Source of the DNA: Helicobacter marmotae
Lineage (GTDB): Bacteria > Campylobacterota > Campylobacteria > Campylobacterales > Helicobacteraceae
Direction: 5' to 3'
DNA length: 64,000 bases
Assembly (NCBI RefSeq): GCF_003364255.1
Contig: NZ_NXLR01000001.1
Coordinates: forward strand, 124,001 to 188,000
The stretch's first letter is position 1. Each line of letters starts with the position of its first letter. The translations under genes and the position numbers were made by a program. Of the stretch, positions 1 to 64,000 are shown in pieces. The notes under the pieces were generated by a model. It was not told where the DNA came from. It made no database searches and saw only the letters and a program-made list of their open reading frames with translations.

Positions 1-13
1 TAAAGGGGTGTGA

Positions 14-427
14 ATGAGTGCTCTTGTGTTATTAGCTATAGGCATACTTAGCATCATAGTAGAGATATTTTTGGGCTCATTTTTCTTAGTTTTTATAGGG
101 CTTGGGCTATGTATCACTGCAGGGATTGAATGGCTTGTGGGCTTTGGAAGCTTTGGCAATGTATTTATTATGCAGGCTTTAAGTATATGCCTCTTTTCTT
201 TTGCTATGCTTATTCTTTTAAGAAAGCCCATTAAATCGTGGCTTTCTCACGCTCAAAACTATGAAGATTCTCTAACGCATACAGGAGTGGGCGAGATAGC
301 ACAAGGTATGGTATATTTTAAAGGCACATTTTGGGAATATGAATGTGAAAATATGCAACCCCAAGAGGGCGATAAGGTAAGGATTAAAGAAGTGAAAGAA
401 AATAAGGTAGTGATAGAATCACTCTAA
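14..427 (+). CDS. NfeD-like membrane protein
   Basis: A 137-residue protein with two or three hydrophobic segments in residues 1-75, followed by a soluble tail of about 60 residues. The tail resembles the small OB-fold beta-barrel domain of NfeD proteins (GVGEIAQGMVYFKGTFWEYE, then GDKVRIKEV). In this family the short form usually lies beside a stomatin/SPFH gene and is thought to act in membrane quality control. The partner would lie upstream, outside the window. An AAGG-type ribosome site precedes the ATG. The family call rests on topology and the tail motif, and the exact role is inference. Confidence 0.75.
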   Translation: MSALVLLAIGILSIIVEIFLGSFFLVFIGLGLCITAGIEWLVGFGSFGNVFIMQALSICLFSFAMLILLRKPIKSWLSHAQNYEDSLTHTGVGEIAQGMVYFKGTFWEYECENMQPQEGDKVRIKEVKENKVVIESL

Positions 428-620
428 ACCCCCTATCCCTATGGAAAAAAGATTTAAAAGAATCTTTTAGTGATTCTGTTGGGGATTCTTTAGTAGATGA
501 GGCAGTTTCTTCGGTCGTTACACTCCCTCGTGATGCCAAACTAAGCTCCTTTTCTCAAAGTTAGCTCCGCCCTCGCCTTGCAAAGCAAACATTTTCACTC
601 AAAGATACTTCCGCCTCCTT

Positions 621-686
621 ATCATTTAATATCTTGGTTTGCAAAAGTGAATTTTGCAAACCGCCTAAAGCCCTGCGGGGGGCGCT
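621..686 (+). repeat. Family-B repeat, partial copy 1a
   Basis: Contains the variable first hairpin of family B. GGTTTGCAAAA at 636-646 pairs perfectly with TTTTGCAAACC at 652-662 around the loop GTGAA. The conserved CCGCCTAAAG follows, but the copy then jumps straight to the G-rich 3' end (CTGCGGGGGGCGCT). The second hairpin is missing, so this is an internally deleted copy. Confidence 0.75.
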
Positions 687-835
687 AGTTTTGACTTTGC
701 TACCTTCCGCGTCTGGTGCTTCCTTATTACAAACTTCGCCCCCGTGTAATTTCATTTTGTTACCTCGCGGGGTGTGGTTTCTTTTGCGGGTTGTTAGTTT
801 GTCATGTCTTTAGGGCTTTAGCCCTGAAGAATCTC

Positions 836-903
836 TGTCGGCTTTCTAAGGGTTTTATTATGAAACGCCCGCCCTTATTAAAGCGCCTTTTGCGGGGGCT
901 TTT
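836..903 (+). repeat. Family-B repeat, 3' half (copy 1b)
   Basis: Matches the 3' half of the fuller copies. It begins in TTTCTAAGGG, passes through GGGTTTTATTATGAAACGCC and CCCTTATTAAAGCGCC, and ends in a G run. The arms TAAGGG and CCCTTA can pair. It is fused directly to a family-A half element ending near 835, and the same composite arrangement recurs around 7094-7230. Confidence 0.7.
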
Positions 904-976
904 GGTTAGCGACTAGTGATTCCTTTAGAGATTCTTCGGTCGCCCTTCGTGCTTCCTCAGAATGACAAACTAACTT

Positions 977-1028
977 CCATTGCAAAAGGTTAAGCCTACT
1001 CCCTCTATAAGGGCACAAAGTTTGCTAT
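977..1028 (+). repeat. Roughly 50-bp repeat C, copy 1
   Basis: The stretch from CCATTGCAAAAGG through TATAAGGGCACAAAGTTTGC matches the reverse complement of 33158-33205 over nearly its whole length, with a few substitutions and a small indel. It sits beside family-A debris in both places, so it may be part of a larger composite element. Confidence 0.7.
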
Positions 1029-1069
1029 GTCTTTGCTTTCATAAGAAAGCGAAGAATCTCCTTTAGCTA

Positions 1070-1270
1070 CTAAAGACTCTCTAATAGATCATTATCCTTA
1101 CCATTAATGGACTTTAGGAGCGATTCTATCCTATCATTTAGCATATCATTTGCATTTTGCAATAATGTAATTTCACTTTGTAAGCTACTATGCATATCAC
1201 TAGAGCCAGATTCTAGCCTTTGTATTTGACTTTGCAAGGCTTTAATTTGATTTTCATATTTAATTAGCAT
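1070..1270 (-). pseudogene. Coiled-coil remnant or small hypothetical protein
   Basis: An open frame of 66 codons rich in Leu, Gln, Ser and Glu with heptad-like spacing (for example IKALQSQIQRLES and LLQNANDMLNDRIESLL), so a coiled coil is likely. It is enclosed by repeat fragments on both sides, its start overlaps a family-A half element, and no good ribosome site precedes it. It may be a leftover piece of a longer coiled-coil protein or a chance frame. I do not recognise it. Confidence 0.25.
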
Positions 1271-1343
1271 ATCTTTTAGAGATTCTTCGCCTGCGGCTCA
1301 GAATGACAATAAGTCCCAAACGTCGCTCAGCAGTGAGACACGC

Positions 1344-1453
1344 TCTCATCACAGGATAAAAATCAATCGCGCGAAGTGCCACCTTTAAAAACCCTAGCCA
1401 CCGATGAAGAAAGAGAGAGAAAATTGAGAGGGGAGATTAAGGAAGAAAATTAA
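1344..1453 (+). pseudogene. Possible C-terminal gene remnant
   Basis: A start-less open frame of about 36 codons ends in TAA at 1451-1453. Its end reads as a natural charged C-terminus (LATDEERERKLRGEIKEEN). No start codon or ribosome site is visible, and the 5' side runs into repeat debris. It is best read as the tail of a decayed gene and could be coincidental. Confidence 0.2.
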
Positions 1454-1549
1454 GGGCTTAGGCTTGCAAATCCACCTCCACCCTCTTTGCTCACAAGGCT
1501 AAAAGCATATTATAAACTCTCCCTTACTCTCAAAAAAGAGAGCAAGAAA

Positions 1550-3190
1550 TTATTTATGAACAACCGCAGGAATCATCTCGGGGAAGAATAATGCAATAAG
1601 CGCACTCCAAATGCCTATAAGAATAATAAAGACAACAGAATATTTTAAAGTGAATTTGAAAAGTTCAGATTCTTTGCCTACTAATCCCACAGCAGCACAA
1701 GCAATAGCTATGCTTTGAGGAGAGATCATCTTTCCTACAACGCCACCTACAGAGTTTGCTGCTAAAAATAATGCCTCACCCACGCCAAGCTCTCTTGCAG
1801 TAACTTGTTGAAGCGGTCCAAAAAGGAGGTTTGCACTTGTATCAGAGCCCGTTAAAAATACGCCTATCCAACCAATAACTGGGCTAAAGAACGCAAAAGC
1901 CTCGCCTGTTTTTGCAAAAGCAAGCCCTAAAGTTGCACTCATACCGCTATTTTTAGCCACAAAAGCAAAGGCAACCACAAGCCCTATAGTGATACAAGGG
2001 ATAGCCATTTCTTTTAAAGTATCCCAAAAGCAATCTGCTGCATCACTTGCCTTAATCTTTAAAAACCAAATGCTCAAAAATGCAGCGACTAAAATCGCAC
2101 TTCCTGCTTGGAGGGCAATAAGATTAATAGGCAAGGAGAGTGAGATAGGCTTACCGCTAGGCTCTATGATACTTCCGGCGATATTATTAAATGCCAATGT
2201 AACTTGTGTGTAGTCAAAGAGCGCACCCTTAGCAAACAATGCCTTAAACCAGTCTTGAGTCCAAATCACTATACAAAGGATAAGTAAAATAAAAGGTAGC
2301 CATGCTTTAAATACCTTGCCAAAGCCAAGCTGTGTGTGGTTTGAGAAATCTTTCACATCATCAAGCCTAAAGATATTTTTCACAGACCAGAATTTCAAAA
2401 ATATAGTCGTACAAGCCAAAGAGACAATAGCTGAAGCAATATCTGGTAATTCCGCTCCCAAATAATTTGAGCTTAAAAATTGCGTTAAGGTAAAGCTAAG
2501 TGCGGCGACTAAAATCGCAGGGAAAGTCTCCCTTACCCCTTTGAATCCATCCATCAAAAATACGATAAAAAATGGGATAGTAAGACTTAAGGGCACAAGC
2601 ATACGTCCCACCATAGCCGCTATAGCATGGCTTTCTACGCCCACTAAATTTGCCATAGCAATAATAGGAATACCTACTGCTCCAAAGGCTACAGGAGCGG
2701 TATTGGCAATCAAACAAAGCCCCGCAGCATAAAGTGGCTTAAGCCCTAAACCCACAAGCAAGGCTGCTGTAATGGCTACAGGACCTCCAAAGCCAATAGC
2801 CCCCTCCAAAAATGAGCCAAAGCAAAAGCCGATTAAAATCACTTGGATTCTATGATCGGGTGTAATACTCATCACACTTTGCTTAATCACCTCAAAAGAA
2901 CCGCTTTTAACCGAAAGTTTATAGAGGAAAATGGCTGCAATGATAATCCAAGCAATAGGCCACATACCTTGAGCAAAACCTTGCACAAACGAAGCCCCCA
3001 CCAAAGAAAAGGGCATTTCATAAACAAAAAACGCCACAATAGAAGCCAAAACAACGGTTAAAAACCCTGCTTGATACCCTTTAAGTTTAAAAACCAACAA
3101 ACACACTAAAAAGCAAACTATCGGTAAGAATGCGATTAGCGCGCTTAAACCTATATTTGAAAATGGGTCATAAACCTGCTGCCATACCAT
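1550..3190 (-). CDS. lctP: L-lactate permease (LctP/LldP family)
   Basis: A 546-residue polytopic membrane protein with about 12-14 hydrophobic segments, matching the L-lactate permease family along its length. It shows the family-like GSFLEGAIGFGGPVAI segment and a C-terminal GSDTSANLLFGPLQ segment. It should import lactate (possibly glycolate) with protons. I start at the ATG at 3190 because AAGGAG lies five bases upstream; the longer frame beginning at 3241 has no such site. It is divergent from lutABC, so uptake and oxidation of lactate are encoded back to back. Confidence 0.9.
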   Translation of the reverse strand: MVWQQVYDPFSNIGLSALIAFLPIVCFLVCLLVFKLKGYQAGFLTVVLASIVAFFVYEMPFSLVGASFVQGFAQGMWPIAWIIIAAIFLYKLSVKSGSFEVIKQSVMSITPDHRIQVILIGFCFGSFLEGAIGFGGPVAITAALLVGLGLKPLYAAGLCLIANTAPVAFGAVGIPIIAMANLVGVESHAIAAMVGRMLVPLSLTIPFFIVFLMDGFKGVRETFPAILVAALSFTLTQFLSSNYLGAELPDIASAIVSLACTTIFLKFWSVKNIFRLDDVKDFSNHTQLGFGKVFKAWLPFILLILCIVIWTQDWFKALFAKGALFDYTQVTLAFNNIAGSIIEPSGKPISLSLPINLIALQAGSAILVAAFLSIWFLKIKASDAADCFWDTLKEMAIPCITIGLVVAFAFVAKNSGMSATLGLAFAKTGEAFAFFSPVIGWIGVFLTGSDTSANLLFGPLQQVTARELGVGEALFLAANSVGGVVGKMISPQSIAIACAAVGLVGKESELFKFTLKYSVVFIILIGIWSALIALFFPEMIPAVVHK

Positions 3191-3506
3191 AAAATCTCCT
3201 TGTCTTTCAAAATGGAAACAATAAACACTTACTTTGATCATTGTGTTTATTTATGTTCAGGGCTTGATTATAATTCATTAAGCGCCCTAAAGCACTAAAA
3301 TAAAGAAATTTTTATACTCTTAGCCACCCTTTGATGTGTAGAAATATCACATATTTAGCCATTTATGGATATTCAATGGGTATTATTGAAACAAGAATAA
3401 ATGACAAAAATATCAAAACTTTTTACCTTTATGTATTTTCAAAGTGGTATATTTATAATTCTTAAATAAAACTTCAATTGGCATTTAAGGAAAGAGTAAG
3501 GAGTAA
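3191..3506. promoter_or_regulatory. Divergent lctP / lutA promoter region
   Basis: A 316-bp AT-rich spacer between divergently transcribed genes. A TATAAT -10-like hexamer for lutA lies at 3454-3459. A second reads on the minus strand at 3267-3272 for lctP. No clear -35 boxes are seen, which is usual for Helicobacter. A regulator site, perhaps for the ModE-like protein at 6335, would be expected here, but I see no obvious palindrome. The lutA leader carries AAGGAG just before the ATG. Confidence 0.45.
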
Positions 3507-4241
3507 ATGATGCGAGTGTTTTTTTTCTCAACGTGTTTAGGGGGCGTAGCCTATGCAGATACATGCGTAAATGCCATCAAGCTTTTGCAAAAAGAGGGCT
3601 GTGAAGTGGTTTTTAAAAAAGACCAAACTTGCTGTGCGCAGCCTACTTATAATTCAGGCTATTATGAGCAAAGTCGTAAAGTCGCTTTGCACAATATCGA
3701 GCTTTTTAGCGGAGAGGAGCCTATTATCGTCCCATCTGGGTCTTGTGTGGGTATGATGAGAGAAGACTATGTCGAGCTTTTTGAGGGTACAAGCGATTTT
3801 GAGAGGGCTAAGCAATTTAGTTCGCGCATATATGATTTAGGCGAATATCTCCACAAGGTGCTTAAAGTCAAGTATGAAGATAAGGGCAATCCCACAAAGG
3901 TTACATGGCATAGTAACTGCCACGCTTTGCGCACAGCTAAAGTCATCAATAGCGCAAAGGCTCTTATTTCCTCACTTTCAAATGTTGAGTTAGTCGAGCT
4001 AGAGAGAGAAGCGGAGTGTTGCGGCTTTGGCGGGACATTTAGCATTAAAGAGCCTGAAGTGTCAAATGCTATGGTTAATCAAAAAATCCAAGATATTCTC
4101 TCACGCGATGTGGAGTATGTAATCTCTGCAGATGCGGGCTGCCTTTTAAATATTAGCGGTGCGATGAAAAAGCAAAAACTCAATGTCAAACCTATACATC
4201 TTTATGACTTTTTAGCCCAAAGAATCGGACTAGGAGCATAA
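3507..4241 (+). CDS. lutA: Lactate utilization protein A, (Fe-S)-binding
   Basis: 244 residues with the two cysteine-rich CCG domains of LutA/GlpC-type proteins. The first contains STCLGGVAYADTC and DQTCCAQP (residues about 8-45); the second contains SNCHALR and ECCGFGGTF (about 135-180). The family is part of the LutABC iron-sulfur complex that oxidises L-lactate to pyruvate with electrons passed on to the respiratory chain. It is followed after one base by lutB. Confidence 0.9.
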   Translation: MMRVFFFSTCLGGVAYADTCVNAIKLLQKEGCEVVFKKDQTCCAQPTYNSGYYEQSRKVALHNIELFSGEEPIIVPSGSCVGMMREDYVELFEGTSDFERAKQFSSRIYDLGEYLHKVLKVKYEDKGNPTKVTWHSNCHALRTAKVINSAKALISSLSNVELVELEREAECCGFGGTFSIKEPEVSNAMVNQKIQDILSRDVEYVISADAGCLLNISGAMKKQKLNVKPIHLYDFLAQRIGLGA

Positions 4242-4242
4242 T

Positions 4243-5676
4243 ATGAGTATCAATGAACACACCAATATCGTGCATGACAAACTCAATGACAAACAATTAA
4301 GGCAGAATCTAACAAATGTCATGGACACGCTCAAAAATAATCGTAAAAACCTCATCGCTTCTCGTTATTTAGATTGGGAGGGTTTGCGTGAGCAAGGCAG
4401 GGCTGTAAAGCAAAAGAGTCTCTCCCAACTTGATGTTTTGCTTGAGCGCTTTGAACAAAATGCCACGAAAAATGGCTTTATTGTGCATTGGGCAAATGAT
4501 AGTAAAGAAGTCAATGAAATCATTTATAAGCTTATGCAAGAAAAGCATATTCACAAGATTCTCAAAGGCAAATCAATGGCAAGTGAGGAAACTCATTTAA
4601 ACGCCTTTTTGAAGCAAAAGGGCTTAGAGCCTATAGAAACGGATTTGGGGGAGCTGATTATCCAGCTTATTGATGAGCCGCCTGTGCATATTGTCGCTCC
4701 CGCTATCCATAAAAACCGCTATCAAATTGGTGAAATCTTTGCCCAAAAGCTCGGAGCGCATTTAGAATCTGAGCCAGAAAAGCTCAATGAAATCGCTCGC
4801 GTGCATTTGCGTAAAGAGTTTCAAACCTTTCAAATGGGCTTAAGCGGGGTGAATTTTGCCATCGCTAATGAGGGGGCAATTTGGCTTATTGAAAATGAAG
4901 GCAATGGGCGTATGAGCACAACAGCAAGTGATATTCATGTAGCCATTTGTGGGATTGAAAAAATTGTTGAGAGCTTTGAAGATGCCTCTATTCTTGATGC
5001 ACTTTTAGTGCCCTCTGCTACAGGCGCGCCCATTACTTGCTATAACAATATCATTACTTCCCCACGCAAAAATGGTGAGCTTGATGGACCAAAGGAAGTG
5101 CATATTATTTTACTTGATAATAACCGCTCGGTTATGCTTAAAGATGCGCATTTTTATCGCTCTCTCTCGTGCATTCGCTGCGGGACATGCCTAAATCACT
5201 GCCCTGTGTATGATAAAATCGGCGGACATGCGTATTTGAGCACTTATCCCGGTCCTATTGGGGAGGTTATCTCACCTCAACTCTTTGGTATGAAAAACTT
5301 TGGACATATGGTAAATCTCTGCTCATTATGCGGAAGATGCTCTGAAGTATGCCCGGTGAAGATTCCTTTAGCTGAGCTTATTAGGGATTTACGAAGTGAA
5401 AAGGTGGGGCAAGGGAGGAAAAATCTCAAAAATAATGACGGCTCACTCCGTGATAAAAGTGAAGAATATGCGATGAATGCTTTTGCTAAATTTGCAAGCA
5501 ATGGGTCTTTATGGCGCATAGCTCTTGGACTAGCGGGTATATTTGCACCATTAGCAAAGCCTTTTAGCCCCCTTATACCGGGCTTAAAAAACTGGGTTAT
5601 GTATCGTGAGTTCCCCCATCTCAAAGGCAATCTCCACAAAAAGCTATCAAATATGAAAGGGGTTATCTATGAGTAA
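4243..5676 (+). CDS. lutB: Lactate utilization protein B, ferredoxin-type iron-sulfur protein
   Basis: 477 residues. The N-terminal two thirds is the LUD domain. Two ferredoxin-type 4Fe-4S motifs follow, CIRCGTCLNHCPVY near residue 310 and CSLCGRCSEVCPV near residue 363, and then the LutB-type C-terminal extension. It is the electron-carrying core of the LutABC lactate dehydrogenase. The start lies right behind the lutA stop, and the end overlaps lutC by eight bases, which indicates translational coupling. Confidence 0.92.
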   Translation: MSINEHTNIVHDKLNDKQLRQNLTNVMDTLKNNRKNLIASRYLDWEGLREQGRAVKQKSLSQLDVLLERFEQNATKNGFIVHWANDSKEVNEIIYKLMQEKHIHKILKGKSMASEETHLNAFLKQKGLEPIETDLGELIIQLIDEPPVHIVAPAIHKNRYQIGEIFAQKLGAHLESEPEKLNEIARVHLRKEFQTFQMGLSGVNFAIANEGAIWLIENEGNGRMSTTASDIHVAICGIEKIVESFEDASILDALLVPSATGAPITCYNNIITSPRKNGELDGPKEVHIILLDNNRSVMLKDAHFYRSLSCIRCGTCLNHCPVYDKIGGHAYLSTYPGPIGEVISPQLFGMKNFGHMVNLCSLCGRCSEVCPVKIPLAELIRDLRSEKVGQGRKNLKNNDGSLRDKSEEYAMNAFAKFASNGSLWRIALGLAGIFAPLAKPFSPLIPGLKNWVMYREFPHLKGNLHKKLSNMKGVIYE

Positions 5677-6325
5677 GCAAGCTATTTTAGGACGCATTAG
5701 AGATTCTCTCCAATACAACACGCTTCAAGGGGATAGCGCACATTATACAAACCCCTTAAAAAGCACACAAGAAGACAAAATACAAGAATATATCACCTTG
5801 CAGAGGGCAAATAAAGCCATAGTGATAGAATCTCAGCCAAGCACACTTTTGCAAGATGTATATAATACCCTCCTTGAAATCAAGGCAAGCAAGATTCTCT
5901 ACAATCCTAACATTAAAGACATACTTGAATTCTCGCAAAATCCCACAGATTTAACCAAATCTTTGGAGTTTATCGCTTATGATAAAAGTATTGATGAAAA
6001 TAGGGGCGAGCTTTTTGAAATTGATACATCTATCGTGCGTGCAAGCTGTGCTGTGGCAAATCTAGGGATTATAGGCATTGCCTCGCACTCCCTTGCCCCA
6101 CGTCTCTCATCTCTTATCACAAGGACATGCCTTATTTTGCTAAGCAAAAATGATATTGTGGAGAATTTCTATCAAGGGGTGCTCTCCTTAAAAGCTCAAA
6201 GTGAAAATGGCAAGCTCCCTACCAATATGATTTTTATAGCTGGTCCATCAAGAACGGCAGATATTGAATTACAAACCGTTTTTGGTGTGCATGGTTCGCT
6301 TAAAACTTATGTGATTTTGTATTAA
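5669..6325 (+). CDS. lutC: Lactate utilization protein C (LUD domain)
   Basis: 218 residues of LUD-domain protein, the third LutABC component. The family-typical C-terminal segment FIAGPSRTADIELQTVFGVHG is present (divided here only by position, residues about 189-209). It overlaps the end of lutB. A short spacer with AAGGAAAGGT leads to the next gene. All three Lut subunits look intact. Confidence 0.88.
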   Translation: MSKQAILGRIRDSLQYNTLQGDSAHYTNPLKSTQEDKIQEYITLQRANKAIVIESQPSTLLQDVYNTLLEIKASKILYNPNIKDILEFSQNPTDLTKSLEFIAYDKSIDENRGELFEIDTSIVRASCAVANLGIIGIASHSLAPRLSSLITRTCLILLSKNDIVENFYQGVLSLKAQSENGKLPTNMIFIAGPSRTADIELQTVFGVHGSLKTYVILY

Positions 6326-6334
6326 AGGAAAGGT

Positions 6335-6727
6335 ATGAATGTTTTTGCGCGATTTTGGTTTGAGAAAGATAAGAAAAGTTATATCGGTGTGGGACGTGCC
6401 GAACTTTTAACGCGTATAGCAGAATCTGGTTCCATTTCAAAAGCAGCAAAACAAATGGGTATGAGCTATAAAGCCGCTTGGGATAGCATAGACATTATGA
6501 ACAAACTCTCCCCCCATCCTTTAGTAGAATCAAGTAATGGAGGCAAGGGTGGTGGTGGCACAAAGCTAACACCGCTAGGCTATCAGGCTATTGAAGTATT
6601 TAATAAGCTTGAAGATACAAAAAACATATTTTTTGATTATTTAAATGATGTGTCGGATTTTGATGAGCTGTTAGTGCGTATTTCGCATTTGCAAGATGCT
6701 TTGCAAGTGATACAAAAGAAAAAATAA
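6335..6727 (+). CDS. ModE-like winged-helix transcriptional regulator
   Basis: 130 residues with the N-terminal winged-helix DNA-binding domain of ModE/LysR-type proteins (RIAESGSISKAAKQMGMSYK, then AWDSID) and the glycine-rich wing (GGKGGGGTKLTPLG). The C-terminal 40 residues are helical, and no molybdate-binding (Mop/TOBE) domain is present. It lies nine bases after lutC in the same direction, so it may regulate the lactate genes. Control of molybdenum-related genes elsewhere is the alternative, and the sequence does not decide between them. Confidence 0.7.
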   Translation: MNVFARFWFEKDKKSYIGVGRAELLTRIAESGSISKAAKQMGMSYKAAWDSIDIMNKLSPHPLVESSNGGKGGGGTKLTPLGYQAIEVFNKLEDTKNIFFDYLNDVSDFDELLVRISHLQDALQVIQKKK

Positions 6728-6742
6728 CTTCTCTTTTGGCGC

Positions 6743-6881
6743 CATCATTTAATGTCTTGGTTTGCGGGAGTGAATCCCGCTCCGCGCCTAAAGATTGACT
6801 AGTAAGCGCGCTTTGCGCGTTTATCAAGTCGTTTTCTAAGGGTTTTAAATCCTCGCCTAAAGCGCCTTTTGCGGGGGCGCT
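6743..6881 (+). repeat. Family-B hairpin repeat, copy 2
   Basis: A fuller copy. First hairpin: GCGGGA (6764-6769), loop GTGAA, TCCCGC (6775-6780). Second hairpin: GACT, TAA and CGCGC pair with GCGCG, TTA and AGTC around a three-base loop in roughly 6797-6830. It then shares TCGTTTTCTAAGGGTTTTA and ends AGCGCC...GGCGCT, which can form a third stem. The stems differ in sequence from the other copies but still pair. Confidence 0.8.
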
Positions 6882-6946
6882 CTCTTGGGCTTCGCCCTCC
6901 TTAAAATCCCTCAAAGATACTTCCGCATTTGGTGCTTCTTTTCATT

Positions 6947-7094
6947 AGTTTAAAATCTTGCTTCGTGTGGAATTAATCCACACTTCGCGCCTAAAGCTTG
7001 ACTAAAGCTTGCGCTTACGCTTATCTATCAAGTCGTTTTCTAAGGGTTTTATTATGAAACGCCCGCCCTTATTAAAGCGCCCTGCGGGGGGCAC
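6947..7094 (+). repeat. Family-B hairpin repeat, copy 3
   Basis: First hairpin: GTGTGGA (6965-6971), loop ATTAA, TCCACAC (6977-6983). The conserved GCGCCTAAAGCTTGACT follows, then a weaker second hairpin closing on AAGTC. The conserved TCTAAGGGTTTTATTATGAA and the G-rich end (CCCTGCGGGGGGC) complete the copy. It lies 65 bp after copy 2 in the same orientation. Confidence 0.8.
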
Positions 7095-7418
7095 TATTTT
7101 TGACTTTGCTACCCGCTTGTGTAATTCCTTTTTTTCAAACTGCCGCGTCTGGGGTTCTTTTGCGGGTCATTAGTTTGTCATGTCTATAGGGCTTAGCCCT
7201 GAAGAATCTCTGTCGGCTTTCTAGTGGCTCGTTTGTGAATACTTCGGTCGGGCTTTGCCCTCCCTCAGAATGACAAACTAAGCTCCTTTTCTCAAACTCC
7301 CCTCTCGCCCGCTCTCCTCTCAAGCCTTTAAAAAGTGTGCTTAGTTCCCCTATGAAACTCAAAGCGCGGCGGTATCTTTAGGCTAGTTTGCAAGTTTGCT
7401 TTATGACTCCTCCAAAGC

Positions 7419-7637
7419 CTAGAAAATCTTTTTAGCAATAAATTGGCTATCAACATAGAGCGAGAGGGTAAAGCCCACAACGCCAAGAATGACAATTAGG
7501 GCAAAAAATGGAGGGCGATTTGAAGAATACATTAAAAAATACAAGCTTAAGGGAAAAAGCACCACCCCCAAACCTATAAACACCCACCCAAGGGCGCATA
7601 AAAATAAGGCTACATAAAAAGCTGCATTTGTGGGCAT
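7419..7637 (-). CDS. Small two-segment membrane protein
   Basis: 72 residues, most of them in two hydrophobic helices (about 8-35 and 43-62), ending in a basic tail (QFIAKKIF). Its ATG overlaps the TAA of lon (TAATG), so it is probably translated by reinitiation after lon. I do not recognise the family. Tight coupling to lon and plausible topology favour a real gene. Confidence 0.55.
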   Translation of the reverse strand: MPTNAAFYVALFLCALGWVFIGLGVVLFPLSLYFLMYSSNRPPFFALIVILGVVGFTLSLYVDSQFIAKKIF

Positions 7638-10030
7638 TAGCGTATAAGGGCAATATCTAGGACTTCTTTAATATCGCTCACACCAATAATTTCAAGCTTA
7701 TCTAGCACTTCTTTGGGTATATCTTTTAAATCCCTTTCATAATTTTTCTGCGGGATAATCGCCCTTTTAATGCCCGCCTTATGAGCGGCTATAAGCTTCT
7801 CGCGTAATCCCCCAATAGCAAGCACATTCCCCCTTAGTGTGAGCTCCCCTGTAAGGGCTATATCAGCATAGATTTTAGAATCTGTAAGGATAGAGGCTAT
7901 CACGCAAGCCATTGCAATCCCTGCACTTGGTCCGTCTTTAGGCGTAGCCCCCTCTGGCACATGCAAGTGAATATCATAGAGTTGATAAATAGCACTCTTG
8001 CTTACTTCCTTTGCTTTAAGAAACTTCTTATCAATAAGCACTTTGATGACAGAATGGGCAATATGGGCAGATTCTTTCATTACCTCCCCTAAGCTTCCTG
8101 TAAGTGTAAGCAAGCCTTTGCCTTTAATTTTAAGTGCTTCAATCTTTAGCACATCGCCCCCTACGCTTGTCCAAGCTAAGCCATTAACAATACCTATGGC
8201 ATTTTTCTTATCTGCTGGAGAAATTTCAAAGACTATTTTGTCTAAGAAATCGCCAATATTATGGGGAGTGATAGTGATATGCTCCTCCCCTTTTAAAATC
8301 ATAGTCGCACTTTTGCGCATAATTTGAGCAAGTTTATGCCTAAGATTTCTCACTCCTGCTTCACGTGTGTAAGATTCAATAATCTTTTTAAGTGCGGGGG
8401 CAGTGATTTTTACTTCTTGTGGCAGCAAGCCATGTGTTTTGAGCTCTTGGGGGATAAGGTATTTTTTGGCAATTTCATATTTTTCTTGTGGGGTGTAAGA
8501 TGAGATAGCAATAAACTCCATTCTATCTCGCAAAGGTGCTGGAATCGTGCTAATATCATTAGCTGTGGCAATAAAAATCACTTGTGAAAGGTCAATATCA
8601 AAATTGGTGTAATAATCTCTAAAGGCGTGGTTTTGCTCTGGGTCAAGAATCTCTAAAAGCACGCTTGTAGGGTCGCCTCGATAGCTTCTGCCCACTTTAT
8701 CAATCTCATCAAGCACAATCACAGGATTCATTTCCTTTGCTTCGATTAATCCCTGCGTAATGCGCCCAGGCATAGCGCCAATGTATGTACGGCGATGCCC
8801 ACGTAATTCATTAACATCTTCTAGCCCGCCAAGAGCAATGCGCACAAGCTTTCGTTTAATGGCTTTAGCGATGGAGTTTGCTAGACTTGTCTTCCCCACG
8901 CCCGGAGGTCCATAAAAGCATAGAATCGTGCCCTTTTCTTGGTTGTTTTGAGGAGAAGGGTTCTTTTCTTTTTGCCCACTCTCCGCCCTCTGGCTTACAA
9001 GCTCCTTAATAGCAAAATATTCAACAATACGTTCTTTGGGCTTTTGGAGTGAGTAGTGGTCTAAATCAAGCTGTTTGGCAACTTTAGCAATGGAGAGCTT
9101 TTGCCTTGCGTATGTACCAAATGGAATCTCCAGCACCCATTCGATGTAATTTTGCAAAATATTGGCATCTCCGCTATCTTGGTGCATACGTGAAAGACGT
9201 TTGATTTGCTTATGCACTTCTTTATAAGCATTCTCGCTCATATGAGGCTTTAGGGCATTAAGCTTTTGCTCATATTGCTCCATTTCCTCATCTCGGACAT
9301 TTTCATTCCCCAGCTCTTTTTGAATCTGCTTTAGCTGCTCTTTTAGGAAATATTCTTTATTGACTTGCTCCATTTTGTTATGGACTTTGTTTTTAATCTC
9401 CTTTTGGAGCTTTTGGGCTTGCGTTTCTTCAATCACCGCGTCAATAAGCCATAATACCCTCTCTTCAACATCATCTTTAGCAAAAAGCGTATAAGCTTGC
9501 TTCTTTGAGAGGCGCATAGCTGAGGCGACAATATCAACAATGCGATTTGGCTCATGATTACTCTCTATGGTTTTAAGAAAATCAGGAGAAAAGCGATTAT
9601 CAAGATTGGCAAGATGCAAGACCTTTTCATGGAGTACTTGCAGCAATGCATTCATTTTATTTTCCTCATACGCTTTATAGCTAAAGGCATCTACCTCCAC
9701 TTCTAAAGGCTCTGCAGGAGATTGCAGCACAGAGAGTACCTTGCCTCGACACAAGCCCTTAATAAGTAGCTTAACGCGCCCATCAGGCGTAGCCACTTCG
9801 CGCATAATTGAGCCAATAACCCCCACATTATAAAATGAAAATTTCTCCCTTTCTTCTTCACGTTCAAATCCAATAAATACAAGGCTATTGCCCTCCACTG
9901 CCTTATGGGCGGCTTTGATATTTTCTTCATCGCTTATAAAAAGAGGCACAATCATAAAGGGATATATAAGCTCATCTTCTGTAATAACTGGCATAACCAT
10001 GGGAAAATTATGATGTTGTAAGGTATTCAT
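7637..10030 (-). CDS. lon: ATP-dependent Lon protease
   Basis: 797 residues in the usual LonA order: N-terminal substrate-binding domain (about 1-200), coiled region, AAA+ ATPase with Walker A GPPGVGKTS and Walker B VIVLDEID, and C-terminal Ser/Lys protease domain with the catalytic serine in PKDGPSAGIAMA and the lysine region in RGNVLAIGGLREKL. It degrades misfolded and regulatory proteins in the cytoplasm. I start at the ATG at 10030, preceded by GGAG; the frame extends to 10066, but that would overlap bamD. A hydrophilic linker (GQKEKNPSPQNNQEKG) sits just before Walker A. Confidence 0.95.
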   Translation of the reverse strand: MNTLQHHNFPMVMPVITEDELIYPFMIVPLFISDEENIKAAHKAVEGNSLVFIGFEREEEREKFSFYNVGVIGSIMREVATPDGRVKLLIKGLCRGKVLSVLQSPAEPLEVEVDAFSYKAYEENKMNALLQVLHEKVLHLANLDNRFSPDFLKTIESNHEPNRIVDIVASAMRLSKKQAYTLFAKDDVEERVLWLIDAVIEETQAQKLQKEIKNKVHNKMEQVNKEYFLKEQLKQIQKELGNENVRDEEMEQYEQKLNALKPHMSENAYKEVHKQIKRLSRMHQDSGDANILQNYIEWVLEIPFGTYARQKLSIAKVAKQLDLDHYSLQKPKERIVEYFAIKELVSQRAESGQKEKNPSPQNNQEKGTILCFYGPPGVGKTSLANSIAKAIKRKLVRIALGGLEDVNELRGHRRTYIGAMPGRITQGLIEAKEMNPVIVLDEIDKVGRSYRGDPTSVLLEILDPEQNHAFRDYYTNFDIDLSQVIFIATANDISTIPAPLRDRMEFIAISSYTPQEKYEIAKKYLIPQELKTHGLLPQEVKITAPALKKIIESYTREAGVRNLRHKLAQIMRKSATMILKGEEHITITPHNIGDFLDKIVFEISPADKKNAIGIVNGLAWTSVGGDVLKIEALKIKGKGLLTLTGSLGEVMKESAHIAHSVIKVLIDKKFLKAKEVSKSAIYQLYDIHLHVPEGATPKDGPSAGIAMACVIASILTDSKIYADIALTGELTLRGNVLAIGGLREKLIAAHKAGIKRAIIPQKNYERDLKDIPKEVLDKLEIIGVSDIKEVLDIALIR

Positions 10031-10038
10031 TATCTCTC

Positions 10039-10680
10039 CTACCAATTGAAAATACGTACATACCAAGGCACATGTGAGGGCTTGGGATTAAAATATTTTA
10101 AAAGTGCATTATCGTTACGTTCTAAATATTCTTCTGCTGCTGCTTTTTTGTTTTGTTTTCTATACACATTTGCAATCGCCGCATTGAGTTCGATTTGCCC
10201 TAATTGGAATTTGAGATAAATATATTCCACATAAGGGGCATAGCGGCTTTGTGGGTAATTTTGCAAAAATGATTGTGCTTCTTCAATGCTTTGGGCGATG
10301 AATTCTTGGTCTTTGCTGTAGTTTTTAAAGCCATAGAAATTGGCTAAGATTTTCAAATATCGTGCATAGTCTTGGTTATCAAAAGATGAGTAACGTTTGA
10401 GATATTCATCAAAATAAAATGCGGCTAAAAGGTATTCATCTCTTTCCATATGGGCTTGCCCTAATATCAGCATAGCCTCAGGTAAGAGAGGGGAGTTTAT
10501 ATGCTCACTCTGCAATGAGGCAAAATACCCATCCGCCCCCTCAAGATTCCCAAAATTAATTTCTTTAATCATCGCCTCATACCAATATGAAGCCGGCTTG
10601 TTGTACTCTACATCTTTTTTTGCACAACCAAAAAGCATAAACATCAATAATACAGCACATGCAAAAAGATACACCCTCAT
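10039..10680 (-). CDS. bamD: BamD-like outer-membrane assembly lipoprotein
   Basis: 213 residues with a lipoprotein signal (about 1-19, lipobox LFGC with Cys at residue 19) followed by TPR-like helices (EAMLILGQAHMERDEY, AAFYFDEYLKRY). This matches BamD/ComL, the essential lipoprotein of the BAM beta-barrel assembly machine in the outer membrane. The gene ends nine bases before lon, so the two are probably cotranscribed. The symbol rests on architecture. Confidence 0.82.
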   Translation of the reverse strand: MRVYLFACAVLLMFMLFGCAKKDVEYNKPASYWYEAMIKEINFGNLEGADGYFASLQSEHINSPLLPEAMLILGQAHMERDEYLLAAFYFDEYLKRYSSFDNQDYARYLKILANFYGFKNYSKDQEFIAQSIEEAQSFLQNYPQSRYAPYVEYIYLKFQLGQIELNAAIANVYRKQNKKAAAEEYLERNDNALLKYFNPKPSHVPWYVRIFNW

Positions 10681-10866
10681 AAAAAGCCCTTATTAATAAA
10701 TAAAAGAGCACATTATACACTATTACATTGCTAAATATATTTAATATAAAATACACATTTATGCTATAATCTTTAAAAACCCAACTAAAACTTAGACTTG
10801 AAACTTTGGACTTGAAGCATCAGAGGTGTGTAAGGTTACGAATACTTAAAGCAATGGAGCAAAATT
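10681..10866. promoter_or_regulatory. Divergent bamD / fliW promoter region
   Basis: A 186-bp AT-rich spacer between divergent genes. A TATAAT -10-like box at 10765-10770 reads toward fliW, with roughly 95 bases of leader before its ATG. No clear -35 box or operator palindrome is visible. Confidence 0.35.
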
Positions 10867-11319
10867 ATGGTCTTTGAAGTCAAATCACCCATTCTTGGTT
10901 TTGAAAATGTAACAAAAATGAGGCTTGAAAAAATTGATGATTTGTTTATGAAGCTTACCAACGCTGATTATGAAGTGCCTCATTTTACGCTTGTCAATCC
11001 ATTTTTGCTCCGAGAGTATGAGTTTGATGTGCCAGCAAGTATTAAGATTCTGCTTGATTTAGATAATGCAAAAAACCTCCTTATTGCAAATATAATGGTT
11101 ATACAAACACCCATTGAACGCTCCACTATTAACTTCTTAGCTCCCCTTATTTTCAATTTTGATAATCTCACAATGGCGCAAGTCGTGCTTGATAGTATGC
11201 AATACCCCTCATATAGCCTTAATGAGCCCATTGGCACATACTATAATCAAGATTCCCAAGATGAGTCCCAACCCCAAGCCCCCCAAGATAATAAACCAAG
11301 AGACAACAAACCAAGCTAA
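10867..11319 (+). CDS. fliW: Flagellar assembly factor FliW
   Basis: 150 residues matching FliW across about 1-128 ([10 protein letters not shown] at the start, FTLVNPF in the middle, [19 protein letters not shown] near residue 80). FliW binds flagellin and antagonises CsrA, coupling flagellin translation to filament assembly. The C-terminal 22 residues form an extra tail rich in Gln, Asp, Pro and Asn ([11 protein letters not shown]), encoded by low-complexity DNA, that I do not expect in the family core. Confidence 0.87.
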
Positions 11320-11325
11320 CAAACA

Positions 11326-12153
11326 ATGAAAACACTTCTCGTAATCGGCTATGGCAATATGGCAGCAGCCATACTCAAAGATAATGACTTTATACAAAAG
11401 CACTATAAGATTATCATTCTAGGCAGAAATTATAGTAAGGCTCAAGCATTCATATCCGCAAACGCCATTATAGGCGCTGAGGCTTTGGCATTACAATCGC
11501 ATAATAAAATTAATTGCCAAGATACAGATATACTCCTTTGTATCAAGCCTAAGGGTTTAGAGAGCTTTATCTTTGAAGGTAAGGCTAGATGTGTATATAG
11601 CATACTTGCAGGAGTGGGGGTAGCAGATATTGCAAAGCATATTAACGCCGCACATATTATCCGCGCTATGCCCAATATCGCCGCACGTTATAAATGCTCT
11701 GCAACCGCCTTTTATTATCAACATTCATCTACAGATATGCTCCAGCGGGAGATTGTCCCTTTTATAGAATCTTTTGGCATAGCCCTAAAGGTGGATAATG
11801 AAACACTCATAGAATCAAGTATTGCCACAAGTGGAAGTGCCATAGCATTTTTAGCCCTTGTAGCAGAATCCCTCATTGACGCGGGTGTGCTTGAGGGATT
11901 TAGCCATACGCAAAGTGAGCAGTTAGTCAAGCAATGCTTTTTGGGGTTTGCTAAGACATTAGAGCCCACAAGCCCAAGCGAGCTCAAATATGCCATATCA
12001 AGCCCGGGTGGGACAACTATCCGTGGATTAAATGCCTTAGAGCAAAGTGGCGTGCGAGGAGCATTTATCCAAGCTGCCCATATCGCCGCACAATATGCCA
12101 AAGACAATCTTAATGCAAGCTTTCATTCGAGCGATACACCGCCTAAAAAATAG
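11326..12153 (+). CDS. proC: Pyrroline-5-carboxylate reductase
   Basis: 275 residues with an N-terminal Rossmann fold (VIGYGNMAAAIL) and the C-terminal ProC signature region (AISSPGGTTIRGLNALE). It reduces pyrroline-5-carboxylate to proline with NAD(P)H in the cytoplasm. It starts six bases after fliW and is followed nine bases later by tgt, within one plus-strand run. The length is normal for the family. Confidence 0.92.
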   Translation: MKTLLVIGYGNMAAAILKDNDFIQKHYKIIILGRNYSKAQAFISANAIIGAEALALQSHNKINCQDTDILLCIKPKGLESFIFEGKARCVYSILAGVGVADIAKHINAAHIIRAMPNIAARYKCSATAFYYQHSSTDMLQREIVPFIESFGIALKVDNETLIESSIATSGSAIAFLALVAESLIDAGVLEGFSHTQSEQLVKQCFLGFAKTLEPTSPSELKYAISSPGGTTIRGLNALEQSGVRGAFIQAAHIAAQYAKDNLNASFHSSDTPPKK

Positions 12154-13651
<1,498 letters not shown>

Positions 13652-13652
<1 letters not shown>

Positions 13653-14119
13653 TGCTTTTAGCCACCACACAAGAGAAAATCGCCAAGCTCGCCTCGTCAC
13701 TTGGGCTTTATATCTATGATATTGAAATGCTAAAAGAAGATGATCGCCCCATTTTGCGCATAAGCATTACACGTAAAGCCCCTATGCAAATAGCAGATTC
13801 TCACGCGTGTGCTGTGAGTTTGAGTGATTGTGAGAATCTAAGCAGCCTTATCTCCCCCCTGCTTGATGTAGAAGAAAATATCGCACATAATTATTACCTT
13901 GAGGTAAGCTCTCCGGGGCTAGAGAGAGTGCTAAAAACTCCTAGTCACTATAGCTTTTCACTCGGGGAGTATGTTCAAGTCAAACTTATGGATAAGAGCT
14001 CGCTTGAGGGGATATTGCAAAATATAAGTGAATCAGGCATAGATATAATCTCTCAAGGCAAAAGCACGCATATACCCATGGGTAATATCAAAAAAACAAA
14101 GGTGATTTTTGCACTCTAG
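13652..14119 (+). CDS. rimP: Ribosome maturation factor RimP
   Basis: 155 residues with the RimP core (RISITRKAP; a CENLSSLISPLLD region; YYLEVSSPGLERVLKT, the most diagnostic stretch, at about residues 86-101) and a C-terminal SH3-like barrel ending IPMGNIKKTKVIF. It assists early 30S assembly. It directly follows rbfA, a common neighbour. Confidence 0.9.
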
Positions 14120-15137
14120 TGATGAATTATTATTACAACACTGCTGCGCCCTCGCATGGCAGCACCAAACTTTAGCCCTCCCCAACCCAAGTGTGGGCGC
14201 GCTTGTACTTGCCCCAAATGGGGAGATTCTCTCAAGTGGCGTGCATATCAAGGCAGGAGACGCGCATGCAGAAGTCATTGCCTTACGCGATGCCTATTAT
14301 AAACTTACCCAAGACAAAGCCATATTCCAAGCTAAAAGCCCAGCAGCAATCCATGAATATCTCTTAGCAAATCATAATGGCATTTTTCATCAATGTAGCC
14401 TTTATGTGAGTTTAGAGCCTTGTAATCATTATGGGAAAACTCCGCCATGTGCGCTATTAATCGCTAAGCTAAAACTAGCAAAAGTGTGTATCGCCACTAC
14501 GGAGGCGCATATTAAAGCCGCTGGTGGCTTAGCATATCTCTTAGCCCAGCACATTAATGCAAGCTTTATGCAAACTCAAATGTTAAATGCAAATGCTAAA
14601 GCCTTGCTTTTACCCTTTGAAACCTTGCGCAATAAAGGGCGGTTTGTGCTTTATAAGCTTGCCCAAAGGCTTGATGGTAGCTATAAAAATGGGCGCATAT
14701 CATGTGAGCAATCTCAAGTTTTCACGCATAATCAACGAAGCGTGTGTGATTATATATGTATTTCAGGTGCGACATTACGTAATGACAACCCACAGCTTAA
14801 TGCCCGCTATGCTACTCCTCCATACGATAATAGCGCCACTCCAGAAGTACTTATCTTCTCTCATCATCTTAAAGCCCTCCCTGTTGCTAATCCATTCCTT
14901 GCCTCCCGCATACATTTTAGCAATAACCCTAAAGACATAGAGGATTTAGAGGGTTTTGTGATTATAGAGGGAGGTTGGAATCTCCTGCATACCTTGAGGG
15001 GGTATGTCGATATGCTGCTTATTCACCAAGCCCTTATATGCGCACAAGGCGAAGACTTGCGCCATACTTTTAGCGGGGACTTTAAGCTTATGGCAAGCCT
15101 CAATATAGGAGAGGATATAGCATTATGGCTTGTTTGA
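14109..15137 (+). CDS. ribD: Bifunctional riboflavin deaminase/reductase RibD
   Basis: 342 residues. The N-terminal deaminase zinc site is visible as HAEVIAL and CNHYGKTPPC (LEPCNHYGKTPPC near residue 103). The C-terminal half is the NADPH-dependent reductase fold. It catalyses two consecutive steps of riboflavin synthesis. The start must be TTG at 14109: an in-frame TGA lies two codons upstream and no ATG follows early, while AGGTGA sits just before it. The gene overlaps rimP and the next methyltransferase. Confidence 0.87.
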   Translation: MHSSDELLLQHCCALAWQHQTLALPNPSVGALVLAPNGEILSSGVHIKAGDAHAEVIALRDAYYKLTQDKAIFQAKSPAAIHEYLLANHNGIFHQCSLYVSLEPCNHYGKTPPCALLIAKLKLAKVCIATTEAHIKAAGGLAYLLAQHINASFMQTQMLNANAKALLLPFETLRNKGRFVLYKLAQRLDGSYKNGRISCEQSQVFTHNQRSVCDYICISGATLRNDNPQLNARYATPPYDNSATPEVLIFSHHLKALPVANPFLASRIHFSNNPKDIEDLEGFVIIEGGWNLLHTLRGYVDMLLIHQALICAQGEDLRHTFSGDFKLMASLNIGEDIALWLV

Positions 15138-15856
15138 ATATCTATCAGCTTGAAAATGGCTATTGTTACAACACAGACAGCCTGATTCTTGCTCATTTTG
15201 CACGCCAGTTTTTAAAAAAGCATTTTCGTATTTTAGACATAGGCGCAGGAAGTGGGATTTTAGGCATATTATGCGCAAGAGAAATCCTCTCTTTAGGAGG
15301 CAGGGCAGAGCTGCATCTTGTAGAAAAAGATCAGCTAATGAGCACTCTAGCGCGTAAAAATAGCGAGCCTTTCCAAGGGGTGGTGCATTGGATAGATTTT
15401 TTAGATTTTAAGCCAGAAGCGAAGTTTGATTTTATTATCACTAATCCTCCATTTTATAGCACAGGAGGGCTATTAGGCGATAATGAGCGAAAAAATATGG
15501 CAAGATTCCAAAGTTTTCTCCCATTAAAAGCCCTTTTAGGGCATATCAAGCGCGTTTTAAAGCCTAATGGCATACTCTGTATGTGTTATGATGCAAGGCT
15601 AAGTAATGAGCTATTCTTTGAGGCAAAGGCGTATGGTTTGCATATTGATATGGCACGATTTGTACATTCTCTCTCCGATAGAGAAGCAAGCCTTGTGCTC
15701 ATTAAAGCGCAGATTCAAAGCAAATCTCCCTTGCGTATCCTTCCTCCGCTTTTTACACATCTTAGCCCCATTCAAACTGATAATACACAGGAGCTAAAAG
15801 ATATTTACGCATGGGCTCAAACCAAAAGTATTAAAATTACACAAGAAGCCCTCTAA
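15125..15856 (+). CDS. TrmN6-like adenine-N6 methyltransferase
   Basis: 243 residues, class I SAM methyltransferase with motif I LDIGAGSGILGIL (about residue 36) and the adenine-N6 motif ITNPPFY (about 113). The N-terminal YCYNTDSLILAHF and overall length match the tRNA1(Val) A37 methyltransferase TrmN6/YfiC group. The substrate is assigned by family resemblance only. The 5' end overlaps ribD. Confidence 0.78.
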   Translation: MACLNIYQLENGYCYNTDSLILAHFARQFLKKHFRILDIGAGSGILGILCAREILSLGGRAELHLVEKDQLMSTLARKNSEPFQGVVHWIDFLDFKPEAKFDFIITNPPFYSTGGLLGDNERKNMARFQSFLPLKALLGHIKRVLKPNGILCMCYDARLSNELFFEAKAYGLHIDMARFVHSLSDREASLVLIKAQIQSKSPLRILPPLFTHLSPIQTDNTQELKDIYAWAQTKSIKITQEAL

Positions 15857-15924
15857 ATTTCATAAACATTTTAAAGCTTAAGGTATAATGGAATCTTGCC
15901 TCAATTTAGGATAAAGGGCTTTGT

Positions 15925-17352
15925 ATGCTATATGGAAAAATCATCGAACTAGATCGCCAAACACAAATGGCAAAAGTGGAGCAAGATTTAAACAAACGCG
16001 TATTTGACTTTGCCTTTGATATATGGGAGGGGGAGAGCTCGGATTTAAAAAAGGGACAAGAGGTTGAGTTTGTCGTTGAAAATAAGGTTGTTGCTAAAAT
16101 TCATATTAAGCCAAAACCCATAGACCCAGACCAAATCCCCGTAACTAAACCTGCACGTGTATGTATAGAAGAGTATTTTGCACGTGAAAATGAGATTTTA
16201 AGCAGATATAAAGACTATACAGCAGGGCATTTAAGCCTTGATTTCTTGCGTATGAGACGTTTTCTCTTCACCGCGTATAATGACCTTTGTGCTATGGATC
16301 CTAATATAGAAAATGATGTGCTTAAAAAGCTAAAAAATGAAATTGTGTATCTCTTTAGAGAATATGAGGGCTATGACAAAAAGACCCAATATGCACTAAA
16401 TTACGCCTTTGAGATGATATTTCTTGCTCGTCAAGTAGAATATAATAGAACCTTAGCCAATCTTGAAGAGATTCAAAGCTCTCTTGCTAATGCTCAAGCC
16501 CAAACCAATGTCTTAAGCGGCTCACTTGCAGAAGCTGAAAAAGCTCTAGGTAAGCGCGATGACAAGGGGAGTAAGGAATATGCAGAGGTTGAAAAAGAAG
16601 TAAAGGGTATGCGTAAGCGATATGTGGATTTGCTTAATTTTATTGGGAATCAAAAAGATGCCCTTGTAAGTGAAACGGCGCGCCTTAAACGCTTTAAAGA
16701 AGAGCATTTTAATGCCTTTAGCTCGGTATATACGCCCATGACTACAGAGCTCAAAGAACGTTTTATAACTCTCCTTGATACAAAGGCGTATGACTTCGAT
16801 ACGACCTTATGGACGAGGGCAAAACATAGTCAAAATGTCAAACACTTTTTCCGTAATTCACGCATTGAGGGGAGCTTTAGCTCTAAGACTTTCTTGCGCT
16901 ACTTTTTACGTGGATTGGATAAAAGCAAGCTCTCTGCACGTTCAAAGGAGCTTTTTGACCTGCTTGCTTACCTTGAAACCACTTATCGCAAGAGCCTCCT
17001 TATTGTACGTGAAACACAAGTGAATATCCTCAAATACCGCCAAGTGATAGAAAAAATTGACTCAAGCCTCCTTATAAGCACAGATAGCGACCCCATTAAT
17101 GCGCTAAAAAATGTCCTACAAAATCCTACAGACATCATAGTTATTGATGAAAAAATAGGGAATGTAAGTGCTTTAGGCTTTATTAAAACCTATAAAGAGA
17201 GTAAAAACGCGAATGCAAAAACCGTTTTTTGCGTAGTGGTTCATCAACTCCCTCCATCGGAGATTATCTCTAAGGGTAAATTAATGGGTGTGGAGTTTGT
17301 ACCTGAGCAGAATATGGATATGTTGTATGATTGCATACGAATGGCTCTTTAG
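15925..17352 (+). CDS. Unrecognised protein with receiver-like C-terminus
   Basis: 475 residues. The N-terminal 70 residues look like a small beta-barrel (YGKIIELDRQTQMAKVEQ). A long helical middle follows with a clear coiled coil at about 185-270. The last 110 residues resemble a response-regulator receiver (LLISTDSDPINALKNVL, IIVIDEKIG with a candidate Asp, TVFCVVV, then a final amphipathic helix). The conserved Lys after the fourth strand is not obvious, so it may not be phosphorylated. A TATAAT box at 15884-15889 and its own leader suggest a separate promoter. I cannot name a function. Confidence 0.7.
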   Translation: MLYGKIIELDRQTQMAKVEQDLNKRVFDFAFDIWEGESSDLKKGQEVEFVVENKVVAKIHIKPKPIDPDQIPVTKPARVCIEEYFARENEILSRYKDYTAGHLSLDFLRMRRFLFTAYNDLCAMDPNIENDVLKKLKNEIVYLFREYEGYDKKTQYALNYAFEMIFLARQVEYNRTLANLEEIQSSLANAQAQTNVLSGSLAEAEKALGKRDDKGSKEYAEVEKEVKGMRKRYVDLLNFIGNQKDALVSETARLKRFKEEHFNAFSSVYTPMTTELKERFITLLDTKAYDFDTTLWTRAKHSQNVKHFFRNSRIEGSFSSKTFLRYFLRGLDKSKLSARSKELFDLLAYLETTYRKSLLIVRETQVNILKYRQVIEKIDSSLLISTDSDPINALKNVLQNPTDIIVIDEKIGNVSALGFIKTYKESKNANAKTVFCVVVHQLPPSEIISKGKLMGVEFVPEQNMDMLYDCIRMAL

Positions 17353-17367
17353 GAGCGAGAATCTCTT

Positions 17368-17592
17368 TTGCCCACTTTGCGTAATCGCGCCTTTCATTTT
17401 GAGAATCCCTATAAGCAAAATCCAAGCGACACACCTAGAATCTCTACTTCTATGCTTTTTGGGGAAACAAAAGTTATCGTCGGTATAGAGACAAACAAAG
17501 TAGAAAGCTTTTTAGATGATATGCTAGATAATTTTGATAGTGAGCTAAGAGAATATATACATATACACAAGGGCGGTAAAGCACCGCCGTGA
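17368..17592 (+). CDS. Small hypothetical protein
   Basis: 74 residues, soluble, from a TTG start about 12 bases after AGGAG and immediately behind the preceding gene. It ends in an acidic-to-basic tail (LREYIHIHKGGKAPP). I do not recognise it. No alternative ATG lies near the start, and the weak initiation signal leaves real doubt about the start and the gene itself. Confidence 0.4.
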   Translation: MPTLRNRAFHFENPYKQNPSDTPRISTSMLFGETKVIVGIETNKVESFLDDMLDNFDSELREYIHIHKGGKAPP

Positions 17593-17631
17593 ATGCAGGT
17601 GAGTGGTATAATATTTTTGCTTAAAGCCCAT

Positions 17632-20600
17632 TTAGGATTCTATAATTTTGATTTCTGCTTCCGTGAGATTGTAAAGTTTATAGACTAAATTATCAATTTC
17701 GGATTCTAAGTGCAAAGTATCGGTGGTGGGATCTTTTGCCTTGAGATTTAAAATCTCCTCCACTAGAATGATGATAGAATCTGCAATGCTTTGGTTTTGC
17801 TCGGTGATTTCGGGGAGTGGGATTTTGTTTGCTATTTCATTTGAAAAGTCCATTGAACGAATTGCTTTAGAAAAACAAAAGCGATAACAATACCAATTTA
17901 TTAATTTTGAGTGCAGAAGTCCTAAAATATATTTGTTTGAAATATTTTCTTTACAAATGATTTGAAAAATTGTATTAACAATTTGACGCTTATCACCATT
18001 GGGTGCGATAGTTGCTGTAAATTTTATATGCGGTGTTGGATTCTGTATGTGGGAGATAATGCGTTGCAAAAGAATGCTATTTGTTTCTATGTTAGATTTA
18101 TTATCTACAAAATCTTTACAAATATAACCTTTTATGCCCCTAATGGCATATCTTTGAATTTCTTTTCCGCCCAAAACTTCATAGGAATCTTTAATCTTTT
18201 GTGTTGAGATTTTACTTTGAAAGCCCCCCCCCCCCTAAAACATTCTGCAAAATCTAACAAGTTGTTTTTATGGTTTTTAATCTTTATTCCTATTTCTAAC
18301 TCTTCCTTACTTAAATTATTGGGGAAAAAATCAAACACCCCAATAAGCTTTTTGTCAATCACCATAGCTTCATTTTGCACTAAAGATTCTTGATTTTCTA
18401 ATTCAATATAAGGCTTATACGAAGAATCTTCCAAAAAATGCGTGATATAACTTTGTGTTATAACATCTTTTTGTCTAGCAAAAATCACCATTTCTAAAAG
18501 TACATAATCCCACGCTTTACCACAATCTAGCAGTAAATACATACTAGGGCTTATAAATTCTCGCACACCCTCCCATTTAGCGACATAATTAAGTGATTTA
18601 GGGACAATGAGAGTATTTATACCCTTTGATGTTAAGATTCTATCGCTTAAGTAGATAAATAAAGCAGCAGTGTTAGTTTGTGAAGTGTTATAAGACTTTT
18701 TATAAAGCTCCCTTTCTTTTGGGCTAAGCTCCACACCATATGGGGGATTCCCTATGACTAAGTCAAAGCCCACAAAGTCGCCAAAGGTGTCATTATCTTG
18801 TGTTTTTGTTGCTTTGCTAATGTTTGTTGTGGTGAGATTTAGTCTTGCTTGTTTTGCTTCATTGTTTCTTTTTGCCTTTTCTTGCTGGTCTTCAAAAGTC
18901 CTTAAATCCAGCACTTCAGGGAATTCAAACCGCCATTCAAAGGTCTGTTGATTTTTCAGATTCTCAATCTCAAGGTAAGCTTTATAAATTTCATTTAACA
19001 AATCCTGCCCCTTTTTATCTATAGGGCTTGGTTCTAGTTGGTCTAGCGGTGGTTGGAACCTATAACCTTTCCCTTGCTTGTTTTTATCTCTAATGATTTT
19101 TATCATCTCCATACCAAAGGACGTATCCATATCAAAGACTTCATCGCCATATTTTTCTACAAATGCTTTTAATTTCTTTTCTAAAGATTCCATAGTGAAA
19201 CTATTCTTTAATAGCGTGTCTTTAAAAAATGCCTTTAATTCTTTGATTTCTTTTTCTATCTCTTGTTTGTCGCCTAGCTTTTCTTTATAAGTTTGCACGA
19301 GGTGATTGTAGCGGAGCAATGTTTGTTTAAAATTTTGGCTAAATTGGGTATTTTGGTTTTTAAGCCACGCGAAGGTGTATTTTTCTGGATTCTGATTTTT
19401 ATCGTATTCAAATGTCGGAAAATGCGAAATCAAGCTATTCCCGCATTTGATATTAATATCAATATTTGGCAAAGTTTGGAGTTTGTGAATCTGCCCCTTA
19501 AAGCTATCCTCTAAATAATACGCGCTTTTAAGCAGCTCTATCCAAAGCCTTAGTCGCGCGATGTTGCAAGAGTTGGGGTTAATATCCACACCAAAAAGAT
19601 TATTTTCTATAATAGACTTTTTGAGGTTAAAAAGGGCGATTTGGATTTGATGATTTTGTGAATCTTTACTTTTTGGACGCTTATAAGCGAAATTTTCATC
19701 ACCATTTTTTAGATAAATCTCATCATCTTTAATCTCAAGTGCATAATCAAAGCTTAAAAGCCCGAGTTTATAGTAAATATAAACCATTTCATTGAGAGCA
19801 GAGACGAGAAAATGCCCGCTTCCCACAGCCGGATCGCAGATTTTAATGCTTTCTAAAAGTTTTATGTATTTGTTTGCAATGGCAGCCCTATCATCGCTCT
19901 CTCGTTTTTCATTTTGGATTTCATCTTTTATATCTGCTAGGGTTTTTGCATTCCATTTTGGATTTTGTGCGTTGAATTTATCAATGACCACCTTGCTTAG
20001 AGACTGCTTGCACATATAGCTTGTAATAAAATTTGGGGTATAAAAGCTTCCTTCTTTATAGCCATTAAGCTTTTCAAACATCGCCCCTAGCACGCTTGAG
20101 CTTATGAGCTTATCGCTTGAGCTTGAATCTACACTTTTGCCAAAGTCAAAACACTCCAAAAAGTCAAAAAGATAGGTTAGAAATTTCACTTTTTCGTCGT
20201 TTTTATATGCTGTTTGCGTGGTGGCAAAAGGGGAAATACTTAGCTCACTATCAAGTGTGCTTAATTCTAAAAGCTCTTTTTCATCTTTCATAAAAAGCGA
20301 AGAGTTGAGATATGGCAGGAAGTTAAAGCCCTTATCACTATCGCGATTTTCATAGGGCTTAGCTAACACCTCAAAGAAAAGGTGCTCTAAATATTGAAAA
20401 CTTGGAATCTTAGCAGAACGTAGGAATTCTAGGCTTTTATCAAAGTCGTTAAAATGCAATAAATTTGCTTCAATGAGTTTGAGAAACAAAATACGATTAA
20501 GATAGATGATTATATGGCTCATCGTTTTTTCAAAGAGCAAATCTTGGCTATCTTGGGGGTGATTTTGAGCAATTTTATCCCTTAAATGTTTAGCAAAGCT

Positions 20601-21401
20601 TTTATCTTGACTCTCATCAATGTGGATTAAAACCTTGTTCTTTATATTGCTCTCCTTCAAGCCTAAAATATATAAAAGTTCAAAATAAAATTTAGGATTG
20701 AGGGCGTTAGAATCTCTTCGCTGTTCTTTATGCAAAAAGTTGCGATTGAGGATTTGGCAGGCAGAGTGCAAATGCTTGTCATTCTGTAGGTCAAAGTATG
20801 CCCCCTGCAGAGAAATATTAAACATATCCCCCTCTAAATCCCCGCTAAACTCTGCATTTAGAATCTTGCCTATATCATCATAAAAATCTTTTTGGTTTTC
20901 TAGCACATTTTTCTTTTTAAGGTTTTGGTAGGCATCTTGGATTTTTTTATTTTTCTCAAAGTATCGCTTAAACTCATTACTTGTGAAGATATAAAACTGC
21001 GTGAAATTGGTGATGATGATGTATTTTAGGTTTGAGTTGGCATTTTCCCTCTCACGCAGATAGTATAAGATACACTCATGCAAAGCCTTGCAGTTAGGAT
21101 TATTTGGGCTAAACATCTCTTGCTTGTTCTCGGGCTTTTTAGCCTCTATGAGAACCTCAACATCCCCCTCTTTTAAAAGGGCTAAGTCAATCTCACTATT
21201 ACCCTTATGCTTATAGCCCGCATGTGCTTCAAAGCCCAAACCTTCTAAAAAGGGCTTTAAGTCATTGCTTATAATGGCTCTTTCGTTTTGGTTTTTATCC
21301 TCACCAAGCGCTTGCAAATATTCTGAAAGCAGCTCTTTAAATCTCTCTAGTCCATTACTGCTTGGAGCAAAGCCCTCAAGCCCAAGATTTTTAAACCTCA
21401 T
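17632..21401 (-). CDS. Type IIG restriction-modification enzyme, phase-variable, OFF (frameshifted)
   Basis: Two adjoining minus-strand frames (21401-18132, 1089 codons, and 18174-17632) form one gene broken at a 12-base G tract (18224-18235). The N-terminus has a PD-(D/E)xK-like nuclease pattern (SEIDLALL, LIEAKK, about residues 69-89). Adenine methyltransferase motif I DPAVGSGHF is near 523 and motif IV NPPYG near 885. The C-terminal target-recognition part lies after the tract (GGKEIQRYAIRG, ENISNKYILGLLHS). With 12 G the enzyme stops 35 residues past the tract and lacks most of this part. A tract of 13 or 10 restores a frame of about 1255 residues. Loss of the recognition domain should abolish specific activity. 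Confidence 0.88.
18224..18235. repeat. C12 tract (G12 in coding strand) in type IIG RM gene
   Basis: Twelve C on the plus strand inside the restriction-modification gene. It is read as AGG GGG GGG GGG GCT in the upstream frame. The downstream frame (GGC TTT CAA AGT, continuing into KISTQKIKDSYEVLGGKE) needs 10 or 13 G. This is a classical slipped-strand contingency locus. Confidence 0.9.
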
Positions 21402-21586
21402 AATATGCCTTTAGTGAAAAATATAAGAATTTCATACCAATCCTTTATCCCAATCTAGTATAAATATCTCTAAAACTAGAATCTGCCATCTCTACTTTGT
21501 TTGCTTAAAGCAATGGTATTTGTTTGCAAAAATGAGACCATTTCAAGCAACAAAATGGACATAGGCTGGGCTTTAATCATTGCTTC

Positions 21587-23476
21587 TCACAACTCCGTTT
21601 TTAGCACCGCGCCATTTGCCGCATTACTCACCAAAAGGGCATATCTTTTAAGCCATTTGCTTTGAATGTCTTTTTTAATGGGCTTCCAGCGCGCTCTTCT
21701 CTCCTCCAAAGTCTTAGCATCTACTAGTAATTCCAAGCTCCCCTTGCTTACAGAAATGGCGATTCTATCGCCGTCTTCAACAAGCGCGATTAGCCCACCC
21801 TCTGCTGCTTCTGGGCTCACATGCCCAATGCAGCCCCCTCTTGTCGCCCCGCTAAAGCGCCCATCGGTAATAAGCGCCACGCATTCACCAAGCCCCATCC
21901 CCATAATAAGGCTCGTGGGGCTTAGCATTTCCTGCATTCCCGGACCGCCCTTTGGACCCTCATAGCGAATCACCACAACATTCCCCGCTTTTACCTTGCC
22001 TCCAGCAATGCCCTTTAACGCCTCATCTTGTGAATTAAAGCACGCAGCCACGCCCTCAAATTCTTTCATGGATTCTGCTACGGCAGCGACTTTAAGCACC
22101 GCACCCTCTTTGGCGAGATTGCCATAGAGGATTTTTAGCCCGCCTGCTTGAGAATAGGCATTTTCATTATGACGGATAATTTGTGAATCCACAATTTCCG
22201 CCCCTGCGATTCGCTCACCCAAAGTCTCCCCTGTAATCGTCAAAGCATCAAGGTAGAGAATGCCATTAGATTCATTGGTTCTATTGCTGTCCTCATTAGA
22301 CTCACTAGACCCATTAAAAATTCTAGTATTTGTGCTATGCCTTGAAATGTCGCTCTCTTGCGTGAGATTTGAATGTTGTGCAAGATTTGGCGAAGGGAGT
22401 TTGCTAGACGCAAATGACCGAGTCAAATCGCCGCACTCATTTAAAGATTGCGTAAGAGACGCATTTCTCTTGGAGACTTCTTTCATTACGGCTGAAACTC
22501 CGCCCGCCCTATTAATATCCTCCATATGCACACTACTTAAAGCCGGAGCGATTTTAGCAATATGTGCTACTTGACTTGCAATGGCATTGATATTTTCAAG
22601 CTTAAAGGGCACTTCTGCTTCTTTAGCAATAGCTAGCATATGCAAAATCGTATTGGTGCTGCCACCCATTGCCATATCCACCACAAAGGCATTATGCACC
22701 GCTTTGGCATTTAAGATATTGCGAAATCTGAATTGCTCACTCTTAGCCTCATCTAAGGCAATCTCCACGATTCTGCGCGCGGCTTTTCTTAATAACTCCT
22801 CGCGCTCTTTGCTCAAAGCGGGGATAGTGCCATTCCCCTCTAATGCCACGCCCATAGCCTCACAAAGCGTATTCATAGAATTAGCAGTAAACATTCCGCT
22901 ACAGCTCCCTCCACCCGGGCAGGCTTTGCATTCTATTTCATATAATCTTTCCTCGCTAATCTTCCCCTCATTAAATGCCCCCACCGCTTCAAAAGCAGAA
23001 TTTAAGTCTAAAATCGTGCCATCTTCAAGCTTGCCTGCCCTCATAGGACCACCGCTTACAAAGATTGTAGGCACATTCACGCGTAATGCCCCCATAAGCA
23101 TACCGGGCACGATTTTATCGCAATTAGGGATACAAATCATCGCATCTAAGGCATGAGCGTTCATCACAGATTCTATGCAGTCTGCTATCAGCTCTCTACT
23201 AGGCAGAGAATAGAGCATACCGCTATGCCCCATAGCAATGCCATCATCTATGCCTATGGTATTAAACTCAAAAGGCACACCCCCAGCGGCTCTTATCTCA
23301 TCTTTAATAATTTGGGCATATTTGTTTAAGAAAAAATGCCCCGGGATAATATCTATATAGCTATTTGCCACGCCGATAAAAGGCTTATTAAAATCTTCAT
23401 CTTGTAATCCCGTAGCACGTAATAAACTCCTATGTGGGGCTCTTTGATAGCCTTTTTTAATCATATCACTTCGCAT
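21587..23476 (-). CDS. ilvD: Dihydroxy-acid dehydratase with an internal extra segment
   Basis: 629 residues. It covers the whole IlvD family, with iron-sulfur ligand regions CDKIVPGML (about 119) and [15 protein letters not shown] (about 186) and the C-terminal [14 protein letters not shown] (about 540). It makes 2-oxo acids for valine and isoleucine synthesis. The family is normally about 555-560 residues. The surplus is a Ser/Asn/Thr-rich stretch at about residues 338-406 (DNA 22259-22465), between [11 protein letters not shown] and [10 protein letters not shown]. The frame is kept, so the enzyme may still work with the segment as a surface loop. Confidence 0.92.
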
Positions 23477-23499
23477 AATCTCTCCTTGTTGTAAGCTAT

Positions 23500-24882
23500 T
23501 TAGTCAAAAAGTAATTGTATGAGATTCTCATCGCTAAAGAATTTTGCACACATTGCTATAAGTATCACAATGGTAATGAACGGGGCGATATAACGCATAA
23601 TGCCATACCAGAGGGCAAACATCGCCGGAGTAAAAAAGCTTTGAGTGAAGTTACGCAAATTGCCTTTAGGCACTACCCAGCCTATGAAAATCACAGCCAA
23701 AAGCCCGCCTAAAGTCATAATGATATTTGCTGATAAAAACTCCACTATATCCATAAGAGACTTGCCCTTGAAGCTAAGAATCTCACTTAAAGGAGTGCAA
23801 ATAGAGGCGATAATAAGCTCGCCTAAAGCCAAAGTAGCCAGCACTATGCTCCAAGTAGCCCTAGCCCTACTCCAGCCTAAACTCTCACTCACATACATCA
23901 CCGCAGGCTCAAGCAAGGAAATCGCTGAAGTAATGCCCGCAAAGCTAAAGGCTAAGAGGAATAAAAAGGCGATAACATTGCCTAAGATTCCAAGGTGGGA
24001 GAGCATAACAGGCAAGGTTTTAAAGATAAGCCCCACGCCCTCGCCCACTGCGCCATCATATTCATACACAAATGTGAAAATCATAAGCCCAGCCATAATG
24101 GCAATCACTACGCCTGAGAGCACTATCCACAGCGCGCTTTTAAGGAGGTTTTGATTATCTTGTGAGGAGGCGGCATAAGTGATGATAATCCCCACACCAA
24201 GCGAGAGAGAGAAAAATACTTGCCCTAAAGAATTAATAAACACATCAGGTTGCAATGCCTTTTTGACCCCTTCAATATCAAAACTTAGCATAAAGTTTAA
24301 GGCTTTGGGGAAAGATTCCATACTCATAGCATAAAGTAGCAAGCCAAAAAAGATAATAAAAAGTAAGGGAGTTAGGATAAGATTTAGCATTTCAATGCCC
24401 TTTTTCACTCCGCGTGAAATCACCCAGCCACTCACAAGCATTACAAATATAAACCCCAGATTCTGCTCTAAAAATCCTTGCGTATAAAGATGGGTAAAGA
24501 TGGCATTTGAGCTCTCCATATCTGTAGGGAGGCTAAAGCTTACCTTGCAAAGATAATAAAACACCCAACCTAGCACAATAGCATAAAATGAGAGGATAAT
24601 AGGACCACCAATAAGACTAAGCCCCGCATATTTCCATTTTTTACAGCTAGAAGGAGCTAGCGCTTCATAGCTTTTAAAGGCATTTGCCTTGCCCTTATTG
24701 CCAATAAGCATTTCGCCTATAAGCATAGCAATACCCACAAAGAGGGCTAAAAATAAATAAAACAATACAAATGCCCCGCCGCCATTTTCCCCCGCGATAT
24801 AAGGGAAACGCCAGATATGTCCTAAGCCAATAGAGCTTCCAAGTGCAGCGAGTATAAAGCCGATTTTGCTAAAATTGTTCAT
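23500..24882 (-). CDS. SNF-family sodium-dependent symporter
   Basis: 460 residues with about 11-12 membrane segments. The N-terminal signature [20 protein letters not shown] (residues about 15-34) is typical of the bacterial neurotransmitter:sodium symporter (LeuT/SNF) family. It should take up an amino acid or related amine with sodium across the inner membrane. The substrate is not deducible. It lies 23 bases before ilvD on the same strand. Confidence 0.9.
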
Positions 24883-24949
24883 TATGAGCCTTTAGAGGAA
24901 GTGATAAAGGCATATTGTACTGATTTTTGCTTACAATATGCTCACAAAC

Positions 24950-25330
24950 TCACCGATAAATGACAAACTGCCTCATACCAAAGTTAAACACAAAAGCTAC
25001 ACCGGTGGATAGAATCTTGCTTAACATCTCATGTAGCCCTAGCCATTCCACACACACAAACAACACACCCATATCAATAAGCAGCCCCCCAAAGCTCACC
25101 AAATAAACAAGCATGCTTTCTTTCAAAAGGGAATGCCCTGAATCTTTAAAAATAAACATCTTCGCAAAGGCAAAATTCCACAAAGTGGCTAGCACAAAGC
25201 TTAAAAACCCTGCAAAAAGATAATACAAACCAAAAACGCTAAAAAGGATAAAAAAGATAAGCCAATTAATACAAGCAGCACTCCCACCTACAAAAAGATA
25301 TTTCACAAAATTATAATAATATGGCTTCAT
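24950..25330 (-). CDS. GtrA-like membrane protein
   Basis: 126 residues with four membrane helices and the GtrA-family pattern (FVKYLFVGGSAACINWLIFF at the start, NFAFAKMFIFKDSG near the middle, KILSTGVAFVFNFGMRQF at the end). GtrA proteins are linked to translocation of polyprenyl-phosphate sugars and usually accompany a GtrB-like GT2 enzyme. Such an enzyme is encoded upstream at 32056-32864, and two polytopic proteins of the glycan set lie between. The placement supports a role in surface glycosylation. Confidence 0.82.
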   Translation of the reverse strand: MKPYYYNFVKYLFVGGSAACINWLIFFILFSVFGLYYLFAGFLSFVLATLWNFAFAKMFIFKDSGHSLLKESMLVYLVSFGGLLIDMGVLFVCVEWLGLHEMLSKILSTGVAFVFNFGMRQFVIYR

Positions 25331-25347
25331 TTTAGCCTCTAACTCCC

Positions 25348-27588
25348 TTAAAATGTATATCGTAAGCCCAAATTCGCACCAAACACATGCGTATCTGGCA
25401 AATAGCCTATATATTCTGCACCAAGAAACATAAAAGTTTTTTCGCTTAGGGCATATTTCGTGCCAAGATTAAATGCTATGCTATGGGCATTTTTATAATC
25501 ATAAAAATTCGTTTGCTCTGCGCCATTAGCGACCATATTAAGGCTCATTACCTTAGCGCTATTGTATGCTAAGAAAGCATAGCCAAGATGATAGAAAAAC
25601 TCTGAACTTTGCTTTTGCACTCCACCCCTTATGCCTAAATTTGCATAAATATGATAGCTATCGCTTGCCTCTCTATTGGTAGAAATAACGGCTTGAGATT
25701 GAGCTTCACCTAGCATATATGAATGATACTTCACCCCCACATAAGGGATAATCTCACCTCTTTTTAACTTCAAACCATAGCCAAGATTTGAACCCACACT
25801 TAAAAGATAGGCATTATATTTTGATTCCAGCTTAATGCCTGAGCCAACGCCATCTAAGCTCCCGCTCTCACTAAAGGTATGGCTAGCAAAATAAAGGGTA
25901 TTAAAAAGATAGATATTTCTTTTATATGTATCACTTAATGTTAGACGATGAGCCAATCCGCCATAAAAGCTAGTGCTTTCACTTGAGATAGAAGTCCAAT
26001 CATCTCTTAGTGTGCTAGAACCATAGATATACCCTCCATAAATATGCGCTTTCGCATTAGCCTTGCTTATAATATCAACGCCTATATTCACACCACCCAT
26101 AAAGCCTGAACCTAAAGTTTGGCTTAATACTCCTCCTCCATGCGTATGGATATGCACATTTGAGGCACTATCACTGATATTTTGAGCGAGTTTCTCTATA
26201 ATCCCTGCGGTGATAAATGGCTGCATAAGGCTACTTGCTTGCTGAGATTGGACATCACTTAGCATAGAGCTTAACTCCATATAATTAAGCTCGGTATAGA
26301 CATTTGTCGCAGATTCTAAGATATGCAATATCCCTGCGGCATTCGCCCCAAGATCTTGGCTAAATTCATCTATGGCAGCTTGGTTTTTAACCACATTCAA
26401 AGTCCCCGCAAGATAGCTGCCTGTTGCAAAATCTGTAGCCCCTAGCACTTCTATATCACTATCTTGTATGCCCGTGATTGTGCCTGTAATGAGCTTGTGA
26501 TCACCTATATCTGCTCCCCTCATATCTACCTGTACTCGCCCATTAGTGTTTGTCAAATTCCCTTTGAGCTGCCCCATAGTGCCATTATATGCACCCAATG
26601 TAAGTGTGCTCCCGCTTTTATTCTCAAAGCCTCCCTTGACTTCAAGAACGCTCCCATAGAGATTCACCTCTGAATGTCGCGCATTATAAATAGCACCACT
26701 TTGATATTTATCTCCCCCTTGCTCTGATACAAACTTCCCCTCTACTATCATCTTTGAACCCTGCAGTACAAGGCTACCTCCCCCGCCAAAAGAGGGATCA
26801 AAGACATTATATCCCCCTCCTACAGAGCCTGAAGTATCCACCGCATTATCTGTTTGCCCGCCATTATAAAAATTCTTACTCACCTCCACTTGAGCATTTC
26901 TCACCACAAAGCTTGAAATAGTATTTTGAGTAACGCGCGTAGGATAGCCTACATTATACACATCGCCTTGTAGCTGGATATTCCCTCCATTGCTACTCAG
27001 TGAATGCTCAAAACGAATAGCCCCATTGCTTGCCTCTACTTTTAAAGACGCACCTTGCTCTAGGCTTATATCACCACCATTGATAAAATAAAGCATATTT
27101 TGAAAGTCTGCTTTTGCATTCTTGGCAATATATATGTGCGCACCTTTATTAATCTTCACCTTAGATTTTGCTCCATACTCGCTCCCTTGTGCGGTTGAGA
27201 GCGTAGTAGCATTTAAGATAACATGCAAGGCTGAGCCCTCATTAATGTAAGTAGAGCTAGATTCATTAAAAGCTAAAGTGTGGTGATTAAGCAATGCCAC
27301 TAAAGCCTGTTTATCCAAGCTAAGAGCGCCATTTATGTTTATATGCGTAGTGTTGTTATTGGCATTTAATGTCCAGTTTGCACCATTTGCCCCGATGATG
27401 GAGAGCCTATTAATACTAAAAGATGTTTGCGCGCCATTGCCAGCTCTAGCTATGCTCCTATCGCTGCGGTTTTCACCTTGATGGAGCACAATAAAGCTAG
27501 GCAAAGAGCTAAAATCATAGCCCCCTAAGCCCCGCATAAGCACAATAAATAGCACCCAATACCTCATACAATACCTTACATTTATCAT
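25348..27588 (-). CDS. Autotransporter with C-terminal beta-barrel
   Basis: 746 residues. A hydrophobic N-terminal signal is followed by a passenger rich in Gly/Asn/Ser beta-helix repeats (about 45-430; stretches such as NNTTHININGALSLDK and GGNIQLQGDVYNVG). A C-terminal barrel of about 270 residues ends in the outer-membrane signature LRYTF. It is of the type V secreted or surface-exposed family common in Helicobacter. No catalytic motif is visible in the passenger. A second ATG at 27567 has a better AAGG site and gives a more normal signal peptide. Upstream neighbours are glycan genes, so the passenger may be glycosylated; that is inference. Confidence 0.85.
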   Translation of the reverse strand: MINVRYCMRYWVLFIVLMRGLGGYDFSSLPSFIVLHQGENRSDRSIARAGNGAQTSFSINRLSIIGANGANWTLNANNNTTHININGALSLDKQALVALLNHHTLAFNESSSTYINEGSALHVILNATTLSTAQGSEYGAKSKVKINKGAHIYIAKNAKADFQNMLYFINGGDISLEQGASLKVEASNGAIRFEHSLSSNGGNIQLQGDVYNVGYPTRVTQNTISSFVVRNAQVEVSKNFYNGGQTDNAVDTSGSVGGGYNVFDPSFGGGGSLVLQGSKMIVEGKFVSEQGGDKYQSGAIYNARHSEVNLYGSVLEVKGGFENKSGSTLTLGAYNGTMGQLKGNLTNTNGRVQVDMRGADIGDHKLITGTITGIQDSDIEVLGATDFATGSYLAGTLNVVKNQAAIDEFSQDLGANAAGILHILESATNVYTELNYMELSSMLSDVQSQQASSLMQPFITAGIIEKLAQNISDSASNVHIHTHGGGVLSQTLGSGFMGGVNIGVDIISKANAKAHIYGGYIYGSSTLRDDWTSISSESTSFYGGLAHRLTLSDTYKRNIYLFNTLYFASHTFSESGSLDGVGSGIKLESKYNAYLLSVGSNLGYGLKLKRGEIIPYVGVKYHSYMLGEAQSQAVISTNREASDSYHIYANLGIRGGVQKQSSEFFYHLGYAFLAYNSAKVMSLNMVANGAEQTNFYDYKNAHSIAFNLGTKYALSEKTFMFLGAEYIGYLPDTHVFGANLGLRYTF

Positions 27589-27639
27589 TTTGCTTGTCTT
27601 ATAAAAGCAAATTATATGCTATGCTCTATAAGTCTTATA

Positions 27640-29298
27640 TTAATTGAGTGGAGTATCTGCCTCAAAGCGCACTTTAAGGGGCTTATCAATAATGCCATAA
27701 TGCTTTAAAGTATGGGCAAAACCTTCAAAAAACCAGCCCTCCCACCTCCAGTGAGGAAATTTAGCCGGGATAACAATACTTAGGCTTTGCTTGCCACTCT
27801 CTGCTGCTACTTGAGCTTCCTTTACCCATGATTTTGCATATTCTCTATGGTAGAGATAAGCGCTCCTTGGACGTTCTTTATAAGGCTCAAAAGGATGTAA
27901 AAATGCAAAAAATGCCATAAAACTAAGGAGCACTAAAACTTTGGGGGGAATGAGCAGTGTATCATCACCTTTAGTGGAAGCACCAACTACCGAAGAATTG
28001 CCACTTGAAATGCTAGGGTTATTATCAGCTCTTGCGGGAGCGGGAGCGACTGAAGCATCTCGCTTAGAATCACTAGAAACTCTGCCACTATTGCCATCAC
28101 GAACCCCTGCAAGGGGTGAAGCATCTCTTTTAGCATAACTCATTAATACTAAAGCCAAAAGCAAGCACATCGCCCATAAAAAGCATAACATCAAGCCACT
28201 CATCAAATAATACTTCGCCCCACATTTTGACACAAGCAAAGTATAAAGACATATCAAGCACACAAGATAACTAAGAATCATCCAAACAATGTCCCTTAAA
28301 GGCTTATACACATAAGCCCTATAAATGGCTAAAGCCACCACCATAGCAAACAACGCATAGAATCCATCGCGTAGAATTTTAAGGCTTTTATACATATAGC
28401 CTACCCCAAAGCTAAGGCTAAAGCTTCCGCAATACTCTGCCCTGCCTGAGTGCATATCATAATATGCCGCCACAATCCATAAAATCACGCAAATAAAGCA
28501 TATAAGCCCATATAATCCTAAATCATAAAGCAAAAAGTGCCCAAAGCCCATTTTTGCACGTTTAAAAAGTATAAATAATAAGAGCTCAATACATAAACTT
28601 ACGCCACAAAAGCAAGCAAGGAGCAAACTCGCACTTGTTATGGAAAATTGTGCTAAATAGAGGAGTGTTATGCCCCCCCCCCCCGCTAAGAGATAAAGAG
28701 AGGAACTGGGCTTTTGCATAAACTGCGGAGCTTTAGCTAAACCCATACGCACAGCCTGCAAATACACCACCAAGCAAAGCAAGCATAAGTTGAGTGCATT
28801 TGGCAAGATATAAAAGCCAATGAGCGTTAAAATATAGCCCATACCCTCAGCTTCTAAATCTGCAGGCAAAAATAAGGGCATAACACTCGCCTTAGTCGCA
28901 CAAAACCCTCCCACCACAAAAATAGAAGTAAGAAACAAGCCCAAAACCCTACTTTGTGTGATAGCACCAAGCAAGCAATATACACAAAAGCACAGCACAC
29001 AAAGCCCTGTGCTTAAAACAAGCGCACTCCCCAAAGTGAGTGAATCCACAAAGTCTAACCCAAAAAGAGGCATAAGCACATATACACTAAAAATGCCTAT
29101 GCCTGTATGAATATATGGTGGAAGCAAACGTGCAGGGATCCAAGAGTACGCCACCGGTTTAAGCGAGCCATACGCGCTTAAAAGCACCCAATCATCGCCC
29201 CAAAAAGGCACAATAGGATAAATAAGGGTAAAAAAGCACATAAATAGCATAAAAAGCAAGGCAAAATATACACCTACAAGCCTTATATTCCTTCTCAT
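27640..29298 (-). CDS. Polytopic membrane protein, GT-C-like, phase-variable, in frame
   Basis: 552 residues with about 10-12 membrane helices and an early acidic motif (FWGDDW, residue 32-37) in the first external loop, as in lipid-linked-sugar (GT-C type) glycosyltransferases. A G12 tract encodes Gly 206-209 and is in frame here, so the gene is ON. A hydrophilic Ser/Asn/Asp-rich insert (about 389-450) lies between two membrane helices and its DNA resembles family-A repeats. AAGGAGG precedes the ATG. Glycosyl transfer is likely but the donor and acceptor are unknown. Confidence 0.7.
   Translation of the reverse strand: MRRNIRLVGVYFALLFMLFMCFFTLIYPIVPFWGDDWVLLSAYGSLKPVAYSWIPARLLPPYIHTGIGIFSVYVLMPLFGLDFVDSLTLGSALVLSTGLCVLCFCVYCLLGAITQSRVLGLFLTSIFVVGGFCATKASVMPLFLPADLEAEGMGYILTLIGFYILPNALNLCLLCLVVYLQAVRMGLAKAPQFMQKPSSSLYLLAGGGGITLLYLAQFSITSASLLLACFCGVSLCIELLLFILFKRAKMGFGHFLLYDLGLYGLICFICVILWIVAAYYDMHSGRAEYCGSFSLSFGVGYMYKSLKILRDGFYALFAMVVALAIYRAYVYKPLRDIVWMILSYLVCLICLYTLLVSKCGAKYYLMSGLMLCFLWAMCLLLALVLMSYAKRDASPLAGVRDGNSGRVSSDSKRDASVAPAPARADNNPSISSGNSSVVGASTKGDDTLLIPPKVLVLLSFMAFFAFLHPFEPYKERPRSAYLYHREYAKSWVKEAQVAAESGKQSLSIVIPAKFPHWRWEGWFFEGFAHTLKHYGIIDKPLKVRFEADTPLN
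28673..28684. repeat. C12 tract (G12 coding) in GT-C-like gene
   Basis: Twelve C on the plus strand. Read on the minus strand as GCG GGG GGG GGG GGC, encoding Ala-Gly-Gly-Gly-Gly, in frame with both flanks. A change of one base would truncate the protein near residue 210. Confidence 0.9.
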
Positions 29299-29307
29299 AC
29301 TTCCTCC

Positions 29308-29955
29308 TTATTGCTTCTCAAAAAGAGCAAAATTATTCATACCGCATTGAAAATATTTATGCTTTGCAAGTTTTAGGGTATTGAGATTGGCACTTAAAGA
29401 AAGCAAGTCTTTTTTATTATAATAACGCTTATGGTCTGCTATCTCATCTTCACTTACGATTTTAAGCTTGAAGCTTAAAAACTCTAGCACAGGCTTAGCA
29501 AGATGACTAGGCACGGTGAGAATAGCCACACCTTTAGGCTTAAGCACTCTTGCAATCTCTTGCATCATATCAAAAGGGTAGTTCAAATGCTCCAAAACCG
29601 CCAAAAGACATACCACATCAAATTCGCTATCCTTAAAGGGCAATTTGCAATATCCCAAATAAGAGGCATTCTCCCAATTATTGAGCTGCCCCCCCCCCGC
29701 TGCTGCAGGCGAGCGTGAGGTTTGCTTAGATTCAAAATAATAGGGGAAAACCTCTAATTTTTCTGTGGAAATGTGCGGGGCTTTAAAATCAATACCCACA
29801 CCCCTTGCGATATAGGGCTCAATCTCCCTAAGTAGCCTCACTTCCCACCCACAGCCAATATCAAGCACACTTGGCTCCTTAAAGGCTTTAATCGTAGGAA
29901 GAGTGCGCCTTAAGCGCATTTGTCGTAATAACCCCTCTAAAAGTGCTTCTTTCAT
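29308..29955 (-). CDS. Class I SAM-dependent methyltransferase, phase-variable, in frame
   Basis: 215 residues with motif I VLDIGCGWEVRLL (near residue 30), the acidic second motif (GIDFKAP) and the post-I region DVVCLLAVLEHL. This is the UbiE/Methyltransf_11-like group often found in polysaccharide loci. I start at ATG 29955, which follows AAGGAGTAAA; the frame extends to 30021 without such a site. A G10 tract encodes the AAAGGG stretch at about residue 89-90 and is in frame. The gene stops nine bases before the GT-C-like gene. A likely job is O-methylation of a sugar. Confidence 0.75.
   Translation of the reverse strand: MKEALLEGLLRQMRLRRTLPTIKAFKEPSVLDIGCGWEVRLLREIEPYIARGVGIDFKAPHISTEKLEVFPYYFESKQTSRSPAAAGGGQLNNWENASYLGYCKLPFKDSEFDVVCLLAVLEHLNYPFDMMQEIARVLKPKGVAILTVPSHLAKPVLEFLSFKLKIVSEDEIADHKRYYNKKDLLSLSANLNTLKLAKHKYFQCGMNNFALFEKQ
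29689..29698. repeat. C10 tract (G10 coding) in methyltransferase gene
   Basis: Ten C on the plus strand. Read on the minus strand as GCG GGG GGG GGG CAG (Ala-Gly-Gly-Gly-Gln), in frame. The upstream GCAGCAGCG codons give a run of Ala. Length change would cut the protein in the middle of the fold. Confidence 0.88.
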
Positions 29956-30061
29956 TTTACTCCTTCTATAATAAGTATTTTTTGTGTTTTGCCTTATGTT
30001 TTGAGACTTCTCAAAGCCCAAATAGAGGCGGAGAACCCCCTAAAGGCACTTATGCATTTTC

Positions 30062-32053
30062 TCATTCTGTATTGTTGTAAGATTCTATAAAATACATATC
30101 TCTGCCTAAAAATAATGTTTTGCTAAGTTTGGGGTTAAAATATGCCGCGGCTGGAAGCGGGGCGTCATAGACCCTATCATCATTTAAGGGGTAATACACC
30201 AAAAGATGAGAATTCGTATAGGCAGATTCTATGACTATATCATTTGGAATCTTCACTCCCTCTCTTTTATCAATAGCCTTAAACTCAAGGTGCTTTATAC
30301 TCAAGGAAGCACAGATATACAAAAAGAGCAAGCCTAAAAGATAATGCTCTTTATGGTTAAGAAAATAGCTCACCACAAAGCTAAGAAATAAAGCAATAAG
30401 AGGAAAAAAGTATTGAAATCCAAAGCGCGGGTCAGGAGCAGAGATAAACCAAAATACCACACCTAAAATAAGGGCACATATAAGGGGAAAATAGGGCTTA
30501 AATGCGCTTAGCTTGAGATATTTTAGCCCAATAAATAAAGCCAAAAATGCCAACGCATAGCCCAATAAACGCAATAAATCCCTAAAAACACCACTGATAT
30601 AAATCTTATTCCATACTTTCAGCCAAGAGTAATCTGCCAAAAGTTCCGCTCTATTGGGGCTACCCGCAACCTTTGCCCAATTATGTATGCTCATCACTTC
30701 AGCTACGCGCCTTTGCTCATCTACTGCCCAGGGCAAGGCACTTATATGAAGTACTTTAGCAGGGTAAGCTACCATCCCTGAGATACAAATGCCCTTTAAC
30801 GCCCAGAACACGCCTAGCCCTACACCAAGCACACAAAGCAAAAGGGCATTTTTAGAGCTTGCTTTTGAAATAGCATAATATTGAAAATACACAAAAAGCA
30901 CGCATACAAGCAGCACTACAGAAGATATTTTGATATAAATGCTAAAAAAGGCAATAACAAAAAGCAGGGCGAAAGTTGCTAGTGATTCCCTTGTGAATGC
31001 TTGTGAATTCTTGTGAGCCAAACTAACTTCCTTGTGTGAGATAGGCTCATTTTTATTGTCATGTCTTAGCCTGCGAGCAGGTGAAGAATTGCTGTGGGCA
31101 ACTAGTGATTTGGGTAGAAATTCTTCGGCTTTGCCAAAGACATGACAAAGTGAAGAATCGTTAGTAGATTTGTAAAAAGATTCTTCACCTCCGTCTATAG
31201 GCGATACATTAGTGCTTTGAGAAACGGGGGGTTTGATACCCCTATGCTCTAAAATAAAAATCATATACCCCACTAAGCTTATGCCCAAAATCCCTAAAAT
31301 CCCTTCCGCATAAAGCCCACCGCCAAGCCACCAAAATTCCATAGCCACAATCAAAAGCCCCACACTCATAAAAATATCATTCAGCCGCTTAGTCCTGAGA
31401 TTATAAAGGCTCAAAAACCCACTAAAGAAAAAGAAAAACGCCACTATTTCATTGCAAATAAAACTACGAATATGGGGGAAAATCTGTGAGACTTCACTTA
31501 GGGCAGCGAAGTTATAGAGAATATTGTTATAGCCTAATCTTGTGTGGATATTGGCTATGCCAAAAGTTATGGGAAACTCCTGTATCCATTTAATCGCTTG
31601 TATATGATAAAGCCCGCTATCATAGGCACTCTCAACCCTAATGCTTAGCACACTTGCAAGATAAAAAGCCAAGCTAAAAGCAATAAACATATAACCCCAA
31701 TGTAGAGGCATTTTCACAAACGCTAGCTCTCGCTTAAAAAATAAGACAAAGAGCCCTAAACCTATGGCTAAAAACACTATGCTAAAGGTAGCATTAAGCG
31801 GGAAGAAAAAATGCACACCCCCGCTTATTATACTTAATACCACTACCCCCATAATGCCCTTGAAAAGGAAGTTAAACTTCACATCGAGCAAAACTTTAGC
31901 AATATTTTGCTCCCCCCTCAGCTGACCCTTATAGAAAAAATAGCCTACAAATCTTTGCAAAGCCCTGATACCTAGCTGCCCATAGCCATATGTAGCCATT
32001 ATCCACAAAGCAAGTGCGCTAATAATTTTTACATTTACCAATAAAGCTTCCAT
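30062..32053 (-). CDS. Large polytopic membrane protein of the glycan set, with translated repeat insert
   Basis: 663 residues with about 12 membrane helices and an external motif ESAYDSGLYHIQAIKW (residue about 141), reminiscent of the acidic loop of membrane glycosyltransferases. Residues about 275-356 form an abrupt hydrophilic insert between two membrane segments. Its DNA contains a complete family-A element (31056-31148) plus a second partial one, read through in frame. The ATG follows the GT2 stop by two bases (TAGGCATGG), indicating translational coupling. I cannot assign a precise function; a lipid-linked sugar transferase or polymerase is the likeliest. Confidence 0.65.
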   Translation of the reverse strand: MEALLVNVKIISALALWIMATYGYGQLGIRALQRFVGYFFYKGQLRGEQNIAKVLLDVKFNFLFKGIMGVVVLSIISGGVHFFFPLNATFSIVFLAIGLGLFVLFFKRELAFVKMPLHWGYMFIAFSLAFYLASVLSIRVESAYDSGLYHIQAIKWIQEFPITFGIANIHTRLGYNNILYNFAALSEVSQIFPHIRSFICNEIVAFFFFFSGFLSLYNLRTKRLNDIFMSVGLLIVAMEFWWLGGGLYAEGILGILGISLVGYMIFILEHRGIKPPVSQSTNVSPIDGGEESFYKSTNDSSLCHVFGKAEEFLPKSLVAHSNSSPARRLRHDNKNEPISHKEVSLAHKNSQAFTRESLATFALLFVIAFFSIYIKISSVVLLVCVLFVYFQYYAISKASSKNALLLCVLGVGLGVFWALKGICISGMVAYPAKVLHISALPWAVDEQRRVAEVMSIHNWAKVAGSPNRAELLADYSWLKVWNKIYISGVFRDLLRLLGYALAFLALFIGLKYLKLSAFKPYFPLICALILGVVFWFISAPDPRFGFQYFFPLIALFLSFVVSYFLNHKEHYLLGLLFLYICASLSIKHLEFKAIDKREGVKIPNDIVIESAYTNSHLLVYYPLNDDRVYDAPLPAAAYFNPKLSKTLFLGRDMYFIESYNNTE
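31056..31148. repeat. Family-A palindromic element inside a coding gene
   Basis: 93 bp bounded by perfect 12-bp inverted ends: TTGTCATGTCTT (31056-31067) and AAGACATGACAA (31137-31148). Inner arms GAAGAATT (31082-31089) and AATTCTTC (31120-31127) also pair. The centre GTGGGCAACTAGTGATT matches the loop of the intergenic copies at 33281 and 41814. A second partial copy (GTGAAGAATC to GATTCTTCAC, about 31151-31190) follows. All of it is in frame within the membrane-protein gene. Confidence 0.88.
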
Positions 32054-32055
32054 GC

Positions 32056-32864
32056 CTAAGCCTTAAAGCGGTATTTGATAATCGCATAGAGTGCGCGCAA
32101 GCCATCTTTAAAGCCGATTTTCTTACCCTCTTGGTATGTCCTACCATAATAGCTAATGCCCACTTCATACACACGCACATTTTTGTATTTGGCGACTTTA
32201 GCGGTAATCTCTGGCTCAAAGCCAAAGCGATTTTCTTCTATAACAATGCTTTTTATCACCTCTTTTTTAAACACCTTATAGCAAGTCTCCATATCTGTGA
32301 GGTTGAGATTAGTCATCATATTAGATAAAAGCGTGAGCACGCCATTTGCCATTCTGTGCCAAAAGTACAACACCCGATGAGAATCTCCGCTCACAAAGCG
32401 CGAGCCAAAGACCACATCAGCCACGCCCTTTTCAAAGGGGGCTAAGAGTTTAGGGTATTCATTGGGGTCGTATTCTAAATCTGCATCTTGGATAAGCACA
32501 ATATCCCCACTGCAAAAAGCAATACCCGTGCGCAATGCCGCACCTTTGCCTTGATTAACTTGATGATAGAGTATATGCAAATGTGTTATTGGCTGGTTGG
32601 AATCTTCTTTAGAAATATGCGAATCGTTGGCATTTTGCAGGCTTTGTAATATCTCTTTAGTGCCATCACTGCTGCAGTCATCTACTACGATAATTTCTTT
32701 ATGATAGGCTAAAGACACATTTTGCACACATTCAATCAGATGTAAAATCGTATTTACTTCATTAAAACAAGGGATAATGATAGAGAGTGTAGGCAGAGAA
32801 TGGGGCTTAAGAGAAGATGTATCTACCCCCCCCCCGCCGCATTATGGGCTAAATGCGAAGACAT
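32056..32864 (-). CDS. GT2 glycosyltransferase (GtrB/Dpm-like), phase-variable, OFF
   Basis: The GT-A core is clear: SIIIPCFNE, VVDDCSSDGTKEIL, the QDADLEYDP metal-binding stretch and GSRFVSG, ending in a basic helical tail with no C-terminal membrane pair. It resembles polyprenyl-phosphate sugar synthases. The natural start is the ATG at 32864, after AAAGGATCTCC. A G10 tract (32826-32835) follows at codon 10; with 10 G the frame reads AAGGG and hits TAG at once. With 11 or 8 G it joins the SIIIPCFNE frame and gives about 269 residues. An internal GTG at 32727 would lack the first nucleotide-binding strand. So the enzyme should be OFF here. Confidence 0.82.
32826..32835. repeat. C10 tract (G10 coding) near the start of the GT2 gene
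   Basis: Ten C on the plus strand. In the frame from ATG 32864 it is read GCG GCG GGG GGG GGG then TAG. Eleven or eight G gives GGG GTA GAT and an open frame. Its position at codon 10-13 means slippage switches the whole protein. Confidence 0.88.
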
Positions 32865-33157
32865 GGAGATCCTTTAGCTATGAGTGAAATAAGCCATATT
32901 GTAGCAAAAGCATATTAACTTAGCTTGAGGGATAGGCAGGAGACAGACCTGAAGAGATGGCTTTAGGGAGTTAGGCTTTAGGGAAGTAGAAAATGAAGCG
33001 CCATCTAAGCCTCCTTAAGGAGGCTTAGAATCACCAACGACTCTGCCCCTATTGTCATTCTAAACCCCAACCAGAAGCTGAAGAATTGCTTTCAAAACAC
33101 CAAAAAGCACGACTAGTGATTCTTGCAAAGATGTTTGGGCTTTTACAAAGCCTCAAT

Positions 33158-33205
33158 ATGGCAAACTTTGTGCCCTTATAGAGTAGGCTTACCCTCTTGT
33201 AATGG
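33158..33205 (-). repeat. Roughly 50-bp repeat C, copy 2 (inverted)
   Basis: The reverse complement of this stretch matches 977-1028, sharing AAGCCTACT and TATAAGGGCACAAAGTTTGC. It has the same neighbours (family-A pieces) in the opposite orientation. Confidence 0.7.
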
Positions 33206-33280
33206 TAACTAGTTTGTCATGTCTTGCGGGAGCGTAGGAGGCGAAGATCTCTACTCGATTTACTAGAGACTCTACCACTA

Positions 33281-33378
33281 TTGTCATTCTGAGGGAGCGC
33301 AGCAACCGAAGAATCTCTGTGGGCGACTAGTGATTCCTTTAGAGATTCTTCGGGCATAAAGCCCGCAAGACATGACAA
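33281..33378. repeat. Family-A palindromic element, full copy
   Basis: 98 bp starting TTGTCATTCTGAG and ending CATGACAA. Internal arms CGAAGAATCTCT (33307-33318) and AGAGATTCTTCG (33341-33352) are perfectly complementary around the central GTGGGCGACTAGTGATTCC. The outer ends pair less perfectly than in the 41814 copy because one side carries the TCATGTC variant. Confidence 0.88.
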
Positions 33379-33527
33379 AGTAACTGCCTTTCTAGCGTTT
33401 CTGTTAAGGAGTCTTTAGCGGATAAGAGAGATTCTTCGCCTAAAGGCTCAGAATGACAAACTTACCACCTTACCACACAGGCGAAAAACCAAAACCACCC
33501 AAAAGGGTAGAAAAGTCAGATTGAGTG

Positions 33528-33665
33528 CCCCCCCCCCGAAAGGCGCTTTGGCATTTCATAATCAAGCCCTTAGAAAACGACTTGATAGATAAGCGTAGCT
33601 TAGCTATAAGTCAAGCTTTAGGCGGTATGTGTGAATTCATTTCACACATACCAAGATATTAAATC
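33528..33665 (-). repeat. Family-B hairpin repeat, copy 4 (inverted)
   Basis: First hairpin: GGTATGTGTGAA (33624-33635), five-base loop, TTCACACATACC (33641-33652), perfect 12 bp. Second hairpin (about 33572-33606 on the plus strand): GACTT, ATAG and TAAGC pair with GCTTA, CTAT and AAGTC. At the distal end the short G run of other copies is expanded to ten bases (C10 on the plus strand, 33528-33537). Both stems differ in sequence from copies 1-3 but pair fully. Confidence 0.85.
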
Positions 33666-33912
33666 AATAAATATATTTTAAGATGAGTTTGCGGGTTTTG
33701 TGAGCTTAAAGCCAAAGGAGCGGACTAGTCCTTGAGTGCAAGCAAAAGGCACACGGGCTTTACTCTTGCCCATACTTGCACAAATCACGCAAAATCGCTT
33801 AAAAGATAAGCGCCTTCCCCTAAAAATGTGTAAATCTATCAAAATAAGGACAGCGCGTTTTAAGGCTCTAAAGAGACAATGCAAGGCTACTAAGCAATGC
33901 GCTGCACAAGCC

Positions 33913-35310
33913 TTAATCTCCCATAACAAGCCCCATTTTACCCGGATTTAAAATATTATTTGGGTCAAATGCCCTCTTAATGCGTGCAAATAAGTCCATT
34001 TCAGCCTCACTAAAAGCTAGACGCATAAAGGGGGCTTTAGAGAGCCCTATGCCATGCTCACCGCTGAGTGTCCCCTCTAAGGCAATAGCAACCTTAAATA
34101 TCTCTTCAATGCACTCATAGCCCTTTTGCAAACTCGCCTTATCACTAGGGTCTGGCACCATTACATTCACATGCACATTACCATCACCGGTATGCCCAAA
34201 ACATGGAATCTTAAAATCATACTTTTGGCTTAAGCTTGCTATAGCATTTAAAAGTTCAGGGAGTGCGGAGCGTGGGACGGTGATGTCTTCATTAAGCTTC
34301 TTTTTACCATAAATGGTAATGCTTTGACTAACATTACGTCTTGCAAACCAAAGGTTTTGTGCCTCTAGGTCATCTTTAGCGATTTTGAAATCAACACAGC
34401 CATTTTCTTTAAACTTCTCCATAAGCTTCTCAAGCTGGAACGCAAGCTGTTCTTCTAAATCACCATCAACTTGAGTGATAAGTATCGCCCCTGCATCTAC
34501 GGGTAAGCCTTTATGGAATCGCTCTTCAACCGCGCGAATACTTAAATTATCTAAAAACTCCATTGCCACAGGTGTAATACCACTTGCCATACTCTTATAT
34601 ACGGCATTCATAGCAGATTCTATACTGGGGAATACCCCCATAGCTGAGCGTGAAAATTTAGGCTTAGCAATAAGCTTTAATGTGATTTCTGTAATGACTG
34701 CAAGGCTCCCCTCGCTTGCTATTAAGATACCAGCGACATTGAATCCTGCTACATCTTTAATGGTTTTTTTACCTGCACGTATAATCTCACCACTAGGAAG
34801 CACTGCGCGCAATGCCATAACATAATCTTTAGTAATGCCATATTTTGCCGCGCGCATACCTCCAGCATTTTCACTTACATTGCCCCCGATAGTGCTATAT
34901 TCTTGACTTGCGGGATCAGGGGGGTAAAATAAGCCTCGTTTTTCAACCGCTTCTTGAAAGGCTTTATTGACTACTCCGGGCTGCACTCTTGCGATAAGAT
35001 TTTTCTCATCAATTTCTAAAATATTTTTAAAGTATCGCTCCATAGCAAGCACGATCCCGCCATTCACGGGCAACGCCCCGCCGGTAAATCCACTGCCCGC
35101 CCCTCTTGGAATCACAGGAATCTTATGCGTGTTACAATATGACAAAATCGCACTTACATCATTTTCATCACGTGGAAACACCACTGCATCGGGCTCGTAG
35201 CGCTCTTTAGTGGCATCATAGCAATATGCCACTAAATGAGCCTTATCATCATAGCAATTTGCCTCTCCTACGATTTTCTTTAACGCTTGGATATGAGTAA
35301 GTGCAAGCAT
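33913..35310 (-). CDS. glcD: FAD-linked glycolate / D-lactate oxidase subunit GlcD
   Basis: 465 residues with the PCMH-type FAD-binding domain (PRGAGSGFTGGALPVNGG near residue 66, IGGNVSENAGGMR near 137) and the C-terminal substrate domain (CFGHTGDGNVHVN near 366, GEHGIGLSKAPF near 418). It oxidises a D-2-hydroxy acid (glycolate or D-lactate), feeding electrons to the respiratory chain. It follows the pgbA-like gene by two bases, the same order as in H. pylori (HP0508-HP0509, from memory). Confidence 0.9.
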   Translation of the reverse strand: MLALTHIQALKKIVGEANCYDDKAHLVAYCYDATKERYEPDAVVFPRDENDVSAILSYCNTHKIPVIPRGAGSGFTGGALPVNGGIVLAMERYFKNILEIDEKNLIARVQPGVVNKAFQEAVEKRGLFYPPDPASQEYSTIGGNVSENAGGMRAAKYGITKDYVMALRAVLPSGEIIRAGKKTIKDVAGFNVAGILIASEGSLAVITEITLKLIAKPKFSRSAMGVFPSIESAMNAVYKSMASGITPVAMEFLDNLSIRAVEERFHKGLPVDAGAILITQVDGDLEEQLAFQLEKLMEKFKENGCVDFKIAKDDLEAQNLWFARRNVSQSITIYGKKKLNEDITVPRSALPELLNAIASLSQKYDFKIPCFGHTGDGNVHVNVMVPDPSDKASLQKGYECIEEIFKVAIALEGTLSGEHGIGLSKAPFMRLAFSEAEMDLFARIKRAFDPNNILNPGKMGLVMGD

Positions 35311-35312
35311 AT

Positions 35313-36068
35313 TTACTCCTTATGTGTCAATTTAAAAGCCCTCAAACTCTCGCTTAAAAGCCCATCATAATAGCTAAAGTATTGGCGAGATTTCTTAGAG
35401 CGGAGCTTGCTTGAGAGTGAGCCGGTATCGATATTGGCAATACGTGAGAAAAATGGAGCTTGAGTTTGGCTTAGAGGTGGGACTTCTAGGGGGATTTCTT
35501 CTAAAAGGGCAAAGCTTTGGCAATCAAGCACATTGATACCATTACTTGCCATGATATACACTAAGCCTATGCTATAGAGATTGCAAAATGCCTTAAAGTG
35601 TTTGGGCTTTGGGTCATTAATGCCACTTTTTGCCAAAAACGCGCCAAAGAGATCGATGTGCATAAAATGTGTTTTTGTTTGTGTGGAGAGGATTTTATTA
35701 TAAAACTCTTGGTTTGGGGCTATGGCTATGGCTTTATTATAGAATCTTCCAAATGAAGCTATATCGCCCTCTTTGGGTTGTGCAATAGGGGTGGGAAGGT
35801 ATTTTTGAGTAATGCTATCAAATGCCCTAAAACTTGCATAGGCTATGCCATCTTTAATGCGTAAAATGCGCGCATTGGCAATGATTACGCGATAATTATC
35901 TTTATTGCTAAGTATTATGCCACTTTGCCCTACCTTTAAGCCCTTTGCAGAGAAGCTAAGAATCTTCTGGCTTACCTCGATAATAGGCACATTGACTACA
36001 TTAACTTCAAGTCCATATGTAGCACTTGAGAGCACGCTTGCACATAATAATCCTAATAACACTCGCAT
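35313..36068 (-). CDS. PgbA-like exported protein
   Basis: 251 residues with a signal peptide (about 1-19, cleavage near ATYG) and an N-terminal region matching Helicobacter plasminogen-binding proteins PgbA/PgbB (EVNVVNVPIIEVSQKILSFS; SNKDNYRVIIANARILRIKD). The C-terminus ends in a basic and Ser-rich stretch. In H. pylori the homologue binds plasminogen at the cell surface and has a lysine-rich C-terminal tail. Here the tail is shorter and ends AFKLTHKE, so binding is not assured. It touches the NUDIX gene stop. Confidence 0.75.
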   Translation of the reverse strand: MRVLLGLLCASVLSSATYGLEVNVVNVPIIEVSQKILSFSAKGLKVGQSGIILSNKDNYRVIIANARILRIKDGIAYASFRAFDSITQKYLPTPIAQPKEGDIASFGRFYNKAIAIAPNQEFYNKILSTQTKTHFMHIDLFGAFLAKSGINDPKPKHFKAFCNLYSIGLVYIMASNGINVLDCQSFALLEEIPLEVPPLSQTQAPFFSRIANIDTGSLSSKLRSKKSRQYFSYYDGLLSESLRAFKLTHKE

Positions 36069-36682
36069 TATGCCTCCTTGTTGATATTTGCCTTCTCTTT
36101 AAGCTCTGGGTAATGCTGTAAAAACCACAATACCCCAAAGCCTAATCCCGGTGTTTTGATAATGCATTCATCAAATATAAAACTTTTAAGATTTGCCACT
36201 TCAATCAATAACGTCTCTATCACTTCGCCATCAACGCCCCCACCAGCACTAATTTTTTGCTCCTCATCAATGCAAGCATAAAATAAATGCTGCTCTGCCC
36301 CGCTATGCCCTACGGCTGTAGCAAAGGTAGTAATATATGTGAGTGAATCTACCTTGTAGCCGCATTCTTCTAGCACTTCTTCTTTAGCAATTTGCTCTAG
36401 GCTTTTGCCTGCTTTATCCACAAGCCCCGCACAAAGCTCGCAAGTGTAGGCTTGGTGTGTATTAGGATTACGTGCAAATAGCGGCGGGCGGAACTGCTTG
36501 ACAAAAAGGAGACTATCTTTATCCCTATGATAAAGCACCACCGCTACAGAATCTAAGCTCTCTATAAAATCCCAACAACGTGACATACCATTTTCTTTAT
36601 AAAGCATACGGCGAGGCTTGATATATGGGGAATTGACACAATCGCAAAATTGTACATCGCTAATGTGTGAAAAAGCCTTCAT
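36068..36682 (-). CDS. NUDIX hydrolase, ADP-sugar pyrophosphatase-like
   Basis: 204 residues with a NUDIX box in which EEVLEECGYKV supplies the metal-binding glutamates (about residue 112), preceded by ELCAGLVDKAGKS. The layout resembles nucleotide-sugar (ADP-ribose type) pyrophosphatases. It overlaps the end of the csd3 gene by four bases and touches the pgbA-like gene, as in the HP0506-HP0508 order. Substrate not known. Confidence 0.82.
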   Translation of the reverse strand: MKAFSHISDVQFCDCVNSPYIKPRRMLYKENGMSRCWDFIESLDSVAVVLYHRDKDSLLFVKQFRPPLFARNPNTHQAYTCELCAGLVDKAGKSLEQIAKEEVLEECGYKVDSLTYITTFATAVGHSGAEQHLFYACIDEEQKISAGGGVDGEVIETLLIEVANLKSFIFDECIIKTPGLGFGVLWFLQHYPELKEKANINKEA

Positions 36683-37914
36683 TTTGTGCTTATCCTTGCG
36701 GTAGCAGCATCTTGGGTTTTTAGGCTTATCTCTTCTTTACTTATTGCTTCCTCTGTGGGGATATTTAATTGTTCATTGGGGGTAATGATATTGGTGCTTT
36801 TTGTAAGGGCGTCTTCTAAATAGGGGATAAAATGCTCCCTAAGGGCTATAAATGCTTCTCTATCCTTACCTTGTAGCTCCTTGCTCGGGGCTTTAACGCT
36901 TGAGAGAGGGTTGATTGGGACATTATTACGATAAAGCCCAAAATGCAAATGTGGTCCTGTGCTTAACCCTGTAGAGCCTACGCGTCCTATCATCTGCCCA
37001 CGTTTGACCTTTTTACCTGCTTTTATGCCACTAGCAAATGAGCTTAAATGCGCATAGAGGGTTTTGAGGTTGTTCTCATGCCTAATTTCAATAAGATTCC
37101 CATAACCTCCTCTTTTGCCAGCAAATATCACCACTCCATCGGCTGCAGCGACTATAGGCGTGCCTGTAGGGGCAGCATAATCAACCGCATAATGTGGGCG
37201 GATTGTGCCTAAGATAGGGTGCTTTCTCCCAAGTGAGAATCTGGAGCTTATCCTCGCGCCTGCTACAGGGGTTTGCAACAAGAATCCTTGAATCTCCTTG
37301 CCATCCTTATTGTAATAGCGCCCATTTTTATAGCGAAATATATAATGTGGCTTTTTGTTAATCTCCACTACAGCAGCTTTGATACTAGCGTTTTTAAGCG
37401 GTTTGCCTAAACGATATTTACGATCATAAATTACAGCCAATCTGTCATTTTTGATAATACTGCGGAAATTGACACTATTTTTATACGCATTGATAAACTC
37501 ACTTACCAAGCCATTATCTTTAGTCATCTCAAGCAAGTCTTGATAGGGGGACTTTTGGATAGAGAGGCTTACGATTTGCTCTTGTTCAAAATAAATCATA
37601 GGTGTAAAATCAAGCACATACGCACCATTGCGTTTAAAAATATGTATTTGCATACCATCGCCTATAGGGATAAGGGCTTGCAAGAGGCTGCCATCATCGT
37701 CTAGGAGGGTATAATAAGTAACTCCAGCATATATTTCTGAAGTAAGCTCCCTATCTTTGGCAGAAAGATTATAATATACGCTAGTGGGGATATTGTATTT
37801 TTGAAAGAATGCAAAGAACGTATAGCCCATCTCCCATATTTGAGAATGAGCCACTGCTCCAAAGGAGAGGCTACTCCACACGCTTATACACATCACAATT
37901 TTTTTCATATTCAT
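36679..37914 (-). CDS. csd3: M23 peptidoglycan endopeptidase/carboxypeptidase (Csd3/HdpA-like)
   Basis: 411 residues: signal peptide (about 1-19), an N-terminal inhibitory and pilus-like domain (20-220), then a LytM/M23 zinc peptidase with RPHYAVDYAAPTGTP, a GYGNLIEIRH stretch and STGPHLHFGLY (zinc ligands His and Asp). The family trims peptidoglycan cross-links and shapes the helical cell in Helicobacter. The start may be M1 or M3 (37914 or 37908). The C-terminal 60 residues are low-complexity. Confidence 0.87.
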   Translation of the reverse strand: MNMKKIVMCISVWSSLSFGAVAHSQIWEMGYTFFAFFQKYNIPTSVYYNLSAKDRELTSEIYAGVTYYTLLDDDGSLLQALIPIGDGMQIHIFKRNGAYVLDFTPMIYFEQEQIVSLSIQKSPYQDLLEMTKDNGLVSEFINAYKNSVNFRSIIKNDRLAVIYDRKYRLGKPLKNASIKAAVVEINKKPHYIFRYKNGRYYNKDGKEIQGFLLQTPVAGARISSRFSLGRKHPILGTIRPHYAVDYAAPTGTPIVAAADGVVIFAGKRGGYGNLIEIRHENNLKTLYAHLSSFASGIKAGKKVKRGQMIGRVGSTGLSTGPHLHFGLYRNNVPINPLSSVKAPSKELQGKDREAFIALREHFIPYLEDALTKSTNIITPNEQLNIPTEEAISKEEISLKTQDAATARISTK

Positions 37915-38089
37915 AAACCTAAACCTTAAAGAGAGGCTTTCTTAGAGGAAGCACTTGGCATTAGCAAGCAAGGATTGTATTATAAAAATTTTAATAAATC
38001 ACGTTAGAATAAGCCCCGCACTTTGGCACTCTTTTTGCTGGTTATTTTCGAGTATCTTTGCAAGAGAAGTATTTGGTTGGAGTAGAATT

Positions 38090-38281
38090 ATGGGTATGGG
38101 CTTAAGAAATTGGTTATTTCCTACATTGAGTTTTGTCGCTTTTTTGTATGTTTTGCTTTTACTTGGTATTTGGACATATCGCATTAATGCCAATACACCG
38201 CTTTTTGGCGCTGATAATGGCTCTAAAAATGTAACCACGCTCAAAGACTTTAAGCAAGAATTGCAAGGATATGTGAAGTGA
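38090..38281 (+). CDS. Small single-span membrane protein
   Basis: 63 residues from ATG 38090, preceded by GGAG eight bases upstream. One hydrophobic helix (about 8-30) is followed by a soluble tail (NVTTLKDFKQELQGYVK). The frame extends upstream to 37955, but that part overlaps the promoter side of csd3 and has no initiation signal. It lies just before flgM. I do not recognise it. Confidence 0.6.
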   Translation: MGMGLRNWLFPTLSFVAFLYVLLLLGIWTYRINANTPLFGADNGSKNVTTLKDFKQELQGYVK

Positions 38282-38318
38282 TTTTTAATCATTTTTCTTT
38301 ATCATTTTTTGGGCTTAC

Positions 38319-38345
38319 TAAAAGTTAATAGCCTTTAGTCGATTT
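38319..38345 (+). promoter_or_regulatory. FliA (sigma-28) promoter of flgM
   Basis: TAAA at 38319-38322, exactly 15 bases, then GTCGATTT at 38338-38345, against the FliA consensus TAAA-N15-GCCGATAA. It lies about 30 bases before the flgM ATG (38376). This places the anti-sigma factor under the sigma factor it inhibits, as expected for flagellar late genes. Confidence 0.75.
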
Positions 38346-38375
38346 GAAATTAAACCACATAGCAAAGGGGCATTT

Positions 38376-38591
38376 ATGATAAATAGCGTAAATACAAGCG
38401 TTTCTAGCGCAAATGTTTTGAACCGAGATTTAATAGGCAATAAACAAAACGAGAGTAATGAAGTGAAAGAAAAGGAACAAGCTCAACTCTCAAAAGCTGA
38501 GCAAATTAAAGAGCAAATCAAAAATGGTGATTACAAGATTGATTTGCAACAAACTTCTGACAAAATGGCATCAAATTTGCTTAACCTATAA
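38376..38591 (+). CDS. flgM: Anti-sigma-28 factor FlgM
   Basis: 71 residues, hydrophilic, with the C-terminal FlgM helix pattern (KAEQIKEQIKNGDYKIDL, then SDKMASNLL). It binds FliA until the hook-basal body is complete. It is short, as in other Campylobacterota, and lies before the flgN-like gene and flgK. Confidence 0.87.
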   Translation: MINSVNTSVSSANVLNRDLIGNKQNESNEVKEKEQAQLSKAEQIKEQIKNGDYKIDLQQTSDKMASNLLNL

Positions 38592-38598
38592 AAACTCT

Positions 38599-38628
38599 TC
38601 TGTTTTGGTGTCTTTACATCAAAACAGA
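38599..38628 (+). other. Stem-loop between flgM and the flgN-like gene
   Basis: TCTGTTTTGGTGT (38599-38611), loop CTTT, ACATCAAAACAGA (38616-38628): a 13-pair stem with one G-U pair in RNA. No T run follows, so it is not a standard terminator. It could act as a processing site or partial terminator that sets flgM levels apart from flgK. Confidence 0.6.
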
Positions 38629-38643
38629 GTATTAGGATAGGCT

Positions 38644-39069
38644 ATGCTACACACTTACATTAATGGCGCCATTGCTGACTTACAGGCGTTAATAGAACTT
38701 ACAGAACTTGACAATAAAGACATACAGGCAGCACAACATGAAGCTATTTTTGCTCGTTTAGAGCAAAAAGATGCGTTAATAAAATCATTTGAGGAAAAAA
38801 AATCTCTTATCCATCAAGAAATGCTTATCTTGTGTGAAAAGAATCCCCACAAATCCCTTAAAGAACTCCTTGATGATACGACAAGCAATCTTTTAGACAC
38901 TATGCGTGATACGTTAAGCGAGCTTAAAACGCTCAATGGCAATTATGCAAAAAGTGTATTTGCGGTATCAGAATTTTACACTTCGCTTATTCAGCGCATT
39001 ATCCCCCATGAAAGCAATGGCTATGAGGACAAACGCGCCCAGAGCCATTTACTCAAAATCCAAGCCTAA
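38644..39069 (+). CDS. FlgN-like flagellar chaperone
   Basis: 141 residues, all helical and charged, with an N-terminal heptad pattern and length typical of FlgN-type export chaperones for FlgK and FlgL. It stands between flgM and flgK, where H. pylori has the hypothetical HP1120. The identity rests on size, composition and position; sequence motifs in this family are weak. Confidence 0.65.
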   Translation: MLHTYINGAIADLQALIELTELDNKDIQAAQHEAIFARLEQKDALIKSFEEKKSLIHQEMLILCEKNPHKSLKELLDDTTSNLLDTMRDTLSELKTLNGNYAKSVFAVSEFYTSLIQRIIPHESNGYEDKRAQSHLLKIQA

Positions 39070-39077
39070 GGATTTAT

Positions 39078-40898
39078 ATGGGCGGTATCCTCTCCTCTCT
39101 CAATACCTCTTATACGGGTTTGCAAGCACATCAGCTTATGGTTGATGTAACGGGTAATAATATTGCCAATGCAAGTGATGAGTTTTATAGCCGCCAACGC
39201 GTGCTTGTGCGCCCAGAACGACCTCTGTATTTTCAAGATTATAATCTCGGTAGAGGTGTGAGCGTTGAAACGATACAAAGAATCCACGATGAATTTGTCT
39301 TTAATCGTTATCGCAAGGCAGCCGAAGAAGCGCAATACTACGATACGCATTTTACGACCTTGCGTGAAGCCTCTGCATTCTTCCCGGAAGTAGATGGAGT
39401 GGGAATCTATAATGATTTAGAAGAATATTTCAACTCATGGAAAGACTTAGCAAAAAATTCTACAGACCCCGCACAAAAGCAAGTTTTGGCTAAAAATGCT
39501 CAAGTACTAAGCAATAATATACAAGATACACGTGCAAGGCTTGTGAGGCTACAGCAAAAAGCAAGTGAAGAGCTTGAAGTAACCATTAATGAAGTGAATC
39601 GTATCGGGCAGGAAATAGCGCATATTAATGCAAAACTCAAAGAAATGGAAGATCAACGCGAACTCAAGCAAGCCAACGAATTACGCGATAGACGCGATGA
39701 ATTAGAATACAATCTCCAAACGCTTGTAGGAGCAAATGTATTTAAGAATCATCTTAAATCAAATGCTTCTGCATTCCCCAAACTCGCAGATTTTGATGAT
39801 GAATATGTACTCAATATCGGCTTTGGGTACAATATTGTCGATGGCGCGATGTTCCACCCCATTGTGTTAAAAAAAGATGACAATCATCTAGGGCTTAATC
39901 GTTTATTTTTCCAAGGTGATGATTTTAAGACCGTTGAAATTACTGATAAAATCATACAAGGCAAGGCAGGCTCGCTTCTTAGCCTCTATAACTCTGGGGC
40001 AGATGGCACACGTGTAGGAAAATTGCAAGATTATATTAATCATCTTGATATTTTTGCAAAAGGCTTTATTGAAGCGACAAATGCTATTTATTCTCAAAGT
40101 GCTGCTACGCAAATCCGCAGTGATAAGCTTGATGTATGGAGTTTGAACGCCCTTGTAGATAGTAATTACAATATCAAAACAGGGAGTTTTGATATTGTGG
40201 TATATACGACACAAGGCGAGGAAATTGGGCGAAAGAGTATTAACATTGATGAAACAACGAGTATGAATGATGTTATCCGCGCGATTAATGCCAATACTGA
40301 TGATAATAAAGACAATAACGCCCTTAATGATATTGATGATTACTTTAGAGCATATTATGATAATGGCACAAGAGAATTTAATATCCTCCCTAAAAATCCA
40401 TCGCAAGGCTACTATATAGCCTTGCAAGATAATGGCACAAATTTTACAGGGGCATTTGGGCTAAATAAATTCTTTAGCGGCGATAGTGCGCATAATATAG
40501 CCCTAAACTTTGAATATGCCAAAGACGCCACACTTATACGCCCATGGCTCACACCGGTAAATGGGAACTTTGATGTCGCAAATATGATGCAGCAGCTCCA
40601 ATATGAAGATGTGGATTTTTATACAAACAAGTATGAGAAAAAGCAAATGCGCATTTCAGAATATTATCAATTCCTCTCTGGGCGCGTAGCAAACCAAACT
40701 GAAGCCGCACAACGAACCAAAGAGACAAAAGATTCTGTCCTTTCTGCAGTTAAGAGAGAACATTTAGCCATAACGCAAGTGAGCCTTGATGAAGAAATGG
40801 TGAATTTGATTAAATTTCAAGGTGGTTATGCGGCAAATGCTAAGGTGATAACGACTATTGATAGAATGATAGAAACACTGCTAGGTATTAAGCAATAA
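39078..40898 (+). CDS. flgK: Flagellar hook-associated protein 1
   Basis: 606 residues. The N-terminus has the rod/hook family signature (SLNTSYTGLQAHQLMVDVTG, ending in NNIANASDEFYSRQ) and the C-terminus the matching helical end (SLDEEMVNLIKFQGGYAANA, near residue 566). FlgK joins hook to filament. The central region (about 230-530) is the variable exposed part. AAGGA precedes the ATG. Confidence 0.93.
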   Translation: MGGILSSLNTSYTGLQAHQLMVDVTGNNIANASDEFYSRQRVLVRPERPLYFQDYNLGRGVSVETIQRIHDEFVFNRYRKAAEEAQYYDTHFTTLREASAFFPEVDGVGIYNDLEEYFNSWKDLAKNSTDPAQKQVLAKNAQVLSNNIQDTRARLVRLQQKASEELEVTINEVNRIGQEIAHINAKLKEMEDQRELKQANELRDRRDELEYNLQTLVGANVFKNHLKSNASAFPKLADFDDEYVLNIGFGYNIVDGAMFHPIVLKKDDNHLGLNRLFFQGDDFKTVEITDKIIQGKAGSLLSLYNSGADGTRVGKLQDYINHLDIFAKGFIEATNAIYSQSAATQIRSDKLDVWSLNALVDSNYNIKTGSFDIVVYTTQGEEIGRKSINIDETTSMNDVIRAINANTDDNKDNNALNDIDDYFRAYYDNGTREFNILPKNPSQGYYIALQDNGTNFTGAFGLNKFFSGDSAHNIALNFEYAKDATLIRPWLTPVNGNFDVANMMQQLQYEDVDFYTNKYEKKQMRISEYYQFLSGRVANQTEAAQRTKETKDSVLSAVKREHLAITQVSLDEEMVNLIKFQGGYAANAKVITTIDRMIETLLGIKQ

Positions 40899-40901
40899 TT
40901 T

Positions 40902-41603
40902 ATGTCTATTGTGTTTCAAAGTTGCAAAGATTTTATCCAGCCTAAGATTCTAAGCCTTGTATGCATTCCTTTTATTTTGAATCTTGTCTTTATAGGGAGT
41001 ATGCTTTATGGATTTGGGCATAGCTTTTATGAATATAGCCTAAGTTTTAGCCCCCAATGGCTTCAAAATATCACATTCAATCCCGCAATATGGGCAAAGA
41101 TCCTAAGCATTACTTATTTAGCTAGTATATATTTGCTTTTGTTGTGCTGTCTTGTTGTGCTTGCTTTGGTTTTTAATCTTTTTTTATCCCTTTTTTATAC
41201 CCCCTTTCTTGTTCGCTACGTGCATGCAAAAGATTTTAAGCACATAGCCCTTCATCCCTTTGGGACAATAGGCGGTGATATATTAAGCTTCCTCAAAGAT
41301 ACAAGTATATTTGTCATATTGCTTTTATTGTGCATTCCTTTATATTTTATCCCACTTTTGGGAAGTGTGGCACTCTTTGTTACTTGCTTTTTGTATTTTA
41401 AAAAACGCACATTTTATGATGTAGCAAGCTCTATTATGGATAAAACGCAATTTCAAGCCTTAAATTGCAAGGGGCTAGTGAATTATTTTTATGCCCTCCT
41501 TGCTTATATTCCTAGCTTTATACCCTTTGCAAGCCTCTTTTTAATGCCCTTGCAAATACTCATTATTACGCGCTATATGTTTTGCGCCCTAAGTAAGACT
41601 TAG
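40902..41603 (+). CDS. EI24-domain membrane protein (CysZ-like)
   Basis: 233 residues with four to five membrane helices and the EI24/CysZ layout (N-terminal SCKDFIQPKILSLVCIPF; later LPLQILIITRYMF). It starts four bases after flgK. Family members have been tied to sulfate uptake, but no cysteine gene is nearby, so the role is open. Confidence 0.7.
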   Translation: MSIVFQSCKDFIQPKILSLVCIPFILNLVFIGSMLYGFGHSFYEYSLSFSPQWLQNITFNPAIWAKILSITYLASIYLLLLCCLVVLALVFNLFLSLFYTPFLVRYVHAKDFKHIALHPFGTIGGDILSFLKDTSIFVILLLLCIPLYFIPLLGSVALFVTCFLYFKKRTFYDVASSIMDKTQFQALNCKGLVNYFYALLAYIPSFIPFASLFLMPLQILIITRYMFCALSKT

Positions 41604-42085
41604 CACTTTATGCTTATCCTTGCTTTATCGCAGGTTAGAGAATTTATGCAAAATAGCAGCGACTCTGCCCCGCTTATCATTCTAAAGCTTGTGAAACAGG
41701 TGAAGAATTGCTGTTAGAATCACTAGCGACTTTGCCAAGTTTGTCGCCTCTTGCGGGAAGGCGTGATGGCTACCGAAGAATTGCTGCTTGATTTACTAGA
41801 GACTCTACCACTATTGTCATTCTGAGAGAGTGGTAATGACCGAAGAATCTCTGTGGGCGACTAGTGATTCCTTTAGAGATTCTTCGCCTAAAGGCTCAGA
41901 ATGACAAACTTACCACCTTACCACACAGGCGAGAAACCAAAATCACGCAAAATCGCTTAAAAGATAAGCCCCTTCCCCTAAAAAATCTTTAATCTGCACA
42001 ATGAAGTGTTAAAATTTCTCAAGGCTCCCAAAGGGCATTAAAATGCGGGTGTTATAATTACCTCATCGTTATACAAAGGATCAAT
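41604..42085. repeat. Intergenic repeat region before the aldo/keto reductase gene
   Basis: 482 bp with family-A debris (about 41645-41813), one full A element (41814-41907) and a stretch (41943-41994) that recurs at about 33783-33836. The full A element and the preceding bases from GATTTACTAGAGACTCTACC match 33260-33320 almost exactly, and CTTACCACCTTACCACACAG (41909-41928) matches 33462-33481. A TATAAT box at 42053-42058 probably serves the reductase gene. No gene is seen. Confidence 0.75.
41814..41907. repeat. Family-A palindromic element, best copy
   Basis: 94 bp. Perfect 13-bp terminal inverted repeats TTGTCATTCTGAG (41814-41826) and CTCAGAATGACAA (41895-41907). Perfect 12-bp internal inverted repeats CGAAGAATCTCT (41841-41852) and AGAGATTCTTCG (41875-41886). 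The central loop carries GTGGGCGACTAGTGATTCC. No transposase or open frame lies within it. Confidence 0.9.
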
Positions 42086-43120
42086 ATGCGCTATAGATTT
42101 TTGGGTAAAAGCGGGGTGAAAATCCCTGTTATGATGTTAGGCACAGCGACTTTTGGCGGGAGCACAGCACTCTTTAAAAAATGGGGCGATACGCAATTAG
42201 ATGAGGCAAAGGGGCTTGTTAAGGCATGTATGGATATGGGTTGTAATGCCTTTGATACCGCAGATTGCTATTCTTTGGGAGATTCAGAGCGGATTTTAGG
42301 AGCAGCACTCAAAGCATATAAAAGAGAAGAGGTATTTATCTCCACAAAAACAGGTATGCCTATGGGGGATGGCGCAAATGAAGTAGGCACTTCAAGGTCT
42401 AAAATCTTTCAAAGCGTGGATTCTAGTCTAAAGCGCTTGCAGACAGATTATATTGATTTATATCATTTGCATTGCTATGACGCTAAGAGCCCTCATTTAG
42501 AATCATTACAGACGTTAAATGAGTTAGTCAAAGCGGGGAAAATCCGCTATTTTGGGGTCTCCAACTATTCTGCTTGGCATTTGATGAAAATGCTAAGCAT
42601 AGCAGATAAGCACCATCTCTTACGTCCGAGCGTACATCAGGCATATTATTCGCTTGCTGCTAGGGAGTTTGAAAATGAGCTTATGCCCTTAGGTGTAGAA
42701 GAGGGCGTGGGGACTTTAGTGTGGAGTCCGCTAAGTGGCTCTCTTTTAAGTGGGAAGATTAAACGCACACAGCGCGATGTGAGCCATTCTCGCCTTAACA
42801 CAGATGCGGCATGGGAGGTGGAAGAAGAGCGGCTTTATAGCATTACAGACGCACTAGAAGTGGTGCAGAGGGAGAGCGGGTATTCTTATGCGCAGATTTC
42901 ACTCTCTTGGCTTTTAACGCGCCCGAGTGTATCAAGCCTTGTGATTGGAGCGCGCAATCTCAATCAACTCTTAGATAATCTCAAAGCCAGTGAGATAGTA
43001 CTTGATTTAGCGCATATAGAGCTTTTAGACAAAGCTAGTCAAACTAAACTTGCCTATCCATATTGGCATCAACGTATGACTATGAACGAGCGGGACCCTT
43101 ATAGCGTGAAGCGATATTAA
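42086..43120 (+). CDS. Aldo/keto reductase
   Basis: 344 residues, TIM-barrel aldo/keto reductase. It shows the catalytic set as DTADCYSLGDSE (Asp and Tyr, about 57-68), FISTKTG (Lys) and YHLHCYDA (His), plus the NADPH-binding SLVIGARNLNQL near the C-terminus. It acts on an unknown carbonyl in the cytoplasm. It is preceded by repeats and a TATAAT box, and followed 25 bases later by the restriction-modification pair. Confidence 0.9.
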   Translation: MRYRFLGKSGVKIPVMMLGTATFGGSTALFKKWGDTQLDEAKGLVKACMDMGCNAFDTADCYSLGDSERILGAALKAYKREEVFISTKTGMPMGDGANEVGTSRSKIFQSVDSSLKRLQTDYIDLYHLHCYDAKSPHLESLQTLNELVKAGKIRYFGVSNYSAWHLMKMLSIADKHHLLRPSVHQAYYSLAAREFENELMPLGVEEGVGTLVWSPLSGSLLSGKIKRTQRDVSHSRLNTDAAWEVEEERLYSITDALEVVQRESGYSYAQISLSWLLTRPSVSSLVIGARNLNQLLDNLKASEIVLDLAHIELLDKASQTKLAYPYWHQRMTMNERDPYSVKRY

Positions 43121-43145
43121 GATTTATATAAGTAAAGGAGGAGGA

Positions 43146-45069
43146 ATGATGGCGCGTTCTGAGATAAAAACAGATTTTTGGGTGAAAAAACTCCTTGATG
43201 ATGCCAAAATCGAACTAAGCCCACAAGGGGGGGGGCATATTAGAGTTAGATTCTGCTCTTAAAAGTGCCTCCAAATCCTTAAGCGGGAATGCAGGTTATC
43301 CGGATTTTGTGGGGGTGGTGAAAGATTTTGTCCTTGTGATTGAGGATAAAGCCCAAATTGACAAGCACATCAAATTTGATGAAAAAAATCGCATTGATTT
43401 AGAGGATAGTACAGCGATTAAAAACTACGCAGTCAATGGAGCCTTGCATTACGCAAAGCATTTAGCAAAGCACACTTCTTATAAAAAATTCATAGCCATA
43501 GCCGTAAGCGGCGATGAAAAACGGCACAAAATCACGCCTTATTTTGTCAATGAGCGAGGCTTTGTGACGCAGGATTTAGGCGATATTGAGGATTTTATCA
43601 ATTTTAATGAAAACAATATCGATGAGTTCTACATTAAAGAGATTTTAAAAGAGCAAACCGATAAAGAAAAAACCACGCAAGAAATCATCAAAGACGCAAG
43701 CATTTTGCACGAGGATTTACGCAATTACGGCTCTTTGACAGACCAAGCCAAACCCTTAGTGGTTTCTGGCATACTTTTAGCCCTAGAGGAGATAAAGTAT
43801 AAAAATTTTGATTTAAACAGCCTCAATGGTGATAGCCTAAAAACCGATGGAAGCAAAATTTATGAAGCTATAAAAGATAACTTAAATCGGGCTAATGTCA
43901 AGCCCGATGTGAAAAAAGACAAGCTTTTATCGCAATTTTCTCTCATCAAAGACACACTAAAGATAAATGAAATCAACCCCATTTTAGGCAAAACCCCGCT
44001 TAGGCATTATGCAGAATTTTTACATAAAAATATCTATCAAAATATCAAATACACCCATTCAAGCGAGGATATACTCGGGCTTTTTTATAGCGAGTTTATG
44101 AGCTATTCAGGAGGTGATGGGCAGACCTTAGGCATAGTGCTAACGCCAAAGCATATTTGTGAGCTTTTTTGTGATTTAGTGGATTTAAAGCCCGAAGATG
44201 TAGTGTTTGATCCTTGTTGTGGCACGGCAGGATTTTTAATCGCCGCAATGCACTCTATGCTTTCAAAAACCAAAGATGAAGCCCAAAAAAAGCGTATTAA
44301 AGAGGAGCAGCTCTTTGGCATAGAGGATCAAAGCTATATGTTTTCTATCGCCACAACAAATATGATTTTACGCGGTGATGGCAAAAGCAATTTAGAAAAC
44401 AAAGATTTTTTAAAGCAAAATCCCTTTGATTTGCAAAAAGATTTAAGAGCCAACATCGGCTTTATGAATCCGCCCTATTCTCAAGGCTCTAAAGCCAATG
44501 CCAATCTCTATGAAATCGCCTTTAGCGAACATCTTTTAAATAGCCTTGTAAAAAACGCAAAAGCCGTGGTGATTATCCCACAATCCGCCCTTACAGGCAA
44601 AACCAAAGAAGAAAAGGCAATCAAGGCAAATATTTTAAAGCACCACACACTAGAGGGCGTGATTACCTTAAATAAAAACACCTTTTATGGTGTAGGCACA
44701 AATCCTTGCATAGCCATTTTTACCTGCTTTAATCCTCACCCTAAAGACAAACTTTGCAAATTTATAAATTTTGAAAATGACGGCTTTGAAGTGCAAAAGC
44801 ATAAGGGTTTAGTCGAGACTATCCACGCGAAGGAAAAAAGAGCGCATTTGCTTAAGGTATGGAGGGGTGAAATGCAAACAGAATCTAAATTTTGTGTGGA
44901 GACGACTATAGAAGCAGAAGATGAATGGCTGCATAGCTTTTATTATTTTAATGATGAGATTCCAAAGTATGAGGAATTTGATAAAACAATGGTGGATTAT
45001 CTCACTTTTGAATTTAATATGATAAGCCACGGCAGAGGGTATCTTTTTGATTTAGAGGAGGAGGAATGA
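43146..45069 (+). CDS. BcgI-like RM subunit, phase-variable, OFF (frameshifted)
   Basis: The natural start is ATG 43146 after AAAGGAGGAGG. A G9 tract (43227-43235) follows at codon 28; with 9 G the frame reads PQGGG and stops at 43257-43259. With 8 or 11 G it joins the large frame and gives about 640 residues. The N-terminus has a nuclease pattern (YPDFVG...VIEDKAQ). The methyltransferase part has motif I FDPCCGTAGFL and motif IV NPPYSQG. Fusion of nuclease and methyltransferase with a separate S gene is the BcgI (type IIB) layout. Internal GTG starts near 43309 would lose part of the nuclease domain. Confidence 0.85.
43227..43235. repeat. G9 tract in BcgI-like RM gene
   Basis: Nine G, read CAA GGG GGG GGG CAT in the frame from ATG 43146, leading to TAA about 24 bases later. 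CAA GGG GGG GGC ATA TTA GAG (8 G) opens the long frame. Confidence 0.88.
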
Positions 45070-45608
45070 AAGATTTAGATTCTGTGCAGTGGGGAGAATT
45101 TAAAATCGCCGATTTGTTCGATAGGATAGAAAAAGGAAAATGTAAAAATTTCAACCAAGAAACCAAAGAGATAAAAAATGGCATTTCTTTTTTGTCTGCT
45201 ACGATTAACAATAACGGCGTGAGTGGTTTTGTAGAAAAAAATCATCTCCTACAACAAGGGAATTGCATAATGTTTGTAAATCAAGGGGACGGAGGTGCAG
45301 GTTATGCTATATATAAAGCTGAAGATTTTATCTCTACTACGAGTTGCTCTTTTGGTTATGCAAAATGGATAAATAAATACACAGGATTATTTGTCGCAAG
45401 TGTTTTATGTCGTTTTAAAGAAAAATACTCATTTGGATATGGACGCACCAAAGCAAGGCTAAAAAACGATATTTTGTTACTTCCTAAAAATTCTCAATCC
45501 CAGCCAGATTTTGAATTTATGGAATCTTTTATGCGTGAATTAGAATCTAAGCATATACAAAAAATGTTAGTCTATTATCAGCATAAACTAGATGCTACTT
45601 CACGCTAG
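45066..45608 (+). CDS. Single-TRD DNA specificity subunit (BcgI-B-like, half-size)
   Basis: 180 residues with one target-recognition domain of BcgI-type S proteins (WGEFKIADLFDRIEKGK at the start; NNNGVSGFV; FVNQGDGGAGYAIY; KYSFGYGRTKARLKNDILLL; PDFEFMESFMRELE at the end). Full S subunits are about twice this size with two domains. This one may act as a dimer or be a truncated gene. It overlaps the RM gene by four bases (ATGA), so its translation probably depends on the frame state upstream. Confidence 0.78.
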   Translation: MKDLDSVQWGEFKIADLFDRIEKGKCKNFNQETKEIKNGISFLSATINNNGVSGFVEKNHLLQQGNCIMFVNQGDGGAGYAIYKAEDFISTTSCSFGYAKWINKYTGLFVASVLCRFKEKYSFGYGRTKARLKNDILLLPKNSQSQPDFEFMESFMRELESKHIQKMLVYYQHKLDATSR

Positions 45609-45893
45609 AGATAATAAATTGCTTTTCTTTATAAGGGAGGCTTAGTCTCTTGCGGGGAAAGTGAGTTTGTCAGCTCTTGCAGGCAGGTGTGATGGCTACC
45701 GAAGAATTACTGTAGGCTTTCTAGGAGATTTGCGGTATCGCCTTTAGGGATTGTGTGCGGTTTGGCTAAAAGCTTTGCTTACTCTTGTGTAGCTCGCGCC
45801 TGCTTGCATGGTAGGCTTGAGGCTAACAAACACATTGCCCCATCTTTTGTGTATTAAGAAACTTAAGACTATCTTTGCATTTAAGAAGTGCTA
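45609..45893. repeat. Repeat remnant between RM pair and prfB
   Basis: 285 bp without a gene. About 45650-45735 holds a family-A half element (GTGTGATGGCTACCGAAGAA matches the region near 41761-41780). With the 41.6-42.0 kb cluster, it brackets the reductase and restriction-modification genes. Confidence 0.65.
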
Positions 45894-46991
45894 TTAGGCT
45901 TGTGAGATATGCTCATGTATAAGCACAGATTCTATAAGCGCATCTATATCGCCATCAAGCACGCCCTCTGTATCGCTTGTGCTATATTGGCTTCGTAGGT
46001 CTTTGACTTGCTGATAGGGTGCTAGGACATACGAGCGGATTTGATGTCCCCAGCCCATTTCGCTTTTATCGGTGTTGGTATCATTTTGTTTTTGAAGTTC
46101 TAATTCATAGAGTTTGCTTTTTAGCATTTTGAGCGCGGTTGCTTTATTTTTATGCTGGCTTCTGTCATTTTGGCATTGCACGACTATACCTGTGGGGAAA
46201 TGGGTGATTCTAATAGCAGATTCTGTTTTATTAACATGTTGCCCGCCTGCACCACTTGCGCGGTATGTATCAATGCGAATATCTTTATCTTCGATTTCAA
46301 TTTGGATATTATCATCAAGTTCGGGGCTCACTTGCACGCTTGCAAAGCTCGTGTGACGTTTGGCGTTGGCATCAAAGGGGGAGATTCTTACTAGCCTATG
46401 CACGCCATTTTCACTTTTAGCATAGCCATAGGCATTTTCCCCCTTAATGATAAATGCCGCTCCTTTGATTCCTGCTTCTTCACCATCTTGTAAGTCGAGT
46501 AACTCCACCTTAAAGCCTCTGCGCTCACTCCAGCGTAAATACATACGATAAAGCATACTTGCCCAATCTTGAGATTCTGTCCCACCTGCACCGGGCTGAA
46601 TAGTAATAATAGCATTTGCACTATCATTTACTCCACTTAGCATAACTTGGATTTCACTTTGACGGATATAGTTTTCTAAAAGTGGGGCAGATTCAAAAAG
46701 AAGATCTAGTGTGGCTGTATCACTTTGCACAAGGGCAATGTCATAAAGCTCTTGTGCGTCATCTAGCTCTTGCTTCATAGTGCGGAATGTATGTAGCTTC
46801 CTCTCGCATTTGCGCTTTTGTTGCGCACTTTGGGCAGCTTTTTGGGTATCTTTCCAAAATTGCTCATCACTTTGGAGCTTTTCAATCTCAAGGAGTTCAT
46901 CTTGCAAGGCTTGTGGATTGAGAATCTTTGCGATATTCTCACATTTTGTATGCAAATTTTTAAGTAATTCGCCATATTCATAAGAATCCAT
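45894..46991 (-). CDS. prfB: Peptide chain release factor 2
   Basis: 365 residues with the SPF anticodon-like tripeptide ([15 protein letters not shown], near residue 204) and the GGQ hydrolysis motif ([15 protein letters not shown], near 246). It releases peptides at UGA and UAA. The gene is one uninterrupted frame with no internal TGA frameshift site. AAGGAAG precedes the ATG. Confidence 0.95.
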
Positions 46992-47095
46992 GCACTTCCT
47001 TTAAAAGTCAAATATAGTTACCCAAAAGCAATTGCCCTTTATGGTGGAGAGAATAGGGGTTATATGGCACCAGCCTTAGCCCCCTAAGGGAGGGA

Positions 47096-47590
47096 CTAAA
47101 AAGTACGTTTTAAGAGATTATCTACGCGGAGAATAGTAATGAGGCGGTCTTCTCGTTTGCCAATACCTTGCAGGAGATTTTGATTTTCATTAAAAGATTC
47201 TGGAATGGGCTCAATGTCGCTTTCAGGGATACGCACGGCACTAGTGAGTTTATCTATCATAAAGCCAATCATCTCATCTTTTTGCGTGATGACTAAAAAT
47301 CTTGTATCGCCATCTTGCTTGATAGCGGGCAATCCAAATTTGAGGCGCATATTAATAAGCGGTAACACTGTGCCCCGTAAGTTAAATACACCAAGCACAT
47401 AGTCTGGGACTGCTGGGACGCGTGTGTATTCAATGGGTTTAATAATCTCCTTGACATTTAAGATAGGCACGGCAAATTCTTCATTCCCTATCATAAAGCC
47501 AATAATATGAAGCGTTTCTTCTACTGAGGCGACATCACTTTCTCTATTTTGTTGTCCTTCAAGGACTTCTTTTAGCTTATTCTCACTCAT
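47096..47590 (-). CDS. cheW: Chemotaxis coupling protein CheW
   Basis: 164 residues, one CheW domain (HIIGFMIGNEEFAVPILNVK; YVLGVFNLRGTVLPLINMRL). It couples receptors to CheA. I start at ATG 47590 (MSENKL) because GGAG lies seven bases upstream; the first ATG at 47602 has none. It follows cheA by one base. The order cheV-cheA-cheW agrees with H. pylori. Confidence 0.92.
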   Translation of the reverse strand: MSENKLKEVLEGQQNRESDVASVEETLHIIGFMIGNEEFAVPILNVKEIIKPIEYTRVPAVPDYVLGVFNLRGTVLPLINMRLKFGLPAIKQDGDTRFLVITQKDEMIGFMIDKLTSAVRIPESDIEPIPESFNENQNLLQGIGKREDRLITILRVDNLLKRTF

Positions 47591-47591
47591 C

Positions 47592-49967
47592 TCATTCTCC
47601 ATCTATGGTTAGATTTATGTTGCGTTTTACGACATTTGCAAGATATTCTGGCGTGTATGGTTTGGTGATATATTCTGTCATACCTGATTCCACGCCCCTC
47701 ATGCGGTCAGTTTTGCTATTTCGGCTGGTAACGGCGATAAGGGGGAGATTTTTAAATTTATTATATTTGCGCACTTCTGAAGCAAAGGTGTAGCCATCCA
47801 TTTTTGGCATTTCTATATCCACAAGCACGGCATCAAGTTGCTTATCGCCATTTTTGACAATATCAAGCCCTTCTAAGCCATTTGCTGCTTCAAGCACGGT
47901 AACGCCGAGTGTTTTAAGGCATTTTTTCATAATTGCCCTATCGGTATTGCTATCATCAATAGCAAGCACGACATAATCGCTTGGAGAAGTTTTGGTCTTT
48001 GATACAGCAGCCTCTTCATTGAGTTTAGCAATATTGACTTTGACTTCTTTAGCCATTTCCATCATTGCTGCTACATCTGCAATCATAATGATTTTACCAT
48101 CTCCGCGCACGGTAGCCCCAGCGATACCTTCAGTCCCTTTAAGATAATAGCCTAACGACTTGATAACGACTTCTTCTTGCCCGACAAGATAATCTACCAC
48201 AACCCCCATTTTTTGCTCTGCCAAACCGATAACCACGACATACACATCATTGGTGTTTTCTAACACAGAATCGACTTTGAAAATATCTGCTAGACGCACG
48301 ATTGGAAGCACTTCATCACGTAGTCTTAGCACGCTTTTGCCATCAACAGTGTAGATTTCATCTTGGCTTACGCGCACGGTTTCAATCACTGATGAAAGCG
48401 GGATAGCATAGTATTCTTCTTGTACAGCCACAATCAAAGCCTGCACGATAGCAAGTGTGAGGGGGATTTTGAGCTTTTGTGTAGTGCCTACGCCTTTTTC
48501 AGATTCTATATCAATGATACCATTAAGCTTTTCGATATTGGTTTTTACCACGTCCATACCTACGCCACGCCCTGATACATTGGTAATGGCTGCGGCAGTT
48601 GAAAATCCGGGCTTAAAGATAATACCAAAGGCTTCTTTATCACTCATCGTATCTGCTTCCCTCTCATTAATTAAGCCCTTTTCAATACCTTTTTGCTTGA
48701 GTAATTCTGCATCTAAGCCTTTGCCATCATCAGAAATTTCAATCACAATATGATTACCCTCATTGTATGCCTTGAGATTCACGGTGCCTGTTTCTGGTTT
48801 GCCCGCTGCTGCGCGCACTTCGGGCTTTTCTATACCATGGTCGCAAGAGTTGCGGATAATATGCACAAGTGGGTCGCCTATCTCTTCTACAATCGATTTA
48901 TCAAGCTCCGTTTCTTCCCCTGTGATAATGAGGTCTATATTTTTACCAAGCTCGCGGGAGAGGTCGCGCACCATACGCGGGAATTTATTAAAGACTTTAC
49001 CCACAGGCTGCATACGCGTTTTCATCACTGCGAGTTGCACATCTGTAGTAACAGATGAGATAGAAGCCACGACTTGATTAAGCTCTTCTAAAAACTTTTC
49101 TCCATCATAGCGTTCCTCAACATCACCATAAATTTTAATCAAGCGGTTTTTACCTAGCACAAGCTCCCCGATAAGATTCATAAGGTGGTCTAGCCGCTTG
49201 ACATCAACGCGCACAGTTTGCTCTACATTTGCCGCAGGAGCCTTTTCATCATTTCCAGATTTTTTAGCTGCAGGCTTGGGAGCAGCGGCTTTAGGCGCTG
49301 GAGCGGGAGTGGTTTGGCTTGGAGCTTTTGGTGCTTGTACTTCAGGGGTAGCTCCCTCTGCTTTTTTAGCAGCACGGGCTTGTTTGTCTGCTTCTTGACG
49401 TTTTTTGAGGAGTCTTTCAATCTCTGCCTCAACTTCTTCACTGCTCATATGAGAGTAGTCAAGGTCGGGCTCATCAGCAAGAGGATTATTGTTATCTACT
49501 GCGTGGCTTGTGCTTGGAGCTTGGGATTCTTGGCTGGGAGCGGGCTGCTCTTTTGGTGTATCTTCTGCGGGGGCGCCACCATTAGAGATAGCCTGCAGAC
49601 GTGCTACGGTATCATCAATATCAATACCGCTATTGGCGTCAGTGCCGCTATCACGTATGGCACTAAGGAGAGATTTCATCAAATCCACAGAATGAAGCAC
49701 CACGTCCATAACATCTGGTGTAATTTTTAACTCATCGCGTCTTGCTTTATTTAATACATCTTCCATATTGTGTGTAAGACGTGTAAGGATGTCAAAATTT
49801 AAAAATGAGCTTGAACCTTTGATTGTATGGGCTACTCTAAAGATTCTATTTAATAAATCAAGATCTTCTGGATTGTTTTCAAGCTCTACCAAATCTTGGT
49901 CGAGTTGTTCTATCATTTCGAAAGCTTCTACGAGAAAGTCTTCCATTATTTCTTGCATATCGTCCAT
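47592..49967 (-). CDS. cheA: Chemotaxis histidine kinase with C-terminal receiver (CheAY)
   Basis: 791 residues: HPt domain with phosphorylated His 47 (RIFRVAHTIKGSS), an Ala/Pro/Lys-rich linker (about 130-245), dimerisation domain, GHKL kinase domain (HIIRNSCDHGIEKPE; GRGVGMDVVKTNIEKLNG), CheW-like regulatory domain, and a receiver from about 664 with acceptor Asp 717 (VLVDIEMPKMDG) and Lys 769. The fused receiver is the CheAY arrangement of Helicobacter and Campylobacter. AGGATACACA precedes the ATG. Confidence 0.94.
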   Translation of the reverse strand: MDDMQEIMEDFLVEAFEMIEQLDQDLVELENNPEDLDLLNRIFRVAHTIKGSSSFLNFDILTRLTHNMEDVLNKARRDELKITPDVMDVVLHSVDLMKSLLSAIRDSGTDANSGIDIDDTVARLQAISNGGAPAEDTPKEQPAPSQESQAPSTSHAVDNNNPLADEPDLDYSHMSSEEVEAEIERLLKKRQEADKQARAAKKAEGATPEVQAPKAPSQTTPAPAPKAAAPKPAAKKSGNDEKAPAANVEQTVRVDVKRLDHLMNLIGELVLGKNRLIKIYGDVEERYDGEKFLEELNQVVASISSVTTDVQLAVMKTRMQPVGKVFNKFPRMVRDLSRELGKNIDLIITGEETELDKSIVEEIGDPLVHIIRNSCDHGIEKPEVRAAAGKPETGTVNLKAYNEGNHIVIEISDDGKGLDAELLKQKGIEKGLINEREADTMSDKEAFGIIFKPGFSTAAAITNVSGRGVGMDVVKTNIEKLNGIIDIESEKGVGTTQKLKIPLTLAIVQALIVAVQEEYYAIPLSSVIETVRVSQDEIYTVDGKSVLRLRDEVLPIVRLADIFKVDSVLENTNDVYVVVIGLAEQKMGVVVDYLVGQEEVVIKSLGYYLKGTEGIAGATVRGDGKIIMIADVAAMMEMAKEVKVNIAKLNEEAAVSKTKTSPSDYVVLAIDDSNTDRAIMKKCLKTLGVTVLEAANGLEGLDIVKNGDKQLDAVLVDIEMPKMDGYTFASEVRKYNKFKNLPLIAVTSRNSKTDRMRGVESGMTEYITKPYTPEYLANVVKRNINLTIDGE

Positions 49968-50006
49968 TGTGTATCCTCTAACGAAATTTTGTGAATCATT
50001 GTACTA

Positions 50007-50957
50007 TTATTTTGACAAAATTCTGCTTATTTCATCATAAAATAGTTTTGCATCAAACTTAACCAAATACGCTTCTGCTCCTATTTCCTTTCCTTTAGTG
50101 GCACTGAATTTATCACTAATAGAGGAGTTAAATATCAGTGGAATATTACTAAATCTCGCATCATTTTTTACTTGTGCGGCAAAGTGAAAGCCATCCATTT
50201 GTGGCATTTCCACATCAGAGATGATAAGCTTTAAATGCTGGGCGATATTCTCTCCCCATTGCTCATAGAGCTGCTCTAGACGCTTTAAGCCCGATACGCC
50301 ATCGATAGCATCAACAACTTGAAATCCAATATCCCCCAAGGTGCTACGTAGGAGTTTGCGCGCGATAGAACTATCATCTAAAATAAGCACGGTTCCATCA
50401 AATTTGCGTTGGGGTTTGAAGTCTTCAAGATTCGTGCTACTGCCGCTTGGCATATGGAAGTCAAGATCATCAATAATGCCCTCTAAATCCAAAATAAGCA
50501 GAGTGCGACCATCTTCAATACGCGTTGTCCCTGTAATTTTACCCCTATGCTCTTCATTGCTAAGGCTAAACATAGCAGATTCTATATCTGCCCAACTCAC
50601 GCGTCTAAGCCTCCTTGCTGCATGCACGACAAAGCCCAATTGTTTGTTGTTAAATTCTGTAACAATCACCTTTTTTTGATACTTCATATCTTCTTTTGGT
50701 TTGATATTCATCCAACGGGCTAAATCAATAAGGGGCAATATATCGCCGCGTAAGTCAAACATACCGAGCATATAGTCTGGGCTTCCGGGGGTTTCAAAGA
50801 TTTCTTGGGGGTATTCATTAATCCCGCTTACCTTTACGACATTAATGCCATATACACCCTCATAGGTTTCTCCGTCTTTATCTTCATAGATTCTAAAATC
50901 TACAAGCTCTATTTCATTGCTAGCAATCCGCTTAATATCAACTTTATTGCTCTTCAA
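50007..50957 (-). CDS. cheV: Chemotaxis protein CheV
   Basis: 316 residues: CheW-like domain (about 15-165; MLGMFDLRGDILPLIDLARW) and receiver (about 188-312; LILDDSSIARKLL, acceptor Asp 248 in ISDVEMPQMDG). Its place before cheA matches the CheV3 gene of H. pylori. The start is TTG at 50957, with AAGGAG close upstream, and no ATG lies near it. Confidence 0.9.
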   Translation of the reverse strand: MKSNKVDIKRIASNEIELVDFRIYEDKDGETYEGVYGINVVKVSGINEYPQEIFETPGSPDYMLGMFDLRGDILPLIDLARWMNIKPKEDMKYQKKVIVTEFNNKQLGFVVHAARRLRRVSWADIESAMFSLSNEEHRGKITGTTRIEDGRTLLILDLEGIIDDLDFHMPSGSSTNLEDFKPQRKFDGTVLILDDSSIARKLLRSTLGDIGFQVVDAIDGVSGLKRLEQLYEQWGENIAQHLKLIISDVEMPQMDGFHFAAQVKNDARFSNIPLIFNSSISDKFSATKGKEIGAEAYLVKFDAKLFYDEISRILSK

Positions 50958-51010
50958 GTATGCTCCTTGGTTGGACTCTTATGTTAGGCTCTTAATTTAA
51001 TGGGTGAATC

Positions 51011-51814
51011 TTAAGTAAAGAGTGATTTTATATCACAAATACTTCTACTAATATAAAATGAGGGCAATGATACATATAAAGTTTCACCCTTGCAAGTTTT
51101 ACCAATATGAAAATGCCCCTCGATAATCGCATCAAGGGTGATATTTTGTGCATTCTTTAGCACTTTTTGCATATAGGCATTATAGGCTTGGATACGACTT
51201 TGGGCAAAAGTATGTATATTATCGCTCCTGCCTTGTTTAATGGTATTGGCATTGACCTTTGCAATGATAGAGCGATAGACTCTGCCGCGGCTTAGGGTAT
51301 CAAGCGCATACATGATGGCATTAAGAATCTGCGTATTCATAAGGCGGATATAAAGCTCATATTTGGTATTAAGAAATATATCTCCATGTGCGAGTAGGAG
51401 GTGCTTTTTCTGCGCTTGGTGCATTGTGTAGAAGAGTTTGGGCTGCTGCGAGCGCGGGATAATGCGCACAGAGCTAAGAGATGTTAATCCTGTGAGTTTG
51501 AAGTCATGATTTCCCTCAAACCACCATATCTGCGTGTATTGGCTAAGGGATTGTATAGCATTAAGAAGTGCCTTGTTGCTTTGAATGCTTGATGGGATCT
51601 TGCCTAAGAGAAGATGAGCAATATCGCCCATAAGAAAGATTTGCGAGGGGATCGTTTGAATATTGTTTAAAAGATGTTCAAAATATTCTAAAAGTGCTTG
51701 TGAGGATACTTTGCTTTGATGTGTTAAATCTGTGTGCAATGGCATAAAATGCGCATCAGCGATAAAGATAGCATCATCTTTAATAAGCGGGATTTGTGCA
51801 TAATCATTTTGCAT
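51011..51814 (-). CDS. Calcineurin-like UDP-2,3-diacylglucosamine hydrolase (LpxH/LpxJ-like)
   Basis: 267 residues with the metallophosphoesterase motifs in order: DAHFMPLH (near residue 20), GDIAHLLLG (63), GNHDF (100), HGDIF (143) and EGHFHIGK (234). In Campylobacterota a protein of this kind takes the place of LpxH in lipid A synthesis (LpxJ), and the next gene after cheV in H. pylori (HP0394) is such a candidate; this is from memory. No acyltransferase or lpx gene is adjacent to confirm it. Confidence 0.72.
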   Translation of the reverse strand: MQNDYAQIPLIKDDAIFIADAHFMPLHTDLTHQSKVSSQALLEYFEHLLNNIQTIPSQIFLMGDIAHLLLGKIPSSIQSNKALLNAIQSLSQYTQIWWFEGNHDFKLTGLTSLSSVRIIPRSQQPKLFYTMHQAQKKHLLLAHGDIFLNTKYELYIRLMNTQILNAIMYALDTLSRGRVYRSIIAKVNANTIKQGRSDNIHTFAQSRIQAYNAYMQKVLKNAQNITLDAIIEGHFHIGKTCKGETLYVSLPSFYISRSICDIKSLFT

Positions 51815-51829
51815 AAGTATTCATCTCTC

Positions 51830-52867
51830 CTAGAATATCCCATAAGGAATCTGCGGCACTCCTAGTTGCTCTTCTAGCCCGCAGATGAGATTAGCATTTA
51901 CAAGCGCTTGTGAGCTCGCCCCTCTTAGGAGATTATCAATGGAAGAGTTGATATAGAGATTCTTACCAGAAGTAGTCACAAAAATATCGCAAAAATGGCT
52001 TCCTACCACATGTGCTATGCTCACTGGGTTTGTGCGAATGCGGACAAATGGCTCATCTTTGTAGGCATTATGGAGTATCTCATATGCTTGCTGTGGGCTA
52101 AGCGGGGAGTGAAGTGTAGCAAATATACTTACTAGCATACCGCGTGTAATAGGCGTAAGATGTGGCACAAAGGCAATATCTAGGCTATTTCCTGTGATGT
52201 CATGGCATTTTTGTGAGATTTCTATTTGGTGACGATGCATCAGCGGAGAGTAACTAAATAAATTTTCATTAATGTGTGAGAAATGCGTGTTTTCACTTAA
52301 ACTTTTCCCTGCTCCGCTTACACCACTTTTAGCATCGACAAACACCCCACAAGCAGGATTGATATAGGCACTAAAGGGGAGCAAGGCTAAAAGCGTGGCT
52401 GTAGGGTAGCAGCCCGGATTAGCAATAAGCTTAGCACTCTGTATGTATTGGCGATTGTATTCAGGCAAGCCATATATCGCATGGGCTAAATTTTCTTTAT
52501 CTGTGTGAGGGCAGTAATATTTCTCATAGTTTGCTGCATTAAGGCGATAGTCCGCGGAAAGGTCAATGACTTTGGCTTGAGGATTTAGAGCAAAAATCTC
52601 TTGTGTCATCTCCATAGCACTTTTATGCGGGAGGGCGAGAAAGAGAAGCTCACAAGATTCCAAAGCAGTCTTGGGGTTTGCTTTTTGAATCTGTAAATGC
52701 GAGAAGCAAAGTGAAGCTAGCATTTTATGTATATCTTGGAGCTCTCCCTCCCCTTGTGTGTTCGCTACATAGCTAAGCTCAAATACGGGGTGATTGATTA
52801 AGAGTTTGACAAGCTCCAATCCTGTGTAGCCGCTTACACCGATGATTCCTACGCGAATGTGGGGCAT
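51830..52867 (-). CDS. argC: N-acetyl-gamma-glutamyl-phosphate reductase
   Basis: 345 residues: Rossmann start GIIGVSGYTGLELVKLL and catalytic cysteine in NPGCYPTATLLALLPF (near residue 151), followed by GVSGAGKSLSE. It carries out the third step of arginine synthesis. It follows pepD by two bases on the same strand. Confidence 0.93.
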   Translation of the reverse strand: MPHIRVGIIGVSGYTGLELVKLLINHPVFELSYVANTQGEGELQDIHKMLASLCFSHLQIQKANPKTALESCELLFLALPHKSAMEMTQEIFALNPQAKVIDLSADYRLNAANYEKYYCPHTDKENLAHAIYGLPEYNRQYIQSAKLIANPGCYPTATLLALLPFSAYINPACGVFVDAKSGVSGAGKSLSENTHFSHINENLFSYSPLMHRHQIEISQKCHDITGNSLDIAFVPHLTPITRGMLVSIFATLHSPLSPQQAYEILHNAYKDEPFVRIRTNPVSIAHVVGSHFCDIFVTTSGKNLYINSSIDNLLRGASSQALVNANLICGLEEQLGVPQIPYGIF

Positions 52868-52869
52868 AT

Positions 52870-54225
52870 TTAATCCTTATATGTGTGGATAAACTCATCT
52901 AAAATCGCACAAAATGTATCAAAATGTGCGAGGTTGAGCGATTCATTACAACTATGTGGAGCGTTAATAGTGGGACCAATGGAGAGCACTTCAAGCCCAG
53001 CCTTTGTGCCATGAGATAAAAGCTGCCTTTTGAGAATCCCACATTCTAGCCCGGCATGAATTTGGGCAAGGTGTGGGGTAATGGAGTGGCTTTTGTATAT
53101 ATCGCATAGAAGTTTTAGGGCTTTATGCTCTGTGTTTATGCTTTTTTCCCATGGGGCGTAGTAGCCGCTAGTATGTATTTGGCAATGTGGATTCAAAAAT
53201 GGCACACTTGTATATAGCCGTTTAATAGTACGTTTAAGGAGATTGTCTGTATTGGCTCGTGCCATTATAATAAGACTTAAGGTTTGCTTATCTTGTGTGA
53301 GCATTGAGAGATTAAGCGAAGAGAGTACGCCAGAAGATGAGCTTGCATATACGCCGCTATGTATCGCACATATGAGGGGCACAATGGCATTTTTATGATA
53401 GGCATGGCTAAAGGATTGCTTACAAGGAGTGATATGAAAATATGCTTTATTGGGAGTGATGTATCGCTCCTCTAAAGGAGTGGCAGAGAGAATGATAGCA
53501 TCTACGCCTGTGGGGATAGAGTTGCGTTTTTCTCCTGCATTAAGGCTAATGATATAAGCATCAATATCAGCTAAAAAGAAGCCAAATTCAGCTATGGCGT
53601 TTTCTTTGTTTTTGTGGATTTCAATTCCACTATGCCCACCTAGAAAGCCCTCTGTGTGAATATGATACATAAAGGGGTGTGTGTGAAAGAGTATATGGGC
53701 TTCTTGTAAGAAGGGCTCAAGGTTTATGGCGCATTCTATATCTACCCCTCCCGCACAGCCAAGCACAATCTCATATATATCCTCGCTATCAAGGTTTAAA
53801 AGCAGAGAAGATTCTATCTTTAGGGCTAAATGATTAGCCCCTATCATACCCACCTCTTCATCATTAGTAAAAAGTAGTTCAATATCAGGGAAGTCTTGGG
53901 CAAGCATACAAGCCATACCTATGCCATTATCTGCCCCAAGGGAGGAATCATCTGCGTATAAAAAGCCATCTTTTTGCACTATTTCTACACCTTGATGTTG
54001 CGTGCTTTTACCTACGCATACCATATCATAGTGGCTTTGCAGGCAAATATGTGGCTTGCCTCTTTTGGCATAGATATTTTTTGCCTCATCGCTTTGTACT
54101 TCATAGCCTTTATCTCTAAGTGTATTACAAAGGTAGTTAAACATATCTTGTGTGTGAAAGCTACAATGTGGAATGCCACACAATGTGCGAAAATGCTCAA
54201 AAGCATTGGTAGCAAATGTGTTCAT
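52870..54225 (-). CDS. pepD: Aminoacyl-histidine dipeptidase (PepD-like, M20 family)
   Basis: 451 residues. M20 metal ligands lie in LQSHYDMVCVG (near residue 70) and DDSSLGADNGIGMAC (near 105), with FTNDEEVGMIG (near 132) holding the catalytic Glu, and the lid domain in between. It hydrolyses Xaa-His dipeptides in the cytoplasm. I start at ATG 54225 because GGGGGAG lies right before it; the frame runs open to 54372 but would overlap the next gene upstream. Confidence 0.88.
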   Translation of the reverse strand: MNTFATNAFEHFRTLCGIPHCSFHTQDMFNYLCNTLRDKGYEVQSDEAKNIYAKRGKPHICLQSHYDMVCVGKSTQHQGVEIVQKDGFLYADDSSLGADNGIGMACMLAQDFPDIELLFTNDEEVGMIGANHLALKIESSLLLNLDSEDIYEIVLGCAGGVDIECAINLEPFLQEAHILFHTHPFMYHIHTEGFLGGHSGIEIHKNKENAIAEFGFFLADIDAYIISLNAGEKRNSIPTGVDAIILSATPLEERYITPNKAYFHITPCKQSFSHAYHKNAIVPLICAIHSGVYASSSSGVLSSLNLSMLTQDKQTLSLIIMARANTDNLLKRTIKRLYTSVPFLNPHCQIHTSGYYAPWEKSINTEHKALKLLCDIYKSHSITPHLAQIHAGLECGILKRQLLSHGTKAGLEVLSIGPTINAPHSCNESLNLAHFDTFCAILDEFIHTYKD

Positions 54226-54235
54226 ATCTCCCCCT

Positions 54236-54865
54236 TTATATGTCATATTTTGGACTTGCTTGGAAAATCTCGCCCAAGTCTGCATTATAGTGGGCAACTT
54301 TGCAAGAGTTTTCAATGAGGGCGATAATCTTAGCAAGCGTATAGAGATCACGTGCATACACATACGCCCCATAGCCCTTAATCAGCATAAAGCAATGCGA
54401 ATGCTCCTTAAAATATCGCGGAATATCTGTATCGGCTCTATCCGCCCATGTCTCATAATCTTTAGGATCAAAAACTTCAATGCTTGGGGCAAGAAACTTA
54501 TAGCCAAAATAATCTTTGGGCTTGAGTATGCTGTATTTAAGTGTATAAGAGACTAAATAAGGAGGCATGGCATAAGCAATAAACTTAGCTTCACTAAAGT
54601 CTTTATATATGGCTGCGTGAATAGGCGCATGCAAGCTTGCTTCATTCCAGCGGTAATCCTGCTTGTGATAAAGCATAATCATAGAATCTGCATTGAGATT
54701 ATCAAAAATGGCATGTTGTTTATTGATAAGAAAGCGATTTTTAGACACTCGCGCAGAAATAGCCCCATGAAAGATACCAAAAAAATTTTTTCTAAACATA
54801 GATAGCGATATGCTAGCAATATCAGAGATGAGCTCATTATTGATTTGAGAGGTATGTATATTCAT
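54236..54865 (-). CDS. Class II aldolase/adducin-family protein
   Basis: 209 residues resembling the class II aldolase fold (ISLSMFRKNFFGIFHGAISA; later IPRYFKEHSHCFMLIKGYGA). The usual zinc-binding HxH is only partly visible (SLHAPIHAAIY gives one pair), so catalysis is uncertain. I start at ATG 54865; its ribosome site is weak. The open frame reaches 55054 through AT-rich DNA that looks non-coding. It ends 10 bases before pepD. Confidence 0.6.
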   Translation of the reverse strand: MNIHTSQINNELISDIASISLSMFRKNFFGIFHGAISARVSKNRFLINKQHAIFDNLNADSMIMLYHKQDYRWNEASLHAPIHAAIYKDFSEAKFIAYAMPPYLVSYTLKYSILKPKDYFGYKFLAPSIEVFDPKDYETWADRADTDIPRYFKEHSHCFMLIKGYGAYVYARDLYTLAKIIALIENSCKVAHYNADLGEIFQASPKYDI

Positions 54866-55210
54866 AAGAGCAATTGTAGCCTTTGTTGGCAATGGAGATA
54901 TAAATGGGGTGCTAAAGGAGTAGGAATTGCAATGAAATAGCCGCCAAAAAGTAGCATTTAAATTAAAATATTTAGAATTTTTAAATAGATATATTAAGAT
55001 AAGTTTATAGTAATAGACTAAAGTTTTGCAAAATTTAGCAATAAATTTATACATTTGCTAAATTTTATGGTATAATCCATTCGTTTCATAACAAGAAACA
55101 AGTTTTAACAGAAGTCATAACATATACAAACAGAGAAGTTCAAAGAAAGTTCCAAAGTAAAGTTTAATGTGTAGATTTGTACAGATATGTGAAAATAAAG
55201 GATAGTGTTT
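54866..55210. promoter_or_regulatory. Upstream region of the hrcA-grpE-dnaK operon
   Basis: 345 bp, very AT-rich, between divergent genes. It holds a degenerate CIRCE operator (55036-55062), a TATAAT box about 10 bases after it, and a leader of roughly 120 bases before hrcA. No gene is seen. Confidence 0.55.
55036..55062 (+). promoter_or_regulatory. Degenerate CIRCE operator (HrcA site)
   Basis: TTAGCAATA, nine bases, ATTTGCTAA: the same 9-9-9 geometry as CIRCE (TTAGCACTC-N9-GAGTGCTAA) with TTAGCA and TGCTAA kept. The flanks extend the palindrome to AAAATTTAGCAA and TTGCTAAATTTT. It lies directly before a TATAAT box, so bound HrcA would block RNA polymerase, giving autoregulation of the operon. 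Confidence 0.62.
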
Positions 55211-56005
55211 ATGAGTAAAAAGGAAATGTTGCTCTCTTGTGTGATTGGTGAATACTTAAAGCATAAAGAGCCCATTGGTTCAGAATCCTTAAAAATGCTT
55301 ATAAACGCCAAGATTTCATCTGCAACGATACGCAATTATTTTAAGGCACTCGCTGATGAGGGGTTACTTTTCCAGCCTCATATCAGTAGCGGGCGTATCC
55401 CTACACTTGAAGCCTTGAAGTCGTATTGGTATAAACACATTGATACACACTCGGCAATAGAAGTAACTTCGCTTGAGCGCATTAAAGAAGCGAGCTTTAT
55501 CTCTTATGTATTTTGTGCGCTAAGCTCTGAGCAGAGTAATCGCCTATGTGGCATTACGCGTTTAGATGAGCAAAGGTTATTACTTGAATTTGAGCATAAT
55601 GGCATTACTTTGGCTTTCTCAAGTGCCTTGGAGAGATTCTTACATGAACTCAAAGGCTTAGAGATTGCCGATGTGCGCCAAATTGCTTATCAAGTGCGTG
55701 CTCAAAGTCTTCTTAATGCACTTTTATGTGTGCAAAGTCGTAATTTAAGCCGCTTTTGTGCGGGGGCTTTGCTGCAGGCTTATGAGGATAATAGCGATGA
55801 GCAGAGCTTTTATTCTATTGTAGATGGGAGTATATTTGACTCTCTGCAAAATGGTATGTATTGTGAGGAGGTGCTACCTAAGGGTTATGTGGCAATTATG
55901 CAAGATATTGTGCTAAAAGATGAGCCTAATAAAAAAAGTAGAATGCTTTGTGTTGGAGCATTAGATAGAGACTTTACTCAATTTTTTGAGTATGTCCAAT
56001 CTTAA
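55211..56005 (+). CDS. hrcA: Heat-inducible transcription repressor HrcA
   Basis: 264 residues: N-terminal winged helix with YLKHKEPIGSESLK (near residue 15) and SATIRNYFKALADEGLL (near 35), then a GAF-like domain. It represses chaperone genes at CIRCE sites. I use ATG 55211, with AAAGGA upstream; GTG 55205 is an alternative. It heads hrcA-grpE-dnaK. In H. pylori this operon is also under HspR, for which I see no clear site. Confidence 0.87.
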   Translation: MSKKEMLLSCVIGEYLKHKEPIGSESLKMLINAKISSATIRNYFKALADEGLLFQPHISSGRIPTLEALKSYWYKHIDTHSAIEVTSLERIKEASFISYVFCALSSEQSNRLCGITRLDEQRLLLEFEHNGITLAFSSALERFLHELKGLEIADVRQIAYQVRAQSLLNALLCVQSRNLSRFCAGALLQAYEDNSDEQSFYSIVDGSIFDSLQNGMYCEEVLPKGYVAIMQDIVLKDEPNKKSRMLCVGALDRDFTQFFEYVQS

Positions 56006-56020
56006 GATAAAGGAGTGATT

Positions 56021-56566
56021 ATGCAAGAGCAAGATAAGCAGCCACAAAGTGAGCAAGAATCATCACAAGCAAATGAAGACTTAGCAGAACAAGAAGTATC
56101 GCAAGAGCATTCAGATACCTCTACAGAGGACTTCAAGCTCAAATATGAAGAGCTAAAAGACCAGTATGTAAGGGCATTTGCAGATTTTGAAAACACAAAA
56201 AAACGACTAGAGAGGGAGAAGAATCAGAGTTTAGAATATGCCAATGAGCGCATTATGAATGATTTACTACCCGTGCTTGATACATTAGAAAAAGCCCTAG
56301 AGAGTGCTAAGAGCAATCCTCAAGCAAGTGCTATTGCAGAGGGTTTGGGGCTTACCTTAGAGAGTTTTCTTAAGGTATTAAACAAGCATGGCATAGAAGT
56401 AATCGCCACGGATGGGGAGTTTGACCCCAATTTGCATGAATGCCTTATGCAAGTACCAAGTGAGGATAAAAATGATGGAGAAATACTCCAAACCTTGCAA
56501 AAGGGCTTTGTGTATAAGCAAAGGGTGCTTCGTCCATCTATGGTGAGCGTTGTTAAGAATGCTTAA
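56021..56566 (+). CDS. grpE: Nucleotide exchange factor GrpE
   Basis: 181 residues: acidic disordered N-terminus (1-45), long coiled helix (YVRADF-type [20 protein letters not shown]), beta domain with [18 protein letters not shown] and the closing [12 protein letters not shown]. It releases ADP from DnaK. ATG 56021 follows AAAGGAG; the GTG at 56015 lies inside that site. Confidence 0.92.
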
Positions 56567-56608
56567 ACTTATACAAGTTTTTATTTTAATTTATTTAAGG
56601 AGAACAAC

Positions 56609-58486
56609 ATGGCAAAAGTAATTGGTATAGACTTAGGAACAACAAATTCTGCAATGGCAGTGTATGAGGGCAATGAGGCAAAAATTATTGCAAATAAAGA
56701 AGGGAAAAACACTACCCCATCAATTGTGGCTTTCACAGATAAGGGTGAGATTCTCGTAGGAGAGCCTGCAAAGAGACAAGCCGTAACCAATCCAAAGAAA
56801 ACGATTTATTCGATTAAACGCATTATGGGCTTGATGTTCAATGAAGATAAGGCAAAAGAAGCTGAAAAACGACTTCCTTATAATATAGTCGATAGAAATG
56901 GCGCGTGTGCGGTAGAAATTGCGGATAAAATCTACACACCTCAAGAGATTTCTGCAAAGATTCTGATGAAAATTAAAGAAGATGCACAAAGTTATCTTGG
57001 TGAAGAAGTTACAGAAGCCGTAATCACCGTTCCTGCGTATTTTAATGATTCTCAACGCAAGGCGACAAAAGAGGCAGGGACTATCGCTGGATTAAATGTA
57101 TTAAGAATCATCAATGAACCTACTTCAGCAGCTTTAGCGTATGGATTAGATAAAAAAGAGGCAGAAAAGATTATGGTATATGACTTAGGCGGGGGGACAT
57201 TTGATGTTACCGTGCTAGAGACGGGAGATAATGTCGTAGAAGTGCTTGCTACAGGCGGAGATGCGTTCTTAGGCGGAGATGATTTTGATAATAGAATTAT
57301 CGATTGGGCAGCAGAAGAATTTAAAAGTGATGAGGGCATAGACCTTAAAAATGATGTTATGGCATTGCAACGACTAAAAGACGCAGCAGAAAATGCCAAA
57401 AAAGAGTTAAGTAGCGCACAAGAGACAGAAATCAACCTCCCATTTATCACTGCTGATGCAAGCGGTCCTAAACACTTGGTGAAAAAAATCACTCGTGCGA
57501 AGTTTGAAAGTTTGATTGATGATTTGATTGAAGCTACGATTAAAAAAATTGAGTTTGTGATTAAAGATGCAGGGCTTACACAAAGTGATATTTCTGAAGT
57601 CGTTATGGTAGGGGGCTCTACGCGGATTCCCAAAGTGCAGGAGCGCGTAAAGGCTTTCATTGGTAAAGAATTGAATAAATCAGTGAATCCCGATGAGGTC
57701 GTGGCTGTAGGTGCAGCGGTGCAAGGTGGTGTATTGAAGGGCGATGTCAAAGATGTGCTTTTACTTGATGTTACACCATTAAGCTTGGGTATTGAAACAG
57801 CTGGAGGGATTTGTACAAAAGTAGTAGAGAGAGGGGTAACCATCCCTACGAAGAAAACGCAAATTTTCTCAACGTATGAAGATAATCAACCAGCGGTTAG
57901 CATTAATGTTTTGCAAGGTGAGAGAGAGCTTGCTAAGGATAATAAATCCCTAGGACGATTTGATTTAAGTGGCATACCTGCTGCCCCACGAGGCGTGCCA
58001 CAAATTGAAGTTACCTTTGATATTGATGCTAATGGTATTCTCACGGTTTCTGCCAAAGATAAAACCACAGGCAAATCTCAAGAGATTAAGATTAGCGGCT
58101 CAAGTGGGCTCTCAGATTCTGAAATTGAAAAAATGGTCAAAGAAGCAGAATTGCATAAAGAAGAAGATAAAAAGAAAAAGGAAGTGATTGAATTACGCAA
58201 TAGCGCAGATTCTTTAGCGTATCAAACCAAAAAGAGCCTTGAAGAATTTAAAGATAAAATAGAGCCAAGTGAGGCAGAGCAGATTCAGAGTGCCTTAAGC
58301 GCCCTTGAAGAAACGCTTAAAAATGAAAATGCTTCAAAAGAAGAGCTTGAAGCGAAGATGAAAGCCTTAAGTGAGGCTAGTGCGAAGCTCGCTCAAGCAG
58401 CATATGCTAAAGAACAAGGTGGGGCGCAAAATGGCGCAGATACAAAGAAAAAAGATGATGATGTGATTGATGCAGAGGTTGAATGA
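56609..58486 (+). CDS. dnaK: Chaperone DnaK (Hsp70)
   Basis: 625 residues. ATPase domain begins [14 protein letters not shown], with [14 protein letters not shown] (near residue 190) and [14 protein letters not shown] (near 330). The linker [14 protein letters not shown] (near 386) leads to the substrate domain and lid, ending in the acidic tail DVIDAEVE. It works with GrpE, encoded just upstream, and DnaJ, not in the window. AAGGAG precedes the ATG. Confidence 0.97.
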
Positions 58487-59453
58487 TAAACCTCATATTA
58501 TGATTCTCGCTACAGGCGGCACTATTGCTGGTGTAGCCCAAGAGAACACACAAGATTACACAAGCGGTGTATTGCCTATAGATACACTGCTTGAATCGCT
58601 CCCTAAGCTCCAAACTCTCGCCCATATCCATACAAAGCAAATATGCAATATCGATAGTGCTAATATGAGTGATGATATATGGCTTATGCTAGATTCTGAA
58701 ATTCGCGCTACCCTTGCAGACCCTCTTTATAGCGGGGTTGTTATTACACATGGCACAGATACTATGGAAGAGAGTGCGTTTTTTGTGCATTTAGTGAGCA
58801 AGTCTCAAAAGCCCATAGTCTTCACAGGAGCTATGCGCCACTTTTATGCCCTAGATTCTGATGGAGGCAGAAATCTCTATAATGCCTTGCTTGTAGCCAT
58901 TCATAGCGAGGCAGCAGGGGTTATGGTATGCCTTAATGGAGCAATTTTCTCCGCTCTTGATGTGAGTAAAACCCACACGCTAAATCTTAATGCCTTTAGC
59001 TCGCCTAAGCCTTTGGGATATATTGCAAATGATATGGTGCATTTTTACACTCCTCCCCATCCATTGCCTTTGCAAGGATATTTTCATATAGAATCCACAT
59101 GTGCCTTTCCCCGCGTAGATATACTTTACTCCTATAGCAATGATGGCTCTAGCATAGCTGCCAAAGCTCTCTTTGAGAATGGCACAAAAGGCTTAGTAAT
59201 CGCTAGTAGCGGAGCAGGAAGTATCCATAAGGAGCACAAACGCACGCTTATAGCCTTAATGCAGCAGGGCTTAGTGGTCGTAATCAGCTCACGCATTAAT
59301 CAAGGTAGAGTGCAAATCAATAAAGCCACTTTGCAAGAGGGCTTTATAAGTGCTAAGCATTTAAACCCACAAAAGGCGCGTGTATTGCTTATGTTAGCAC
59401 TTTCTCAGGGTATGGATAGGGCAAAGATTGCTGCATTATATGAGTGTTTATAA
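58470..59453 (+). CDS. L-asparaginase, type II-like fold
   Basis: 327 residues with both asparaginase signatures: [11 protein letters not shown] (first Thr nucleophile, about residue 15) and [16 protein letters not shown] (second Thr, about 93). It converts asparagine to aspartate and ammonia. No signal peptide is seen from this start, so it is probably cytoplasmic. It overlaps the dnaK end by 17 bases; ATG 58470 is the most likely start, with a poor ribosome site. Confidence 0.88.
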
Positions 59454-59543
59454 TCTTTTGTGCCCTCATCTTAAAATGCAATTACTTCATTTTGTTAGAA
59501 TATTTGCATTTGCTTTAATGTAATGTGTTTGTAAGGAGTAGGG

Positions 59544-59960
59544 GTGCGTATTTATCAGGTGAGAGTGTATTTTGAAGATACAGATTGTGGGGGCATTGTG
59601 TATCATACCAATTATCTTAAATATTGTGAGCGTGCGCGCAGTGAGCTATTTTTTAGCGTGAGTAGGCAGCCATTTTTAGATACAAGTGGCTTTGTGCTAA
59701 AGCGCGTGAATGCAGAGTTTATCTCAAGTGCGCGTTTGGGAGATATGCTTGAAGTGCGTAGTGTGCTGAGCCAAGCTAAAAGCGCCTCTGTATCACTCAA
59801 GCAAGATATTTATAGAATCTACAATGCAAGCTCACAGATTCAATGTGAAGAGCTTATCTTTAGTGCAGATATTGTGCTTGCCTTTGTAGATGTGAAATAC
59901 GCTAAAGTATGTAAAATCCCTCCATATATGCGTGAAATTCTGCTCTCTTTAGGAGGCTAG
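59544..59960 (+). CDS. ybgC: YbgC-like acyl-CoA thioesterase
   Basis: 138 residues, hot-dog fold with the active-site stretch YFEDTDCGGIVYHTNYLKY (residues about 9-27). It hydrolyses short acyl-CoA or acyl-ACP. The start is GTG after AAGGAGTAGGG. It is followed two bases later by the DUF493 gene; both have neighbouring homologues in H. pylori (HP0496, HP0495). Confidence 0.88.
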   Translation: MRIYQVRVYFEDTDCGGIVYHTNYLKYCERARSELFFSVSRQPFLDTSGFVLKRVNAEFISSARLGDMLEVRSVLSQAKSASVSLKQDIYRIYNASSQIQCEELIFSADIVLAFVDVKYAKVCKIPPYMREILLSLGG

Positions 59961-59962
59961 TT

Positions 59963-60220
59963 ATGAATCTTGATATACCAAAACCAGATATACATTATCC
60001 TTGTCAATGGGAGTATTGTGTGATTGGCTCAAATGAAGCCCTTTTGCGTGAGTTGATATTTGAAATTATGCCACGTGAATATAGTATGAAGCTTGGCAAA
60101 CGCTCATCAAATGGACGTTTTGTGAGCTTGCATGTGAGCTTAGAGGTGCAAAACAAAGAGGAGAGAGATCATATTTTTACACAACTCTCCCAAAATGAGC
60201 ATATTAAAATGGTGCTTTAA
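59963..60220 (+). CDS. DUF493 (YbeD-like) protein
   Basis: 85 residues matching the small DUF493/YbeD family (YCVIGSNEALLRELIFEI; SNGRFVSLHVSLEVQN; the ACT-like alpha/beta layout). Function unknown; a regulatory ligand-binding role is guessed for the family. It is coupled to ybgC and followed by mqnA. Confidence 0.8.
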   Translation: MNLDIPKPDIHYPCQWEYCVIGSNEALLRELIFEIMPREYSMKLGKRSSNGRFVSLHVSLEVQNKEERDHIFTQLSQNEHIKMVL

Positions 60221-60229
60221 AGGGCTTGT

Positions 60230-60913
60230 ATGCGCTTTGGCAAGATAGAATACCTAAACCTACTCCCCTTTGATGTGTTTATTAAAAAATATCCAGCCCC
60301 TGCACATTTTAAGGCATTTTTAGAAATGAGAAAGTCCTATCCATCACGATTGAATAAAGACTTTTTATACCGCCGCATTGATGCGGGGTTTATCTCAAGT
60401 ATTGCAGGCTATGAGAGTGTGCGTAAAAGGCGGGCAAGTTGTGCGGGTATTGTCGCTAAAGGTGCGGTATGGAGCGTGCTTGCCCTCCCTAAGGCGCAAA
60501 AAGATGACTACCAATCAGCCTCTTCTAATGCTTTAGCAAAGATTTTAGGCATCAGTGGAGAGATTTTAATTGGCGATAGGGCTTTAAAGTATAAACTCAA
60601 TGGAGGGGTGGGGATTGATTTAGGAGAGAAATGGTGGGAGAAGCATCATCTAGGCTTTAGCTTTGGGCGATTGTGCTTTAATCAATATGCGATGTTTTAT
60701 CGTAATCTCGCCCTCTCTTTTGTGCGTAAAAGAGTAAAGATACCCTACTATATCTTGCAGGCGCGTGGGAGAGAAAGTCAAATAGCAAGTAAAGACATTT
60801 TAAGATATTTAGCACATATCCATTATCGCGTGGGGAAAAAGGAAGAGATAGCCCTTAGGAGATTCTATGCGCAAATGCGATTAAAGGGCATTAAAAAGCC
60901 TATGCGTTTTTGA
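60230..60913 (+). CDS. mqnA: MqnA-like chorismate dehydratase
   Basis: 227 residues of the MqnA/MqnD periplasmic-binding-protein fold (FGKIEYLNLLPFDVF at the start; RRIDAGFISSIAG; ILIGDRALKYKL). It makes 3-enolpyruvoyl-benzoate in the futalosine route to menaquinone, the route used by Helicobacter. Shorter than many MqnA proteins (about 260-280), with an abbreviated C-terminus ending in basic residues. Confidence 0.78.
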   Translation: MRFGKIEYLNLLPFDVFIKKYPAPAHFKAFLEMRKSYPSRLNKDFLYRRIDAGFISSIAGYESVRKRRASCAGIVAKGAVWSVLALPKAQKDDYQSASSNALAKILGISGEILIGDRALKYKLNGGVGIDLGEKWWEKHHLGFSFGRLCFNQYAMFYRNLALSFVRKRVKIPYYILQARGRESQIASKDILRYLAHIHYRVGKKEEIALRRFYAQMRLKGIKKPMRF

Positions 60914-60933
60914 AAGATTTATTACTTCTTGGT

Positions 60934-60939
60934 TATAAT
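60934..60939 (+). promoter_or_regulatory. TATAAT -10 box before the TrkA-like gene
   Basis: A perfect TATAAT 33 bases before the GTG start at 60972. No clear -35 element is present. Confidence 0.35.
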
Positions 60940-60971
60940 AAATGCTTTAAATCCCCCTTAAAAGGCAATGT

Positions 60972-62411
60972 GTGAAAAAGACACTTATCATTGCAAATGG
61001 CAGAGTTGCAACCATTTTTCTTCAAACGATTATGGATAAATATTTTAGCAATGATTATTATGTGGTCATACTCAAAGATATGTGCTTTATCCCCGAGAAA
61101 GTCCCAAGCTCCTTTGAATTTCATCAGTTTGATTATACTTCTGCTTTCAGAATGGAGCAGGTGATGAGTGATGATATTGATAATATCTTTCTCGTGCTTG
61201 AAGAAAGCAATGAAATCATCGCTACTTATGAGCTTCTTCGCACATTGAGTAAAAAAACGCGCATTGTCCTAAGCCTTGAGCAAGAAAACTTAAGTAAGTC
61301 CATGCAAAATGATAGCAATTTGGTGGTGCTAAGCCTTGAGCAAATCATGGCAAATAAATTTATCGAACGTCTCCCCCATATCCCGCTTATTCCCCGTAGC
61401 TTTGGTTTGGGGCAGGGGGAGATTATGCAAGTGGCTATCCCTAGTGGGAGTATCTTTGCTTATAGGCATATTGGCTCTATAGAGCAAAGTAAATGGCGTA
61501 TTGTGGGCATTTATCGGCGCGGTGAGTTGCTTTTAAGCACGCATCATTTGGTGATTCAGCCAAGTGATAGCCTGCTTATAGCGGGCAATCCTAAAGTGCT
61601 AAATGATGTGTATATGCGCATTAAGAGTGATATTGGGCAGTTTCCCGCCCCTTTTGGGAGAGATATTTTCCTCTATGTGGATATGTCATTATCAAATGAG
61701 CATAGAATCTACAATGACATTCAAGATGCCCTCTTTTTACACGCTAATCTTAAAAACAACAAACTTTTTATTCATATCCTTAATCCGTCTAATTTTGCAT
61801 TCCTTGAGATGATAAAGGCTTCAGAATCAAAAAATGTCCAAATAAGGGTAGATTATAGCAATGCAAGCTTTCGGGAGAAAATCGCTAAAGATTCACAAAA
61901 ACGTTTTGGTTTGGTGATTATCAATCAGGATATTTTCGCCTCTTCTAAAAATCGCAAAGTGCTTTATGACTTATCTATCCCCGTACTAAAGACAGGTTGG
62001 GAGCATATTGAGGCATGTAAGCAGAGCTTTGTGGTGTTAAGCGAAAATATGGGGAATACAGAGAATGTCGCTTCGGTGGTGTTTGATGTATCAAAGCAGC
62101 TTCAAACGCATATTGATGTGTATGATTATGATACAGATGCGTCCTATCATAATGAAATTGTGCAGAGATATGAAGAGCTTAGCCGTATTTTTGAATGCCA
62201 AATGCACACGATACAAACTGATGAGAAAAATCCTATTTTATACCTGCAAGATAGCTTTATCCCTTATTTGTGCTTTGTGCCTTTTGAGCGCAATATCTCC
62301 CGCACGAAGTTTTTTTCATTTTTCTCTACTGATGTGCATAAGATTGCCTCTATGAATAATAAAAACCCCCAAATTTTTATCCCGCTCTCTCAAGGCAAGC
62401 AGAAAGGATAA
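60972..62411 (+). CDS. TrkA-like NAD/K-binding protein (COG3400 type)
   Basis: 479 residues with an N-terminal Rossmann-like domain (LIIANGRVATIFLQTIM), a TrkA-C-like domain at about 145-215 (MQVAIPSGSIFAYRHIG; VGIYRRGELLLSTHHLVIQP; DSLLIAGNP), and a second Rossmann-like half. No membrane helices. Likely a regulatory, ligand-binding protein linked to potassium or ion transport; the MscS-type gene two genes downstream fits this. The start is GTG with AAAAGGC upstream. Confidence 0.65.
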   Translation: MKKTLIIANGRVATIFLQTIMDKYFSNDYYVVILKDMCFIPEKVPSSFEFHQFDYTSAFRMEQVMSDDIDNIFLVLEESNEIIATYELLRTLSKKTRIVLSLEQENLSKSMQNDSNLVVLSLEQIMANKFIERLPHIPLIPRSFGLGQGEIMQVAIPSGSIFAYRHIGSIEQSKWRIVGIYRRGELLLSTHHLVIQPSDSLLIAGNPKVLNDVYMRIKSDIGQFPAPFGRDIFLYVDMSLSNEHRIYNDIQDALFLHANLKNNKLFIHILNPSNFAFLEMIKASESKNVQIRVDYSNASFREKIAKDSQKRFGLVIINQDIFASSKNRKVLYDLSIPVLKTGWEHIEACKQSFVVLSENMGNTENVASVVFDVSKQLQTHIDVYDYDTDASYHNEIVQRYEELSRIFECQMHTIQTDEKNPILYLQDSFIPYLCFVPFERNISRTKFFSFFSTDVHKIASMNNKNPQIFIPLSQGKQKG

Positions 62412-62414
62412 GGT

Positions 62415-63470
62415 ATGACTATAGAGATTCAAACCCAAAGTGCGCAATACCCTATTCATATTGGCGCCATCCCTACTCTAGAATCCCCCCATAAGGTGCT
62501 TATTGTCTCAAATCCTAAAGTTGCTGGGCTGTATTTAGAGCGGGTTTTAGCACATATCCGCGCTAAAGAAGTCTATGTGTGTATTATCCCCGATGGCGAG
62601 CAGTATAAGAATATGCAAAGTATAGAGCATATCCTTGAATGTGCCTTTTGTCATCATTTAGATAGAAAGTCTTTAATGATAGCTTTAGGCGGAGGCGTGA
62701 TAGGCGATATGGTGGGGTTTGCAAGCGGTATTTATCAACGTGGCATTGATTTTATACAAATCCCCACTACACTTTTAGCACAAGTTGATGCCTCTGTGGG
62801 CGGTAAATGCGGTATTAATAATGCTTTTGGCAAGAATCTTGTGGGGCTTTTTCATCAACCAAAGGCAGTGTATATTGACCCAAGTATGCTTGCTACACTC
62901 CCTCCTAGAGAGTTTGGTGCGGGCATGGCAGAGATGATTAAAATGGCGGTGTGTTTTGATAGGGCATTTTTTGAAGAGTTGCTAAAAGCCCCCCTTAGGC
63001 TTGAAGATAGCGATACTTTAAGTGCAGCCATAGCTAGAAGCGTGAAGATAAAGGCAGAAGTTGTAAATGCTGATGAGAAAGAGCAAGGTATCCGCGCAGC
63101 ACTCAATTATGGGCATACTTTTGCTCACGTGATAGAGAATCTCACGCAATATAAGGAGTTCTTGCATGGGGAGGCAGTTAGCATAGGTATGTGTATGGCA
63201 AATGCCCTATCTTATGAATTAGGTATGCTCTCCCTTGATGAATGCCAAAGCATAGAGCATACGCTTAAAGCATATAATCTACCCACGCATTATGCTTTTA
63301 AAAACCCCCAGCATTTTTATGAAAAATTTTACCTTGATAAAAAAAGCACAGATTCTAAGATTATGTTTGTTCTCCCAAATGGTATTGGTGGGGTTAAACT
63401 CTGCTCAGATATACCTAAAGAGCGTGTATTAAAGGTATTAGCTTCTATGGGTGGCAAGAATGAGGATTGA
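62415..63470 (+). CDS. aroB: 3-dehydroquinate synthase
   Basis: 351 residues with NAD site GGGVIGDMVGFASGIYQRG (about residue 92), PTTLLAQVDASVGGKCGIN, and zinc ligands in LNYGHTFAHVIE and LHGEAVSIGM. It performs the second step of the shikimate pathway. It starts three bases after the preceding gene and overlaps the next by 11 bases. Confidence 0.95.
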   Translation: MTIEIQTQSAQYPIHIGAIPTLESPHKVLIVSNPKVAGLYLERVLAHIRAKEVYVCIIPDGEQYKNMQSIEHILECAFCHHLDRKSLMIALGGGVIGDMVGFASGIYQRGIDFIQIPTTLLAQVDASVGGKCGINNAFGKNLVGLFHQPKAVYIDPSMLATLPPREFGAGMAEMIKMAVCFDRAFFEELLKAPLRLEDSDTLSAAIARSVKIKAEVVNADEKEQGIRAALNYGHTFAHVIENLTQYKEFLHGEAVSIGMCMANALSYELGMLSLDECQSIEHTLKAYNLPTHYAFKNPQHFYEKFYLDKKSTDSKIMFVLPNGIGGVKLCSDIPKERVLKVLASMGGKNED

Positions 63471-64000
63471 AAGGGTTGTTTGCTTTTTGCTTTTTTTTGT
63501 CTATGTGACTATCGCACAAGATGGCATAAAGGGGCAAATAGAGCAAATTAACAAAGAGCTTGCAAGAAGCCATAATGTATGGCTCAAGCACTATATGAGT
63601 TTGCAAAGCTATAATGATATAGTCCATGAGCTAAATGCGCTTAAAGAGGAGATTCAGTCCCAGCCAAACCCATCGCGCTCGCTTACTCATCGTATAGAGA
63701 CACTCCAAAGGCAGCAGAATCTCCTTAAAGATTATGCCAAAGAGCCCTATAAGGCGCTCCTAGAAGTGAAAACTATCGAGGATATTCCCGAAATTACTAA
63801 TCCATTTTTAATCTTAAGTGGGTATTCCTTTATGAAATTGCTAAGAGAGCAGCAAGATATGCTCCAAAACAATCAAGAGAGTTTGCAAGCCTTGCTTGAT
63901 ATGGTGCGCAAAAAGTATGAGCTTTTGCTTGAGTTAAGCTATGTAGATAAATCTGTTGATGTAGCCAATGAAATAGCCTCTACGCAGAGAATGCTCGAAG
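63460..64000 (+). CDS. MscS-type channel family protein, N-terminal part (runs off window)
   Basis: 180 codons of an open frame from ATG 63460. A signal peptide (about 1-19, FLLFFVYVTIAQ) is followed by a long charged coiled-coil region (LQRQQNLLKDYAKEPYKALL; LLREQQDMLQNNQESLQALL). In H. pylori the gene after aroB (HP0284) encodes an MscS-family protein with such an N-terminal periplasmic part. The channel domain itself lies past the end, so the call is by position and architecture. Confidence 0.6.
   Translation, partial: MRIERVVCFLLFFVYVTIAQDGIKGQIEQINKELARSHNVWLKHYMSLQSYNDIVHELNALKEEIQSQPNPSRSLTHRIETLQRQQNLLKDYAKEPYKALLEVKTIEDIPEITNPFLILSGYSFMKLLREQQDMLQNNQESLQALLDMVRKKYELLLELSYVDKSVDVANEIASTQRMLE

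Follow-up and report, generated by a model that had tools for sequence, protein, structure and literature searches.

Covarying repeats of Helicobacter are probably an undescribed structured leader RNA of phages that has spread as a dispersed repeat

Repeated stem-loop cassettes are found in the intergenic gaps of T4-like phages, where the PeSL cassettes are credited with gene shuffling (Arbiol 2010; Comeau 2014, as cited in PMC4503421). The Helicobacter element considered here resembles them in being a repeated stem-loop cassette of phage intergenic gaps; however, PeSL join an early promoter to a stem-loop, whereas the Helicobacter element is a multi-hairpin, covarying fold positioned before a Shine-Dalgarno sequence and is dispersed in the host. 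The put RNA of phage HK022 consists of two stem-loops, with non-canonical pairs in stem II (PMC9378689). Like put, the element has two adjacent hairpins of about 70–90 nt in phage mRNA, with a junction of one base, but a single phage holds several copies of it, located ahead of transposition and tail genes, and its arms are not conserved in sequence. The REP/BIME-RAYT and other bacterial palindromic repeats share with it the character of short, dispersed intergenic hairpins in tandem or mosaic arrangement, at tens per genome, yet no Y1 transposase was detected in the genomes that carry the element, which has a multi-hairpin RNA-type fold and occupies a leader position in phages. Finally, the hopC motif of Helicobacter is a covarying structured RNA found by comparative genomics and tied to adhesin genes (PMC2864571); it is also a covarying 5′ leader of protein genes, whereas the element stands ahead of a wide range of unrelated phage genes, occurs in multiple copies and is without a model in Rfam. 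PeSL and put are the nearest in spirit, but the element does not clearly fall in with either.

An earlier, sequence-only reading of the window (the whole 64,000-nt stretch of Helicobacter marmotae DNA analysed here) had described four copies or parts of a hairpin-bearing repeat and knew of no described family to match it. The searches agree with this: Rfam 15 returned no hits above the gathering cut-off in the window or in five prophage loci, the two sub-threshold hits (E 2.7–4.9) being attributable to chance, and no description of the element was found in the open literature. The four copies lie where they had been placed. Their features are given below, P2 being the first stem-loop of the earlier reading.

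33568..33656, + strand: core element of copy 4 (P4[P3]-P2-AAGA); model R1, 97.5 bits, E 1.2e-18, a score that is partly by construction because the first-built model contains copy 4
33624..33652, + strand: P2 hairpin of copy 4, GGTATGTGTGAA / TTCACACATACC, 12 pairs (sequence)
33579..33612, + strand: P3 hairpin of copy 4, GACTT-g-ATAG..CTAT-AAGTC (sequence); the P3 pairs covary
33569..33574, + strand: 5′ arm of P4 in copy 4, CTTAGA; its partner is 33617-33622, with two G-U pairs; conserved, without covariation
33617..33622, + strand: 3′ arm of P4 in copy 4, TTTAGG
6956..7045, − strand (folding strand): core element of copy 3; model R1, 61.1 bits, E 9.5e-11
6965-6983, − strand: inner stem of P2 in copy 3, GTGTGGA/TCCACAC, with a GAA/GAA internal loop in P2
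6755..6841, − strand (folding strand): core element of copy 2; model R1, 55.8 bits, E 1.3e-9
6764-6780, − strand: inner stem of P2 in copy 2, GCGGGA/TCCCGC
about 6795-6831, − strand: P3 of copy 2, CGCGC/GCGCG
625..670, − strand: copy 1, partial, P2 alone with its feet, stem 636-646 / 652-662 (pattern match; sequence)
669..685, − strand: alternative 5′ hairpin of copy 1, AGCCCTGCGGGGGGCGC, replacing P3/P4; shared with many other copies and with H. cinaedi prophage BK070062 (sequence)
843..897, − strand: partial copy, a TTTCTAAGGGTTTTA...AAAGCGCC block without P2 (pattern with one mismatch at G000:C11:124842; sequence)

The four first stems pair as previously written, namely GGTTTGCAAAA around GTGAA, GCGGGA around GTGAA, GTGTGGA around ATTAA and GGTATGTGTGAA around ATGAA. 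The claim of perfect pairing holds for these stems but not across the family, in which two copies of the window's genome (G000) have reciprocal half-exchanged arms, GGTATG...CAAACC and GGTTTG...CATACC (C52:77399 and C18:1482), which shows that arms mutate one at a time or are exchanged by recombination. In copies 2 and 4, the pairing of the second hairpin is that given in the earlier reading, while copy 3 has a partly altered version; copy 1 retains the first hairpin alone, and where the second would stand it has another one (GCCCTGCGGGGGGC). On the folding strand, P2 of copy 3 is a 12-step helix with the GAA/GAA purine internal loop, and the GCGGGA and GTGTGGA stems of copies 2 and 3 are more than plain short stems. 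A second dispersed family, with the ends TTTGTCATTCTGAG...GAAGAATCTC, adjoins many copies of the element in G000 and is present in the window at 795-960, 7170-7290 and 33360-33450.

Read on the folding strand, R1, the element comprises P4 (CUUARA/UUUAGG) around P3, one unpaired base, P2, the motif AAGA (replaced by GGUCUU in other genera) and often a third hairpin, P1, the pairing of which was judged by eye. P4/P3 and P2 are one column apart in the alignment, and the loop class is restricted to UUNAY or UUU. Many G000 copies have P3/P4 swapped for another hairpin (AGUGCCCCCCGCAGGGC-UUUAGG), and since the same swap is present in H. cinaedi prophage BK070062, the element is modular in chromosome and phage alike.

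The fold is supported by covariation at several sampling depths. In 19 aligned copies, 94 % of the cells pair and 18/31 pairs changed on both sides, and for G000 alone (43 aligned copies) 94 % of the pair cells are kept, and in 16 pairs both partners have changed. Across 63 distinct copies from genomes and phages, 91.2 % of the pair cells are standard, compared with ≤48 % for slid structures, and 23/31 pairs show two-sided change (467 doubly changed cells vs 148 in shuffles), counts that lean towards structure as the alignment was fitted to the model. Because shuffles ignore relatedness, a tree-aware null was also run in our own implementation (R-scape in spirit): substitutions, placed by parsimony on a tree from FastTree, were moved within each branch to randomly chosen columns in 150 rounds, and every pair received a G-test score with average-product correction. 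This returned E < 0.05 for 18 of the 31 pairs and for no pair outside the structure, bearing out the proposal of the sequence-only reading that structure is kept rather than sequence; arms that vary without pairing, which that reading had set against its own proposal, are not the pattern of the 63 copies. P4 does not covary because it is nearly invariant, and its support consists of conservation and G-U pairs. P2 and P3, on the other hand, hold the fold while their arms exchange by compensatory change.

The folding strand is R1, the reverse complement of the strand on which the structure had been described: it is favoured by its G·U pairs, by internal loops in which purine faces purine and by the conserved enclosing helix, as would be expected of an RNA made from R1. 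The TTTTCTAAGG block, noted previously as conserved, pairs with CCTAAA on this strand. When both strands of 50 elements were folded, mean energies were equal and the enclosing helix was consistent on R1 only. A-C on one strand is G-U on the other. The imperfect pairs on R1 comprise 145 G-U vs 28 A-C overall (47 vs 23 without P4), and the internal mismatches of P2 comprise 53 purine-purine, 7 pyrimidine-pyrimidine and 9 A-C, all of these being counts in which cells represent copies rather than independent events, so that p-values are indicative.

The element extends well beyond the window. The feet of the first hairpin, TCTTG-N20-30-GCCTAAAG, gave 43 matches in G000 (reversed control, 0); hence, the four copies first described are real but belong to a genome total of ~43 first hairpins. 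The same pattern gave 33 matches in congener G056 and 15 in congener G060, where the feet are identical, the enclosed stems are entirely different from those of G000 and the wider context consists of three hairpins. Some 20 different combinations of arm and loop are present among the more than 40 copies of G000. A covariance-model search, as the earlier reading had proposed, located the element in 13/121 Helicobacteraceae genomes of three genera (model R1; 34 copies in G000, 35 in G056, 31 in G060, 27 in G106, 15 in G108 and few elsewhere), with the TCTT foot in the g1 genomes and a different foot in the g4 and g10 genomes. REP/RAYT and IS200/IS605-derived elements have a conserved 5′ tetranucleotide beside the hairpin. 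An order-wide search with the model covered 399 genomes, leaving out the other high-copy genomes, and scored 10 candidates per genome, limits that leave room for the element outside Helicobacteraceae. A pattern scan of genome contigs yielded a single match, L119, judged to be chance, while pattern scans of viral contigs yielded none; protein scans of viral contigs returned one phage contig, IMGVR_UViG_2791355303, from which the element is absent.

In several of the low-copy genomes, the element resides in prophages. In G055 and G062, the element is located in a Mu-like prophage (transposase with rve and Mu-transpos_C, MuB-like ATPase phrog_296), in G059 in a tailed prophage (integrase, primase, capsid and lysozyme) and in G103 and G109 in tailed prophages (head, tail sheath and tape measure), while the copies of G049, G053 and G058 are not evidently within a phage. 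The element is also present in the published Helicobacter prophages BK070158, BK070062, BK070092 and BK070152, and BLAST matched part of one leader to 59 phage records, nearly all of them H. cinaedi prophages. A Shine-Dalgarno sequence and start codon lie downstream of 17/25 prophage copies on R1 and of 0/25 on the opposite strand, at 20–29 or 51–60 nt, two distances that reflect the absence or presence of P1. By the rule used, the other 8/25 lack a start codon inside 110 nt, and several of these are the upstream partner in a tandem pair. The whole interval between two co-directional genes of BK070158 (end 4298 to start 4417) is taken up by the element together with its linker. Genes that follow the leader include those for MuB (phrog_296), Gam (phrog_491, end-protection), a major tail protein (phrog_807), an RCC1-repeat tail protein and phrog_55, whose product is annotated as 'phage tail protein' in BK070152. 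The phrog_55 leader occurs at the same place in two different phages with P2 and P1 arms that are different but paired, and this is compensatory exchange at an orthologous site.

Related Mu-like phages of H. trogontum, H. enhydrae and H. pullorum gave no convincing match to the element, so that phages of this type can evidently do without the leader. Different strong hairpins occupy the same pre-MuB place in the Mu-like phages L336 (IMGVR_UViG_2791355303), L338, L339 and L342; GCAGTGGGGGATATACCCCACTGC, directly ahead of the Shine-Dalgarno sequence, is an example from these other-Helicobacter phages. A simple sigma-70 scan of the + strand of one phage stretch detected no promoter near the leaders, although Helicobacter promoters may be missed by such a scan, and terminator scoring of that stretch found 1/3 elements to be terminator-like, a count not above that of shuffles. 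In a PeSL cassette, the stem-loop acts as a terminator. An integron attC site goes with an integron integrase and a cassette array, and the prophage leader position argues against reading the element as one.

Taken together, the repeats are probably copies of a structured leader RNA of Helicobacter phages that lacks an earlier description and has become a dispersed repeat; of the three options offered earlier (a structured RNA, a folded single-stranded DNA substrate or a mobile element), a structured RNA is the best fit. Within the phage, the element would act in cis, as an intercistronic 5′ leader. It would raise, or else protect, the expression of the gene that follows, most likely by providing a structured, stable 5′ end for the downstream mRNA. 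This role is favoured because the gaps between co-directional genes are filled and structural genes are among those preceded, and because the Shine-Dalgarno sequence is left free and any arm sequence is tolerated. Selection would then act on shape rather than sequence, and the arms may have diverged because identical repeats within one phage genome would recombine and be purged. The chromosomal copies would be descendants of the leaders, having been carried along as passengers or moved by some mobiliser.

Among the alternatives, a site for a phage RNA-binding protein that controls translation of the next gene is unlikely: the conserved unpaired AAGA/GGUCUU, the restricted loops and the closeness to the Shine-Dalgarno sequence would all suit such a site, but the Shine-Dalgarno sequence is outside the fold and no candidate protein was found. 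About as unlikely is a role like that of HK022 put, in which the element would be an RNA for processive antitermination and its adjacent hairpins would let RNA polymerase read through the terminators of a phage operon. The two hairpins, one-base junction, length of about 90 nt, non-canonical pairs in the second stem and phage setting are reminiscent of put; however, put comprises two copies that share sequence and lie downstream of early promoters, whereas here several copies per phage lie directly ahead of start codons, including those of tail genes, with arms that are free to change.

Most copies of the element are chromosomal, and in some chromosomes tens of copies are dispersed without fixed orientation; a Shine-Dalgarno sequence and start codon follow 9/65 chromosomal copies on R1 and 9/65 on the opposite strand. 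In many G000 copies the hairpin is still followed by the 3′ linker of the phage, CATTAAATCAAT (or ATATTAAATCAAT), the former being common to phage leaders and chromosomal copies, but these copies lead to no Shine-Dalgarno sequence, which suggests that the chromosomal copies may derive from phage leaders. At the site of window copy 4, downstream of glcD, three genomes (G000, G056 and G060) carry the element, which takes two orientations among them, and eight congeners lack it; at this one site compared, the copies behave as lineage-specific insertions. Such filled and empty sites, along with the high copy number, the tandem and mosaic arrays and the presence of TTATAGAATCTA on both sides of nearly every G056 copy, could be accommodated by a non-autonomous single-stranded-DNA mobile element (REP/RAYT, IS200/IS605), the hairpins of which would be substrates of a Y1 transposase and the phage copies of which would be mere insertions. 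This seems improbable to us. The Y1 transposase (PF01797) was detected in 0/11 genus genomes and 0/13 element-bearing genomes, leaving the single-stranded-DNA substrate of the earlier reading without a REP/IS200-type enzyme, and insertion would not yield the 17:0 orientation ahead of phage start codons. Moreover, the 12-mer TTATAGAATCTA is itself an abundant motif (740 in G056, with 1 in the reversed control; 42–83 in congeners; 0 in G106) and so need not be a target duplication. The mobile-element option is probably right for the chromosome, judging from the site compared, but it misses the prophage copies, which stand ahead of genes in one fixed orientation.

Retrotransposition was rejected since reverse transcriptase (PF00078) is absent from the high-copy genomes G000, G056, G060, G106 and G108. 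The PF00078 genes among the carriers are confined to G049 (L344) and G053 (L345 and L346), the two g4 genomes.

It seems doubtful that the host keeps dozens of transcribed leader mimics to soak up a phage factor, as an RNA decoy against induction or superinfection. Very improbable, in our view, is that the palindromes are regenerated during copying, an idea also raised by the sequence-only reading; template switching would bring this about, or gene conversion from arm to arm, and the structure would not be under selection. Many P2 arms in G000 are indeed perfect, and the half-exchanged arms at C52:77399 and C18:1482 would be consistent with such a process. However, GAA/GAA and GCA/GAA internal loops persist at one P2 position in several genomes, which argues against arm copying during replication, as palindrome correction would erase these conserved purine loops; nor would it favour G-U pairs on one strand, the excess of which is confined to R1. 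P3 also changes pair by pair, and the hairpin spacing and single-stranded motifs are fixed. Least credible of all is a role as terminators or as 3′-UTR elements of the host's genes in the orientation first described, in which 18/23 G056 copies closely follow a gene, for the other genomes show no orientation rule, the folding strand is the other one and no U run follows the hairpins, an absence for which intrinsic terminators were rejected.

If the repeats are phage leaders, as we favour, the leaders of Helicobacter phages, among them phages of the human opportunist H. cinaedi, gain a strongly covarying RNA that had not been described, and one element would lead two lives, as phage leader and as chromosomal repeat. 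As one genome can hold many copies that are alike in fold but unlike in sequence, the element is in addition a natural experiment, well suited to finding which feature of the shape is recognised.

Two departures from the usual P3 were observed. A hairpin-like 28-nt unit, CAAGTGTGGATAAGCACAAGTGCGTATG, is inserted at the P3 bulge (L220:8110-8225 vs L221:594-681; also G060 copy L178), and this is one repeat family nested within another. In G060, the single copies L147 and L185 have P3 lengthened to a long uninterrupted hairpin (~18 pairs in L147), compared with the 13 interrupted pairs of P3 elsewhere.
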